A program made the translations under genes and the position numbers. A model generated the notes under the pieces. That model did not search any database. It was not told where the DNA came from and saw only the letters and a list, made by a program, of their open reading frames with translations. From the NCBI GenBank assembly GCA_003153435.1, contig PLYR01000115.1, forward strand, positions 1-53,427: 53,427 nucleotides of DNA. Reading direction: 5' to 3'. Source of the stretch: Bacteroidota bacterium. GTDB taxonomy: Bacteria > Bacteroidota > Bacteroidia > Palsa-965. Below are positions 1 through 53,427 of the stretch, piece after piece. Position 1 is the first letter of the stretch. Every line of letters starts with the position of its first letter.

Positions 1-456
1 CCCGGGAAATGTAGCGTGTTTGGAGCCGGTTGCTATTATAATTTTTGCACTCTCTATATTTGTGCTCTCGTCTTTCCCCTAAATATCCAGGCTATTTTTG
101 CTCAAATAAGATGCATGACCGGTGAATACTGTAATCTTATTTTTTTTCATTAAAAATTTGATCCCTTCTGTATTCTGCTTCACCACCTCTTCTTTTCTTC
201 CAATCATGTTGGAGAAATTCACCCGAAGGTCTTTCAACTCAATTCCGTGTGTTTTGAAGTTATGTGCAGCATTATAAAAATGCTCTGATGAGTCGAGCAA
301 TGCTTTAGAAGGGATACACCCCACATTCAGGCAAGTTCCACCAAGGTTTGGATATCGCTCTATGATGGCCGTTTTCATCCCAAGTTGTGCACATCGTATG
401 GCAGCAACATATCCTCCCGGCCCTGAACCTATGATCGTAACATCAAATTTTTCCAT
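1..456 (-). pseudogene. lpd: Dihydrolipoyl dehydrogenase, N-terminal part, interrupted by an in-frame TAG and cut by the window edge
   Basis: FAD-dependent E3 component of 2-oxoacid dehydrogenase complexes and the glycine cleavage system (family knowledge). Seen: the N-terminal FAD-binding GSGPGG motif and the redox-active disulfide motif GGTCLNVGCIPSK. The ATG at 454-456 is preferred over an upstream TTG at 460-462. Translation stops at a TAG (positions 79-81) after about 125 codons, where a full-length enzyme has about 465 residues. Past the stop the same frame continues to the window edge with GKDESTNIESAKIIIATGS, which is the conserved IIATGS segment of this family, so this is a single-codon interruption and not a true gene end. 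It may be a pseudogene, a sequencing or assembly error, or a readthrough codon. It lies just downstream of lnt on the same strand. Confidence 0.8.
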
Positions 457-459
457 GTG

Positions 460-467
460 CAAATTTA
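460..467 (-). promoter_or_regulatory. Candidate -7 element (TAAATTTG) for lpd
   Basis: On the minus strand TAAATTTG matches the Bacteroidetes -7 consensus TANNTTTG and ends 3 nt before the lpd ATG. It overlaps the lnt stop codon. If it is used, the lpd transcript would be almost leaderless. No clear -33 TTTG was assigned, so this is tentative. Confidence 0.3.
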
Positions 468-2075
468 CAGATTATATTTTTTCCGGCGGAACCGAAGGAA
501 GATTGAAAATACAATCATCCCTAATGAAATGATTACTGCAGCTCTGCCGATGTAATCCCCATGCCTTACATAAAAGGTTAACTCTGAGTTCAGTGTGATT
601 CCTTGTTTTATGACCTCAGGCTTCCACCAGGAGGTAGGTAAGAATACTTTTCCCCACTGATCAATGAAGCAGGATGTACCGGTATTGGCAGAGCGGGCAA
701 TGCAGCGTCTCGTCTCAATGGTTCTCAGTCTGGCATAAGAAAGATGCTGCGTATGTCCGGGAGTGTCACCCCACCAGCCATCATTGGTTATTATAAATAT
801 TACGTTGGCTCCATTCAGGATATACCCGTTCACAAATTCCCCGAATACGGATTCATAGCATATCACAGGGGCAATTTTCAGGGAATTTTGACTGGAGAGC
901 AGAACCGTTCTTTCCTCCTGTTCACCAAGAGATCCTGTCGTTCCTCCCATATTGATGGCCAATTTCTCAAGGGGCTTAAGTAGGGAAGGAAATGGCATTC
1001 TTTCCACACCTGGAACAAATTTACTCTTGTGATATTTCTGCAACAAACCCTTTCCCGTAAGAAAGAATGCTGTGTTAAAATCATCATAATACTCTTCCGC
1101 ATCTATATATTTCCTGGCAGTAACGGATGGTTTTTCCCCTGGTTGATATTGATATGCAGATGTTGCTCCGATCAAAATGTCCAATCCAGGATGTTTTTTC
1201 TGGAAAGCGCGCAAGGCCTGAATACTATAGGCATGTTCTTCGGAATTTTCCCAGATATTTTCGGTCAGAGCAGTTTCCGGAAATGCAATACAGGCCGTAT
1301 TCGAATCAATCCCTGTTTCGGCCAGCTCCAACATTTTTTCCAGTTGTTCTTTAAAAGACCCATTAAATTTTTCATTGTAAGGATCAATATTCGGTTGGAC
1401 TACAACAATTTCAGGATGTGGACCCTTTGTCAACTGACCCGATTCCCATTTATAGATTGAAAAAGAAATGAGAATAGGAACGAATATCAAGGAAGAGATG
1501 AGGAAAATGGAACGGATAGAAAACACAGAACTGCCTTGTTTCATTTGATTAAACACCAGGAAATTAACTGCAAAAATCCACAGCCCGCCTCCGAAGACCC
1601 CCGTATATTCATACCATTGAATCATCCAGGGTGAATCAGCAAACACATTTCCGATGGTAAGCCACGGCCAGGTAAGATCCCAGCGTAGGTGCAGATATTC
1701 GAATGCCATCCAGAAGGAAATCAGGATAATCGCACCAAACCTACCATTCATCCTTCTCTTTACCCTATGAAAGAGAACAAAAACAATAGCCATGAACAGG
1801 GAGTTAAAGAATATGGCCATGACGGCTCCTCCGAAGGAAGCATTATAGATCCACCAGGTTGTTAACAGGTTCCAGGTAAAAAACGCCAGGAAGGAATAGA
1901 GGAATAAATAGCTCTTTTTACCCGCAATTCTGTCTTCGGAAGCTCGCTGCTCCAGAACCAGGAGTGGGACAAAAGCAAGAAAAATGAGAAAGGTCATTGC
2001 GCCGGTTGCCGGCCAGGACAGTGTGAAAAGAAATCCACTCAGCAGGGAAAGTAAAATGGGATGTTTAAAATTCAC
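465..2075 (-). CDS. lnt: Apolipoprotein N-acyltransferase
   Basis: Inner-membrane enzyme that adds the third acyl chain to the N-terminal Cys of lipoproteins. The 536-aa protein has several hydrophobic segments in residues 1-210 and again at the C-terminus, around a nitrilase-like periplasmic domain. The catalytic triad is visible: Glu267 in AFPETALTEN, Lys352 in KYHKSKFVPG and Cys406 in APVICYES, the expected order and spacing. The start is GTG (2073-2075), directly before the MNFKHPILLS hydrophobic N-terminus. It sits in a same-strand run behind porV, porU and a lipoprotein gene. The link is sensible because many outer-membrane lipoproteins, including T9SS parts, need lipidation. Confidence 0.95.
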   Translation of the reverse strand: MNFKHPILLSLLSGFLFTLSWPATGAMTFLIFLAFVPLLVLEQRASEDRIAGKKSYLFLYSFLAFFTWNLLTTWWIYNASFGGAVMAIFFNSLFMAIVFVLFHRVKRRMNGRFGAIILISFWMAFEYLHLRWDLTWPWLTIGNVFADSPWMIQWYEYTGVFGGGLWIFAVNFLVFNQMKQGSSVFSIRSIFLISSLIFVPILISFSIYKWESGQLTKGPHPEIVVVQPNIDPYNEKFNGSFKEQLEKMLELAETGIDSNTACIAFPETALTENIWENSEEHAYSIQALRAFQKKHPGLDILIGATSAYQYQPGEKPSVTARKYIDAEEYYDDFNTAFFLTGKGLLQKYHKSKFVPGVERMPFPSLLKPLEKLAINMGGTTGSLGEQEERTVLLSSQNSLKIAPVICYESVFGEFVNGYILNGANVIFIITNDGWWGDTPGHTQHLSYARLRTIETRRCIARSANTGTSCFIDQWGKVFLPTSWWKPEVIKQGITLNSELTFYVRHGDYIGRAAVIISLGMIVFSIFLRFRRKKYNL

Positions 2076-2104
2076 GGCTCAAAAAATAAGAAAAATTCAG
2101 ATGT

Positions 2105-2557
2105 TCATTTGGTATGTTGCAGTCCCAGATATACGAGGAGTGCAGGAGCCGTTACGGTGAGCAGAGTGAAAATAGAATTGACATCAATTGCATATTTACC
2201 TTTTTCTTCTCTCGGTGTTACTTTGGATTTCATGGAGGTTAGTTTTCCGGTTTTTGCATTAAATGTAATGCTCAGATCCATGTAAGGTCCTGTTGCCTTT
2301 GCTCCATTTGTTTTTTTTAGAAACAGGGGCATTGTTTTTCGCTCTGTCGCCCTATACTTATAAATGTACACGACTTCACTATCATCCTTTGATTTCAAAG
2401 AATAAGGAGGAATTCCCAGGGCTGTTGATACTTCCTCCTGGGTCATGTCTGTTTTGAGTGCAAAGACTTGCTCCACAGAAGCATACTTAGGTGCCTGTAT
2501 GATGCAAGAACTTAACAGGCCTAAGCAAATGAAAATTGCGAAAAATAAATTCTTCAT
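2105..2557 (-). CDS. Small lipoprotein with a BamE/SmpA-like segment
   Basis: 150-aa protein with a lipoprotein signal peptide ending in LLSSC (Cys18 would be lipidated). The following segment VEQVFALKTDMTQEEVSTAL, continuing into LGIPPY, resembles the BamE/SmpA pattern (a GMT-xx-EV-xx-LG-x-P turn), but the similarity is short and seen only by eye. The C-terminus is hydrophobic (LLTVTAPALLVYLG), which is unusual for BamE and suggests a second membrane contact. It lies 19 nt after porU and 29 nt before lnt on the same strand, so it is probably co-transcribed. Function is not known; an accessory role in outer-membrane or T9SS assembly is inference. Confidence 0.75.
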   Translation of the reverse strand: MKNLFFAIFICLGLLSSCIIQAPKYASVEQVFALKTDMTQEEVSTALGIPPYSLKSKDDSEVVYIYKYRATERKTMPLFLKKTNGAKATGPYMDLSITFNAKTGKLTSMKSKVTPREEKGKYAIDVNSIFTLLTVTAPALLVYLGLQHTK

Positions 2558-2576
2558 AGACTACAATTTCCCTTTC

Positions 2577-5500
2577 TTACCTCATCAGAAACATTTTTCC
2601 AAACCCTTTTTTGAAATACTGATCGGCACCGCTGTCCATATGTTCTATATTATCTCCATTTATTTTGGTCAGCACCCGGTAAAAATACACTCCATTGGCC
2701 AGGCGATCGCCAAACTGGTCTCTTCCATCCCAGGCATATTCGGTGATATTCCTTCCTATATGCAATGGGCCAAGTTCGTCCCGCTCAATTTCCCTCACCA
2801 GCTTTCCGGTAATGGTGATGATTTGAATTCGGAACATGGTAGGCACTTCTGAGCCCGTGATTGTAAATACAAAATGTGTAGCCGTAGTGAAGGGGTTTGG
2901 ATAATTCATCACATCCGTGATCATCGAATGATTGATCACATCAAAATTAATCTGGTAATTTATTTTTCCACTCGCATTGTTGGAGCGGTCCTTGGCTTGA
3001 ATGACAAGCATATATATACCATCAGCGGAGAGCTGCGGGGTGTAATTAAGCTTACAGCTGTTTCTGGGTAGTACTGCCGGTGTAAATGCAATATTGTTTT
3101 GAAAATAAACCGGGGTCAGGACACTTGAATTGGGGTACTGAAGAAAGAGTTTGAAGTCCGATGTATCGTTAAGAGCGAGAAACATATTCTCATCTTTGAG
3201 AGAGACGAGGATATTCGGTTTGGCAGAAACAATATCTCCATCCAGAATATGTACACCATCAAAAGTTACATCCATCAGAGGGTTGGTTCTGTCTGTGGTA
3301 ACATAAAACGGTTTCTGAAGGAGATTATTGAAATGATATTGCTCCTTCTCCGTCCTGGGTGTGGATAAGGGGTTGGCTTCCATCCATAGGCTGTTCAAAC
3401 CAGGATACCCTGTAGTATTGACTGTCACAGAATCAACAAAATAAGTTCCTGCATTGAAAGGGGGCTTGCGGACTTTGAAGCTCTTATTATTGCTAAGTAG
3501 AATATTATGCTTTGCGTGATTTTTGTCAAGAAGCCAGTAACTTATTTGAAGTGAATCCGTGAAATTAAGGTCGCTTATATTCTGAATCGCGCAGGTCATC
3601 TGCAAGGGTTGGCCTTCCTGTACAGTATCTTTCTTGAAGCTGAAGTTTAATGCCGGGTTAACAGCCATTTCAGGAGCCTGGGTATATATCACCTGCCATC
3701 GTTTGAGCTGAGGAGGAGTAAGCATTGAATCATCCGCCATATAAGCAAAAAGACGTATGTAAGGATATATGGTTGCATTAACCATCGTACTCAGGTTGTA
3801 GACATCGCGAGTCGTGTCTTTGAGATTGGCTAATACCACCTGATTACCAGAAGGAGTTATTCCAATGACACGAATAACAAGGCTATCGTAAGAAGGGTTT
3901 TCGAGGTGCGTTTTACGAATATGAAATTCATCCCAGCTTTTCGCCGGACCAATAACTTCAGACGCGATAAACCCGTTAGTCCAATTCGTGGTAAGCGTAT
4001 CCATAAGTGTGATCTTCGTAGCCTCATCTGGTGAAACTTTTTCCTTCGCTTGGCCTATGGCCCAGCCCTTCCTTCCAATCATCGTATAAGCGCTGTGAGT
4101 ATTCAGAGTTGTGGATGCAGGTGTGATCATGCTGCTTCCGAAGGAAGCAAACTGTTGTTTAAGGACAGTTGAATAGGTATTCACAGTATCAAATCCAGCC
4201 GGGGGACCGGCCCAGTTATTTGAAAATCCGTTTGACCATGCAATAAGGTAATAACCAGCTGGTATGGAAGCCAGAAAATTGGCCATTTTAGACTGCCTCG
4301 CAGCAGTGCTGTCATAGAAGTCAAAGGCGAAAGCTTGTTCTCCACAATAATTAACGGTATTTCCAAAATGAGGGTCATCGTATGGGGTAAAAGAAGGGGA
4401 GCAAGCTGTATCAAAGGTCCAAGGCCTTAAGCTCCGTGGGTTGAGTACAGCAAATGAAAATCCTTCCAGTGCATTCGAGCTCTCCTCAATTGTTACATTA
4501 TTGATCTTATAATTTACATCCGGCCAGTCATGTCCGTTCACACCCATAATAGCATCGCTCACTTCAATTGATTTAATATCATTGACAAAATTGAATTTCC
4601 GTTGTGCACGATTGAATTTAACAAACTGGTACTGATCGTTCTTAAATTGAAAAAATTGTGCTTGCTCCCAACCCCGTTTTCCAGTTATATACTGAAAGGA
4701 GCTTTCTCTCCATCGGGCAGAAGTTGTTGTCCCAACAGTATCAGGGCTGATTCTCCAGAAATAAACCACGCTATCTGACAGATGAGCGACTGGTGGTTTC
4801 CACGTTACGACACCGCCCGGCTTATTGACCAAAACCGTTGTTTTAGCAAAGGGGCTGTTGTAGGTATCTGTAGTATCGAACTGTACACGATAATTGCGGG
4901 GAGGCTCCAGAGGGTTAGCAGTAGAAGCCTTAAGAGTCACGGTATCATAAGGATAAATAGCATCGTTATATGGCCATACCGGAAGGATAGAGCTTCCCTG
5001 CAAAAGAAGATCCACCTCCCCAGTAGAATTATTTGCCATAGTCATTTCGGAAATTTTGTTTGTGTAATTGAGGGTGATGTATATTTTATTCAATCCAATC
5101 CCTCGGTTGAAATCAACAGGAATCTTAAGTTTAAACGAATCCAGAAATGCCGGTGCATGGACGGATATTCTGTATACATCAGTATCTCCATTCGGGTACC
5201 GCCGCTCAATATGTACGAAAAATGAATCAACGATAGCCTTTCCATAATTATGCATCAGAGATGTAATCGTAACTGAGTCGGGGCGTGAACGTGTGTCGAA
5301 GCTGACATCGGAAGATTGAATTGCGTAATCAGGAAGACGTGGAGAAGCGATGACGATGGATGGGTCTCCGTTCAGGGTCATGCATAAAGTGGTTTCCTTG
5401 GCATACAATGAAAGAGGCGAACCCGATTCTCTCTTCTTAATGGTATACTGGATATGCCTTCCAATGCTTTTGCCATAATTGTATCTTGCAAGGCTTTGGT

Positions 5501-7631
5501 ATAGTCCAGAGGAGTATGGATCCAGTTCCGAGGAGAGGCCTAAAGAAGTGCTGGCTAGGAAGCCAATAGCTCCCGTAGGGCCATTAATAAATTTCTGACT
5601 GGTGGAAGGCGGGCCCTCCGAATGAATATCACCAGCAAGACAGGAATTCGCAATAACCAGAGGAAATCTTGGAGCATTGTGGTAGTTAGAAGGATCATCA
5701 ATACTCACATCAAATCCACTTCCGGAGGCATGTCCAAAAAAGGTCATTATGCTGACGCCATTATCTACCAACAGTTTCAGTGAATCGCTCTGGTTTATCT
5801 GAATCGGAGCAGTCGATGTTTTAAAAAAGGAAGTTACATTCCCTCCGAAACTATTATACGCTTGAATAATTGCTTTGTAATTATTCAGGTAACCTTTGAA
5901 CAGACTTTGTTCCCCGCTTCCAATTCCTCCTCCAAAATGCAGTACCTGCTTCATCCAGGGAGCAGCTACATTTTGCTCATAGGCTGTAACTTTGTTCAAA
6001 TAAGTAATTACATCCGTATTCGATTCAGCGGCTATTCTACCTGTTGCAATGGAAGGAGAGTAGCTGTTGGTCCCAAGCTTAGCAGTAAACAGGTTATCGC
6101 TGGCAGGATAACCCATCGTAGGAAGCATTTCCAGGCCAGCAATAGGGGCGAATCTTTGGTAATATGCATTCAGAGATTTTCCAATTAAAAAAAGATAGGC
6201 TGGTTTGCTTGGGAAATTCTGCAACAGGTATCCGCAAAATCCTCTTACTCCGAATGGATGCATTCGGACTCCATAAGCGAACTGGTCGTAAAGTTCGTTG
6301 ATATCTGCAAGGATTACATGGTGTGAACCACCCTGCACAGAGCTGCGGTAAAGACGATAGGAATTTGCTGATGAAATGAGCGAAGGGTTGGTGATGATAA
6401 CAAATGCCGAATCTGTTGCCTGGGATCGGAAATTTGTGAAGCTGCCCGATCCATTAACCGGGATCAGACCGGTTACACGCCTGATGGCATTATCACTGGT
6501 GAGGTAACAAAGTTTTTCAGCATTCAGGCTGTCTCCAACGAGCAACTGGAAATTGGAGCCATTCTGCACCACATTTATCCTTCGGTGGTAAGTCAAGTCA
6601 TAGAATCGGGCTGTCGAACCCTGGTTATTGAAGTTGGAAAGATTAAGGTTCGACTTCCCAGGAGCTCCGTGAGCCGCCACATACATCAGAAAATCAGTTT
6701 TCCCTTCCATGTCGAGGGTATGTGGATATTTGACAGCAACAAAGGTGAATCCCGCATCACCGCTGTTCGCGGATGACCATGGGTTTATACTGGCAAGGGA
6801 TACTGTCGAAGTCGTAGAAAGGGAGGAAGGGGGTATCAAGAAAGCCTTATACATCGTCATATACCCATCCACAAGCGTATCAAAGACGGAGCCTGGAAAT
6901 TGTATCTGAAGATGAGTGTCCGGATTAACGAGAATATCATTAGATCTGGTTATGATCCGAAAGCGAAGAAGCGCAGAAGGTCCACCGATATAAGCATTTG
7001 CCGTATTCATATTTGCCACAGTAGGAGACGACGTGAAATTTGTAGTCCCACTCACAATCGACTCCATGGGCAAGTATTCAGGATCTGTAATTTCGCTTGC
7101 ATCTGTGGTCCCCTGATAATAATCGTATGCGGATGCATTTATATCTTCCTTAGACACATAAGGGCTCAGAGGGTATACTCCAAAAGTGGTGTCATTCACA
7201 GAAACCATCCGGCGGTTATTCAGATTTTGATTCCAGGTAAGATAATACACGGCTGTATCATTGAACAAACTCAGATAGGGGTTAGGAGGTGTGGCTCCGT
7301 TATAAAGCGCAGAATCAAGAAATCCGTCGTTCGGTCTTCCAAAAAACTCAAGAGTATCGGTCTTATTGAAAACCCCGTCACCTTCTCCCTTAATATAAAT
7401 ATATTGTTCTTTGCCTCTCCCAAAAATCTGGATATTCCTTGGATTGACATTATTCAGAGGAATCCCTGCATTTGCAAGTGTGAGAGAGTCTATTCGGTAG
7501 ATACCGGCTTTAATGACTAAAATCCTGTAATACTTTTGGGAATAATTGATCCATTCGTTTCCAAAAGTCTGCGAAAAGACGGGAAGCGTTAAGAGGAAAA
7601 AAAGAAATATAGTAAAGTATCTTTTTCCCAT
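2577..7631 (-). CDS. porU: Type IX secretion system sortase PorU
   Basis: Gingipain-like (peptidase C25 family) cell-surface sortase that removes C-terminal signals from T9SS cargo and attaches the cargo to the surface. The 1684-aa protein has a signal peptide (MGKRYFTIFLFFLLTLPVFS). The His/Cys dyad is visible: His634 in FFGHASGSG and Cys664 in IANSCLAG. After the protease domain come long beta-rich regions. The C-terminus has a type A T9SS sorting-domain pattern: NYPNPF near the start of the domain, then WDGRDQFGDRLANGVYFYRV. The protein is longer than the roughly 1150-1300 residues usual in Porphyromonas and Flavobacterium. The neighbour 9 nt upstream is porV, the standard partner, which strengthens the call. 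Confidence 0.93.
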   Translation of the reverse strand: MGKRYFTIFLFFLLTLPVFSQTFGNEWINYSQKYYRILVIKAGIYRIDSLTLANAGIPLNNVNPRNIQIFGRGKEQYIYIKGEGDGVFNKTDTLEFFGRPNDGFLDSALYNGATPPNPYLSLFNDTAVYYLTWNQNLNNRRMVSVNDTTFGVYPLSPYVSKEDINASAYDYYQGTTDASEITDPEYLPMESIVSGTTNFTSSPTVANMNTANAYIGGPSALLRFRIITRSNDILVNPDTHLQIQFPGSVFDTLVDGYMTMYKAFLIPPSSLSTTSTVSLASINPWSSANSGDAGFTFVAVKYPHTLDMEGKTDFLMYVAAHGAPGKSNLNLSNFNNQGSTARFYDLTYHRRINVVQNGSNFQLLVGDSLNAEKLCYLTSDNAIRRVTGLIPVNGSGSFTNFRSQATDSAFVIITNPSLISSANSYRLYRSSVQGGSHHVILADINELYDQFAYGVRMHPFGVRGFCGYLLQNFPSKPAYLFLIGKSLNAYYQRFAPIAGLEMLPTMGYPASDNLFTAKLGTNSYSPSIATGRIAAESNTDVITYLNKVTAYEQNVAAPWMKQVLHFGGGIGSGEQSLFKGYLNNYKAIIQAYNSFGGNVTSFFKTSTAPIQINQSDSLKLLVDNGVSIMTFFGHASGSGFDVSIDDPSNYHNAPRFPLVIANSCLAGDIHSEGPPSTSQKFINGPTGAIGFLASTSLGLSSELDPYSSGLYQSLARYNYGKSIGRHIQYTIKKRESGSPLSLYAKETTLCMTLNGDPSIVIASPRLPDYAIQSSDVSFDTRSRPDSVTITSLMHNYGKAIVDSFFVHIERRYPNGDTDVYRISVHAPAFLDSFKLKIPVDFNRGIGLNKIYITLNYTNKISEMTMANNSTGEVDLLLQGSSILPVWPYNDAIYPYDTVTLKASTANPLEPPRNYRVQFDTTDTYNSPFAKTTVLVNKPGGVVTWKPPVAHLSDSVVYFWRISPDTVGTTTSARWRESSFQYITGKRGWEQAQFFQFKNDQYQFVKFNRAQRKFNFVNDIKSIEVSDAIMGVNGHDWPDVNYKINNVTIEESSNALEGFSFAVLNPRSLRPWTFDTACSPSFTPYDDPHFGNTVNYCGEQAFAFDFYDSTAARQSKMANFLASIPAGYYLIAWSNGFSNNWAGPPAGFDTVNTYSTVLKQQFASFGSSMITPASTTLNTHSAYTMIGRKGWAIGQAKEKVSPDEATKITLMDTLTTNWTNGFIASEVIGPAKSWDEFHIRKTHLENPSYDSLVIRVIGITPSGNQVVLANLKDTTRDVYNLSTMVNATIYPYIRLFAYMADDSMLTPPQLKRWQVIYTQAPEMAVNPALNFSFKKDTVQEGQPLQMTCAIQNISDLNFTDSLQISYWLLDKNHAKHNILLSNNKSFKVRKPPFNAGTYFVDSVTVNTTGYPGLNSLWMEANPLSTPRTEKEQYHFNNLLQKPFYVTTDRTNPLMDVTFDGVHILDGDIVSAKPNILVSLKDENMFLALNDTSDFKLFLQYPNSSVLTPVYFQNNIAFTPAVLPRNSCKLNYTPQLSADGIYMLVIQAKDRSNNASGKINYQINFDVINHSMITDVMNYPNPFTTATHFVFTITGSEVPTMFRIQIITITGKLVREIERDELGPLHIGRNITEYAWDGRDQFGDRLANGVYFYRVLTKINGDNIEHMDSGADQYFKKGFGKMFLMR

Positions 7632-7640
7632 GCGAATCTC

Positions 7641-8732
7641 CTAAAGAGGTTTTCGATTAATATCGATTTTGAGGGAAAACACATTGGAATATAAAGCAAC
7701 AGACTGATCACCGATATCGGTCAACGCATAATCAAGAGTGAAGGCTTTGAACTTAATACCAACTCCCACATTGGGCATAAAGCTGGTGAATTTGGTTCCT
7801 GTAATATCTGTTTCCGTTTGAATATTCATGATTCCACCACGGAGAAAAATCATGTTTTTATAACCTGCTTCGAATCCGAAATGTGGATCGACACTAGCTA
7901 CAGAAGATTGTATAAGCACGTTTCTTCTTCCATCGAAAGTTACATCAAGGGCAATCTCCGGAGCCAGAGAGAATCTGTTATTCAAGAATTCAAATTTACG
8001 GTTCAAGCCGAGAAGCATCCTTGGCAATGTAACCTCAACCGAATTTGTAGGAAGTGTATTACCGGTAGCAAGGAAGGTCTGTTTCATCTGATCATTCAGA
8101 TTAAATGTCCAGGCATTAAAGGTTGATGTAACATCACGAAGCATTAATCCGAATTTCCATTTCTTATAGTCATACTGTGCACCCAGGTCAAAACCGAATC
8201 CCCATGCTCCGGCAAAATCTCCAATAACACGGCGGATTATTTTAACATTACCACCAAACCGAAGGCCTTTGATTTTCGAAAGTCTGGCATACGACAACAG
8301 AAATGCATAATCTGCAGCACTAAAAGTGGTAATTTTATCATAGTTTACATTTCCATTGGCATCAATTAGTTCAGTTGTATTGGGAATATTATCGACCCCG
8401 AACCTGACCATACTTATTCCAAAAACACTGGCAGAATCAATCCGTTTTGCAAATCCTACATAATCATATTTGGCAATCCCGGTAAAATATTCAGAATGCA
8501 TAAGGCCGAGTGCGAGCGGGGTTGTTATTCCATTCAGTCCTGCTGGATTCCAGTAACCAGCAGTTACATCATTCACGGATGCTATCTGGCAGTTTGACAT
8601 ACCCAATGCTCTGGCACCTACACCAACGTTCAGGAACTCATTGCTGTACTTAGGAGCACTGGTTTGCCCATAAACAGATGTTAACGAAATGAATGCCAGT
8701 AAGGTTGGAAGAAATAAGGAATATTTTTTCAT
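7641..8732 (-). CDS. porV: Type IX secretion system outer-membrane protein PorV (LptO)
   Basis: Outer-membrane beta-barrel of the FadL-like type that shuttles T9SS cargo from the translocon to the PorU sortase. The 363-aa protein has a signal peptide ending at SVYGQ. It continues with the PorV start pattern NVGVGARALGMSN, and AGYWNPAGL is typical of PorV and related PorQ proteins. Alternating beta-strand segments run to the C-terminus (VALYSNVFSLKIDINRKPL). It is the first gene of the minus-strand run porV-porU-lipoprotein-lnt-lpd. Upstream on the minus strand, TATATTTA about 14 nt before the ATG is a possible weak -7 element. Confidence 0.93.
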   Translation of the reverse strand: MKKYSLFLPTLLAFISLTSVYGQTSAPKYSNEFLNVGVGARALGMSNCQIASVNDVTAGYWNPAGLNGITTPLALGLMHSEYFTGIAKYDYVGFAKRIDSASVFGISMVRFGVDNIPNTTELIDANGNVNYDKITTFSAADYAFLLSYARLSKIKGLRFGGNVKIIRRVIGDFAGAWGFGFDLGAQYDYKKWKFGLMLRDVTSTFNAWTFNLNDQMKQTFLATGNTLPTNSVEVTLPRMLLGLNRKFEFLNNRFSLAPEIALDVTFDGRRNVLIQSSVASVDPHFGFEAGYKNMIFLRGGIMNIQTETDITGTKFTSFMPNVGVGIKFKAFTLDYALTDIGDQSVALYSNVFSLKIDINRKPL

Positions 8733-8851
8733 AGATTCGCAGCAATAAATATAGGCCTTTTTTAGATAAGAGGCTGATATATAACGTTAAAATGAGGATA
8801 TTATTACTCCACCAGGGGCGAAGTCGGGCAGAAAGAAGGATGTATTTTTCC

Positions 8852-8859
8852 TACATTCG
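8852..8859 (+). promoter_or_regulatory. Candidate -7 element (TACATTCG) for pssA
   Basis: TACATTCG is one mismatch from TANNTTTG and ends 6 nt before the pssA ATG. The following bases CAG are shared with the candidate elements upstream of arsR (TATATTTGCAG) and the DUF2723 gene (TAAATTCGCAG). No convincing -33 box was seen. Confidence 0.3.
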
Positions 8860-8865
8860 CAGCCT

Positions 8866-9723
8866 ATGAATTACGATAGGCATATTCCCAACGCAATTAC
8901 CTGCGGCAATCTGTTTTGTGGCTGCCTGGCTATTGTTTTTGCTTTTCAGGGCAATCTGGTCTGGACAGCCTACCTCGTTGGAATAGCGGCGGTCCTTGAC
9001 TTTTTTGATGGCTTTGCCGCCCGTCTTCTCGGTGTCAGTGGGGAAATGGGTAAACAGCTGGATTCCTTGGCTGATATGGTCACTTTCGGGGTGGTACCCG
9101 GGGTTGTAATTTATCAGCTATTTGCAATGTGGATCCTAAAACAGCATGTTTCCAACTTCGATTTAATGGAAGCCATCCAAGGTAAGTCTCCGACCCTTCC
9201 TTCCTGGTATTATCTGCTCCCTTCTATCGGTTTCCTGGTCACCATTTTTTCATGCATTCGTCTGGCTAAATTCAATCTAGATGATCGTCAGAAGGATTCT
9301 TTTATAGGACTACCGACTCCGGCGAACACCTTGCTTATTTGTTCATTACCATTAATTCTTGATGTATCTGCCATTCATCTTCCCACTACTCTTTCAGGAA
9401 ATCCTTTGGGTGCCATCGTATCCAGTATGGCCGGCGCCGTGAATGATTCACCCTATTCGAATGTTATCATCAATCCTTGGTTCCTGGGCGGCCTTTCCAT
9501 CCTCCTATCTTATCTTCTGGTGGCTGAGATTCCTTTATTTGCTCTGAAATTTAAAAACTTCGGGTGGACAGATAATAAACTCCGATACTCCTTCCTCCTT
9601 CTGGCATTGGCATTGTTAATAATATTTCAGTACATTGGTATTCCAATTAGTATACTTTTGTACGTCGTATTATCAATGATTAATAATCTCCTAAACAAGC
9701 ATAAGAATGAAGTACAGGGCTGA
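8866..9723 (+). CDS. pssA: CDP-diacylglycerol-serine O-phosphatidyltransferase
   Basis: Integral membrane enzyme that makes phosphatidylserine from CDP-diacylglycerol and serine, the first step to phosphatidylethanolamine. The 285-aa protein shows the complete CDP-alcohol phosphatidyltransferase signature: Asp45, Asp48-Gly49, Ala52-Arg53, Gly62, Asp66 and Asp70 with exact spacing. Six or more hydrophobic segments cover the rest. The assignment to serine as acceptor rests on length and on the N-terminal pattern IPNAITCGNLFCGCLAI, which is typical of PssA. It overlaps purS by 17 nt. Confidence 0.93.
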   Translation: MNYDRHIPNAITCGNLFCGCLAIVFAFQGNLVWTAYLVGIAAVLDFFDGFAARLLGVSGEMGKQLDSLADMVTFGVVPGVVIYQLFAMWILKQHVSNFDLMEAIQGKSPTLPSWYYLLPSIGFLVTIFSCIRLAKFNLDDRQKDSFIGLPTPANTLLICSLPLILDVSAIHLPTTLSGNPLGAIVSSMAGAVNDSPYSNVIINPWFLGGLSILLSYLLVAEIPLFALKFKNFGWTDNKLRYSFLLLALALLIIFQYIGIPISILLYVVLSMINNLLNKHKNEVQG

Positions 9724-9958
9724 AATAGATGTAATGCCATTAAAAGCGCTACTCGATCCACAAGGTAAAGCTGTTACGGGAAGTATGAAGAATCTTGGAC
9801 TCGCAGAAATAAAGAATATACGTATTGGGAAACACATTACTCTTGAAATTGATGCTACAACCAAGGATGAAGCTCAAAAGAAAGTTGATGAGGCCTGTAA
9901 GAAACTCCTCTGCAACCAGATTATGGAGTTTTATGAATTCGAAATTTTCGAGAACTGA
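9707..9958 (+). CDS. purS: Phosphoribosylformylglycinamidine synthase subunit PurS
   Basis: 83-aa small subunit of the three-part FGAM synthase (PurS, PurL, PurQ) of purine synthesis. Seen: the PurS pattern of an N-terminal strand (YRAEIDVMPLKALLDPQGKA) then LGLAEIKNIRIGKHITLEID and an amphipathic helix (AQKKVDEACKKLLCN). The length is standard. Its start lies inside the 3' end of pssA (17-nt overlap), so the two are co-transcribed and probably translationally coupled. Its TGA abuts the stop of the convergent CAP-protein gene with no gap. purL and purQ are not in the window. Confidence 0.9.
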   Translation: MKYRAEIDVMPLKALLDPQGKAVTGSMKNLGLAEIKNIRIGKHITLEIDATTKDEAQKKVDEACKKLLCNQIMEFYEFEIFEN

Positions 9959-10918
9959 TTATTTTAGTTCTATTACGATCCCGCTCGCTTGTATTTTTCC
10001 CTTCGTATCATATTTTACCGGGGCTTTAATCTCTTTATCGCTCTGAAATATATTTACGTAATAATAGCCCTGTCTTTTAAAAGTCAGTGGAATTTCGTAC
10101 TCTCCATCCTTTTTTCTAAACGCGTCCAGTTCCCATGGTGTAAGGATCATTGCAGATTCAGAACTGAAATCATCATAATGTTTGTGGGAAGTTATTTTAG
10201 ATGGGCTCATGGGTTTTATATCCTCCCTGTAAGCCACCAGGTAATAAAAATATTTCCCTGATTCAGGTTTCAGTTTTATCAGGATTTCTTGTTTTATCAA
10301 TCCTGTACTGGGAATTTCCAGAAATTCATAATAACGGTCGAGGAATTCTTCATAATACCGGAACTCTTTATCATCACGATAAACTCCTATCCCGACAAAA
10401 TTATGGTCCTTTGCGATGCAATTCTGTTTATGTCCATCATCGGGAGCCCGCTCTGCCATGAATTCCTGATGCAGTTTGAGCATTTGTTCGGAATATACCT
10501 CTTCCCGATCTGCAAACACCTGTTTCTCATTGCAAGTGGAACTCGCAGCATTCTCGCTAACATGATCTAACCCTCCAGCAAACGCATACCGGTGGTAAGG
10601 TTTTTCACCTTTCATGTTCCAGTGACCGAGATATTTGTTCAGAGCTGCTTCTTCACACATTTTATTTGCAACTCGCGAAGCCAGGATATCAAGTTTTACC
10701 GGGCCCGCATGATATTTTTTCCGGCTTTTGTTTATCTGAGCAAGTTGGAGGATCTTCAGACGAAGAATGTTATCATTATCCTTGTATGTTGGAAGGCGGG
10801 ATTCCAGATTGTTTAACTTCTGATAATAGACAAATGTGGAATCAGGGGCCTGAGCAAAGGAAATGTTCCAAGCAAAGAGCAGTAAAAAAAAGTTGAACAA
10901 ATGGCTTGAAGGCTTCAT
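9959..10918 (-). CDS. Secreted CAP-domain (SCP/PR1-like) protein
   Basis: 319-aa protein with a signal peptide (cleavage near SFAQ, residue 23). Residues about 50-190 match the CAP fold: RVANKMCEEAALNKYLGHWN, DHVSENAAS, then KDHNFVGIGVY, which hold the usual His, Glu and His/Asn positions. The C-terminal 120 residues are beta-rich and not recognised. CAP proteins are secreted and have varied roles; the bacterial function is generally unknown. It is the last gene of the minus-strand run led by kdsD, 17 nt after lptB. Confidence 0.8.
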   Translation of the reverse strand: MKPSSHLFNFFLLLFAWNISFAQAPDSTFVYYQKLNNLESRLPTYKDNDNILRLKILQLAQINKSRKKYHAGPVKLDILASRVANKMCEEAALNKYLGHWNMKGEKPYHRYAFAGGLDHVSENAASSTCNEKQVFADREEVYSEQMLKLHQEFMAERAPDDGHKQNCIAKDHNFVGIGVYRDDKEFRYYEEFLDRYYEFLEIPSTGLIKQEILIKLKPESGKYFYYLVAYREDIKPMSPSKITSHKHYDDFSSESAMILTPWELDAFRKKDGEYEIPLTFKRQGYYYVNIFQSDKEIKAPVKYDTKGKIQASGIVIELK

Positions 10919-10935
10919 GAATGGCTCCTAAACTA

Positions 10936-11661
10936 TTATTTTCTCAGCTCAAAATTCTTTCCCAAATAAACTCTTCTCACCTGCTCGTCGTTCGCAAGCT
11001 CTTCGGCTGTTCCGGCTTTAAGAATGTTTCCTTCAAAAAGAAGATAGGCCCGTTCTGTAATAGAGAGTGTTTCATGGACATTATGGTCGGTGATCAGAAT
11101 ACCAATGTTTTTTTCTTTGAGCTTAGCTACAACAGCTTGAATATCTTCCACCGCAATAGGGTCGACACCAGCAAAGGGCTCATCAAGAAGGATGAATTTA
11201 GGGTCGACAGCAAGGCAGCGGGCTATTTCCGTCCTTCTGCGTTCTCCGCCTGACAATCGGTCTCCCAGATTCTTCCGGATATGGTTCAGACCAAACTCTT
11301 CCAATAAAGTTTCCAATTTTATCTGCTGTTCCTGCTTGGATAGCTTAGTCATTTCCAGAATAGCCTTAATATTATCTTCCACACTTAATTTCCTGAAAAC
11401 CGAAGCTTCCTGTGCAAGATAACCTATACCAAGCTTGGCTCGCTTATACATGGGTTCCTGGGTGATATCCATGTCGTCCAGAAAAATGCTTCCTGAATTA
11501 GGTTTTATCATTCCGACAACCATATAAAAAGAGGTCGTTTTACCAGCACCATTAGGACCAAGAAGGCCGACAATCTCTCCTTGCTTGACTTCAAAGGAAA
11601 CACCCTTTACGACCGTCCTGCTCTTGTATTTCTTTACAATGTTTTCTGCCTTTAGAAGCAT
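10936..11661 (-). CDS. lptB: LPS export ABC transporter ATP-binding protein LptB
   Basis: Cytoplasmic ATPase that drives extraction of LPS from the inner membrane with LptF/LptG. Seen: Walker [10 protein letters not shown], the ABC signature [13 protein letters not shown], Walker [14 protein letters not shown] and the switch histidine in [10 protein letters not shown]. The ATG at 11659-11661 ([12 protein letters not shown]) gives 241 aa, the normal LptB length. A longer frame reaches 11721 but would add 20 residues unlike the family and overlap the upstream gene, so it was not used. Upstream kdsD in the same run makes Kdo precursors, so the operon is LPS-related. Confidence 0.95.
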
Positions 11662-11677
11662 GAGTGTTCTTTGCGTT

Positions 11678-14155
11678 TTAAAAAACGATCTGGAATGTAC
11701 CCCGAAGCCCAAATTTAGCAATGTTTGGATGATCTAGGTAGGATAATCTCCAGAGTGCATCAACCCGGAAGAGTTTGAATATGTTTTCGATTCCTGCACC
11801 TACCTCATAGTAAGGGCCTTGATTCAGCGAAGAGAGAGTAGATGGGAATATTAGCAGGTCCCTGTTCTCCTGGCTTACCGATCCGGCAAGGGCTTTACCA
11901 CTTAAAACCTCTCTCCATTTAAGCTTACGCATGACCGGAATATGATTCAGTAAAAACCCATCAAGGTGATATTGCGCCTGTAAGGTAATGTATTGATCAC
12001 TTACAAATTCATAATAATTCATCATGTTATAGGCGTAGGGGTCGTAAACATAGGTTTCATTACCACCATGTATTTCAAGGAGTGGATAAGGCAAAGCACC
12101 AAATACCTTACCAGCCTGAATCATGTAGTCCAAGTAGCCCAGGGATGCAAAATGCAGGCGGTCATTGATGTTAATCGCCAGTTTGTTATATTGATAATCG
12201 CTCTGAAATGCATTACGAAAACCTTTGGTATAGATTATTTGTACAATCGGATACTTTGTTCCTGTCGGAATATGTGAAAAAGTTCCATCAATGTATTTTT
12301 CATGCCAGGCTAACCTCCCTACGAACCGAACCTCTGTAGTTTTGATGTAATCTTTCGTGGTAAGAACTCCTTCTTTATTATAATATTGATAAAGAAAATC
12401 AGAGATTGGAGTTATCTGTCGGTTGACAAGAAATACTTTGGTATTAAAACCTGTAAACCATTCACGTTCGTAATAAGCTTCCAGTTGTTGTACGTCCGTC
12501 ATATTGCGGATTGGTGTCCTTCGCAGAAGAGATGCGAATATATTGTCTTGAGTAAAAGCATTCTGGCTCTGACCAAGCAATTCATAATCGGTTTTGTAAG
12601 AAATCCCTACAATTTGTCTTGGATTTTTGGTGATGAAAGTCCTGAACCCAATCTTGTACTTAAACTTTTCATCAAGAGTCCCATAAGCACAATAGCCGTT
12701 CAGTTCATACCACTTACTGAATTTATCACTGGTTCTTCCTCCAAGCCTGATCCTGCCGCCTTCAATTCTGTTCGTGCTGAAGATATTATAATAGGGACCA
12801 ATTTCAAGATTACCGGCTATTTTGTAACCTTTGGCTAAAAGGAGAACCAAATCATACCATGTTTTGTAGGTTGGAAGCTTTTGAATGGTATCCATCAACT
12901 GATAAATACCTTGCTCGCTTTTTGATAATGAATCCGGCCTAACCTTTCTCCATACCGAGTCAGGCTTATACAGATCATCACTTACTACTAGATTATTGGT
13001 TCGGCTATAAAAGTCATCAGGCCGTGGCCTGTTGATACTGATGTGACTATAAATGGCTGTTTTTCGGCCATAGAGACCGGTCTTTTGAGCGGGCATATAC
13101 ATGTCTGCAAAAAGGCGATCCCTGACCAGCATCCAATGCCCATCCTCAATTTCATATTCCTGATTCACCGTCAGCTGGTTTATGAAATTTATATTGGCCC
13201 CGGGAACGATTTTCATTTGTAGCCGCTTTACAGCCCAGCTAGTATCCGAAATCCACATGTTTCCGGTGAAAAGAAGCTCCTGTTTTCTCTTTGGTGTAAA
13301 CTCAATCTGATAACATTTATGCCCACTCAAGTTCACGCTGTCAAGCAAGTAGTAACGGTAATAAAAAAGTCCATTATCGGATATTGGGCTGACAAAATTC
13401 TTACCGAATACGAGGATGTTGTTTTCATATAAATTTACATCGAGGTACATATCACCCATGAACTGTGAAATGCTTTTCTGCTCCATGCCGGCCAGTCGAT
13501 TGGCCCGGATAATCTCCTTTTTCACCACAGGATTACTTTTATAAAAGTATTCCGAAATCGTTTCAGAAATCATAATTGGCAATTGGGGCTTTTCATTGGC
13601 CTGGCTACTGTCTACGTGGTCGAATACAAATTTGACTGGTCGAAGCACCTTCCACTTTTGTAATTGCTTTGGAATATCTTTCAAATCAAATTCCATTTTA
13701 TTGTAAACTTCGTATTCATAAGCAACCACCTTTTCACGGTTGTTGAGGTCTTTGTGCGCGACTACATTTCTGAAAATTCTCCATGCAGGATTTTCGCCGG
13801 GGTGGATCACCACTTCTTGAATCGCATTTGTCAATGGTCGGAGTACAAAATTGATTTCCTGGCCCGAATTTCGCTTCACCATTTTCACTACACGGGTGTA
13901 ACCCAGAAAAAATGCAGCGATTGAGTCACATGGCTGGTCAGTGCTCAAGGTAAAATTTCCTTCTATATCAGTTGTTGTGCCGGTGGTGGTGCCGATGAAG
14001 ATGACATTTACAAACGGGATGCTTTCATTGCTTTCTCCATCAATGATCTTTCCTTTCACACGGGTCTGTGCAAATGAATTCTGTATGAATCCGATGAGAA
14101 ACAACAGCAAAAGCACCGCTTTTTTCAGTTTACCATAACAGGGTAACGAATACAT
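11678..14155 (-). CDS. DUF5686 / carboxypeptidase-like regulatory domain outer-membrane protein
   Basis: 825-aa protein with a signal peptide ending near NSFAQ (residues 1-30). Residues about 32-115 form a CarboxypepD_reg-like beta-sandwich ([31 protein letters not shown]) as found at the N-terminus of many Bacteroidetes outer-membrane proteins. The rest resembles DUF5686 and its final 200 residues look like a beta-barrel ending in LRGTFQIVF. Function unknown. It lies 16 nt upstream of lptB. The recurrent placement beside LPS transport suggests an envelope role, but that is inference. Confidence 0.8.
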
Positions 14156-14199
14156 GCTTAGATAGGAAAATTTGATATGGGGTTAAAGTACAAAAAATA

Positions 14200-14544
14200 T
14201 CAGGAGGCACTGAGCTCTTCCCAGTATTCCACTGCTCTGCGTGTATGCGGAATGACAATGGTCCCTCCAACAATGTTGGCCACAGCGAATATTTCAAAGA
14301 TTTCAGCACTGGAGATTCCATTCTCTTTGCATTTACCTAAATGATACTTTATACAGTCATCGCAACGCAAGACCATGGATGCAACAAGACCAAGCATTTC
14401 TTTGGTTTTAACCGGAAGTGCCCCTTCCATGTATGTGTTTGTATCCAGGTTGAAGAGGCGCTTCAAGACAATATTATCCGCCGAGAGAATCTTTTCATTC
14501 ATCTTTTCCCTATAGGAATTGAATTCATTTACATTTTTCGACAT
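14200..14544 (-). CDS. Carboxymuconolactone decarboxylase/AhpD-like protein
   Basis: 114-aa single-domain protein with the AhpD-type redox motif CDDCIKYHL (CxxCxxxH) in the middle of the helical core. The motif suggests alkylhydroperoxidase-type thiol chemistry and not ring decarboxylation. The substrate is not known. It lies between tatC (47 nt upstream) and the DUF5686 gene (44 nt downstream) on the same strand and is probably co-transcribed. Confidence 0.85.
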   Translation of the reverse strand: MSKNVNEFNSYREKMNEKILSADNIVLKRLFNLDTNTYMEGALPVKTKEMLGLVASMVLRCDDCIKYHLGKCKENGISSAEIFEIFAVANIVGGTIVIPHTRRAVEYWEELSAS

Positions 14545-14591
14545 CGGATTATGATTTAGTGTGATTTTGAATTATTGGGGCCTGAAAGGAA

Positions 14592-15419
14592 TCAGGATTT
14601 CTGTCTTATTCGGTCGGCACGTTTGGACACAAAAATACTCACTTCATACAATACAAAGAGAGGGGTCGCAACGAGAAGCTGTGATGTGATATCCGGAGAA
14701 GGTGTGATGAAAGCGGCAACAATGAGGATAACCACTATTGCATGCTTCCTGTATGTTTTCAAAAATTTGGGAGTTACAAGGCCAATTTTTGTCAGAAAAT
14801 AAATAACAATGGGTAACTCAAATACCAACCCCATCGCCAGCGTAAGGGTCGTCACGAGTGAAATATAGGAATCCATAGAGATCCTATTTTCAACCAGCGT
14901 GCTCATCTGGTAAGAACCTAGAAAGCTTACGGTAAGAGGAACTATTACAAAATAACTGAAAAGAATTCCGCTGAGAAAAAGGGTGGTTGCGTAGAAAACA
15001 AAGCCTTTGGCGGCCATTTTTTCTTTGAGTTTGAGAGCTGGTTTAATAAACCTCCATAATTCCCAGACCAGATAAGGTACAGCCAATATAATTCCACCTA
15101 CAAGTGAGATCCAAATATGCGTAGTGAACTGACCAGCCAGTTCAAGGTTGATCAGTTCATAGTGACTCTGCCCAATGCACATGGAATCGTTATGGAGAAG
15201 AAGATGAGATAATTTACAAAGAACCCTGTAGCTGATGAAATCAGGTTGCTTAGGTCCGAAAATAATAATATCAAATACAATATTGTTGTAGCAGAAAAGT
15301 ACCACTGCAAGAATAATGACAACTACCGCAGAACGAACCAAATGCCAGCGAAGCACCTCGATATGATCGAGGAAGGACATTTCCTTACCGTCTTTGTCTG
15401 TTGAACTTAAAAGGGCCAT
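14592..15419 (-). CDS. tatC: Twin-arginine translocase subunit TatC
   Basis: Multi-spanning inner-membrane receptor of the Tat pathway, which exports folded proteins. The 275-aa protein starts with the TatC pattern SFLDHIEVLRWHLVRSA and continues with FGPKQPDF, a LVWELWRFIKPALKLKEK segment and a set of hydrophobic helices. About 30 residues between the first and second helices (CIGQSHYELINLELAGQF) are longer than in E. coli, which is common in Bacteroidetes. No tatA/tatB is in the window. Confidence 0.95.
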   Translation of the reverse strand: MALLSSTDKDGKEMSFLDHIEVLRWHLVRSAVVVIILAVVLFCYNNIVFDIIIFGPKQPDFISYRVLCKLSHLLLHNDSMCIGQSHYELINLELAGQFTTHIWISLVGGIILAVPYLVWELWRFIKPALKLKEKMAAKGFVFYATTLFLSGILFSYFVIVPLTVSFLGSYQMSTLVENRISMDSYISLVTTLTLAMGLVFELPIVIYFLTKIGLVTPKFLKTYRKHAIVVILIVAAFITPSPDITSQLLVATPLFVLYEVSIFVSKRADRIRQKS

Positions 15420-15487
15420 AAATCGGCGTAAAGATACGAGAAGTCTGTGCCCGAAAAGAAAAACTTGAGAGTAACTAATATTCTAGG

Positions 15488-16453
15488 TTAAAGGAGCCCT
15501 TCCTTCAGCAGATCATGCATATGAATAAATCCAATGTATTTTCCACCTTCTGTGACGATGAGTTGTGTTATTTCGTAAGTTTCCATCATTCTTACGGCCT
15601 CTACAGCCAATTCGGCACCTTCTATTCTTTTGGGATTTAAACTCATGATATCTAATGCTTTAAGCGAGTCAATTTGAATTGACTTTTCGAGCATTCGACG
15701 GAGATCACCATCTGTTATTACACCAAGCAAACTTCCATTTTCGATGACAGCTGTAGCACCCAGACGCTTAGAAGTAATTTCCATGATTACTGTACGAATA
15801 TCATCCTGAGGGCTTACTACCGGAATGAGGTTCTGGCTGCTTATATCCGATACCCTGAGATACAATTTTTTACCAAGAGATCCTCCCGGATGAAAGCGGG
15901 CGAAGTCAGCTTTTGAAAATTCCCTACAAGAAAGAAGCGCAACTGCTAAAGCATCACCTAGGGCCATCTGAGCTGTCGTACTCGATGTAGGGGCCAGATT
16001 ATTAGGACAAGCTTCTCTTTCGACTGTACAATCCAGGATAAGGTCTGCCTCGCCAGAAAGGTAAGAGTTGAGATTTCCAGTAAGTGCGATAAGTTTATTT
16101 CCTCCCTTTTTCAAAAGTGGGATTAATGCCTTTATTTCTGGAGTGTTTCCGCTTTGGGAAATACACATGATGATATCATTTGTCTGAATCGTCCCGAGAT
16201 CGCCATGGATCGCATCAGCGGCATGCATAAAAACGGAAGGGGTTCCGGTGGAGTTGAAAGTCGCAACAATTTTAGAGGCCACAATAGCACTTTTGCCGAT
16301 TCCTGTTACTATGAGTCTACCTTTTGAACTGATAATCTGATGTACACAGGAAACGAAATCATCCCCTACTCTCTCAGCCAGTTTTCTAACTGCTTCCGCC
16401 TCAATAAGAATGGTTGCAACTCCCAGTTTTTTGAGTTCGTCGGGGGATTTCAA
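15488..16453 (-). CDS. kdsD: Arabinose-5-phosphate isomerase (KdsD/KpsF family)
   Basis: Converts ribulose 5-phosphate to arabinose 5-phosphate, the first step to Kdo of LPS. The 321-aa protein has an SIS domain (residues about 30-170; VTGIGKSAIVASK, CISQSGNTPEI, HPGGSLGKKL) followed by two CBS domains (GVITDGDLRRML and IGFIHMHDLL). Frame and length fit with a TTG start at 16451-16453. It is the first gene of the run kdsD-tatC-ahpD-like-DUF5686-lptB-CAP and is divergent from recQ. Confidence 0.92.
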   Translation of the reverse strand: MKSPDELKKLGVATILIEAEAVRKLAERVGDDFVSCVHQIISSKGRLIVTGIGKSAIVASKIVATFNSTGTPSVFMHAADAIHGDLGTIQTNDIIMCISQSGNTPEIKALIPLLKKGGNKLIALTGNLNSYLSGEADLILDCTVEREACPNNLAPTSSTTAQMALGDALAVALLSCREFSKADFARFHPGGSLGKKLYLRVSDISSQNLIPVVSPQDDIRTVIMEITSKRLGATAVIENGSLLGVITDGDLRRMLEKSIQIDSLKALDIMSLNPKRIEGAELAVEAVRMMETYEITQLIVTEGGKYIGFIHMHDLLKEGLL

Positions 16454-16594
16454 GGGTTGGTGGTTTTTTTTGATTGAGCGATATAAAATTAGCTTTTGAA
16501 AGGAATTTTTATTATATCTTTACGTATGGTTAGCAAAAGTAACTAAATCTCGGAATTTTCACCCCATTTATTGAATTACAGACCCACCCACGCA

Positions 16595-18799
16595 ATGCTA
16601 GAAGTAGAATCGATTACCCTCTCCACAGCCTTACAAAAATTTTTTGGATTCAATAAATTTAAAGGAGATCAGGAGCAAATTATCACAAGCGTTCTTGAAG
16701 GGCGAGATACATTCGTAATTATGCCTACCGGTGGCGGGAAATCTCTTTGTTATCAGTTACCGGCATTGATCAGTGAAGGGACTGCTATCATTGTTTCTCC
16801 ACTTATTGCTTTGATGAAAAACCAGGTTGATGCTATCCGGAACTATGGATCAGAAGACGGGATCGCTCATTTTTTAAATTCCTCACTCACAAAAGCCGAA
16901 ATCCTCAAAGTAAAAGGGGACATAGCATCAGGGAAAACCAAGCTTTTATATGTTGCTCCGGAATCCCTCACCAAGGAAGACAATGTAACTTTTCTAAGAG
17001 ATATCCATATTTCATTCTTTGCTATAGATGAAGCTCATTGTATTTCTGAGTGGGGCCATGATTTCAGACCTGAATACAGAAGGCTAAGGGCTATTTTCGA
17101 AGAAATAGGTAAAGTGCCCATTATTGCTCTCACTGCAACCGCAACTCCAAAAGTTCAACAAGACATTCTCAAGAATCTGGGTATGCAGGCTGCGGACATT
17201 TATAAATCATCATTTAACCGGCCAAATCTATACTATGAGGTTCGTCCGAAAGTGAATGTGGCTAGGGAAATCATCAAGTATGTAAAGAAAAACACTGGCA
17301 AATCTGGCATAATTTATTGCTTAAGTCGTAAAAAGGTAGAAGAACTTGCAGAAACCCTGCAGGTAAATGGTATCAAGGCTAAACCCTATCATGCCGGCTT
17401 GGATGCTACTACCCGTGCACAGACTCAGGATCAATTCCTGATGGAAGATATTGATGTCATTGTTGCGACTATTGCGTTTGGGATGGGAATTGATAAACCG
17501 GATGTTCGTTTTGTTATTCACCATGATATTCCTAAATCGTTGGAAGGGTATTATCAGGAGACAGGACGATCTGGCAGGGACGGAGGTGAAGGTAATTGCT
17601 TGACTTTTTATTCCTATGATGATATCCTCAAACTGGAAAAATTCATGAAAGGCAAACCTGTGGCTGAGCAGGAAATAGGAAAACAGCTTCTTCTAGAAAC
17701 AGTTGCCTATGCTGAAACGTCCGTTTGCAGGCGTAAAGTATTGCTTCATTATTTTGGTGAAGGATATACTGAATCAAACTGCAATAGCTGTGATAATTGT
17801 CTTCATCCAAAAACTAAATTTGAAGGGAAAGAAGAAATTGAATTGGTCCTTGAAGCCATTCAGGAAATGAAAGAAAAATTCAAGGCAAAAGATATCATCA
17901 ATGTCTTGATGGGTACGGTAACTGCAACCGGGAAAGCCTATAAACATTTTGAGCTGGAAACATTCAGCAAAGGAATTGACGGCGATAAAAATGATAAATA
18001 CTGGAATGCCGTCGTTCGCCATGCTATCATCAATGGATTTCTCCTGAAAGACATTGAAAGTTATGGCTTACTTAAAATCACGAAAGAAGGAAAGGACTTT
18101 TTAAAGAAACCATACTCAGTTTTAATTACTCTGGATCACGATTATGAAGGGGCAGATGCGGAGGAGGAAGAAGGAGGTCATGGCGGGGGCCAAAAAGGAT
18201 CCGGAGCTGATGCCAAACTTTTCACAATGCTCAAAGACCTTGTCAAAAAGACTGCCAAGGCCCGAAATCTGCCACCTTATGTTATCTTCTCAGAGGTTTC
18301 ACTGGAGGAAATGGCTATCCAATACCCGGTTAATATGGAAGAACTCACTCATATTACTGGAGTGGGACCGGGTAAAGCACAAAAATTCGGAAAGCCGTTT
18401 GTAGAAACGATTGCCAAATATGTTGAAGAGAATGAGATTGAAAGACCCATGGATATGGTCGTTAAATCTGTTGTAAACAAATCTGGCCTTAAAGTTTATA
18501 TCATTCAGAGTATCGACCGCAAGTTAAGCCTGGAAGATATTGCAGGCGCGAAGGGCCTTTCCATGAATGATCTTCTAACTGAACTAGAAACCATCGTTGC
18601 TTCCGGGACAAGAGTCAACATAAGTTATTATATAGACCAGGTCATTGACGAAGAGAAACAAACCGAAGTATATGACTACTTCAGGGAATCTGAGTCTGAC
18701 TCTGTAGCTGAAGCCCTAAAAGAGCTCGGAGAAAACGATTACACGGAGGAAGAGATTCGCCTGATGCGTATCAAGTTCCTTTCAGAATTCGGGAACTAA
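16595..18799 (+). CDS. recQ: ATP-dependent DNA helicase RecQ
   Basis: 3'-5' DNA helicase of recombination and replication repair. Seen in order: Walker A (MPTGGGKSLCYQLP), the DEAH box AIDEAHCISEWGHDFRPEYR, TATAT (motif III), GMGIDKPDVRFV with HHDIPKSLEGYYQETGRSGR (motifs V-VI), a zinc-binding set of Cys (CRRKVLLHYF, CNSCDNC), a winged helix, and an HRDC domain (LPPYVIFSEVSLEEMA). About 110 further residues follow the HRDC domain. ATG at 16595 is preferred; an in-frame TTG at 16571 would add 8 residues. 734 aa. Confidence 0.95.
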   Translation: MLEVESITLSTALQKFFGFNKFKGDQEQIITSVLEGRDTFVIMPTGGGKSLCYQLPALISEGTAIIVSPLIALMKNQVDAIRNYGSEDGIAHFLNSSLTKAEILKVKGDIASGKTKLLYVAPESLTKEDNVTFLRDIHISFFAIDEAHCISEWGHDFRPEYRRLRAIFEEIGKVPIIALTATATPKVQQDILKNLGMQAADIYKSSFNRPNLYYEVRPKVNVAREIIKYVKKNTGKSGIIYCLSRKKVEELAETLQVNGIKAKPYHAGLDATTRAQTQDQFLMEDIDVIVATIAFGMGIDKPDVRFVIHHDIPKSLEGYYQETGRSGRDGGEGNCLTFYSYDDILKLEKFMKGKPVAEQEIGKQLLLETVAYAETSVCRRKVLLHYFGEGYTESNCNSCDNCLHPKTKFEGKEEIELVLEAIQEMKEKFKAKDIINVLMGTVTATGKAYKHFELETFSKGIDGDKNDKYWNAVVRHAIINGFLLKDIESYGLLKITKEGKDFLKKPYSVLITLDHDYEGADAEEEEGGHGGGQKGSGADAKLFTMLKDLVKKTAKARNLPPYVIFSEVSLEEMAIQYPVNMEELTHITGVGPGKAQKFGKPFVETIAKYVEENEIERPMDMVVKSVVNKSGLKVYIIQSIDRKLSLEDIAGAKGLSMNDLLTELETIVASGTRVNISYYIDQVIDEEKQTEVYDYFRESESDSVAEALKELGENDYTEEEIRLMRIKFLSEFGN

Positions 18800-18818
18800 A
18801 CCTGGTTATGTCTCGGTT

Positions 18819-19175
18819 TTATTTTATGTATTTCTTGATACGATTTGAAAGCTGATCATAATCGATTGGTTTACAAATAAAATCATCAGCCCCTAAGCCA
18901 AGTGTTGAAAGAATAACATCTGCTTTATCCAAAGAAGAAATGATGATGACTGGAATCCGGTTGAAATAAAATTGTTTGAGAAGGCAGAGTAAACTCAAAC
19001 CTGACATATCAGGCATAAGAATATCACTTATAATTAAATCAAAGTTATTTGATTGAGCCAGTGAAATCGCGTCGAACCCATTTCCGGCGGTTGTTACCTC
19101 AATTCCTTCAGGCCTTAGACAGTGGGCAATTGCCTCCAGAGTCAGGGGATCATCATCCACTACCAGAATTTTCAT
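18819..19175 (-). CDS. Single-domain response regulator
   Basis: 118-aa CheY-like receiver with no output domain. Acidic pocket DDD at residues 7-9, phospho-acceptor Asp51 (LIISDILMPDMSG), Ser80/81 at the switch position and Lys102 in ICKPID are all present, so it should be phosphorylatable. The partner kinase is not adjacent. It is convergent with recQ (19-nt gap) and its upstream region is the dyad-containing gap 19176-19623. Confidence 0.9.
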   Translation of the reverse strand: MKILVVDDDPLTLEAIAHCLRPEGIEVTTAGNGFDAISLAQSNNFDLIISDILMPDMSGLSLLCLLKQFYFNRIPVIIISSLDKADVILSTLGLGADDFICKPIDYDQLSNRIKKYIK

Positions 19176-19286
19176 TTTTCGTTTTCTTTAAGGTTTAAGC
19201 ATCAAGATAAAAAGGTTTGGGATAAGGATTAGAAACCACCAAGGATTACAAGAAAAGATATCACACTCAGACCAACATGATTTCAT

Positions 19287-19306
19287 ACATATAGGCTCCT
19301 ATATGT
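19287..19306. promoter_or_regulatory. Near-perfect 20-bp dyad upstream of the response regulator gene
   Basis: ACATATAGG-CT-CCTATATGT, a 9-bp inverted repeat with a 2-nt centre. It lies about 110 bp upstream of the response regulator start in an otherwise gene-poor stretch. The short centre argues for a protein-binding operator and against a terminator. What binds it is unknown. Confidence 0.45.
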
Positions 19307-19420
19307 GTAACGGTGAATCTTTATTTTCAATGAATCTTTTCGGTAAACAAGGGGAATTTGTCGGTAAATCAATATGAAAGCCAAGCTGACCTTCCTCAGT
19401 AGAGGAGATTAAGTCTCTTC

Positions 19421-19627
19421 ATGAAATTATCCCGGCAGAGGGCTCCAACAGGTATCGGTTTGTTATTTATAGATATCACTGAATCATCAATGGTATTAAT
19501 ATGTTCCAGCCTTTCGTCTTACTCCGCATTAAAAGTAGCTTTGGGAGTACTTTTAATGGTTTCTTATATGGATAGTGGAATACAATATTTCACAGATTAC
19601 TTAAAAGACCAATACAATCTGATTTAA
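19421..19627 (+). CDS. Possible 68-aa small membrane protein (weak)
   Basis: ATG-started frame of 68 codons with one hydrophobic stretch (SALKVALGVLLMVSYM). It fills the gap between the response regulator and cphA and ends on a TAA that overlaps the cphA stop. A perfect 11-bp hairpin lies inside it (19527-19558), so the transcript may be structural and not coding. No homologue is recognised. The frame may be chance. Confidence 0.25.
   Translation: MKLSRQRAPTGIGLLFIDITESSMVLICSSLSSYSALKVALGVLLMVSYMDSGIQYFTDYLKDQYNLI
19527..19558. repeat. Perfect 11-bp inverted repeat / hairpin
   Basis: CATTAAAAGTA, a 10-nt spacer (19538-19547), then TACTTTTAATG. There is no following T-run on either strand, so it is not a standard intrinsic terminator. 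It could be an RNA structure of a small transcript or a protein-binding dyad between the response regulator and the 3' end of cphA. Confidence 0.5.
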
Positions 19628-22272
19628 TGCTGATTTGGTATGTCTTCTTTATGCATCTCGAACTTGGCGTCTTCTTCCTTATATTTCATAATAGCATTGA
19701 GAGCATCAGGTACCACATCACTGCAAATGGTAATGAATGACCCTTCCACAGCATTCTTGATGGCATAGCTGATCGCTTCAGATTCAGTAGGAATAATTTT
19801 AAATGGGATCAACGGATCTTTAGATTTTATTCCCTGGACGATCAATGCGATAATCTGTTCTCCTGACCTGTTCCTCAAATTTTTATCCTGGCGAATTATG
19901 ATTTCATCAAACATTTCGGCTGCCAGTACTCCCAGACTGATGATATCTTCATCACGTCTGTCCCCAACTCCGGCAATAATGCCCACCTTGGGTCCTGAGT
20001 TAATTTTCTCAAGAAATTTCCCCAGAGCCTGAAAACCCGCAGCATTGTGTGCATAATCAACAATCACCTGAAATTTATTAAACTGAAACAAGTTCATTCT
20101 ACCGGGAGTCAGAGTAGGTGAAGGGATAAATGTCTCCAACGCAAGTCGTATATCTTCCGTTTTTACATTACTCAAAAAGCCAGCCAGAACTGCTGGCAGG
20201 ATATTCTGAATCATAAAAATAGCTTTTCCCGAAAAGGTCAGAGGAATATTGACAACCTTTTCAATCCTGATTTTCCAGGTACCTTTACAGATGCTGATAT
20301 ATCCTTCCTCAACAACAGCAGCGATTCCGCCAGCCTGACAATGACGACGGATTCTGGGATTGTGTTCTCCCATGCTAAAGAAAGCAACTTTGCAATCAAG
20401 CCCTTTTGCCATTCCATAAACCAGATCATCATCTGCATTTAGGATAGCATACCCATCAGGCAGAACACTTTCCGGAACTACTGCTTTTACGCGAGCAAGA
20501 TCCTCTAGTGTATGAATATCTTTCAATCCCAGGTGATCTTCCGCTACGTTTGTTACAATTCCGATATCGCAATTATGAAATCCCAGTCCGGCTCGTAATA
20601 TCCCTCCTCTGGCACACTCAAGGACAGCAAAATCCACCGTCGGGTCTCTGAGTACAAACTCGGCACTTACCGGTCCAGTGCAATCACCCTGTTCCATCAT
20701 TCGGTTCTGGATGTATATACCATCTGTCGTGGTAAATCCGACTTTATATCTTACGGTTTTCATAATGTGGGCAATCAGCCTGGTGGTAGTTGTTTTACCA
20801 TTCGTACCTGTGACTGCCACAATCGGAATCTTTACCGGGCTACCGGGAGGATACAACATATCAATCACTGGCTCAGCCACATTTCTTGGAAGGCCTTCCG
20901 TGGGTGCAATATGCATACGGAAACCTGGACCCGCATTCACTTCTAATACAGCTCCTCCGTTTTCATTAATTGGAGAGGTGAGGTCAGAAGCCATAATGTC
21001 AATCCCACAAATGTCAAGACCTATTATTCTCGAAATCCGCTCGGCCATGAAAATATTGTAAGGATGAACCATGTCAGTAACATCAGTTGCGGTGCCACCT
21101 GTGCTTAAATTAGCGGTCGCTTTCAGGTACATAACTTCACCTTTTTTCAAGACAGAGTTCAGTCCCAAACCTTTTTCTTCTAAAATATTCACTGTCATAT
21201 CGTCAACTTTTATGCTAGTCAATTCCTTTTCATGACCATATCCCCTTCTCGGGTCCTTGTTGACTTCCTCTATCAGCTCTAAAATTGTAAGTTTTCCATT
21301 GCCTGTTACCGCAGCAGGGGTCCTTCTTGCAGCGGCTACGAGTTTGTAATTAATAACAAGAAGCCGATAATCATAACCAGTAATGAATTTTTCAATGATT
21401 ACTGCGCGCGAGATCTTCTTTGCGGCTAGAAAACCTTCGTTCGCCTGCTCCAATGTTTTAATGTTGATTGTTGCTCCCCGACCATGGTTTCCATTGATAG
21501 GTTTAATAACTAATGGGAAGCCAAGACGTTTTACTGCAGCATCAATCTCTTTGTCAGAATAAATGATAATCCCTTTGGGGATAGGGATTGAAGCTGCTTC
21601 AAGCAAGTTTTTGGTTTCTTCCTTATCGCAAGCAAGCTCCACGGCGATGTTACTTGTAGTACTACTTACTGTAGCCTGAATCCTTTTTTGATTTACCCCA
21701 TAGCCCAACATTACCAAGGAATGGCGGTTTAACCGAATGTAAGGAATTCCTCTACTCATTGCTTCCTCCACAATAGAGCCCGTGCTAGGACCCAGTCTTT
21801 CTTCTTCCCTGAGTTCTCTCATCGTTTGAATATCTTCATCAAGCGAATAATCTGAACCGGCTATCAGCGCTTCAGCAATTCGGACGGCTGCTTTTGCTGC
21901 ATATATACCTACTTTTTCTTCCATGTAAGAAAAAACCACATGGTAATGCCCCTTTTCACCAGTTGTACGTGTTCTGCCAAAACCGGTATCCATACCGGCC
22001 AATGTTTGAATTTCTAATGCAATATGTTCAATGACATGACCTATCCATGTTCCCTCTTTAACCCTGTGGAAAAATCCACCCGTCTTATTTTCAGAGCATC
22101 GATGCTCAAGCATGGTTGGAAACATTTTCTCCAGTCGCTCTGAAAACCCTTCGATTTTGTTTGTTGGAAGCTCTTCATACTCACCAATGTTGAGCTTCAT
22201 CACGATAAGTTTATGTCTCCGTATAGACCAGTAATTCGGCCCTCTCATAGCCTTAATCTCCACAATATTCAT
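19624..22272 (-). CDS. cphA: Cyanophycin synthetase
   Basis: Makes multi-L-arginyl-poly-L-aspartate (cyanophycin), a nitrogen and carbon reserve granule, from Asp, Arg and ATP. The protein of about 882 aa has the CphA N-terminal signature AMRGPNYWSIRRHKLIVMKL. An ATP-grasp domain follows (about residues 215-480: FPLVIKPINGNHGRGATINI, DICGIDIMASDL). Then comes a Mur-ligase-like domain with P-loop VTGTNGKTTTTRL, NVAEDHLGL and VDYAHNAAGF. Both ligase domains look intact and the length is standard. The second Met (22270-22272) is preferred over the first because it matches the usual start. It is divergent from cphB. Confidence 0.95.
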   Translation of the reverse strand: MNIVEIKAMRGPNYWSIRRHKLIVMKLNIGEYEELPTNKIEGFSERLEKMFPTMLEHRCSENKTGGFFHRVKEGTWIGHVIEHIALEIQTLAGMDTGFGRTRTTGEKGHYHVVFSYMEEKVGIYAAKAAVRIAEALIAGSDYSLDEDIQTMRELREEERLGPSTGSIVEEAMSRGIPYIRLNRHSLVMLGYGVNQKRIQATVSSTTSNIAVELACDKEETKNLLEAASIPIPKGIIIYSDKEIDAAVKRLGFPLVIKPINGNHGRGATINIKTLEQANEGFLAAKKISRAVIIEKFITGYDYRLLVINYKLVAAARRTPAAVTGNGKLTILELIEEVNKDPRRGYGHEKELTSIKVDDMTVNILEEKGLGLNSVLKKGEVMYLKATANLSTGGTATDVTDMVHPYNIFMAERISRIIGLDICGIDIMASDLTSPINENGGAVLEVNAGPGFRMHIAPTEGLPRNVAEPVIDMLYPPGSPVKIPIVAVTGTNGKTTTTRLIAHIMKTVRYKVGFTTTDGIYIQNRMMEQGDCTGPVSAEFVLRDPTVDFAVLECARGGILRAGLGFHNCDIGIVTNVAEDHLGLKDIHTLEDLARVKAVVPESVLPDGYAILNADDDLVYGMAKGLDCKVAFFSMGEHNPRIRRHCQAGGIAAVVEEGYISICKGTWKIRIEKVVNIPLTFSGKAIFMIQNILPAVLAGFLSNVKTEDIRLALETFIPSPTLTPGRMNLFQFNKFQVIVDYAHNAAGFQALGKFLEKINSGPKVGIIAGVGDRRDEDIISLGVLAAEMFDEIIIRQDKNLRNRSGEQIIALIVQGIKSKDPLIPFKIIPTESEAISYAIKNAVEGSFITICSDVVPDALNAIMKYKEEDAKFEMHKEDIPNQH

Positions 22273-22385
22273 CATAGTAACAGGATTTTGTATGAATATA
22301 CGCTTAATTTACAAGAACCTCAGTGCATGTTCAAAATAATGTAATAATTGCACAAGAAGAGATTAAATCGTCCTTGTGTTTCTGT

Positions 22386-22393
22386 TAATTTTG
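22386..22393 (+). promoter_or_regulatory. Candidate -7 element (TAATTTTG) for cphB
   Basis: Exact match to TANNTTTG, 17 nt before the first ATG of cphB (23 nt before the second). No TTTG at the expected -33 distance was seen. Confidence 0.4.
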
Positions 22394-22410
22394 TTTCCGT
22401 ATCAAATTAG

Positions 22411-23292
22411 ATGATCATGAGTATCCCAAAAGGAAAATTGATTTCAATCGGCGGAAGTGAAGATAAAGGAACAGGCATAGAGCCTAATTTTAAGCAAAAG
22501 TCGAGTCTTAATTTTTTCGAATTCGGTATTCTAAAACGGATTCTTTCGGAAATGAAAGGACCTGACTCCAACGTAGAAGTTATAACGACAGCTTCTGTTA
22601 TTCCAGAAGAGGTTGGTGAAAATTACATTCAGGCTTTCGGTAAGCTTGGCTGTAGCAAAATTGGCGTCATTCATATCAAAAACAGAGAAGATGCTCTTTT
22701 GCCCGAGTATATTGAACGTATTCAAAAAGCAGATGGCGTGATGTTCACTGGAGGGAATCAACTGCGATTAAGTATGATTTTCGGAGGTACTGATTTTCTT
22801 AGAGTCCTTCAAACACGCTATCAGAATGAAAATTTTGTGATAGCAGGAACCAGCGCAGGTGCAATGGCGATGTCAAACACTATGATTTATCAGGGAAGCA
22901 GTACTGGTGCATTACTTAAAGGAGAGGTTAAAATCACCACCGGCCTGGCATTTATTAAGGATGTAATTATAGACTCCCACTTTGTGACCCGTGGAAGATT
23001 CGGGAGACTTGCGCAGGCTGTTGCGAGTAATCCGGCTTGTACTGGAATTGGACTGGGAGAAGATACCGGGGTTTTGATTAAGAACGGTAATGAAATGGAA
23101 GCCATCGGATCAGGACTTATTCTCATATTTGATGGCCACAACATCCGCTATTCTAACATTGCGGATCTACCAGAAGGCTCCCCAATTTCAATTGAAAACA
23201 TGATAGTACACGTGATGGCGAAGGGCAATTTCTATTATCTGGATGAGCGCAAATTTTATGGAGTCCTTCCACAGACACTCCCCGTAAAATAA
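22411..23292 (+). CDS. cphB: Cyanophycinase
   Basis: Serine exopeptidase of the S51 family that cuts cyanophycin into beta-Asp-Arg dipeptides. The 293-aa protein shows the nucleophile elbow AGTSAGAM with Ser148, the oxyanion-type loop FTGGNQLRL, and DSHFVTRGRFGRL with the His of the catalytic set. No signal peptide, so it acts on intracellular granules. An alternative ATG at 22417 gives MSIPKGKLISIGG and may be the real start. It is divergent from cphA (135 bp apart) and convergent with the isoaspartyl peptidase gene (13-nt gap). Confidence 0.95.
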   Translation: MIMSIPKGKLISIGGSEDKGTGIEPNFKQKSSLNFFEFGILKRILSEMKGPDSNVEVITTASVIPEEVGENYIQAFGKLGCSKIGVIHIKNREDALLPEYIERIQKADGVMFTGGNQLRLSMIFGGTDFLRVLQTRYQNENFVIAGTSAGAMAMSNTMIYQGSSTGALLKGEVKITTGLAFIKDVIIDSHFVTRGRFGRLAQAVASNPACTGIGLGEDTGVLIKNGNEMEAIGSGLILIFDGHNIRYSNIADLPEGSPISIENMIVHVMAKGNFYYLDERKFYGVLPQTLPVK

Positions 23293-23305
23293 TGCAAGAT
23301 CGGAT

Positions 23306-24247
23306 TTATACTCTGTAGATCTCTACCTGAAGTTCCTCTCCGGCTTTCTTTAACCCCCTGTACATTCCTTCCGAGTTGAAGGTCATTGCATGATTTCCAA
23401 GATAATCCAGCGCTATTAAGCCCCCCTCACCTCCCATTCTAACCAACTTTTTGTTCACGACCTCGTCACAGGCTTCTTGAAGAGATAAATTTTTATATTC
23501 CATCAGACAGGAAACATCATAAGCGACGACTGCTCTTATAAAATATTCTCCATGTCCTGTACATGAAACAGCGCAAGTACGGTTATTAGCATAAGTTCCA
23601 GCTCCAATAATAGGGGTATCTCCAACCCTTCCAAAACGCTTATTCGTCATTCCTCCGGTAGAGGTTCCTGCGGCAAGATTGCCACGAACATCTATCGCCA
23701 CTGCTCCCACTGTACCTGTTTTTTTCTTGCCGTGAGGAGCGGAGCTATGATCCAGCTGTGTGGCCGTAGTATCTCTGATTTCAAGAAGCTGATCATAACG
23801 CTGCTTTACAAAAAAATAATCTGATACCTCCATATCCAGATTCTGTAACCGCGCGAATTCAACGGCACCTGAACCACACAATAATACGTGTTCTGACTTG
23901 TCCATAATTGCCCTCGCCAATTTGATCGGATTCTTTACACCGCTCATCCCAGCTGCAGCTCCAGCCCTGAGGTCTATTCCGGACATGATTGAGGAGTCCA
24001 TCTCATTATTTCCGTCATGCGTAAAAACGCTACCCTTGCCGGCATTAAACAAAGGGTTGTCTTCCATTACAACGATGGACGCTTCCACTGCATCCAGGGC
24101 ATCACCTCCATTTTCCAAAATTTGATTACCTGCAATTAATGCTTCAGTGAGACCTTGCTTATAGGCTTTTTCAAGTTGTGCAGTCATGGAACTTTTCAGA
24201 ATAGTTCCAGCTCCACCGTGGATGACTAAGCTATATGAATTCTTCAT
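23306..24247 (-). CDS. iaaA: Isoaspartyl peptidase / L-asparaginase (Ntn hydrolase)
   Basis: Plant-type asparaginase that self-cleaves before a Thr nucleophile and hydrolyses beta-aspartyl dipeptides. Thr179 in [13 protein letters not shown] is at the same residue number as in E. coli Iaa[21 protein letters not shown] and GHGEYFIR are also conserved. The 313-aa length is normal. Next to cphA and cphB its natural job is to split beta-Asp-Arg released by cyanophycinase, completing reserve mobilisation (inference from context). Its ATG overlaps the stop of the upstream ACMSD gene (ATGA), so both are in one transcript. Confidence 0.93.
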
Positions 24248-25266
24248 CGTATATATTTTAGTTTATCAAGTGAAAGCCAGTCAAGGGCTGACCCATGAAG
24301 CAATTGTTCTTTTACACCCTGTGTGTAAGGCATGGAATGAATTAGATTACCCGGTGCAAGTTCACCCAATGGAAATGGGTAATCACTTCCAAGGGCGATT
24401 TTTTCTGCTCCTATTAATTTGACGATATAATCAAGCATAAGAGGTTCGTGTACGAGGCTATCAATCCAAAACTTACCGAGGTAATCCCTTGGATTAATGT
24501 TGTTATCTATAGCAACCAGATCTGGTCTGCAATGAAACCCATGTTCCAGGCGGCCTATTGTGGCAGGAAAGCTTCCTCCCCCATGAGCAAAAGCTACCTT
24601 CAATCCAGGAAAGCGGGAAAACACCCCGCCAAAGATCATGGAGGCTATGGCTCTGCACGTTTCTGCCGGCATTCCTACCAGCCAGGGTAACCAGTACTTC
24701 TGCATATCTTCCTGGCCCATCATTTCCCATGGATGAACAAAAACAGACATTCCGAGCTCTTGGCATGCTGCAAACACGATTTCAAACTGAGGTTCACTCA
24801 GATTGAGCTTATTAATATTGGATCCTATCTGAATGCCAGCAAGCCCAATTTTTTTGCAACGTTCCAACTCTTTAACAGCAAGATCTGAGCTTTGCATGGG
24901 TATTGTTCCAAGCCCGATAAACCGTTTTGGAAACCGTTCAACAATCCCTGCAATATGATCGTTTAAAAACATACTCAAGTCCAGACAATCATATGGCTTT
25001 GCCCAATAACTAAACATTACAGGAACAGTAGAGAGCACCTGGACATCCACATGTTGCTGGTCACTTTCGAGTATGCGCTGTTCTGGACTCCAGCAATTAC
25101 TCTCTATTTCCCTGAAGAATTTTCCGGTATCCTGCATCATCCTCGCACAACAAGGCTTATGGTGCTCAAGCGAAATGAACCCGCCATAACCAAATTTCTC
25201 CTTCCACTTCGGAATGTTTTCAGGCAGAATATGTGTATGAATGTCTATTGTCAGAATTCTGGACAT
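24244..25266 (-). CDS. 2-amino-3-carboxymuconate-6-semialdehyde decarboxylase (ACMSD-like amidohydrolase)
   Basis: Zinc-dependent non-hydrolytic amidohydrolase that decarboxylates ACMS in the kynurenine route. The 340-aa protein has the HxH metal motif at His10/His12 ([11 protein letters not shown]), a metal-binding His in [21 protein letters not shown] with another His, and the metal-binding Asp in [11 protein letters not shown]. The specific ACMSD call is supported by the 3-hydroxyanthranilate dioxygenase gene 33 nt upstream, whose product is this enzyme's substrate. Its TGA overlaps the iaaA start. Confidence 0.9.
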
Positions 25267-25299
25267 AGGAGGCGTAGACGATAATTTGAGTAAGCTTTA

Positions 25300-25842
25300 T
25301 CAGGTTGGTGAGGATATTTCGGCTGGTGCCACAGGAGGTTCCATCACAGTTCCGCATTTCTTGCAGGTCCTCAATTCAATGCTGCCATAAAATTCGGAAA
25401 ATGTTTCCTGGAACTGAGTCATGATGTTAGTGAGAGAAAAATATTTTTCGAAAATCTTATGGTTGCACTTTTCACAAAACCAGAGCAGGCCGTCTTTCTC
25501 GTCTACTTTTCTTTTCCGTTCCATTACTAAACCGATAGACTTGGGGCCACGTCGTGGATTATGGGGAACTTTTGGAGGGAGCAGAAAAATGTCGCCTGCA
25601 TGGATAGGCACTTCCACAGCCTTTCCTTCCTCTTGGATCTGGACAACGATATCTCCTTCGAGTTGGTAGAAGAATTCCTCACTTTCATTGTAGTGATAAT
25701 CCTTTCGGGAATTTGGTCCGCCAACAACCATTACAATAAACTCTGTGTTTTCATAAACAACCTTGTTGCCCACAGGAGGTTTCAAAAGGTGACGGTTCTC
25801 GTCAATCCATTTTTTGAAATTAAAGGGCCTTCGAATGCTCAT
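25300..25842 (-). CDS. 3-hydroxyanthranilate 3,4-dioxygenase
   Basis: Cupin enzyme that opens the ring of 3-hydroxyanthranilate to ACMS in tryptophan degradation. The 180-aa protein has the Fe(II) ligands His50, Glu56 (DYHYNESEEFFYQLEG) and His94 (VPHNPRRG). Like other bacterial members it carries a C-terminal rubredoxin-like iron site, Cys123, Cys126, Cys160 and Cys163. Catalytic Arg is likely in GGPNSRKDYH. It heads the run HAO-ACMSD-iaaA. Kynurenine monooxygenase and kynureninase are not in the window. Confidence 0.95.
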   Translation of the reverse strand: MSIRRPFNFKKWIDENRHLLKPPVGNKVVYENTEFIVMVVGGPNSRKDYHYNESEEFFYQLEGDIVVQIQEEGKAVEVPIHAGDIFLLPPKVPHNPRRGPKSIGLVMERKRKVDEKDGLLWFCEKCNHKIFEKYFSLTNIMTQFQETFSEFYGSIELRTCKKCGTVMEPPVAPAEISSPT

Positions 25843-25967
25843 AGTTCGCGATTTGAAATTTCCTCTAAGTTATAAATAGATTCCCTACATCGGATTATCG
25901 AGGTTTATTTTCTGTAAGGAACAATAATTTTCCGTAAGGCCCAGTTAATCATATACATCCCCTACTC

Positions 25968-26687
25968 ATGAAATCACGTGTTTTTATTCTTCTGGCCGGA
26001 TCTTTTGGCTATACAGGGGTCCAGGCACAACTTGATTACTCCCGCTTTTATGAGCATTACAAATCCTTTGAACAAAACAAAACGGTCACGCTTTACCTTA
26101 CCGGTTCTCATATCTATGGAAGATATAATAATGTTAATATGCTCCTTCTGGCAGCAAACTTGCCACAAATCGACCCTAATGCACAAGCAATCGGTTGCGG
26201 GGGAATGATTTCGCAGGACCGGTTGATTGCCGGAACAGATGTCGTTGTATTTCACAATATATTCAATGCCGGAAATTATCTACAAACCGGAGCCTTCAAC
26301 TATTTATTCGCCGGGTATAAGTTTTTTGATGGCAAGAAGTTTGAAGCAAGCATATTGACAGGCTTTGGTGTAGGCTTCATGAATGTGTTCCCGAAGCTTG
26401 TGGTTGGAACAAATGGCTCAGATCACACAACGGGTGCAACATCTTCTTATACACTGTACAATATCAGACCCCTGAGGGCCGGCATTTTTCTTTACAACGT
26501 TGCCTTATCCTATAGCTACCGCTTAAATCAACGTTTCTCTTTAGGCCTTCTGGCTGGGCTTGATTGCATGCCGGCATCCGCCTGGAACATGGCAAATAGT
26601 TCTGAATTCAGTGGCATTACCAAACTGCAGGAAGGGAATGTAAAAGGATATGTGAGCATCACAACAGGAATATGTATAGATCGATGA
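25968..26687 (+). CDS. Secreted, probable outer-membrane beta-barrel protein of unknown function
   Basis: 239-aa protein with a signal peptide ending near GVQAQ (residue 20). It contains short alternating strands (FNYLFAGYKFF, FEASILTGFGVGFMNVFPK, RAGIFLYNVALSYSYRLNQ, FSLGLLAGLDC), as in small outer-membrane barrels. No family is recognised. It is divergent from the HAO gene (about 125 bp) and 38 nt upstream of the SDR gene. Confidence 0.65.
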   Translation: MKSRVFILLAGSFGYTGVQAQLDYSRFYEHYKSFEQNKTVTLYLTGSHIYGRYNNVNMLLLAANLPQIDPNAQAIGCGGMISQDRLIAGTDVVVFHNIFNAGNYLQTGAFNYLFAGYKFFDGKKFEASILTGFGVGFMNVFPKLVVGTNGSDHTTGATSSYTLYNIRPLRAGIFLYNVALSYSYRLNQRFSLGLLAGLDCMPASAWNMANSSEFSGITKLQEGNVKGYVSITTGICIDR

Positions 26688-26713
26688 GGAGATGTTGCGG
26701 GAAGGATAATTAT

Positions 26714-26721
26714 TACCTTTG
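26714..26721 (+). promoter_or_regulatory. Candidate -7 element (TACCTTTG) for the SDR gene
   Basis: Exact match to TANNTTTG, only 4 nt before the SDR ATG, with a partial -33 (GTTG at 26694-26697) 16 nt upstream. If used, the mRNA would be leaderless or nearly so. Confidence 0.35.
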
Positions 26722-26725
26722 ATTC

Positions 26726-27514
26726 ATGAACCTTGACCTAAGTACTAAATCAGCCCTGGTTTGTGGAAGCACTCAGGGCATCGGAAAAGCAATAGCCTTG
26801 GAACTTGCTCAGATGGGGGCCAAAGTAATACTAGTAGCACGTAACGAGGAGAGTCTCCGATCTGTTAAGGCGGAACTCAACACATCTAAGGGACAGCAAC
26901 ATGATTTTATTGCGGCCGATTTTACTCGTCCGGAGGAGCTGCAAGATAAAATCAACCGTTATGTGATTCGTAACGGGGCAGTGAATATACTCATCAATAA
27001 TACCGGTGGCCCTCCTGGAGGCCCCATAGTCCTTGCCAAACCAGAGGAATTCAAACTGGCCTTTTCAAATCATCTGCTTTGTAATCACCTTTTAGTCCAA
27101 ACTCTTGTTGACGGAATGAGACGGAGCGGTTATGGAAGGATTATCAATATTATTTCCACCTCTGTCAAGCAACCTTTGCATGGATTAGGCGTTTCGAACA
27201 CTATAAGAGCTGCAGTTGCTAACTGGTCAAAGACCTTGTCCATCGAACTTGGACCTTTCGGCATTACCGTGAACAATGTGTTACCTGGAGCCACCAATAC
27301 CTCCCGGATTACATCCATTTTGGAAAACAAGGCAAGCAAATCTGGAAAATCTATTGATGAGGTAAAGAAAGAAATGCTCGCTGAAATTCCTGCAGGGCGG
27401 TTTGCAGAGGCTTCTGAAATCGCAAATGCAGTAGCCTTTCTGGCTTCCCCTGCGGCTGCTTATATCACCGGGATCAATATTCCAGTGGATGGAGGTCGGA
27501 CTGGGTGTCTCTAA
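26726..27514 (+). CDS. Atypical short-chain dehydrogenase/reductase lacking the usual YxxxK
   Basis: 262-aa Rossmann-fold protein. The nucleotide-binding motif is GSTQGIG (residues 14-20), then ILINNTGGPPGGP (the NNAG position reads NNTG) and a C-terminal AAYITGINIPVDGG. At the active site, the place where YxxxK is expected reads GLGVSNTIRAAVANW, so both catalytic Tyr and Lys appear to be replaced. This fits an SDR subgroup resembling beta-ketoacyl-ACP reductases but with a degenerate tetrad (family knowledge). Such genes often sit near kynurenine-pathway genes in Bacteroidetes (from memory). Whether it is an active reductase is uncertain. Confidence 0.85.
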   Translation: MNLDLSTKSALVCGSTQGIGKAIALELAQMGAKVILVARNEESLRSVKAELNTSKGQQHDFIAADFTRPEELQDKINRYVIRNGAVNILINNTGGPPGGPIVLAKPEEFKLAFSNHLLCNHLLVQTLVDGMRRSGYGRIINIISTSVKQPLHGLGVSNTIRAAVANWSKTLSIELGPFGITVNNVLPGATNTSRITSILENKASKSGKSIDEVKKEMLAEIPAGRFAEASEIANAVAFLASPAAAYITGINIPVDGGRTGCL

Positions 27515-27553
27515 AGAACTTGCTACGCTTTTAAGAAGTCTTTGAATTGACTT

Positions 27554-28255
27554 TTAATTTCCAATCAGCAATTTGAACCCTTTTCCATGAATGTTCAGGA
27601 TCTCCACAGAAGAATCCTCCTTCAGGTATTTTCTAAGCTTTGCTATATAAACATCCATACTCCTGGAATTGAAGTAACTATCGTCTTTCCAGATGCTGTT
27701 GAGGGCAAATGACCGATCGAGTACATCATTTGAATTCAAACAGAGCAGACGGAGAAGGTCTGCTTCTTTCGATGTGAGTTTTTCAGGCTTTCCATTGTGC
27801 TCGAGTACCTGACGGTTATAATCGAACTTATAGCTTCCGATATGGAATTCGTGTTGCGCGGAATTCGCAATGTTCAGGGTTCTGGTCCTTCTTAGGATTG
27901 CTTTTAGTCGCAGAAGCAACTCTTCCATGCTAAACGGCTTGGTAATATAATCATCTGCACCTACCGTAAAGCCTTCGATTGCATCTTCCCTCATGGATTT
28001 CGCAGTAAGGAATACAATCGGAACGTTCGCATCCAGTGTCCTGATTTCTTTTGCAAGTGTGAATCCGTCCTTCACAGGCATCATTACATCAAGCAAGCAA
28101 ATATCAAACTTTGACTTCCGGAATATATCAAACCCTTCTTTTCCGTTCGCTGCAAGACTAGTAAGGTAGCCTTTTGCGTCAAGATATTCTTTAAGGAGTG
28201 ATCCAAGGTTGCGGTCATCTTCTGCCAACAACACTTTAACTTTTTCTTCGGACAT
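27554..28255 (-). CDS. OmpR/PhoB-family response regulator
   Basis: 233-aa protein. Receiver domain (residues 1-120) with EDD at 12-14, phospho-acceptor Asp56 (CLLDVMMPVKDG), Thr in VFLTAKS and Lys in YITKPFS. A C-terminal winged-helix DNA-binding domain follows (LTSKEADLLRLLCLN, SRSMDVYIAKLRKYL). It lies 27 nt after the histidine kinase gene and is surely its partner. The genes it controls are unknown. Confidence 0.93.
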   Translation of the reverse strand: MSEEKVKVLLAEDDRNLGSLLKEYLDAKGYLTSLAANGKEGFDIFRKSKFDICLLDVMMPVKDGFTLAKEIRTLDANVPIVFLTAKSMREDAIEGFTVGADDYITKPFSMEELLLRLKAILRRTRTLNIANSAQHEFHIGSYKFDYNRQVLEHNGKPEKLTSKEADLLRLLCLNSNDVLDRSFALNSIWKDDSYFNSRSMDVYIAKLRKYLKEDSSVEILNIHGKGFKLLIGN

Positions 28256-28282
28256 AGGTCATCTATTCATGAAATGAACCCT

Positions 28283-29875
28283 TCATACCGGTCTGGTAAG
28301 ATCGGGCAGAAAAATACTGAATTCGGTACCCTCGCCGAGGGTACTTTCAACACTAATAGTACCATTGTGCTTTTCCACTATGGCCTTTACATAACTGAGC
28401 CCCAAACCGAACCCTTTTACATTATGGATATTTCCGGTCGGAACCCTAAACAATTTGTCGAATATTTTCTTTTGATTCTCCCCACTTATTCCTATTCCAT
28501 TGTCTTTTATAGAAATGACAATACCCCCAGGTGTATTACGGGTACTGATCCTGATTTGCGGATTTTCATTGGAATACTTCAGTGCATTATCCACCAAATT
28601 ATAGATAACATTCGTAAAATGCACTTTATCGACGGCGATTATCGGGTGCTGGGCAAGCAGAGAAGTGGTGAGCGTACCGTGCTTCTGTTCCACCTGAAGT
28701 TGAATGTTGCCGATAGCCTGCTCAATTACCTGATGAAGGTCTACATCACTGATACTCAGCTTCAACTCTCCTTTATCAAGAATCGCTGTTCTCAGTACAT
28801 TCTCTACTAAAGCACCAAGGCGTTTGTTTTCTTCATTTATCACACGCACATAATTTTCTACCTTTTCAGAAGATTTCTCCACAGTCTTATCATTCAATAC
28901 CTCACAGGCCAGTGAGATCGTGGCGATAGGAGTTTTCAATTCGTGAGTCATATTATTTATAAAATCGTTTTTTATATCCGACAATTTTTTCTGTTGCATA
29001 ATTGTCGATATCGTGAAGTAAAATGAATAAATAAGGATGCACATCAGGAATGCAGACAGTACAAGCATCATCCACATTTGTCTGACAACGTAATTCTTTT
29101 CATTCGGAAAAAAAATGGAAAGGTATTGGGGTTCGACATAAATATTATGCGGAGTGAGGCTTGTTTTATAATGAGAGGAGACGAGCTGACTAACATTTTC
29201 AGCATCCGAGGCTTTAACAGGAAGGTTGAGGCTATTGGGTCTGATTATACCAAAACGGTAGCTTGCAAAAATACCTTTGTTTCTTAATTCACCACGAAGC
29301 AGTGAATCAAGGGAAGCAGTATCAATCCGGGTATGAATGTCATTCAAAATATCTATTCCGGCCAGTTCATCGAACACATCACTCATCATATCCGAATGTT
29401 GTACCATCATCTGTACATGGATACTTGAGGAGTCGTTCCGGTGGAATAGGATTGTAGCTCCAGGGGTACATGGAACATTTTCACGGGCATGAACACAATG
29501 TTCCGGGTCCTGGCACTGATCATGTGGCATGGAACTCTGAACAATAAATTCTTCCGTATAACCATTGAGTCTGCTAATCTGAGTCCGGATTGAATCTGCA
29601 TTTTTAAAAAAAACAACCCGGTTAATCATTGAATCACGCTTCAACATCCACCTCTTTCCATGCTCTCGCATTTGCATTCGTCTTTTGACCTTTTCACAAG
29701 CGTACTGCTTTTCGAGTTTATAGACGACCATATTTAAAGCTTCGTTCACTCCCTGCTCAAAATGTTTCTGCTTGAGAGCAATGGCATTTTTTACCCAATA
29801 AACTTGTATCCCGATCAGCCCGAACAGAGCCAAACCGGCAAGTAAACTGATCATCTTGACATGCCTTATCTTCAT
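28283..29875 (-). CDS. Sensor histidine kinase
   Basis: 530-aa membrane kinase. A transmembrane helix near residues 10-28, a periplasmic sensor of about 235 residues with several Cys/His (DQCQDPEHCVHARENVPC), a second helix near 265-287, then the HisKA H-box with His311 (NNMTHELKTPIATISLACEV). The HATPase domain has the N-box NLVDNALKYS, G1 IKDNGIGISG and G2 GFGLGLSYVKAI. The Cys/His-rich periplasmic stretch could bind metal or be redox-sensitive (inference). It is first in a two-gene operon with the response regulator. Confidence 0.93.
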   Translation of the reverse strand: MKIRHVKMISLLAGLALFGLIGIQVYWVKNAIALKQKHFEQGVNEALNMVVYKLEKQYACEKVKRRMQMREHGKRWMLKRDSMINRVVFFKNADSIRTQISRLNGYTEEFIVQSSMPHDQCQDPEHCVHARENVPCTPGATILFHRNDSSSIHVQMMVQHSDMMSDVFDELAGIDILNDIHTRIDTASLDSLLRGELRNKGIFASYRFGIIRPNSLNLPVKASDAENVSQLVSSHYKTSLTPHNIYVEPQYLSIFFPNEKNYVVRQMWMMLVLSAFLMCILIYSFYFTISTIMQQKKLSDIKNDFINNMTHELKTPIATISLACEVLNDKTVEKSSEKVENYVRVINEENKRLGALVENVLRTAILDKGELKLSISDVDLHQVIEQAIGNIQLQVEQKHGTLTTSLLAQHPIIAVDKVHFTNVIYNLVDNALKYSNENPQIRISTRNTPGGIVISIKDNGIGISGENQKKIFDKLFRVPTGNIHNVKGFGLGLSYVKAIVEKHNGTISVESTLGEGTEFSIFLPDLTRPV

Positions 29876-29883
29876 GAGAATAG

Positions 29884-29921
29884 TACTGAACAGGTAACAA
29901 ATCGTTCAGTATACAAAATTA
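29884..29921 (-). promoter_or_regulatory. Candidate promoter and inverted repeat upstream of the kinase-regulator operon
   Basis: On the minus strand, TAATTTTG (29914-29921) matches TANNTTTG. Just downstream, in the presumed leader, is an 8-bp inverted repeat TACTGAAC-N12-GTTCAGTA (29884-29911). Its position between -7 box and ATG suggests an operator, possibly for autoregulation, or a leader hairpin. No -33 box was assigned. Confidence 0.4.
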
Positions 29922-29972
29922 CACAGAGGAGCGGCTACTTCCTTGTATTAACAAAAATTAACAGGCTGAATC

Positions 29973-30010
29973 AAAAAAAAACAGACGGTCCTTTTGAGTA
30001 GGAACGTCTG
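29973..30010 (-). terminator. Intrinsic terminator of the small lipoprotein gene
   Basis: On the minus strand CAGACGTTCC, a 9-nt loop, then GGACCGTCTG (one mismatch) and a run of nine T. It lies about 65 nt after the stop of the 30077-30328 gene and supports that this gene is transcribed. Confidence 0.75.
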
Positions 30011-30076
30011 CTTTGCTTAAGCCGGCTGTGTTTGTGGTTTTCCCGCTCTAGTGTGAAAAGAAGGGAATTAGAAGCC

Positions 30077-30328
30077 TCACTGATGGTTAAAGTGGGCCTT
30101 GCTGGTTTCATTGAAGGAATAAACAGCACCGGGCTTAGCATCTTTTTGAAGCCTGGAGTCAGAATAAGCTTCACATAGTTTATGGCTCTTACAAGATGGC
30201 AGCATCAGGACTACACCAAAGAGGATTAATATCCCCTTAAAAAGGTTAACTCGGCCTTTCTGATTACTTATAATTGGCTTTACCGAGAACGATTGACCAT
30301 CCTGAATGTTTTTGTTTAATACCATCAT
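30077..30328 (-). CDS. Small probable lipoprotein, unknown function
   Basis: 83-aa frame. Residues 32-46 are hydrophobic (GILILFGVVLMLPSC) and end in a lipobox-like LPSC, followed by KSHKLCEAYSDSRLQ. The N-terminal 30 residues are polar and long for a signal peptide, so a shorter start or a type II membrane anchor is possible. The terminator at 29973-30010 supports it as a separate transcription unit. No family is recognised with certainty. Confidence 0.55.
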   Translation of the reverse strand: MMVLNKNIQDGQSFSVKPIISNQKGRVNLFKGILILFGVVLMLPSCKSHKLCEAYSDSRLQKDAKPGAVYSFNETSKAHFNHQ

Positions 30329-30390
30329 GTTTTTGAATTTTGAGGTTTGTATACATTATAGGGGATAAGAAAACTGGATTCCATAAAAAA

Positions 30391-30413
30391 CAGGAAAATA
30401 TATTTTTGTCCTG
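30391..30413. promoter_or_regulatory. AT-rich dyad with GC ends between the small lipoprotein gene and the sigma factor gene
   Basis: CAGGA-AAATATATTT-(TTG)-TCCTG, an interrupted inverted repeat. On the minus strand it is followed by six T, so it could end a short transcript. It could equally be a binding site between the two divergent units. No clear assignment. Confidence 0.35.
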
Positions 30414-30551
30414 CTTTTGTGGAATATCAGAGCTTACTACCCTATACCTTCGGGATAGAATCATTGATATTTGTATTTGCTGGTAAAACTTTGTAGTTTA
30501 GTGATAGTGATTTGAAATTCTTTCCTTCGCTAACCACTAAGGCCTTCGGAA

Positions 30552-31127
30552 TTGAAACAGCACCCTAAAAATATAGATAACTTGAGTGATGATGAACTCA
30601 TTACCAGCTATAAACGTTCGGGTGAACCGTATTATGCAGGGGTTCTTTTTCAACGATTTACCCAACATTTAGCAGTCGTTACCTACAAGTATCTAAAAAA
30701 ACAGGCGGATGCTGAAGATGCTCTGATGGAGGTTTTCGAAATTATCCTGAGAGATTTGAAGACACATGATGTCATAAATTTCCGGGCTTGGGCTTACAGC
30801 GTTACGAAACATCATTGTCTCAAAAAGCTTAAAAGTGAAAATGATAAGAAATTCAAACCAGAATCCGTTCTAAAGCAGATAGCAGACGAAACTAATTATG
30901 ATTTCGACCCTTATTTACTTGACAACCAAATTGAAGATCTAAAAAAAGCCATTTCGAACCTGGTGCCTGAACAGAGGATTTGCATAGATCTGTTCTATCT
31001 CCAGGAAAAAAGTTACAAGGAAGTCTCAGAGTCAACCGGCTTTTCACTGAATGAGGTGAAGAGTTATTTGCAGAACGGGAAAAGAAATCTCAAAGGACTT
31101 CTTACAAATACTGTACATGAACCCTGA
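30552..31127 (+). CDS. RNA polymerase sigma-70 family (ECF-type) factor
   Basis: 191-aa protein. Region 2 at residues about 20-95 (FQRFTQHLAVVTYKYLKKQ, ADAEDALMEVFEIIL, NFRAWAYSVTKHHCLKKLK). Region 4 at about 125-180 (LVPEQRICIDLFYLQEKSYK, EVSESTGFSLNEVKSYLQNG, KRNLK). The start is TTG (30552-30554); no in-frame ATG fits. It overlaps the anti-sigma-like gene by 11 nt, the usual arrangement. Regulon unknown. Confidence 0.92.
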   Translation: MKQHPKNIDNLSDDELITSYKRSGEPYYAGVLFQRFTQHLAVVTYKYLKKQADAEDALMEVFEIILRDLKTHDVINFRAWAYSVTKHHCLKKLKSENDKKFKPESVLKQIADETNYDFDPYLLDNQIEDLKKAISNLVPEQRICIDLFYLQEKSYKEVSESTGFSLNEVKSYLQNGKRNLKGLLTNTVHEP

Positions 31128-32208
31128 ATCTATAAATTTTTCTTCATTTTCAGATGGCAGGTGTCTTCCGACGGCTACTCTCCGGCAATATATGGATGGA
31201 GCTTTGCCAAAGTCGGAATTACACCGGGTTGAGAAACATTTATTGGATTGCGATTTCTGTTCACACATTCTGGAGGACCTGGATGTCACTGAAAATGCGC
31301 AAGACCAAATCCTTCGTATTTCATCCAATGTAAATAGCCGCATTTCTGAAATAGTCGGCCTTGCACCTGCTGTGAGCCGATGGAAGGGATACGGGAACTA
31401 CATCAAGGCAGGAGCAACCCTTCTGATTCTCTTAAGCGGACTGACAGTTTATCTTTTCATAAACCACGGTTCAAATTCTCCAGCAATTTCAGGTATTGTT
31501 TCTCCACCCTCGAATAACGTTCCGGCAGTCGGGATACCTAAAGCTCCCAAAGATTCTTCCCAAACAACCCAGGCTATCGAAGAATTTCCGGTTCATACCT
31601 CGGTACCTAATTCAGGGCAAACAATAACTGAAAGTACTCCTGCTATTAATCCATCTGCTGTCACTGCTCAAAAGACTGAAAATACATCCCCAAGCCCAAC
31701 CCATGAAAATAGTCCTTTACCTCCTGCAATTGTTACAACGGTTCCCGCTGGCGATGCAGTTAATGTGGAGGCTCCAATTGAAAAAGAAGTGATTTCAAAC
31801 CTTCAAATAATAGGAGTAAAAGTTCTTCAGAAGTTAAGTAAAACAACAGGTAACACTAGAAAGTCGAGTAAAAAAGGACAATTGGTTGCTCCGTCAGACA
31901 ACAGTTCTGCGGCCTACCACCCTGAAGATATGCCCTCCTTCCCAGGAGGTGACGACGCCTTAGAGGAATACCTCGCTTCTGCTTTCAAAAATCCTGTCAA
32001 AGATAAACGGACACTCACTGGAAAAGCGGTTGGCGTAATGTTCACCGTAAGTCCCAGAGGGAAAATTTCTGACGTGGAGATCACCCATTCAATCAGCCCG
32101 GAACTGGATGTTGAAATCATTCGGCTTATTTCATCCATGCCCCAATGGCAGCCTGGCAAACACCTCACCGGTGATATTACCTGCGTACTTGCACTCACTG
32201 TCAAGTAA
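31117..32208 (+). CDS. Anti-sigma-like membrane protein with a zinc-finger N-terminus and TonB C-terminal domain
   Basis: 363-aa protein. The N-terminus has the zf-HC2 anti-sigma motif His41-x3-Cys45-x2-Cys48 (KHLLDCDFCSHIL) in the cytoplasm. A transmembrane helix lies near residues 93-112 (AGATLLILLSGLTVYLF), then a Pro/Ser/Thr/Ala-rich periplasmic linker. The C-terminal domain resembles TonB_C (ALEEYLASAF, GKAVGVMFTVSPRGKISDVE, MPQWQPGKH). This layout could join envelope-contact sensing to release of the sigma factor encoded just upstream. That role is inference. Confidence 0.85.
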   Translation: MNPESINFSSFSDGRCLPTATLRQYMDGALPKSELHRVEKHLLDCDFCSHILEDLDVTENAQDQILRISSNVNSRISEIVGLAPAVSRWKGYGNYIKAGATLLILLSGLTVYLFINHGSNSPAISGIVSPPSNNVPAVGIPKAPKDSSQTTQAIEEFPVHTSVPNSGQTITESTPAINPSAVTAQKTENTSPSPTHENSPLPPAIVTTVPAGDAVNVEAPIEKEVISNLQIIGVKVLQKLSKTTGNTRKSSKKGQLVAPSDNSSAAYHPEDMPSFPGGDDALEEYLASAFKNPVKDKRTLTGKAVGVMFTVSPRGKISDVEITHSISPELDVEIIRLISSMPQWQPGKHLTGDITCVLALTVK

Positions 32209-32272
32209 TCAGCCCAGATTTTTTTACTTCCATTATTCGTCTGTTTTTCAGCACTATGCATGTTTGTGTCGT

Positions 32273-32340
32273 TTGAAATCAAATAAAATGTTTGATTTTA
32301 TGCCAATAGCTTGTTTGATTTAAAAACATTTTATACCTTG
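32273..32340 (+). promoter_or_regulatory. Probable operator/promoter region of the XRE-S24 regulator
   Basis: Three copies of one octamer lie in 46 bp: AAATCAAA (32276-32283), then TTTGATTT at 32291-32298 and at 32314-32321. The first two form a perfect inverted repeat with a 7-nt centre. The third holds a TTTG (32314-32317) that could be a -33 box, 16 nt before TACCTTG (32334-32340), a near -7 match. The operator copies would therefore cover the promoter, which fits autoregulation by the downstream repressor-like gene. Confidence 0.55.
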
Positions 32341-32356
32341 CACTAAAACCACAAAC

Positions 32357-33184
32357 ATGCATTTTTCAGATAATATTCGCATTCTTCGCAAAAGACGGAA
32401 GCGTTCACAGGATGATGTAGCCACTAGTCTTGGCATAAAGCGCACAACCTTATGTAGTTATGAAAATGGTTCGACTGAACCAAGCATGGATACATTAATG
32501 CGCTTTTCTGAATATTTCAGGGTTTCTCTGGATACATTGATTAAAGTTGAGCTCAGTAAAGTCTCCGAAAGCCTTTTGAGTGAAATTGAGAAGGGGCATG
32601 ATATTGATATTAGCGGAAACAAAATTCGAATACTGGCAACCACCGTTAATCAGGAAAACGAAGAGAATATCGAGCTGGTTCCCCTCAAAGCGAAGGCAGG
32701 TTACACCGCAGGATTTGCAGATCCATCCTACATCAAAGTTCTGCAAGCCTTTAGTCTTCCATTTCTTGACCGGAACCGCAAATACCGTTCTTTTGAAATC
32801 AGTGGAGATAGTATGCCTCCTGTGCCACATGGTTCATGGGTAGTAGCAGAGTATGTAGAGAACTGGAATTATATTAAAGATGGCTATCCTTATATTATCC
32901 TGACCAAAGATGAGGGTATTGTTTTTAAAAGCGTTTATAACAAGATTGGGGAACGAAAATCACTTATGCTCGTAAGCACGAACCCAGAATATCAGCCCTA
33001 TGAAATTGATATATCAGAAGTATTGGAAGTTTGGAAATTCAGCACCTATATGAGCAAGGAACTCCCCGAGCCCAATCTCTCCAAAGATCATCTCAGCAAT
33101 ACTCTTAAGGGACTTCAGATGGATCTAGCGGAGATAAAGACCGAACTGAAACGAAGAAACGGTGAGCAGATGAGAATTTTTTAA
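32357..33184 (+). CDS. XRE-family regulator with S24 (LexA/CI-like) C-terminal domain
   Basis: 275-aa protein. HTH at residues about 7-60 (NIRILRKRRKRSQDDVATSL). The S24 peptidase-like domain runs at about 105-240 with Ser152 (EISGDSMPPVPHGSW) and Lys191 (GIVFKSVY), the catalytic dyad. An Ala114-Gly115 pair (KAKAGYTAG) is where self-cleavage could happen. A C-terminal helical tail follows. No other phage genes are nearby, so this is likely a chromosomal stress regulator. RecA-dependent cleavage is untested. Confidence 0.9.
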   Translation: MHFSDNIRILRKRRKRSQDDVATSLGIKRTTLCSYENGSTEPSMDTLMRFSEYFRVSLDTLIKVELSKVSESLLSEIEKGHDIDISGNKIRILATTVNQENEENIELVPLKAKAGYTAGFADPSYIKVLQAFSLPFLDRNRKYRSFEISGDSMPPVPHGSWVVAEYVENWNYIKDGYPYIILTKDEGIVFKSVYNKIGERKSLMLVSTNPEYQPYEIDISEVLEVWKFSTYMSKELPEPNLSKDHLSNTLKGLQMDLAEIKTELKRRNGEQMRIF

Positions 33185-33218
33185 ATGCACCTCGTTGCTT
33201 TGATAATAGCCATACTGC

Positions 33219-34676
33219 TCAAAGCCCCAATAGCTTTCTGAACTGAGCTACTGAAGAGACTTTTTCTTCTATAGGTTTCAAAGTGAAGCACGCTGAATCT
33301 TTATCTTTTTTTACATTCTCAAACTCATTCGGCTCCAGGATTACCAGGGAGTTTTCTTTTGTTAAAGCCCACAATATGTTTTTTGAATCCGGATTGTAAC
33401 AAAATTCCTGAAAATGATCGGGAGTAATTGTAAACATTATATTTTTTCCTTGCTCCGTAAGGAATACACGATCCAACTCCAGACTTCGCTTGTGAAGATC
33501 GACGAATCGGGCTGCTATCTTTTTCCCATTAGGAAGTGCTTTAGGACACCCTAAACTCCAGATTCCAAAACGACTCACAAGAAACTGGTGTACTATAAAA
33601 CGATCTTTGGTGGTACTTGAATCCTTCCTTCCTTTCCGATCTTGTGTAATCAATTTTTTGGGAGATCCTCCGACACTTCCAGCCTTTATTTTCTCTTCAT
33701 AAAGGCTTCGGGCTCTGGTGTAATCAGCTCCGGAGAAAACCGGCTGGACCCTAAAGGAATGAACATCACCAGGATTGATAAAAGTTATGATGTAATGGAA
33801 CCCATCTACCATACGTTCAACCTTGATATGATCCCATTCCTTCATCGCCAGCTTAGGGTCATAGTATCGTTCATCAGCCCCCAGCTGAAAGCTCACTCCG
33901 TCATAAATCATTAATTCAGGGAAAAGTGTTTTGTCGAAAGCAATATCAAACCTCGGAAGGTCAGAGCTTGCTTTCACAGGAGGCCTTATCTTGGAGAGAT
34001 CTAATGAAGGAGAAAATTGAGTAACTGGGGGTCCGAGGATTACACTACTCATGTATTTCCACTTCTTTACAAGTGTATCCAGATAATAAATACTACAGCT
34101 GTTTTCCTTCCTAACAGCGGACATTTGCACTTTTATTGGTTGTTCCGGGTTCAAATACAACACCTCACCGTTTCGGAACGCACTTATTTCAAACATACCA
34201 GCACAGTCGAGGTACAATTGAGCGCCAGCTGAGTCATACGACATAGGGATTCCACTCATAAAAAAATCAGCAACGTCGTGTAATTCCCTGAAATGCAGAC
34301 TAACCTCACCCTTAATAATATTCCCTTTCTGATCTAGAAAAGCAAAGGAAGGAACATGCAGATTTGTACTGTTAGAGTAGTTCAAAACAGTGTCGCTAGC
34401 TCCTTTCAGCACAAAAATACTATCAGCTATATTTACGTCTTCGATAGGAGGATGGATAAACTTTTTCTCCACAGAGGGTTTGTTACTTGCCGGAGTCTCC
34501 ACTTCCTCCCTCCACAAAAACCAAGTGACTACAATAAGGATTGCTGCAACCAGAATGGTGCCATAAAATTTCTTGCTTTTGTAAACTGGCACAGACTTAT
34601 ACTCATTCAGAAACCGATCAAAATCCATCTTATTCCTAAGATCATCATCAGAAAGTTTTTCTTTGTCGTTGCTCAT
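33219..34676 (-). CDS. Single-pass membrane protein of unknown function
   Basis: 485 aa from the ATG at 34674-34676 (MSNDKEKLSDDDL). A longer frame reaches 34760 but its extra residues look unlike a protein start. Short cytoplasmic N-terminus, one transmembrane helix (FYGTILVAAILIVVTWFLW), then a large extracytoplasmic part. The segment VPSFAFLDQKGNIIKGEVSL then FRELHDVADFFMSGIPMSYD resembles a beta-sandwich stretch seen in several uncharacterised Bacteroidetes proteins (from memory, uncertain). Convergent with the XRE-S24 gene. Confidence 0.65.
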   Translation of the reverse strand: MSNDKEKLSDDDLRNKMDFDRFLNEYKSVPVYKSKKFYGTILVAAILIVVTWFLWREEVETPASNKPSVEKKFIHPPIEDVNIADSIFVLKGASDTVLNYSNSTNLHVPSFAFLDQKGNIIKGEVSLHFRELHDVADFFMSGIPMSYDSAGAQLYLDCAGMFEISAFRNGEVLYLNPEQPIKVQMSAVRKENSCSIYYLDTLVKKWKYMSSVILGPPVTQFSPSLDLSKIRPPVKASSDLPRFDIAFDKTLFPELMIYDGVSFQLGADERYYDPKLAMKEWDHIKVERMVDGFHYIITFINPGDVHSFRVQPVFSGADYTRARSLYEEKIKAGSVGGSPKKLITQDRKGRKDSSTTKDRFIVHQFLVSRFGIWSLGCPKALPNGKKIAARFVDLHKRSLELDRVFLTEQGKNIMFTITPDHFQEFCYNPDSKNILWALTKENSLVILEPNEFENVKKDKDSACFTLKPIEEKVSSVAQFRKLLGL

Positions 34677-35058
34677 CAATGGCAGAAATAAGATGCAATT
34701 ATTTCTGAAAGTTAGAAAAAAGCAAGTGATGTGATGCATGATTCGGCATTGATTGCTCAATTGAGGTGAATCAGGATATGAACAAATTCATCTATTCTTC
34801 ATCGAGCATTTCCATCAGTGCTCAGTTTTCCTCTTCGGATAAATAAAAACCATCGACCGCTTAAATGTTCACAAAATGATGATGCTTTTCCTTCAAACAC
34901 CCCTTTGACATTGAATAAAACAGTTTACATTTGATTCGAAATTTAAAGGGGGAGGCAGATTGTTAACGGAGCTGTTTAAATTTCTGGTACGGATCTTGGT
35001 AAACCTTCTTTAGTCAGACAATAATTACAAATCAAATAAACCCTAAAAACCAAATCAA
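34677..35058. other. Intergenic region, divergent promoters expected
   Basis: About 380 bp between the membrane protein gene (minus) and the microprotein gene (plus). No coding frame is convincing. AAATCAAA occurs at 35029-35036 and 35052-35059 in the leader of the microprotein gene, the same octamer seen three times at the XRE-S24 promoter. No exact TANNTTTG element was found here. Confidence 0.5.
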
Positions 35059-35229
35059 ATGAAAAAGATCAGCCTAGTAATTGCAGCAGCATTCCTCTTC
35101 ACAGGACTTTCTTTCGCTCAAGGCGACAAAAAAGAAACTAAGAAAGAAGATAAGAAAGAACAGAAGGATAAGAAGAAAGACAAAAAAGAAGACAAGAAAG
35201 AAGAAAAGAAAGCTGACAAGCCTAAATAA
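35059..35229 (+). CDS. Secreted Lys/Glu-rich microprotein
   Basis: 56-aa frame starting MKKISLVIAAAFLFTGLSFA, a clean signal peptide with likely cleavage near SFA-Q. The 35-residue remainder is 18 Lys, 6 Glu and 6 Asp, arranged as KKE/KKD blocks with no hydrophobic residues. It would be a highly charged, unstructured or single-helix peptide outside the inner membrane. An intrinsic terminator follows at 35270-35308, supporting a free-standing transcript. It precedes the 21-bp repeat array and the giant adhesin. Function unknown. Confidence 0.8.
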   Translation: MKKISLVIAAAFLFTGLSFAQGDKKETKKEDKKEQKDKKKDKKEDKKEEKKADKPK

Positions 35230-35269
35230 TTCTGGCCGGTTAGTTGACTGTCAACTTCAACTTTTTAAA

Positions 35270-35308
35270 GCAAAAACTCCTTGGTCTCCAGGGAGTTTTT
35301 GCTTTTTT
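35270..35308 (+). terminator. Intrinsic terminator of the microprotein gene
   Basis: GCAAAAACTCC, an 11-nt loop, GGAGTTTTTGC, then TTTTTT. The 11-bp stem is perfect. It starts about 40 nt after the microprotein stop codon. Confidence 0.9.
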
Positions 35309-35366
35309 CCCCAAACGCCCACCCGATAACCGGTTTTACCGAATACTAATTTCCTGAAAAACTATA

Positions 35367-36101
35367 GAAAAGAAAAAACGATTAGCTGAGCTTCAGGAAG
35401 TACTCTTTAAAGTTGAAGAACCAGAGGTCTTAACTGAAAGAGTACTTCCTGAAGCGAATGAAGTGATAATAGAAACTAAGATGTGCTTCTCTTAGCTTAT
35501 GAAGTGAAGATATAAACTGAAAAAGTGTTTCCGCTAGCTCATGAAGTAAATATAGAAAGGGAGAAAGTGTTTTCTTAAGCTCATGAAGCAGGTGCACAAA
35601 CACAAAGAGTGGTTCCGGCAATTACGATTTTCTCTTCATTGGCTTCTTTACCCGATTTCCAAGCTCATGTACCCCCTGCTTAATTGGAGAGCGTGGTTAC
35701 GGAAACAGAGAAAGTGTTTATTTAAGCTTAGAAAGTAACTCGGTAAGCTTCTGTACCGTTTTCGTAAGCTTCCATTGGTCATGCATAAGTTTAAGAAAAT
35801 GGTATGGAAGCTTAAGAAAGTAGTTTGGAAGCTTCCATTTGTTCTTCGTAAGCTTAAGAAAAGGGTACGGAAGCTTACGAAAGTAGTTTGGAAGCTTCCA
35901 TTTGCATTTTGTTAGCTTAAGAAAACGGTAAAGAAGCTTATGCAGGTAGTATGGAAGCTTCCATTTGTACTACCTCAGCTTAAGAAAATGGTAGGGAAGC
36001 TTACGAAAGTGGTTTGGAAGCTTCCATTTGTACTTCATAAGCTTAAGAAAACGTTATGGAAGCTTACGAAATGGGTACAGTAGCTTAAGCTGTTCATTTC
36101 G
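35367..36101. repeat. 35-unit phased 21-bp tandem array with 42-bp and 63-bp higher-order repeats
   Basis: From 35367 to 36101 the sequence is built of 21-bp units kept in exact register. In 35493-35618 alternate units resemble each other (42-bp period). From 35764 to 36078 there are five copies of a 63-bp unit made of three 21-bp parts; copies start at 35764, 35827, 35890, 35953 and 36016. AAGCTT occurs 14 times between 35724 and 36065, always at the same phase. Some units form perfect 11-bp stems (TTCGTAAGCTT at 35845-35855 with AAGCTTACGAA at 35871-35881). One forward frame reads heptads that start Lys-Leu but is broken by several stops and has no start codon, so it is treated as non-coding. 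Confidence 0.9.
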
Positions 36102-36315
36102 TGACTTAGAAAGCTGGTTGCCAGGGGGTATTTTAACATATCTGGTACTCTTATGTGGTTATATTAAATTTACTAGCTTTGGGTGTTCATATCCCTGTTG
36201 AAATCAATTGACTATCCTGCTTCGAAAATGCTGGAATTTGCCAATATTTGCCTTTGAAACAATATAGACAGGCTATACGTACAAGAGTTAACCATTATTT
36301 TAAAGTATTATTGAT

Positions 36316-39300
36316 TTGAAAAGAACGCTACTTCTTTCCCTCTTTCTGTTTTCAGCGATAGCCTCATTTTCAAGGGGTTCGGATAAATATTGGGTAGGTG
36401 GCACCGGGCTATGGACTGACAAATTACATTGGTCAACAGTGAGTGGTGGCAAAGGGGGAACTGAGATCCCCAGGAAAGAAGACCGGGTGTTCTTCGATGA
36501 ATCCTCTTTCCAAGCCAAAAATCAGAAGGTAACACTCCCTGATTCCGTCTTTTGCAAAGACTTTATCTGTACCGGATCAAAATTTAAACCCGAATTTATT
36601 TCCTCAGGGATTAAACCTGTTCTTCAGATTTCAGGATCTTTCACACTTCCCACCTACAAACGAGTTAGCTTTCATTATAAAGGAACAATCGTATTTTCTT
36701 CCTCCTCTTCAGAAACCATTGATTTCAACAACAACCTTTTTGAAGGAACTCAAATCGTATTCAATGGTTCCGGCACCTGGAATCTTGAAAGCGATCTTAA
36801 TGCAAGTTCATCGACTTCCCTCGTCCATTTAAAAGGAACACTGAACACTCACAATTTTAACCTCTTTTTCGGAAATTATATCCGGGAGGGTAATGAAGTT
36901 GGGGAACTCTCTCTGGGAGAATCTAATATAACTATATACAAAGACTGGAAGATCCCTGTCTCCTCTTCCATGAATATTAGCTCTGACAAGGCCCGTTTTT
37001 TGTTTACAGATACTCGTTCTTTCAAACATTTTGATAGAAACGCATATCGAATCGGCAATAACATTCATATAGCAACGTCGTGCAACAATCCTCCTCTTAC
37101 AGTTGTTGTGACATCTGACAGTGTAATCTGTAACGGTCAATCAAACGGTGCCGTGCATGCTGTTGTAAGCGGAGGAAGCCCTCCATATAATTACAGCTGG
37201 AGTCCTTCAGGTTGTATTACACCCGATTGCTTTGGTCTTCCGCCACAAACCTACCTTGTTTCAGTTGGAGATGCGAACCCTGCAGACGGTGTTTCCTGTT
37301 CGATCGGCGTTTCGGCTCCCGCCCCTGTAGTTATCATTTTGACAATTCCTGTTCCTATAAGTTGTAATGGAGGATGTAACGGAACTGTAAAATCTACAGT
37401 GAATGGAGGATGTCAGCCCTATACTTACTCCTGGTTACCTGGAAATCAAACAACCACCTCCATCACTTCCCAGTGCACAGGAACTTATACTCTTCAAATC
37501 CTTGATTCTAAAGCCTGCCCTGCTCAGGCAATCAAGAATCTTCTCCAGCCTGCAGTCATTAACCCGATTGGAACCTATACGGTAATTGATTGTTTTGGTG
37601 CTTGCGATGGTATTGCAAGTGTCACACCAACCGGAGGAACAGGAGCATATACTTATGCCTGGACCGGACCTGGAGCTTACTCTGCCACCACGGCAACGAT
37701 TACCAACCTCTGTCCTGGCAATTACACCTGCTCGGTGACAGATGCCAATGGATGCGTTGCTCCAACTACCTTTGTTGCTTCAATCACTCAACCTGCTGCA
37801 CCGCTGTCATCAACTTTTACCACAGGAAATAATCCACTTGCATGTAGTGGTCAGTGTAATGCATCTACAAATGTGACTATGGCAGGAGGAACGCCTGGCT
37901 ATACCTATTCCTGGACTCCTGTAGCAGGTGCAACTTCAAGCCTCAACTCGCTTTGTATCGGAAATTATACCCTGGATGTTACTGATTTGAATGGATGTGT
38001 TTTTAGTACAGTCGTTCCTATAACCGGTCCACCCCCACTCATTGGGGCGATGTCACATACCGATGTAAACTGCAATGGAGGGGCAACTGGAACCGCTACT
38101 GTTACCCCTTCGGGAGGTACCGGAGCTTATACTTATTCCTGGTCCCCCGGAGCTCCAACAGGGCAGTTCACAACCGGAATAACTGGTCTTATTGCTCAAG
38201 AATACACCGTTTCTCTTACTGACAATATGGGATGCAATACGATAGATTCTGTTGCAGTTCATCAGGCATCCTTGATTTCCATCACCATCACTCCAACCAT
38301 GGTAACCTGCTTCGGAGCTGCAAATGGAATAGCTGTGGCTGGGGTTTCCGGAGGGACAGGAGCCTATACCTACTCCTGGTCACCTGGAGCACCTATAGGG
38401 CAGTTCACAAATACGATTTCAGGCCTCGCCCCAAACACATACACGGTGTTGGTAACCGATGCGTTTGGTTGTACGATGACCCAAACGATTGTGATTACCG
38501 AACCTGCTCTGCTTGTTGCAAATGCATCTGCAACCCCACAGAGTTGTGCATCCATATTTGATGGTACTGCCACTGCCAATCCTACCGGAGGTACCGGAGC
38601 ATATACTTATTCCTGGTCTCCGGGAGCTGCAACCACACAAACATTAACAAATCTTTCAGCGGGAAATTATACGGTTACGGTTACCGATGCAAGTGGATGT
38701 GTTCAGACTCAAGTGGTAACCGTCACGAGCCCCTTACCTATCATTGTTACTCTGACCGGTACGAATATTTCCTGCAATGGAGCTTGTGATGGGACGGCCT
38801 CCGCAAGTGTTTCCGGAGGGACAGCACCCTATATCTATGCCTGGACCCCTGGAGCTTCTCCCTTGACCGGAATCTCCTCTCTATGTGCAAATACTTACAC
38901 CTGCACAGTAACAGATGCAAATAATTGTCCTCAGGCACAAACGATCATCATAACAGAACCGGCTGTTCTGCTTGCAAACACAACAGCTACCCCAGCTTCC
39001 TGCGCCGGACTTTGTACCGGCACACTCTGCGCAGCTCCAACTGGAGGAACTATGCCTTACACCTATTCCTGGAGTCCGATAGGTGTAACAACAGCATGCG
39101 TGAATAATGTTTGTGCCGGAACTTATACAGCTACTGTCCAGGATGCAAATGGATGTTCCAACACTCAGGTTGTTATTGTCACCGCTCCAACTGCTGTTTT
39201 CCCTAATGTGTCGAAGACTGATATCGTCTGCTCCGGACAATGCAATGGAACTGCCACTTCAGCGGCAAGTGGAGGAACTGGGGTTTATACCTATAGCTGG

Positions 39301-42300
39301 ACTCCTGCCGGTTCTATTACCGTGGGTCAAGGCACGAGTTCCATTTCAAGCCTTTGTGCAGGTTCTTATACTTGTCAGGTTACTGATGCAAATGGTTGTA
39401 CCGGTACTCAAATCATCACTATCATCCAACCTTCGCTCTTGAATGCGTTTATATCCAGTACTACTCCAACCTGCGGAACTTGTCAGGGGGTTGCAACGGT
39501 AAACGTTTCAGGAGGAACCGGGGGATATAATTATTCCTGGAATTCAATACCTACTCAATCCGGACCTACCGCCACAAACCTTTGCGTTGGCACCTATACA
39601 GTAACCGTTACTGATGTTAACAGCTGTTCTGCAAGTGCTGTGGCAGTGATTACACAGACCGTGATCCTGAGCATTTCGACGACCAGTTTCAACTTAAGCT
39701 GCCACAATATTTGTGATGGTGCAGCCACTGCGAACACTGCCGGAGGATTGGCACCTTATGCATATACCTGGGCACCAGCTCCACCTGTAGGGCAAGGCAC
39801 ACAGAACGTTTCTGGTCTTTGTGCGGGAACTTATACTGTTACCGCTGTTGATGCCAATGGGTGTTTTAATTCCGCCACTGCAATCTTCACAAATCCAAGT
39901 CCCTTAAGTCCAACTATAACACCAGTTTCAGCTACCTGTAACAGCACCTGTAATGGCAGCATTTCCACGGTGGTTTCAGGTGGTACGGGGCTCTATACCT
40001 ATTCATGGGCCCCTGGTGGTCAGACAACCAGCTCCATTGCAAGTCTTTGTTCGGGTACCTATACTTTAACTGTTACTGATGCAAATGGATGTGACTCCAT
40101 TACCCCTATAATACTTGCTGCCCCGCCTCCTATTTTGCCAAACTCTACACTTACATCTCCAACAAGCTGTGCTAGTTGTGACGGATCTATTAGCGTTGCA
40201 CCTTCCGGAGGAGCTGTTCCTTACACTTATTCTTGGAGCCCAGCAGAACCGGCTACACCAACAGTTAACAATTTGTGTGCTGGATTATATACCGTAACCA
40301 TAACAGATAATTTTGGATGCGATACTGTAGTACCGATCGGACTAAATAGCCCAACCGGGCCAAATTCAGTCCTCACCCCTACTGCTGCAACTTGTAATGG
40401 AGTATGTAACGGTTCTGTCAGCTCTTCTGTTTCAGGAGGCAATCCTCCCTATGTTTCTTATACATGGATACCAGCACCAGCCGTTGGTCAGGGAACCTTG
40501 AATGCCTCCAGCCTCTGCGCAGGAGCTTACACTTTTGAAGTTATTGATAATATTGGTTGTATTCAATTTACCTCTACCGCAGTCACTGCTCCCCCAGTAC
40601 TTGTTTTGACTCCCGTTATAACCAATGTAAGTTGTAACGGAGCCAATGACGGCAGTATTACTGTGAACATGAGCGGAGGAACAATACCGTATACTTATAC
40701 TTGGACTTCAGGACAGGCTACAAACAGTATATCCGGACTTGCTCCAGGAAATTATACATTCACTGGTACTGATGCGAATGGGTGTTCGCAGACCGTTATT
40801 TATCCGATTACTCAACCGGGCATATTCACAGTAGCAATAACCTCCACAAATGTAACCTGTAATGGATTCTGTAATGGTTCTGCTTCCGCTGTCATCACCG
40901 GTGGTACTTCTCCATTCGCCTATTCATGGTCGAACGGAGCTCTTGTTTCGAATGTTTCCAACCTTTGTCCGACCACTTACACGGTAGTTGCAACAGATGT
41001 TCATGGTTGTACAGCAACTCAGACCTCACTGATTACAGAACCAGCTCCATTTACCGACATCATTACTTCTACTAATGCCACTTGTTTTGGGGTCTGCAAC
41101 GGAACAGCAATTGCTGTTGGCAGCGGTGGTACTGCACCTTATATTTTTACCTGGGCACCAGGTAATCAGATCATGGACACGCTTACCTCGATGTGTGCCG
41201 GCAATTATAGTGCAACAGGAAGTGATGCCCATGGTTGTGTTGCGATAGCGAGTGTAATCATAACAGAACCACCTGCAATCAATATTACACTCACTCCAAC
41301 CAATGCAACTTGTAGTGGTGTCTGTAACGGATCTATCCATTCTGTTACAAGCGGTGGTGTTGGTGCATATACCTATTCATGGTCACCTGGAGTTAATACG
41401 CTACCAGATTACAGTGGGCTTTGTCCTGGAACCTGGACTCTAACAGTAACCGATGGCAATTCCTGCAACGTTTCTCAGACAGCCAACATTTCACAGCCGG
41501 CACCCTTATTGGCAGGAAGCAGCGGAACAAACCCTGGCTGTAATGGATCCTGTAACGGAACCGCTACTGCATCACCTGTTGGTGGCACAGCACCTTACAC
41601 CTATTCCTGGTCGCCTACTCCCGGTGCTACAACTTCCATTAGTAGTCTATGTGCAGGTGCTTATACCGTAACTGTCAACGATGTGAATGGATGTGTAAAT
41701 GCACAGGTTGTAAATGTTGTTGATCCTGCTGCTATCTCTGGAACCTTTGCCGTAGGCAACTCGAATTGTGGGGTATGCAATGGAACCATGGGTATCATAC
41801 CTGCTGGTGGAACTATACCTTACACTTATTCATGGTCAACCACTCCTTCTCAGACCACTGCTAATCTGAATTCACTTTGTGCCGGGATTTATCTGGTTAA
41901 AGTTACCGATGTCAACGGTTGTAGCTCCACAATTGCTGCTCCTCCACTTAACAACACAGGTGGTCCTACTGCGGATACAATCCATACAACAAACCCGACC
42001 TGTTTCATGACTTGTAATGGTACTGCTAACTGTACACTCGTTGTTGGAGGTACACCAGCATTCACTTACGCTTGGTATGACTCTTTAAATAATAATCTTG
42101 CGCATACCCTACCGAACATCTCGAATCTTTGTGCCGGAGGCTACTTCCTGAAAGTCACTGATGTTAATTCCTGTGTCTACATTCAACGAGTAGAACTTGC
42201 CTCACCACCACCTGTCGTTGCAAATCCAGCTGTTCATTCACCAAGCTGTTCCGGAATATGCGATGGTAAGATTTCCCTGGCCCCGACCGGAGGAACGGGT

Positions 42301-44811
42301 GCATATACATATTCCTGGACCAGCCCCGTTTCAACGGCGGCCACTGTGACAAACTTATGCCCTGGGCCTTATACTGTTCAAATTACGGATGCCAATCTCT
42401 GTGCCTCGTCTTTCACTATTACACTGGCCCCTACTGTTCTTGTTTCCGGAACCTCCAGCCATACCAATCCAACCTGCTTCGGGGTATGCTCTGGTACAGC
42501 CACGGTGACCATGACCAGCGGGACTGCCCCATATACCTATCAGTGGTCAGATCCGCTCGCCCAGACCAGCCCAACAGCTACAGGCCTCTGTGCAGGAAAC
42601 TATTCTGTTACTGTTTTTGATGCACATGGTTGCAACATTGTTCAGGCAGATACGATTACGACCCCAGCTGCTCTAAGCGCTACACCTACTATAAACGGAG
42701 CATTGTGTGGAGTATGTAACGGTTCCATCAGTGTTGTCGCTTCTGGAGGTATAGTACCATATACTTATAACTGGAGTAATGGGTCACATATTGCTACAGC
42801 AAGTAATCTCTGCGCAGGTCTTTATTCTCTCGGTCTCACTGACGCGAACGGATGTTCTACATCGCCCACCTATCCGATCAGCAATACGCCCGGACCCGGA
42901 CCTTCTATACTAAACATTACAAATATTAACTGTAACGGAATCTGTAACGGAAGCGCAACTGTTACACCGGTGGGAGGAACGGCACCTTATAACTATAGTT
43001 GGACGGTTGGTGGACAAACTGTTCCCTCCATTGTTGGGCAATGTGCCGGACTTTACTACATCGAGGTAATCGATAAAAACGGTTGTATCCGGATTGATTC
43101 CGCTACCATCACTCAACCGCCTATTTACAATACGCATCAGATTGTCATCCCTACATCTTGTGCACTCTGTAATGGTTCCATCTCTTTGAATCCAACAGGG
43201 GGAAGCTCTCCTTATACTTATTCCTGGACAGGTGCTTTGCCACCATTATCAGCACAAAACAATCTGTGTGTAGGAGTTGATTCGGTGGTGATTACAGATG
43301 CAACAGGTTGTGCGCAGACATTCAGTATGGTCATCAACTCCTCAAACAGTCCATCGATAGTAAATTCCCTTAAGAACATCGTTTGTAATGGAAGCTGCAA
43401 TGGAAGAGACTCTGTGGTTGCAAGCGGCGGATCCGGTGGCCCTTACACTTATTTATGGGCACCTAGCCCTGGAGTAGGTCAAAATACACCTAACGGGTCA
43501 AGTATGTGCCCTGGAGCTTACATTGTTCAGGTAACAGATGGCTCCGGTTGTGCAAATTCTGTCAGCTTTACAGTTACTCAGCCCTCGGCCATATCGTTCA
43601 GTGCTCCACAACTGACTAACCTTGTATGTAACTCCGTATGCAATGGTAAAGCAACACTTAATGTTTCAGGAGGTTCTCCTCCTTACCTCTTTTCCTGGAG
43701 CCCTGGAAGTGGCTCTACCACTTTGACTGATTCTATGCTCTGTGCTGGAAACTATACGCTTCATCTGACTGATAATAACGCCTGTATCGACAGCCAGATG
43801 ATTACGATTACATCACCACCTGCACTTACTTTTACGAATACAATGGTTGCCCCTCCATGTGATAATGTGGCTACTGGAAGCATCATTACTCATCCAGCCG
43901 GTGGGGTTGCACCTTATGCTTATTCCTGGTCTGGCCCGAGCGGCTTTACTTCCACAAACATGAATCTGTTTGGATTGCTCGGAGGAGATTACACGTTAAC
44001 GGTGAAAGACACCAATGGCTGTCAACAAGTTATTGCAGATACGCTCAAGCCGTTAATCTCTATGGAAGCGAATGCCGGCCCTAATAAATCATTCTGTACA
44101 CTAGGCGCAGTGATGCTTGACGGTACCTTGAGCGTAAATGCTTCTTCATATGCGTGGTACCTGATGCCAGGCTTTTCTCCACTAGTAGGCGCGACCATGC
44201 AAACCATGGTAACACCCCCAGCAGGAGTTACAACCTATGCTTTGATCACCAGTAATTCAGGTTGTACAGATACAGCACAGGTTACAGTAACCTCTAACCC
44301 CCCACCAGTCGTCTTTGCAGGCGTGGACCAGAGTATTCTTACAAACGGAAGTGCCGTTATCGGTGGTAATCCTACCTGTCCTACTGGTGTTTTGTATCAC
44401 TGGACACCTTCGGCCACTGTAAATGATTCCTCCAATGCGAATCCTGACGTTCACCCATTCACAACCACAGTCTATACCGTTACGGTGACTGATGCAAACG
44501 GTTGTATGGCAAGTGATACCGTAATGATAACGGTACTTCCAGAGCTTATCATTTCAAATGGTATTACACCAAATGGAGACGGTGTGAATGACCGCTGGGC
44601 GATTGATAATATCCACAAATTCCCGAACAACGTTGTGGAGATCTATAACCGTTGGGGTGAATTATTATTCCAGGAAAAAAATTACCAGGATGACTGGGAT
44701 GGAACGTATAAAGGTCAGCCTCTTCCGGTTGGAACTTATTACTACCTGGTCAATTTGAATGATCCTCTTTATAAAACAAAATATTCAGGCTCAATAACCA
44801 TCATGAGATGA
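36316..44811 (+). CDS. Giant SprB-repeat adhesin, T9SS type B cargo
   Basis: 2831-aa cell-surface protein. TTG start (36316-36318), signal peptide MKRTLLLSLFLFSAIASFS. Residues about 24-255 form the N-terminal domain common in this class (KYWVGGTGLWTDKLHWSTVS, VFFDESSF). Residues 258-2582 hold 30 SprB-type repeats of about 77 residues, with core GGT-x-PYTYSW and TVTDANGC. Residues about 2583-2745 are two PKD-like modules. Residues 2746-2831 are a gliding-motility-associated CHU_C/type B sorting domain (NGITPNGDGVNDRW, VEIYNRWGELLF, GTYYYLV). The gene overlaps porP/sprF by 4 nt, as for SprB-SprF pairs. It likely acts in gliding or adhesion, but the exact ligand is unknown. Confidence 0.92.
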   Translation: MKRTLLLSLFLFSAIASFSRGSDKYWVGGTGLWTDKLHWSTVSGGKGGTEIPRKEDRVFFDESSFQAKNQKVTLPDSVFCKDFICTGSKFKPEFISSGIKPVLQISGSFTLPTYKRVSFHYKGTIVFSSSSSETIDFNNNLFEGTQIVFNGSGTWNLESDLNASSSTSLVHLKGTLNTHNFNLFFGNYIREGNEVGELSLGESNITIYKDWKIPVSSSMNISSDKARFLFTDTRSFKHFDRNAYRIGNNIHIATSCNNPPLTVVVTSDSVICNGQSNGAVHAVVSGGSPPYNYSWSPSGCITPDCFGLPPQTYLVSVGDANPADGVSCSIGVSAPAPVVIILTIPVPISCNGGCNGTVKSTVNGGCQPYTYSWLPGNQTTTSITSQCTGTYTLQILDSKACPAQAIKNLLQPAVINPIGTYTVIDCFGACDGIASVTPTGGTGAYTYAWTGPGAYSATTATITNLCPGNYTCSVTDANGCVAPTTFVASITQPAAPLSSTFTTGNNPLACSGQCNASTNVTMAGGTPGYTYSWTPVAGATSSLNSLCIGNYTLDVTDLNGCVFSTVVPITGPPPLIGAMSHTDVNCNGGATGTATVTPSGGTGAYTYSWSPGAPTGQFTTGITGLIAQEYTVSLTDNMGCNTIDSVAVHQASLISITITPTMVTCFGAANGIAVAGVSGGTGAYTYSWSPGAPIGQFTNTISGLAPNTYTVLVTDAFGCTMTQTIVITEPALLVANASATPQSCASIFDGTATANPTGGTGAYTYSWSPGAATTQTLTNLSAGNYTVTVTDASGCVQTQVVTVTSPLPIIVTLTGTNISCNGACDGTASASVSGGTAPYIYAWTPGASPLTGISSLCANTYTCTVTDANNCPQAQTIIITEPAVLLANTTATPASCAGLCTGTLCAAPTGGTMPYTYSWSPIGVTTACVNNVCAGTYTATVQDANGCSNTQVVIVTAPTAVFPNVSKTDIVCSGQCNGTATSAASGGTGVYTYSWTPAGSITVGQGTSSISSLCAGSYTCQVTDANGCTGTQIITIIQPSLLNAFISSTTPTCGTCQGVATVNVSGGTGGYNYSWNSIPTQSGPTATNLCVGTYTVTVTDVNSCSASAVAVITQTVILSISTTSFNLSCHNICDGAATANTAGGLAPYAYTWAPAPPVGQGTQNVSGLCAGTYTVTAVDANGCFNSATAIFTNPSPLSPTITPVSATCNSTCNGSISTVVSGGTGLYTYSWAPGGQTTSSIASLCSGTYTLTVTDANGCDSITPIILAAPPPILPNSTLTSPTSCASCDGSISVAPSGGAVPYTYSWSPAEPATPTVNNLCAGLYTVTITDNFGCDTVVPIGLNSPTGPNSVLTPTAATCNGVCNGSVSSSVSGGNPPYVSYTWIPAPAVGQGTLNASSLCAGAYTFEVIDNIGCIQFTSTAVTAPPVLVLTPVITNVSCNGANDGSITVNMSGGTIPYTYTWTSGQATNSISGLAPGNYTFTGTDANGCSQTVIYPITQPGIFTVAITSTNVTCNGFCNGSASAVITGGTSPFAYSWSNGALVSNVSNLCPTTYTVVATDVHGCTATQTSLITEPAPFTDIITSTNATCFGVCNGTAIAVGSGGTAPYIFTWAPGNQIMDTLTSMCAGNYSATGSDAHGCVAIASVIITEPPAINITLTPTNATCSGVCNGSIHSVTSGGVGAYTYSWSPGVNTLPDYSGLCPGTWTLTVTDGNSCNVSQTANISQPAPLLAGSSGTNPGCNGSCNGTATASPVGGTAPYTYSWSPTPGATTSISSLCAGAYTVTVNDVNGCVNAQVVNVVDPAAISGTFAVGNSNCGVCNGTMGIIPAGGTIPYTYSWSTTPSQTTANLNSLCAGIYLVKVTDVNGCSSTIAAPPLNNTGGPTADTIHTTNPTCFMTCNGTANCTLVVGGTPAFTYAWYDSLNNNLAHTLPNISNLCAGGYFLKVTDVNSCVYIQRVELASPPPVVANPAVHSPSCSGICDGKISLAPTGGTGAYTYSWTSPVSTAATVTNLCPGPYTVQITDANLCASSFTITLAPTVLVSGTSSHTNPTCFGVCSGTATVTMTSGTAPYTYQWSDPLAQTSPTATGLCAGNYSVTVFDAHGCNIVQADTITTPAALSATPTINGALCGVCNGSISVVASGGIVPYTYNWSNGSHIATASNLCAGLYSLGLTDANGCSTSPTYPISNTPGPGPSILNITNINCNGICNGSATVTPVGGTAPYNYSWTVGGQTVPSIVGQCAGLYYIEVIDKNGCIRIDSATITQPPIYNTHQIVIPTSCALCNGSISLNPTGGSSPYTYSWTGALPPLSAQNNLCVGVDSVVITDATGCAQTFSMVINSSNSPSIVNSLKNIVCNGSCNGRDSVVASGGSGGPYTYLWAPSPGVGQNTPNGSSMCPGAYIVQVTDGSGCANSVSFTVTQPSAISFSAPQLTNLVCNSVCNGKATLNVSGGSPPYLFSWSPGSGSTTLTDSMLCAGNYTLHLTDNNACIDSQMITITSPPALTFTNTMVAPPCDNVATGSIITHPAGGVAPYAYSWSGPSGFTSTNMNLFGLLGGDYTLTVKDTNGCQQVIADTLKPLISMEANAGPNKSFCTLGAVMLDGTLSVNASSYAWYLMPGFSPLVGATMQTMVTPPAGVTTYALITSNSGCTDTAQVTVTSNPPPVVFAGVDQSILTNGSAVIGGNPTCPTGVLYHWTPSATVNDSSNANPDVHPFTTTVYTVTVTDANGCMASDTVMITVLPELIISNGITPNGDGVNDRWAIDNIHKFPNNVVEIYNRWGELLFQEKNYQDDWDGTYKGQPLPVGTYYYLVNLNDPLYKTKYSGSITIMR
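37087..44061 (+). repeat. 30 tandem SprB-type protein repeats, Cys-rich
   Basis: In-frame repeats inside the adhesin. Consensus features in order: Cys-N-G-x-Cys-N-G, GGT-x-PYTYSW, LCAGTYTV, TDANGC. The first Cys and the final Cys are present in all 30. A second pair (second Cys of CxxC and the Cys of LCAG) is present in 24 and absent from 6 (repeats 1, 5, 6, 7, 16 and 30), never singly. Four repeats (11, 14, 21, 25) and repeat 27 shorten CxxC-type spacing to CxxC with a residue missing before it, yet keep both pairs. Confidence 0.9.
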
Positions 44812-45719
44812 TGAAAAGACTCTTAACATACATATTCTTGCTGTCTGGGGCTGGATTACTCAATGCTCAGCAATTGCCCCATTTCAGCCAATATATGCTG
44901 AATGACTATGCAGAGAACTGTGCAGTCGCGGGAAAAAATCCATATATCGAAGCATCTTCTATCAACAGATATCAATGGTTTGGAATCACTGATGCTCCCC
45001 GGACTTATCTGCTCAGTATCAACGGAGGTCTGAAAAACCCTCACTTCGGGGTAGGTGGCCAAATATTTACAGACATAACCGGACCCTCACGCAGGACTGG
45101 TTGCTACTTGTCTTATTCCTATCATGCCAAAATCACAAAGGATATTAAGATTTCTCTTGGTGTACAGGGTGGGATACTGCAATATATGGTCGATGGCTCT
45201 CAAATAATCCTGCATGACCAGGGAGATCTGGTTATGAGCAATGGCCTTCAAAGTGTATTGATGCCTGAGTTCGGTTTTGGAGCATATGTCTACAATAAGG
45301 ACATCTGGTATGTAGGATTTTCCATTCCTGAAATAGTGGAAAACAAGCTTAGGTTTTTCGATTACATGGCAAGTACACAAAGTGTAATTCAAAGGCATTA
45401 CACACTTATGGGCGGTTACAAGTATCCTATCAATGAATTGTTTACTATTCAACCTACTTTTATCGCCCGCTATGTTGATCCTGCCCCTGTTCAATTCGAC
45501 ATTGGAGTAAGGGTAATCTATAGAAACAAAATTTGGGTAGGAGGGTCTTATAGAAATTTGGATGCTATCGTTGGGTTAATTGGATATACATTCAGGGACA
45601 ATATCACCATTGGTTATGCATATGATTTTGCAACTACCAACATCCAGAACTACAGTACTGGATCACATGAGCTTTTTGTAAGTCTTCGCTTCAACCGCCC
45701 CCCTGCTAAAAATCCTTAA
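44808..45719 (+). CDS. PorP/SprF family outer-membrane protein
   Basis: 303-aa protein with a signal peptide ending near LNAQ. The N-terminal PorP/SprF pattern QLPHFSQYMLNDYAENCAVA is followed by the typical PRTYLLSINGGLK segment and barrel strands to IGYAYDFATTNIQNYSTGSH. SprF-type proteins are needed for export or anchoring of their cognate SprB-like partner with a type B sorting domain. ATG at 44808 gives a 4-nt ATGA overlap with the adhesin stop; ATG at 44811 is also possible. Coupling ensures that adhesin and partner are made together. Confidence 0.93.
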   Translation: MMKRLLTYIFLLSGAGLLNAQQLPHFSQYMLNDYAENCAVAGKNPYIEASSINRYQWFGITDAPRTYLLSINGGLKNPHFGVGGQIFTDITGPSRRTGCYLSYSYHAKITKDIKISLGVQGGILQYMVDGSQIILHDQGDLVMSNGLQSVLMPEFGFGAYVYNKDIWYVGFSIPEIVENKLRFFDYMASTQSVIQRHYTLMGGYKYPINELFTIQPTFIARYVDPAPVQFDIGVRVIYRNKIWVGGSYRNLDAIVGLIGYTFRDNITIGYAYDFATTNIQNYSTGSHELFVSLRFNRPPAKNP

Positions 45720-45736
45720 ATTAATTTCAATGCTTT

Positions 45737-45751
45737 AGCCTGGAACAGGCT
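45737..45751. terminator. Short hairpin between convergent genes (weak)
   Basis: AGCCTG-GAA-CAGGCT between the porP/sprF stop and the stop of the convergent GNAT gene. No T-run follows, so it is a poor intrinsic terminator but the only candidate in the gap. Confidence 0.3.
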
Positions 45752-45768
45752 CACTAAACCATTCCAGA

Positions 45769-46317
45769 TTACCTATTGTGCAGGCTGTATATTACGGAAT
45801 CCCACCATCCTTTATAGTACCAGTTTTCTCTGAAATGAGCTTCTTTTATAAATCCGAGCTTGCTCAGTACCTTTTCTGAAGCAATGTTGGCAGGAGCAAT
45901 ATTAGCCTCGATGGTATGCAAATTTAATTCATGAAATGCGAATGCAGAAATTACCTTAAGCGCTTCAGTCATCAATCCCTGATTCCAAAGGCTTGGCTGT
46001 ATTTCATAACCAATTACACCTCTCTGATGTCTCCAGTCAATGGAGTTAAATCCCGCAGTTCCTATTAATTCATTTTCCTTTCCCAAAAAGGTTAATCCCC
46101 ACCGGATTCCGCCTTGTGTAGTGAAGTCGCTGTTAAATTTTTGAATTAGGTCCAAAGCTTGATTCATAACAGTGAAAGAATCGGCTCCTCGGAATTTCAT
46201 CACTTCAGGATTACTGTAAAGCATAAAAAGAGCTGCAGCATCCTCCTTTACAATTTCCCTGAGAATCATTCTTTGCGATTCAAGTCTGGGAAATTTTGAC
46301 CACGCGTTATTTTTCAT
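45769..46317 (-). CDS. GNAT-family N-acetyltransferase (RimJ/RimL type)
   Basis: 182-aa cytosolic acyl-CoA-dependent acetyltransferase. The fold is visible as LESQRMILREIVKEDAAALF at the N-terminus, GTAGFNSIDWRHQRGVIGYE, the acetyl-CoA loop region LWNQGLMTEALKVISAFAF, then LNLHTIEANIAPANIASEKV and LGFIKEAHFREN. These are typical of the RimJ/RimL-like group. The acceptor (ribosomal protein, other protein or small molecule) cannot be told. Confidence 0.9.
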   Translation of the reverse strand: MKNNAWSKFPRLESQRMILREIVKEDAAALFMLYSNPEVMKFRGADSFTVMNQALDLIQKFNSDFTTQGGIRWGLTFLGKENELIGTAGFNSIDWRHQRGVIGYEIQPSLWNQGLMTEALKVISAFAFHELNLHTIEANIAPANIASEKVLSKLGFIKEAHFRENWYYKGWWDSVIYSLHNR

Positions 46318-46394
46318 AAAATTTCATCTGCTTTCCGGTAATCCTTTACAGTTTAGCCTTGCTCAACGCTAAATTGCAAAATTAAAATGGAGTC

Positions 46395-46436
46395 AACATA
46401 TATTAATTATGATATATGTTTAATTATCTATATTTG
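46395..46436 (+). promoter_or_regulatory. Palindromic operator and -7 box of the arsR-tauE-PDO operon
   Basis: AACATATAT-N8-ATATATGTT (46395-46420) is a perfect 9-bp inverted repeat. It is followed by TATATTTG (46429-46436), an exact TANNTTTG -7 match, 17 nt before the ArsR ATG. The palindrome sits where an ArsR dimer would block RNA polymerase. The AT-rich form resembles targets of BigR/SqrR-type regulators (family knowledge). Confidence 0.65.
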
Positions 46437-46453
46437 CAGGATAAATCCACCAA

Positions 46454-46750
46454 ATGCTTAGGTCTCCCGTCACCGCCTTGCGAATTGAGCATGCGGCAGA
46501 AATGTTAAAAGCTCTGGCTCATCCAGTAAGATTAAGTATTGTTGATCTGATCGCTCATAATCAAGCTTGCACAGTGAGTCAAATTCAGCAGGCTCTGGGC
46601 CTGGAACAAGCCGTTGTTTCTCAGCAATTATCTATTCTCAGAGGGAAGGATGTACTCATTTGTTTAAGAGCTGGTAAGAACTCTGTATATTCCATGAAGT
46701 ATCCGTGCCTTTCTGAAATTTTAGAAACCTTAAAAGCCTGTAATTCCTGA
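46454..46750 (+). CDS. ArsR-family transcriptional regulator, possible persulfide sensor
   Basis: 98-aa winged-helix repressor (LKALAHPVRLSIVDLIAHNQ, VSQIQQALGLEQAVVSQQLS, ILRGKDVLI). Cysteines are at 39, 70, 85 and 96. Cys39 in the helix before the DNA-reading helix and Cys96 in the last helix are placed like the Cys pair of BigR/SqrR sulfide sensors. The downstream permease, persulfide dioxygenase and rhodanese genes support sulfide or persulfide sensing (inference). No metal-binding CxC motif is seen. The gene begins a four-gene operon; the gap to tauE is 3 nt. Confidence 0.85.
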   Translation: MLRSPVTALRIEHAAEMLKALAHPVRLSIVDLIAHNQACTVSQIQQALGLEQAVVSQQLSILRGKDVLICLRAGKNSVYSMKYPCLSEILETLKACNS

Positions 46751-46753
46751 ACG

Positions 46754-47563
46754 ATGGAGATAGCGGGATATACAGCAGCTATATTGATTGGAGTCAGTCT
46801 GGGTCTAATCGGTGGAGGGGGATCAGCTCTTGCTGTTCCGGTTCTTGTATACCTGTTCCATATCCCTGCACAAAAAGCGGTACCTGAATCACTCTTTATT
46901 GTCGGCATTGCTTCTTTTACCGGGGCGCTATCATACATGTATAAAAGGTTAGTATGTGTAAAATCCATGCTGGTATTTGGCCTTCCCTCAATCGTTACTG
47001 TTTTCTTCACCCGAACCCGGTTATCTCCAGCAATACCTGAACACCTGCAATTCACAGATACCCTTAGCGTAAGTAAGGATGTATTTTTGTTGCTGATCTT
47101 TGCCATACTGATGCTAGCGGCTTCTTTTTCTATGATCAGACCAATGAATCTGACTGAGCCGGAAGCCGGAAAAAATACGGATAAAGGATACCCTTATATA
47201 CAAATCATGCTTGGAGGTTGCTGTGTTGGATTTCTAGCAGGATTAGTAGGTGCAGGTGGAGGGTTCCTGATTATTCCAGCCCTCGTAGTGCTTGCGAAGC
47301 TACCGATGAAAAGAGCTATCGGAACATCGTTGATGATCATTGCAATAAATTCATCGATTGGTTTTATAAGTGACATTCGAAACCCGGAACCGGTGCATTG
47401 GCCTTTTCTGATATTATTCTCAAGCCTTTCAATCATTGGAATATTCGCAGGAATGTATCTATCAAACTTCGTTTCCGGTCCCAGGCTGAAGCCGGCATTT
47501 GGTTGGTTTATACTTGCTATTGGAGCTTTTATAATTTCGCAACAGTTATTCCTTGGCCATTAA
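46754..47563 (+). CDS. TauE/SafE-family sulfite exporter-like permease
   Basis: 269-aa multi-pass inner-membrane protein of the DUF81/TauE family. The two repeated halves are visible, each with a Gly-rich loop: GVSLGLIGGGGSALAVPVLV and GFLAGLVGAGGGFLIIPALV. About eight hydrophobic segments. Members export sulfite, sulfonates or related anions. Next to persulfide dioxygenase, which makes sulfite, its likely substrate is sulfite (inference). Second gene of the arsR operon, 23 nt before the next gene. Confidence 0.9.
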   Translation: MEIAGYTAAILIGVSLGLIGGGGSALAVPVLVYLFHIPAQKAVPESLFIVGIASFTGALSYMYKRLVCVKSMLVFGLPSIVTVFFTRTRLSPAIPEHLQFTDTLSVSKDVFLLLIFAILMLAASFSMIRPMNLTEPEAGKNTDKGYPYIQIMLGGCCVGFLAGLVGAGGGFLIIPALVVLAKLPMKRAIGTSLMIIAINSSIGFISDIRNPEPVHWPFLILFSSLSIIGIFAGMYLSNFVSGPRLKPAFGWFILAIGAFIISQQLFLGH

Positions 47564-47586
47564 TTTAAACGCTAAATCTTTTTATC

Positions 47587-48966
47587 ATGCACATTGAACA
47601 GATGTATACAAATTGTTTAGCAGAAGCTGCGTATTATGTTGAATCAGAAGGAGAGGCTCTTATCATAGATCCGATACGTGAAACGGAACCCTATATTAAG
47701 AAGGCAAGAGAAAGAAATGTTCGGATAAAATATGTACTGGAAACCCATTTTCACGCAGATTTTGTTTCAGGTCATATTGATCTTGCCAGAGAAAGCGGTG
47801 CAGAAATTGTATTTGGTCCAATGGCTGATACATCCTATAAGGTTCACCATGCTGCAGATGGAGAGATACTCCAGGTCGGCAAATTAAAGATAAAAGTAAT
47901 TCATACACCCGGTCATACACCTGAGTCAACATGTTATCTATTGTTTGACGAGATGGGAAAAGAGTATTGCATTTTTACAGGTGATACTCTGTTTGTAGGT
48001 GATGTGGGCAGACCGGATCTTCTGGATGGAAAAATGAGCAAAGAAGAACTTGCAGGGATGATGTACGATTCGCTCCGCAATAAAATTCTTCCTTTGAATG
48101 ATAACCTTATCGTATACCCGGCTCATGGACCTGGCTCAGCTTGTGGCAAGAATATAGGGAAAGAAACCTGGTCCACACTTGGGCAACAGCGGAAAACAAA
48201 CTATGCATTGCAAAAGATGGATCGCGAAGCCTTCATTCAGGTTTTGACAGAAGGTATAACTGCTCCACCTCCCTATTTTTTCAAGGATGCAGAGATCAAT
48301 AAAAGTGGTTATGCAGAAATTCATTCTGTTATTAAAAAAAATCTTCGACCACTTACTGTCGCTCAAATAAAAAGCGAAATAGCTTCCGGAGCTATGATTC
48401 TTGATACCAGAGCTCCCGAAATTTTCGAAAAAGGATTTATTCCACGGTCTATTAATATCGGCCTGGAGGGCAGTTTTGCAATCTGGGTAGGAACCTTGAT
48501 TGATATTAATACACCTCTGGTTCTTATTACGGAAGCAGGGAAGGAGGAAGAATGTATTCTTCGCCTTGCACGGGTAGGATATGAGCAAGTCCGGGGCTTT
48601 CTTAAAGGCGGCATCGAAGCATGGAAGGATTCCAATCTAAAGCTTGATCGTATTGAATCAGCAAGCCCTGAAGAGTTTTGTTCCCTGATTAAGGATGAGG
48701 AGGAAGTGATCATAGATGTACGCAAAAAGGGCGAATACGATGCTTGTCATGTTCGTGGTGCAAAACTGATGACTCTCTCTGAACTCGAATCAAACATTCG
48801 ATTCTTTGAGCCCGGAAAAAAATACCTGATTCATTGCGCCGGAGGTTACAGGTCTATGATCGCAGCCTCCCTTTTAAAACTACATGGTATTTCCTCATTC
48901 CGGAATATACATGGTGGAATCGCCAAAATTAAAGAAGCCGGCGCTCCCCTCATTGAGAACAAATAA
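47587..48966 (+). CDS. Persulfide dioxygenase-rhodanese fusion (MBL fold)
   Basis: 459-aa protein. Residues 1-250 are a metallo-beta-lactamase domain of the ETHE1 type: His54, His56, Asp58 in ETHFHADFVSGH, HTPGHTPEST, and GDTLFVGDVGRPDLL. Two rhodanese domains follow. The first (about 265-355) lacks the active-site Cys: its loop reads LITEAGKEEE. The second (about 365-455) has the full loop HCAGGYRS. Such proteins oxidise glutathione or other persulfide to sulfite and shuttle sulfane sulfur (family knowledge). Confidence 0.92.
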   Translation: MHIEQMYTNCLAEAAYYVESEGEALIIDPIRETEPYIKKARERNVRIKYVLETHFHADFVSGHIDLARESGAEIVFGPMADTSYKVHHAADGEILQVGKLKIKVIHTPGHTPESTCYLLFDEMGKEYCIFTGDTLFVGDVGRPDLLDGKMSKEELAGMMYDSLRNKILPLNDNLIVYPAHGPGSACGKNIGKETWSTLGQQRKTNYALQKMDREAFIQVLTEGITAPPPYFFKDAEINKSGYAEIHSVIKKNLRPLTVAQIKSEIASGAMILDTRAPEIFEKGFIPRSINIGLEGSFAIWVGTLIDINTPLVLITEAGKEEECILRLARVGYEQVRGFLKGGIEAWKDSNLKLDRIESASPEEFCSLIKDEEEVIIDVRKKGEYDACHVRGAKLMTLSELESNIRFFEPGKKYLIHCAGGYRSMIAASLLKLHGISSFRNIHGGIAKIKEAGAPLIENK

Positions 48967-48985
48967 CCTAAAAAACAATAACATC

Positions 48986-49390
48986 ATGAAAATCAAAATT
49001 GTCAGTCTAGCACTTGCACTTATGTTCTCAATTGGCTTAAGTGCGCAACAAGATGCAAAGTCGCCGGTTGTAGAAAATGTAGATGCGAAGAAATTCAGTG
49101 AAATGCTTCAGAAAAAAGATGGGGTATTGATTGACCTGAGAACTCCAGGTGAAATCGAAAAAGGTTATATCGCAGGGTCAAAAATGATTGATTATACAGA
49201 GAACACTTATAAACAGGAGTTTGCTAAACTTGACAAGAACAAAACAACCTATGTATATTGTGCCGGGGGTGGCCGGAGTGCTGATGCAGCGCAGTATCTA
49301 AAAGACCAGGGCTTCAAGAAGGTAGTGAATCTGAGCAAGGGCTTTAACGACTGGAAGAAAGCGGGCTTGCCGGTGGAGATAAAGAAGTAA
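48986..49390 (+). CDS. Exported single-domain rhodanese
   Basis: 134-aa protein with a signal peptide (cleavage near LSAQ, residue 19), so it acts in the periplasm. The rhodanese core is VLIDLRTPGEIEKGYIAGSK, with the active loop YCAGGGRSADAA (Cys present). ATG at 48986 is chosen over the longer frame opening at 48884, because it yields a clean signal peptide and begins 19 nt after the preceding stop. The 3' end overlaps the convergent deacetylase gene by 47 nt. Last gene of the arsR operon. Confidence 0.9.
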   Translation: MKIKIVSLALALMFSIGLSAQQDAKSPVVENVDAKKFSEMLQKKDGVLIDLRTPGEIEKGYIAGSKMIDYTENTYKQEFAKLDKNKTTYVYCAGGGRSADAAQYLKDQGFKKVVNLSKGFNDWKKAGLPVEIKK

Positions 49391-49994
49391 GTAAATCAAA
49401 ACGGAAGCCCGATTTTTGCATGGCCTCCAGATATCTGGGTAAGGTATAATACAAATTCGTCTGAGCTTTTAAACTGTCGTGAAAAACAACGATAGAACCG
49501 TTCCTGGAATTTTTTAGTGTGTTTTCGAGGCATTTTTCTGAAGAGGTGTTTCGGTCAAAATCTCCGCTTAATACATCCCACATGACGACCGTATACCTTA
49601 GCCGGATTCGAGCAGATTGCGACTTTTTTAGCCGGCCGTAAGGAGGACGAAAAAAAACACTCTTCACTGAATGTGAGCAGGTAATTACATTGCTGAGATA
49701 TGTTCTTGAATCGCTTTCCCAACCGTTGAGGTGATTATTGGTGTGGTTACCGGTCAGGTGTCCTTCAGCTAGGATTCTGGCATACATTTCAGGATATCGC
49801 TTCACATTTTCACCCACACAAAAAAAAATTGCTTTTGCTTTATATATTTTCAGCTGATCCAGAACCCATCCGGTAATTTCGGGATGAGGTCCATCATCGA
49901 AACTCAAATAGATAATTTTTTCATCTGTTTTTACCCTCCATAAAAGTTCCGGATAAAACTTTTTAAGAAGGAAAGGAGGGCGTACTAAATACAT
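49344..49994 (-). CDS. Polysaccharide deacetylase (NodB-type, CE4)
   Basis: 216-aa NodB-homology protein. Metal and catalytic residues are visible: Asp33-Asp34 in YLSFDDGPHP, His84 and His88 in GNHTNNHLN, then FFRPPYGRL and VMWDVLSGDF. The carbohydrate (peptidoglycan, chitin oligomer or exopolysaccharide) is not known. There is no obvious signal peptide or membrane segment, so it may be cytoplasmic or the start may lie elsewhere. 39 nt downstream of the DUF2723 gene on the same strand; the tail overlaps the rhodanese gene. Confidence 0.88.
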   Translation of the reverse strand: MYLVRPPFLLKKFYPELLWRVKTDEKIIYLSFDDGPHPEITGWVLDQLKIYKAKAIFFCVGENVKRYPEMYARILAEGHLTGNHTNNHLNGWESDSRTYLSNVITCSHSVKSVFFRPPYGRLKKSQSARIRLRYTVVMWDVLSGDFDRNTSSEKCLENTLKNSRNGSIVVFHDSLKAQTNLYYTLPRYLEAMQKSGFRFDLLTSLSPPASPLSSSR

Positions 49995-50033
49995 GATGAT
50001 CGGAAAGAATTTATGTATACGGTCTCGTCCGGC

Positions 50034-53000
50034 TCACTCCTGGTCAGACTGGTTCATTGGGGCAATCGCTTGTGCCTTCGCGCCTATTTTTTCATAGCGT
50101 GTTTTAAATTCCTTTCCAAGCACGGAATCTTTGTATTGTTCAGTCAACTGAACAAGTCCCTGCAGAATAGAAACAGCTTGCCTTGCATTATTTGAAACAT
50201 TTCTTGAAGGATTGTCTCTCTTAAGCCCGTATAAATAATTCACTTCTCTCTCATAGATATCAAAGAGTCGAATAGCGAGTACTTTACATGCATCTCCACC
50301 ACCCACTCTGTACCAATTTTGCACCAGATAATACATGGCTCCGTCATAGGGGATGTTCCGTTCTGGCATCACAGCCATGCACTTTTCAATGACTTTTCGA
50401 GCGGAATCCTTCTTTCCTTCTTCAATCAATGCTTCCGCCAGGGAACTCATTTGAAGACGTAGGTTTACAGCCATTCGCATATTGTTTTCATCCATATAAA
50501 TGCTAGGGCTATCCATTCCTCCCCATACAAATTTCTCCATAATATTTTTATAGGTAATACTTGTATTTTGTCGCATTTGTTCTCGGCCTCTTGTTCCGGC
50601 ATTTTTGCTCTTGATGGGAGTTAGCCTGTATGCAAGTCCTTCAAGCTGCAAATAGGGCTGCAGATTCATATAGCTTTCATCTCCTGTGGTCACCGCAAAA
50701 TAAATGGGTCTGTCCCAATTATTGGTTGCAAGTAGATCGAGCACCATCAAATCATTCTTCATCAGCATCTGGCTTGGTTTCTTCAGAATGAAGTCAATAT
50801 TGTTTACAATCAGACTATCCGGAGTATCTAGAGGAACTGTTCCGTTTTCTTTAACTTTTTTCCGGTCAACCGGAATCCTGATTTTGTTCGTCGGAATGTA
50901 ATCAATCGGTGCCTGATCTGCTCCTTGATACAGCTTTTTGGCAGGATCGTCGCTGGCTACAAAGTCAATGAGTTCCCGGCAGGTAAAGTAACCATCAAGT
51001 CCTTTGTCCATCATATAAACCACATTGCGCTTTTCAGCAACATATTTATCCGGAGTGAGGGAGAAAGGAACAGGATCAGAAAGGTAGGCCTTACGTTTCA
51101 TCTGATCAATATACCAATCCGTTTGAAGAAGACTTAGGTTAACTACTCTGACATCCGTTCTGAAGTTCTCTACTTCCTGAACATACCAAAGCGGGAATGT
51201 ATCGTTATCCCCATTGGTGAAGAGTATTGCATTCTTTGCACAGGAGTTCAGATAATTCATTGCAAAATCACGGCAAGTATAACGGTGAGACCGATCATGA
51301 TCATTCCAGCCTTCTTTGCCCATGATTGCCGGAACCGCCAACGTGCAGCAAGCAGTAGTCAGAATAGCTGCCAAATTAGGCGAGAGGTATTTTTTGATCA
51401 TATCCCAGATGGCATAGACTCCCAATCCGATCCAGAACGCAAAGGCATAGAATGAACCCGCATAAGCATAATCCCGCTCCCTGGGCTGGTTAGGAAATTG
51501 ATTCAGGTAAATTACAATTGCCAACCCGGTGAAGAAAAATAACAGGAATACAACCAAGGCATTTTTCCAGTCTTTATTGATCTGATAGATGAGTCCGATC
51601 ATTCCTAACAACAGTGGAAGAAGATAGAATCGGTTATACCCTTTGTTTCCGGTAATACTCTCGGGAAGGTTATCTTGTGGTCCAAGGTTTATCTTATCCA
51701 CAATCGGAATCCCGCTTAGCCAGTTCCCATCTAGTGGGCCTCCGTGGCCCTGAATATCGTTTTGTCGTCCTGCGAAATTCCAAAGAAAATAACGAAAATA
51801 CATCCACTGCAATTGGTATTTCACAAAATAAACCATGTTCTCACTCCAAAATGCAGGTTTAACCAGAGTCTCTGACTCACCTCCATTTGTAAAGGTTACC
51901 TTCTCCCCTTTTCCATCTCCGTTAATACCTGCCCATTCCTTGTAATCTCTTTCATGGGAAGAGCTCCACATCCTGGGGAAGATCGTTGACATTGCAGGGA
52001 CGTAGTTATATCCACCACTCTCTTTGCCGTCATACACCATTGAATAGTTTTTTTTCTTATCATCCTTAATGTAGACCGGGCTTCCTCCTTTATATGGATT
52101 ATGCCGGTCAACCGGTGTATTGAAATAGGGACCATAGGTAATCGGCCAGTCGCCATATTGCTCTCTATTCAGATAGGAAAGAAGTTTTACTGCATCCGAA
52201 GGGTCATTTTCACTCAGAGGTGTCTTTGCATTAGCGCGAATTACCAACATAAAGAAAGATGAATACCCAATGATGAGCACTGCAAAAGCAAGTATCCCAG
52301 TATTGAAATGTATATACCCTTTTTTTCTGCTATATCTTAACCCTATGATGATGAGGGCGGTTATTGTCATAAAGTAGATGATCGTTCCTGAGTTAAATGG
52401 CAGGTGAGCGCCATTGACGAAGAAGAGTTCAAATTTTGCAGCGAGCGAAACTACCTGTGGTATGATGACAGCCTGAACCATACCCAGGATAAATACAGAT
52501 ATGACCCCGGTAATCAGCACCCCTACATTCGTGGTTTTGAATTTTTTGAAATAGTACACAAATACCATTGCAGGTATTGCAAGGAGATTGAGCAGGTGAA
52601 CACCTATAGACAAGCCGACGAGGTATGCAATGAAAATAAGCCAGCGATTTGCGGTACCTGGGTCTTCTTCGGCATCCCATTTCAGGATACTCCAGAAAAC
52701 AATGGCTGTAAAAAAGGAGGACATGGCATAAACTTCCCCTTCCACCGCCGAAAACCAAAATGAGTCTGTGAATGCATAAGCCATGGCGCCTACAAATCCA
52801 CTTCCCATAATTGCATATAGATGTGCCTTGGTTAATTCCTCCCCTTTTGCAATAAACTTCTTAGCAATGTAGGTAATGGACCAAAAGAGAAAAAGGATTG
52901 TAAAAGCAGAACACAGCGCTGACATAATATTCACCATTTTGGCTACTTTTCCAAGATCTCCAAAAGCAAGGAGAGAGAAAACTCTTCCTATCATTTGAAA

Positions 53001-53168
53001 TAGAGGCGCTCCCGGAGGATGCCCAACTTCCAGTTTGTAAGAGGTGGCTATATATTCTCCACAATCCCAAAAGCTTGCGGTAGGTTCTATTGTAGAACAA
53101 TATATGATAGCAGCGAGAACGAAAACGATCCAGCCGATTAGATTATTGAGTTTTTTGTAATTTGTCAT
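50034..53168 (-). CDS. DUF2723-family membrane protein, putative glycosyltransferase
   Basis: 1044-aa protein. The N-terminal half is multi-spanning with the family start LIGWIVFVLAAIIYCSTIEP, TASFWDCGEYIATSYKLEVG and HPPGAPLFQMIGRVFSLLA. The acidic WDCGE/HPPG region resembles the catalytic loop of GT-C glycosyltransferases. The family is related to eukaryotic TMEM260 O-mannosyltransferase (family knowledge). The C-terminal half is soluble with TPR-like helices near its end. It probably glycosylates exported proteins, which would fit a genome with T9SS adhesins (inference). Confidence 0.88.
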   Translation of the reverse strand: MTNYKKLNNLIGWIVFVLAAIIYCSTIEPTASFWDCGEYIATSYKLEVGHPPGAPLFQMIGRVFSLLAFGDLGKVAKMVNIMSALCSAFTILFLFWSITYIAKKFIAKGEELTKAHLYAIMGSGFVGAMAYAFTDSFWFSAVEGEVYAMSSFFTAIVFWSILKWDAEEDPGTANRWLIFIAYLVGLSIGVHLLNLLAIPAMVFVYYFKKFKTTNVGVLITGVISVFILGMVQAVIIPQVVSLAAKFELFFVNGAHLPFNSGTIIYFMTITALIIIGLRYSRKKGYIHFNTGILAFAVLIIGYSSFFMLVIRANAKTPLSENDPSDAVKLLSYLNREQYGDWPITYGPYFNTPVDRHNPYKGGSPVYIKDDKKKNYSMVYDGKESGGYNYVPAMSTIFPRMWSSSHERDYKEWAGINGDGKGEKVTFTNGGESETLVKPAFWSENMVYFVKYQLQWMYFRYFLWNFAGRQNDIQGHGGPLDGNWLSGIPIVDKINLGPQDNLPESITGNKGYNRFYLLPLLLGMIGLIYQINKDWKNALVVFLLFFFTGLAIVIYLNQFPNQPRERDYAYAGSFYAFAFWIGLGVYAIWDMIKKYLSPNLAAILTTACCTLAVPAIMGKEGWNDHDRSHRYTCRDFAMNYLNSCAKNAILFTNGDNDTFPLWYVQEVENFRTDVRVVNLSLLQTDWYIDQMKRKAYLSDPVPFSLTPDKYVAEKRNVVYMMDKGLDGYFTCRELIDFVASDDPAKKLYQGADQAPIDYIPTNKIRIPVDRKKVKENGTVPLDTPDSLIVNNIDFILKKPSQMLMKNDLMVLDLLATNNWDRPIYFAVTTGDESYMNLQPYLQLEGLAYRLTPIKSKNAGTRGREQMRQNTSITYKNIMEKFVWGGMDSPSIYMDENNMRMAVNLRLQMSSLAEALIEEGKKDSARKVIEKCMAVMPERNIPYDGAMYYLVQNWYRVGGGDACKVLAIRLFDIYEREVNYLYGLKRDNPSRNVSNNARQAVSILQGLVQLTEQYKDSVLGKEFKTRYEKIGAKAQAIAPMNQSDQE

Positions 53169-53194
53169 TTCAGAGTCTGGTGATCAATAGCCTG

Positions 53195-53202
53195 CGAATT
53201 TA
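53195..53202 (-). promoter_or_regulatory. Candidate -7 element (TAAATTCG) for the DUF2723 gene
   Basis: On the minus strand TAAATTCG followed by CAG lies about 26 nt before the ATG. It is one mismatch from TANNTTTG and shares the downstream CAG with the candidate elements of pssA and arsR. Confidence 0.3.
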
Positions 53203-53298
53203 GGAAAAATAGCGATCTGAAAATGAGGACCCTAAGGTCTAATCAGGCTTTAATATCCCGCCCTTCTCTTTCCTGGATTACAGGCTTTAGAAATAATT

Positions 53299-53328
53299 TT
53301 TGCCGGAAAAATTAAATTGCTATTTTTG
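53299..53328 (+). promoter_or_regulatory. Promoter of tRNA-Gln
   Basis: TTTG (53299-53302), 18-nt spacer, TATTTTTG (53321-53328): an exact Bacteroidetes -33/-7 pair (TTTG ... TANNTTTG) ending 12 nt before the mature tRNA. This is the clearest two-box promoter in the window and shows the promoter type used by this genome. Confidence 0.75.
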
Positions 53329-53340
53329 CAATCCTTTTGA

Positions 53341-53411
53341 TGCCCTATCGTCTAATGGCAGGACAACTGATTTTGGTTCAGTTTGTGGTGGTTCGAATCC
53401 ATCTAGGGCAA
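53341..53411 (+). tRNA. tRNA-Gln (anticodon UUG)
   Basis: 71-nt cloverleaf. Acceptor stem TGCCCTA/TAGGGCA is perfect. D-arm GTCT..GGAC, anticodon stem ACTGA/TCAGT with loop TTTTGGT (anticodon TTG), T-arm GGTGG/CCATC with loop TTCGAAT, discriminator A. CCA is not encoded. Transcribed from the promoter directly upstream. Confidence 0.97.
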
Positions 53412-53427
53412 CAATAGTAAAACACCC

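Follow-up and report, generated by a model that had tools for sequence, protein, structure and literature searches.

What kind of element is the 735-bp array of 21-bp units that lies between a microprotein gene and a giant adhesin gene in this window (the whole 53,427-nt stretch of DNA analysed here), and what holds its units in step? The array is real, non-coding and satellite-like at the DNA level, with a genuine register, as the first-pass annotation had read it. Dinucleotide shuffles have a mean self-identity of 0.266 (sd 0.007) at lags of 21–126 bp; the array reaches 0.489 (z 33). Exactly 14 AAGCTT sites fall within 35367-36101, all in a single phase of 21, out of 38 across the whole window. 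The 21-bp signal exceeds chance in the 5′ part (z 6.4), the core (z 4.5) and the 3′ part (z 23). The higher-order structure noted earlier was also recovered with Tandem Repeats Finder, as a 63-bp unit at the 3′ end (35766-36071, 4.9 copies, 83% matches) and a 42-bp alternation in the diverged 5′ part (35432-35588, 3.8 copies, 72%). The annotated count of 35 units holds as a description of the register but not as 35 similar copies, the 5′ end and core being weakly repetitive (lag-21 identity 0.39–0.41) while nonetheless keeping the register. In the 3′ domain, bodies of 15 bp between AAGCTT hubs are oriented −,+,+ through every 63-bp unit; the reverse complement of CCATTTGTACTTCAT is ATGAAGTACAAATGG, and ATGAAGTACAAATGG in turn is similar to the plus-strand bodies AAGAAAATGGTATGG and ACGAAAGTAGTTTGG. 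As the AAGCTT hub is palindromic, both body orientations fit one register. Coordinates are collected in Table 1.

Table 1. Window positions of the array (copy C13), its parts and its flanking features.
Feature	Position	Strand	Evidence or remark
Whole element, copy C13	35365..36119 (about)	+	End-to-end homology with the contig C51 copy
5′ terminal stretch, common to C13 and C51 only	35365..35387	+	
5′ domain, 42-bp alternation, diverged	35388..35578	+	Tandem Repeats Finder, six-copy alignment, z 6.4
Core, unit order recognisable in all six copies, e.g. GAAGCAGGTGCACAAAC...CTCATGTACCCCCTGCTTAA	35579..35742	+	Alignment
3′ domain, 63-bp higher-order units made of 21-mers with an AAGCTT hub	35743..36090	+	Bodies −,+,+
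All 14 in-phase AAGCTT palindromes, first to last	35724..36065	.	
Left flank: secreted Lys-rich microprotein gene, outside the element	35059..35229	+	Orthologue in congener G003, no array after it
Right-flank motif ATATCCCTGTTGAAATCAAT	36189..36208	+	Also about 130 bp past the terminator in G003 (empty site)

The array is one of six in its genome. A DNA search of the 4.0-Mb assembly (149 contigs) retrieved five further copies, on contigs C51, C136, C119, C33 and C59. Alignment of all six displays an identical order of non-identical units, running through 5′ domain, core and 3′ domain, with length differences from copy to copy that are mostly gaps of 21, 42 or 63 bp. Misassembly, a possibility raised when the array was first described, is unlikely because six copies with different flanks have one unit order. 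The C51 copy matches the full query (positions 1-735) at 77% identity, and its homology with C13 extends from TAGAAAAGAAAAAACGAT through to CTTAGAAAGCTGGTT. About 18 bp of the 5′ stretch common to these two copies overlaps, in C51, the last codons and stop of a host gene (...EKKKR*). This stretch may be host sequence transferred from C51, a reading of A-rich sequence that is not conclusive. No common inverted ends were found across the copies, whose flanks are too diverged to define target duplications. A hairpin repeat, AAGGAGAGAAACAGAAACAGAGCGGAGAGCG, follows the C59 array (L159:1115-1260) and has relatives near C136 and C92. The C59 tail was considered as a common element end and rejected, since the hairpin recurs near other loci but generally not at array ends.

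All six copies are intergenic, with unrelated neighbour genes and mixed orientation to them. C13 lies between the microprotein and SprB-type adhesin genes, C51 between genes for a Met/Cys-rich protein and a permease, and C119 between a short-chain dehydrogenase (SDR) gene and a convergent gene; the neighbours of the remaining copies include an ArsR-type regulator, a lipoprotein and a gene that, by our own reading, is pirin-like. Two of these sites are empty in congeners. At the C51 locus, the genes for the ABC-F protein, the Met/Cys-rich protein and the permease follow one another in conserved order in G001 and G002, and in place of the array there is no more than about 130 bp with a terminator-like hairpin. 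At the window locus, G003 has the microprotein gene, the terminator and the motif ATATCCCTGTTGAAATCAAT, again without the array. A third candidate, the SDR-gene locus of C119, lacks the array in G002 but is weak evidence, its downstream synteny being broken. Because congeners are without the array at the window and C51 sites, and the copies occupy unrelated intergenic spaces, the array is mobile: the block entered six intergenic gaps once the lineage had separated from its sister species and congeners, with presence and absence at empty sites established between species only. DNA searches found no related copy in 38 relatives, three congeners among them, and no match to the array in plasmids or phages, on which ground a phage or plasmid origin was rejected.

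Other arrays with AAGCTT at similar spacing provide a comparison. The same genome holds a second family (family B; C98:57253-57609 and C121:68155-68652) of 42-bp AAGCTT units, which has CGTAAGCTTAAGAAA in common with the window array. Its two loci (L160:1754-2110 and L161:1656-2153) have a common diverged 5′ flank, and one copy contains an assembly gap (NN). The genomes G001, G332 and G350 were reached through a scan for the AAGCTT pattern, so that its matches, over 100, are pattern-selected. In the congener G001 (62% complete) there are 113 triple matches with AAGCTT at 21–42-bp spacing, against 0 for the reversed-pattern control, and the family there is built on a different unit, AAGCTTAGTAAACATGTCGGG; G002 to G011 have none. 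The G001 arrays at L193, L194, L195 and L063 end in a conserved 3′ sequence, TGTCTCTGGCTGGACCAACATGCAGCAGTCATTCGATCTCTGCC, and an IS110-like transposase gene, identified by eye, directly follows the array at L195. The Chitinophagaceae genome G332 contains several AAGCTT/21-bp families. The Bacteroidales genome G350 contains a dispersed, non-coding-looking element of ~650 bp made of 21-bp AAGCTT units, present at about eleven loci (L182-L192) in two subfamilies with 80–87% identity within them. Among 297 Bacteroidota sampled without bias, AAGCTT spacings were mostly random and AAGCTT arrays rare. A general AAGCTT class across phyla was therefore rejected, and only multi-family cases count as support. 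Separately, intergenic 21-bp arrays of AAGCTTCGTGAATGAACCTCA and its variants occur in several Nostoc strains in both orientations (L027, L043, L081, L085).

The register itself is constrained. A count that needs no alignment places 109 of 114 AGCTT hubs in a single phase for the copy they belong to. The six-copy alignment contains about 599 substitutions (star count) and no more than two indels of a length other than a multiple of 21. A second, gap-permissive aligner introduced many small compensating gaps, which the hub phases identify as alignment noise and not as lasting register shifts. Neutral indels arise at some 0.02–0.1 per substitution. By this general yardstick, 30–60 indels would be expected at 5–10% of substitutions and 12 at 2%; for the 5′ part and core alone, the rate of 0.02 gives a weak P of 0.05. 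Within the 3′ domain, divergence between copies is 0.067 at the hub AGCT and 0.28 in the body (Mann-Whitney p 1.4e-7), while in the 5′ domain the hub is not more conserved than the body. Conservation of the hub could be explained by exchange between units that all have it, and for this reason the register is the stronger argument. The array sequence is known from one genome only, and the constraint was measured between the copies within it.

A mobile, non-coding satellite element of ~0.75 kb combined with selection on spacing at the DNA level has, as a joint explanation, about an even chance of being correct. A DNA-protein spacing mechanism, reached by elimination, is put forward tentatively, at somewhat below that level. 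With no consensus RNA fold, no Rfam match, low predicted curvature and no excess of promoters or terminators seen in the array, the constraint looks like one of DNA spacing. Selection would then act on the recurrence, every 21 bp or two helical turns, of a palindromic hub, which in the 3′ domain is AAGCTT. A putative symmetric DNA-binding protein would find its repeated sites on one helix face and polymerise along the array, and the resulting complex might insulate the nucleoid around it, tether it or give it structure. The bodies would be free in direction and free to drift, the hub being palindromic, while changes of register would not be tolerated. Candidate agents of dispersal are a transposase, recombination or reverse transcription. 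Intrinsic curvature, which had been proposed from the helical phasing, is not supported: a wedge model predicts less curvature than in shuffles for every one of the six copies, and A/T-dinucleotide power lies chiefly at 5.25 and 4.2 bp, not at 10.5.

The main rival is a selfish or neutral satellite without cellular function that spreads by copying in whole 21-bp steps, so that the register reflects manufacture and upkeep and not host need. The array is recent, lineage-specific and absent from relatives, its copies differ by 21, 42 and 63 bp, a congener carries a different family, and an unrelated Bacteroidales genome has its own dispersed ~650-bp family of 21-bp AAGCTT units, all of which such spread would account for. 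However, at 20–30% divergence neutral copies should have accumulated many 1–2-bp indels, and the near-absence of these extends to the non-homogenised 5′ part and core; nor was a transposase or clear terminal inverted repeat found for the array copies. On this evidence a selfish or neutral origin is a possibility to be taken seriously, if on the unlikely side.

Function as RNA is considerably less probable. On this reading the array's transcript would be long and strongly folded, acting as a stability element, as a sponge or as a source of processed small RNAs, and transcription has a precedent in the 52-nt satellites of Bacillus coagulans (PMC8625621). Every copy does fold better than dinucleotide shuffles (z −3 to −11), and a single-stranded DNA fold gives z −9.4, but the two strands fold about equally well, which is to be expected of any array with inverted units. 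A single conserved fold was rejected, its covariation term being unfavourable (+6.2), and shuffling the unit order costs little fold energy in C119 and C59. An Rfam search of the window returned tRNA only, with no family matching the array, and the mixed orientation to neighbour genes likewise argues against an RNA role.

Very improbable, finally, is a decayed or cryptic coding repeat, formerly a gene family of Lys-Leu heptads (coiled coil). One frame of the window array does read Lys-Leu heptads, with stops and no start as annotated, but every frame is interrupted by all three types of stop codon and the frames of the 5′ and 3′ domains disagree. Substitutions between copies have no codon-position bias: by codon phase, mismatches amount to 0.33/0.37/0.31 for the 5′ domain and to 0.30/0.23/0.24 for the 3′ domain. 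When the frame that most resembles a protein was used in a translated search of 59 genomes (its own and 58 relatives), only the array's own copies matched and no intact parent was found; no Pfam or PHROGs match passed the threshold, and two congener sites are empty. Neither the Lys-Leu frame nor the 'EKVLPEVNEV' frame of the 5′ domain is accordingly considered coding. The different family of G001 speaks for such an origin: its Lys-Leu frame is open throughout at the four loci and its unit variability looks codon-like (0.123/0.039/0.166 at positions 1/2/3). Against this, its arrays have no conserved start codon, and two of them differ by eight substitutions that are spread 3/2/3 over the codon positions. 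Pfam matches of that family are many, all of them generic coiled coil.

The view that no named element has this form also requires revision. Subirana and Messeguer described noncoding bacterial tandem repeats of constant size, 20–23 or 52 nt (PMC8161180). Their sequence is specific to the species, genomes hold several families, and the repeats contain characteristic short sequences; 20–21 nt equals two helix turns, and protein polymerisation on DNA or small RNAs were suggested (PMC8161180). For the 20–23-nt class PMC8161180 cites J Bacteriol 2020, 10.1128/JB.00229-20. The window array is likewise 21 nt, intergenic, non-coding and species-specific (stops in all frames, 38 relatives without a match). 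Its 21-bp register over 735 bp, with 42- and 63-bp units, agrees with the repeat length and the four or more tandem copies of that class, and family B, with CGTAAGCTTAAGAAA, provides a further family with a common short sequence. The array is very probably a mobile member of this class. It differs from the described satellites in being an ordered composite copied whole to six loci, two of them empty in congeners, and in having units in both orientations around a palindromic hub with a measured register constraint. Whole-composite transposition, two-orientation units round a palindromic hub and a measured register constraint were not found described.

Related noncoding satellites dispersed within one genome, with transposition inferred, are known from Leptospira interrogans and Methanocella conradii (PMC6749651), but those repeats exceed 30 nt (37, 46 and 69 nt), whereas the units here are 21/42/63 bp and empty sites are demonstrated. 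REP/BIME/REPIN elements resemble the array in being intergenic, palindromic, dispersed and strongly folding as DNA, although the array has continuous 21-bp units over about 0.75 kb in place of tagged 20–40-bp hairpins. MITEs are also short, dispersed and non-coding with empty sites, while the array copies are without clear common terminal inverted repeats. CRISPR loci are regular intergenic repeat arrays too; here there are no unique spacers, every base is in the 21-bp register, and the array moves.

The 20–23-nt satellites are an acknowledged puzzle, combining constant length with no conserved sequence. Two congeneric species with different AAGCTT families, together with insertions confined to the lineage, copies in a fixed unit order and the register constraint, make the question 'why 21?' testable in terms of protein spacing, replication mechanism or RNA. 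The array in addition documents noncoding satellite transposition, called rare in prokaryotes (PMC6749651). It is doubtful that the array represents a new kind of mobile non-coding element, one that transposes as an ordered scaffold with an AAGCTT hub and 21-bp quantisation. Its recurrence, with unrelated bodies, in four or more lineages of Bacteroidota (this species, G001, G332 and G350) would then suggest that a conserved protein reads AAGCTT dyads on one helix face, for nucleoid structure or segregation.

The genes on either side lie outside the element. The left-hand microprotein (56 aa, secreted, rich in Lys, Glu and Asp) is probably the product of a real gene and is kept in G003 together with its terminator (locus L198). 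Directly downstream of the array, 36316-44811 encodes a 2831-aa surface protein from a TTG start; it contains 29 stretches of SprB repeats and a CHU_C domain of type IX secretion.
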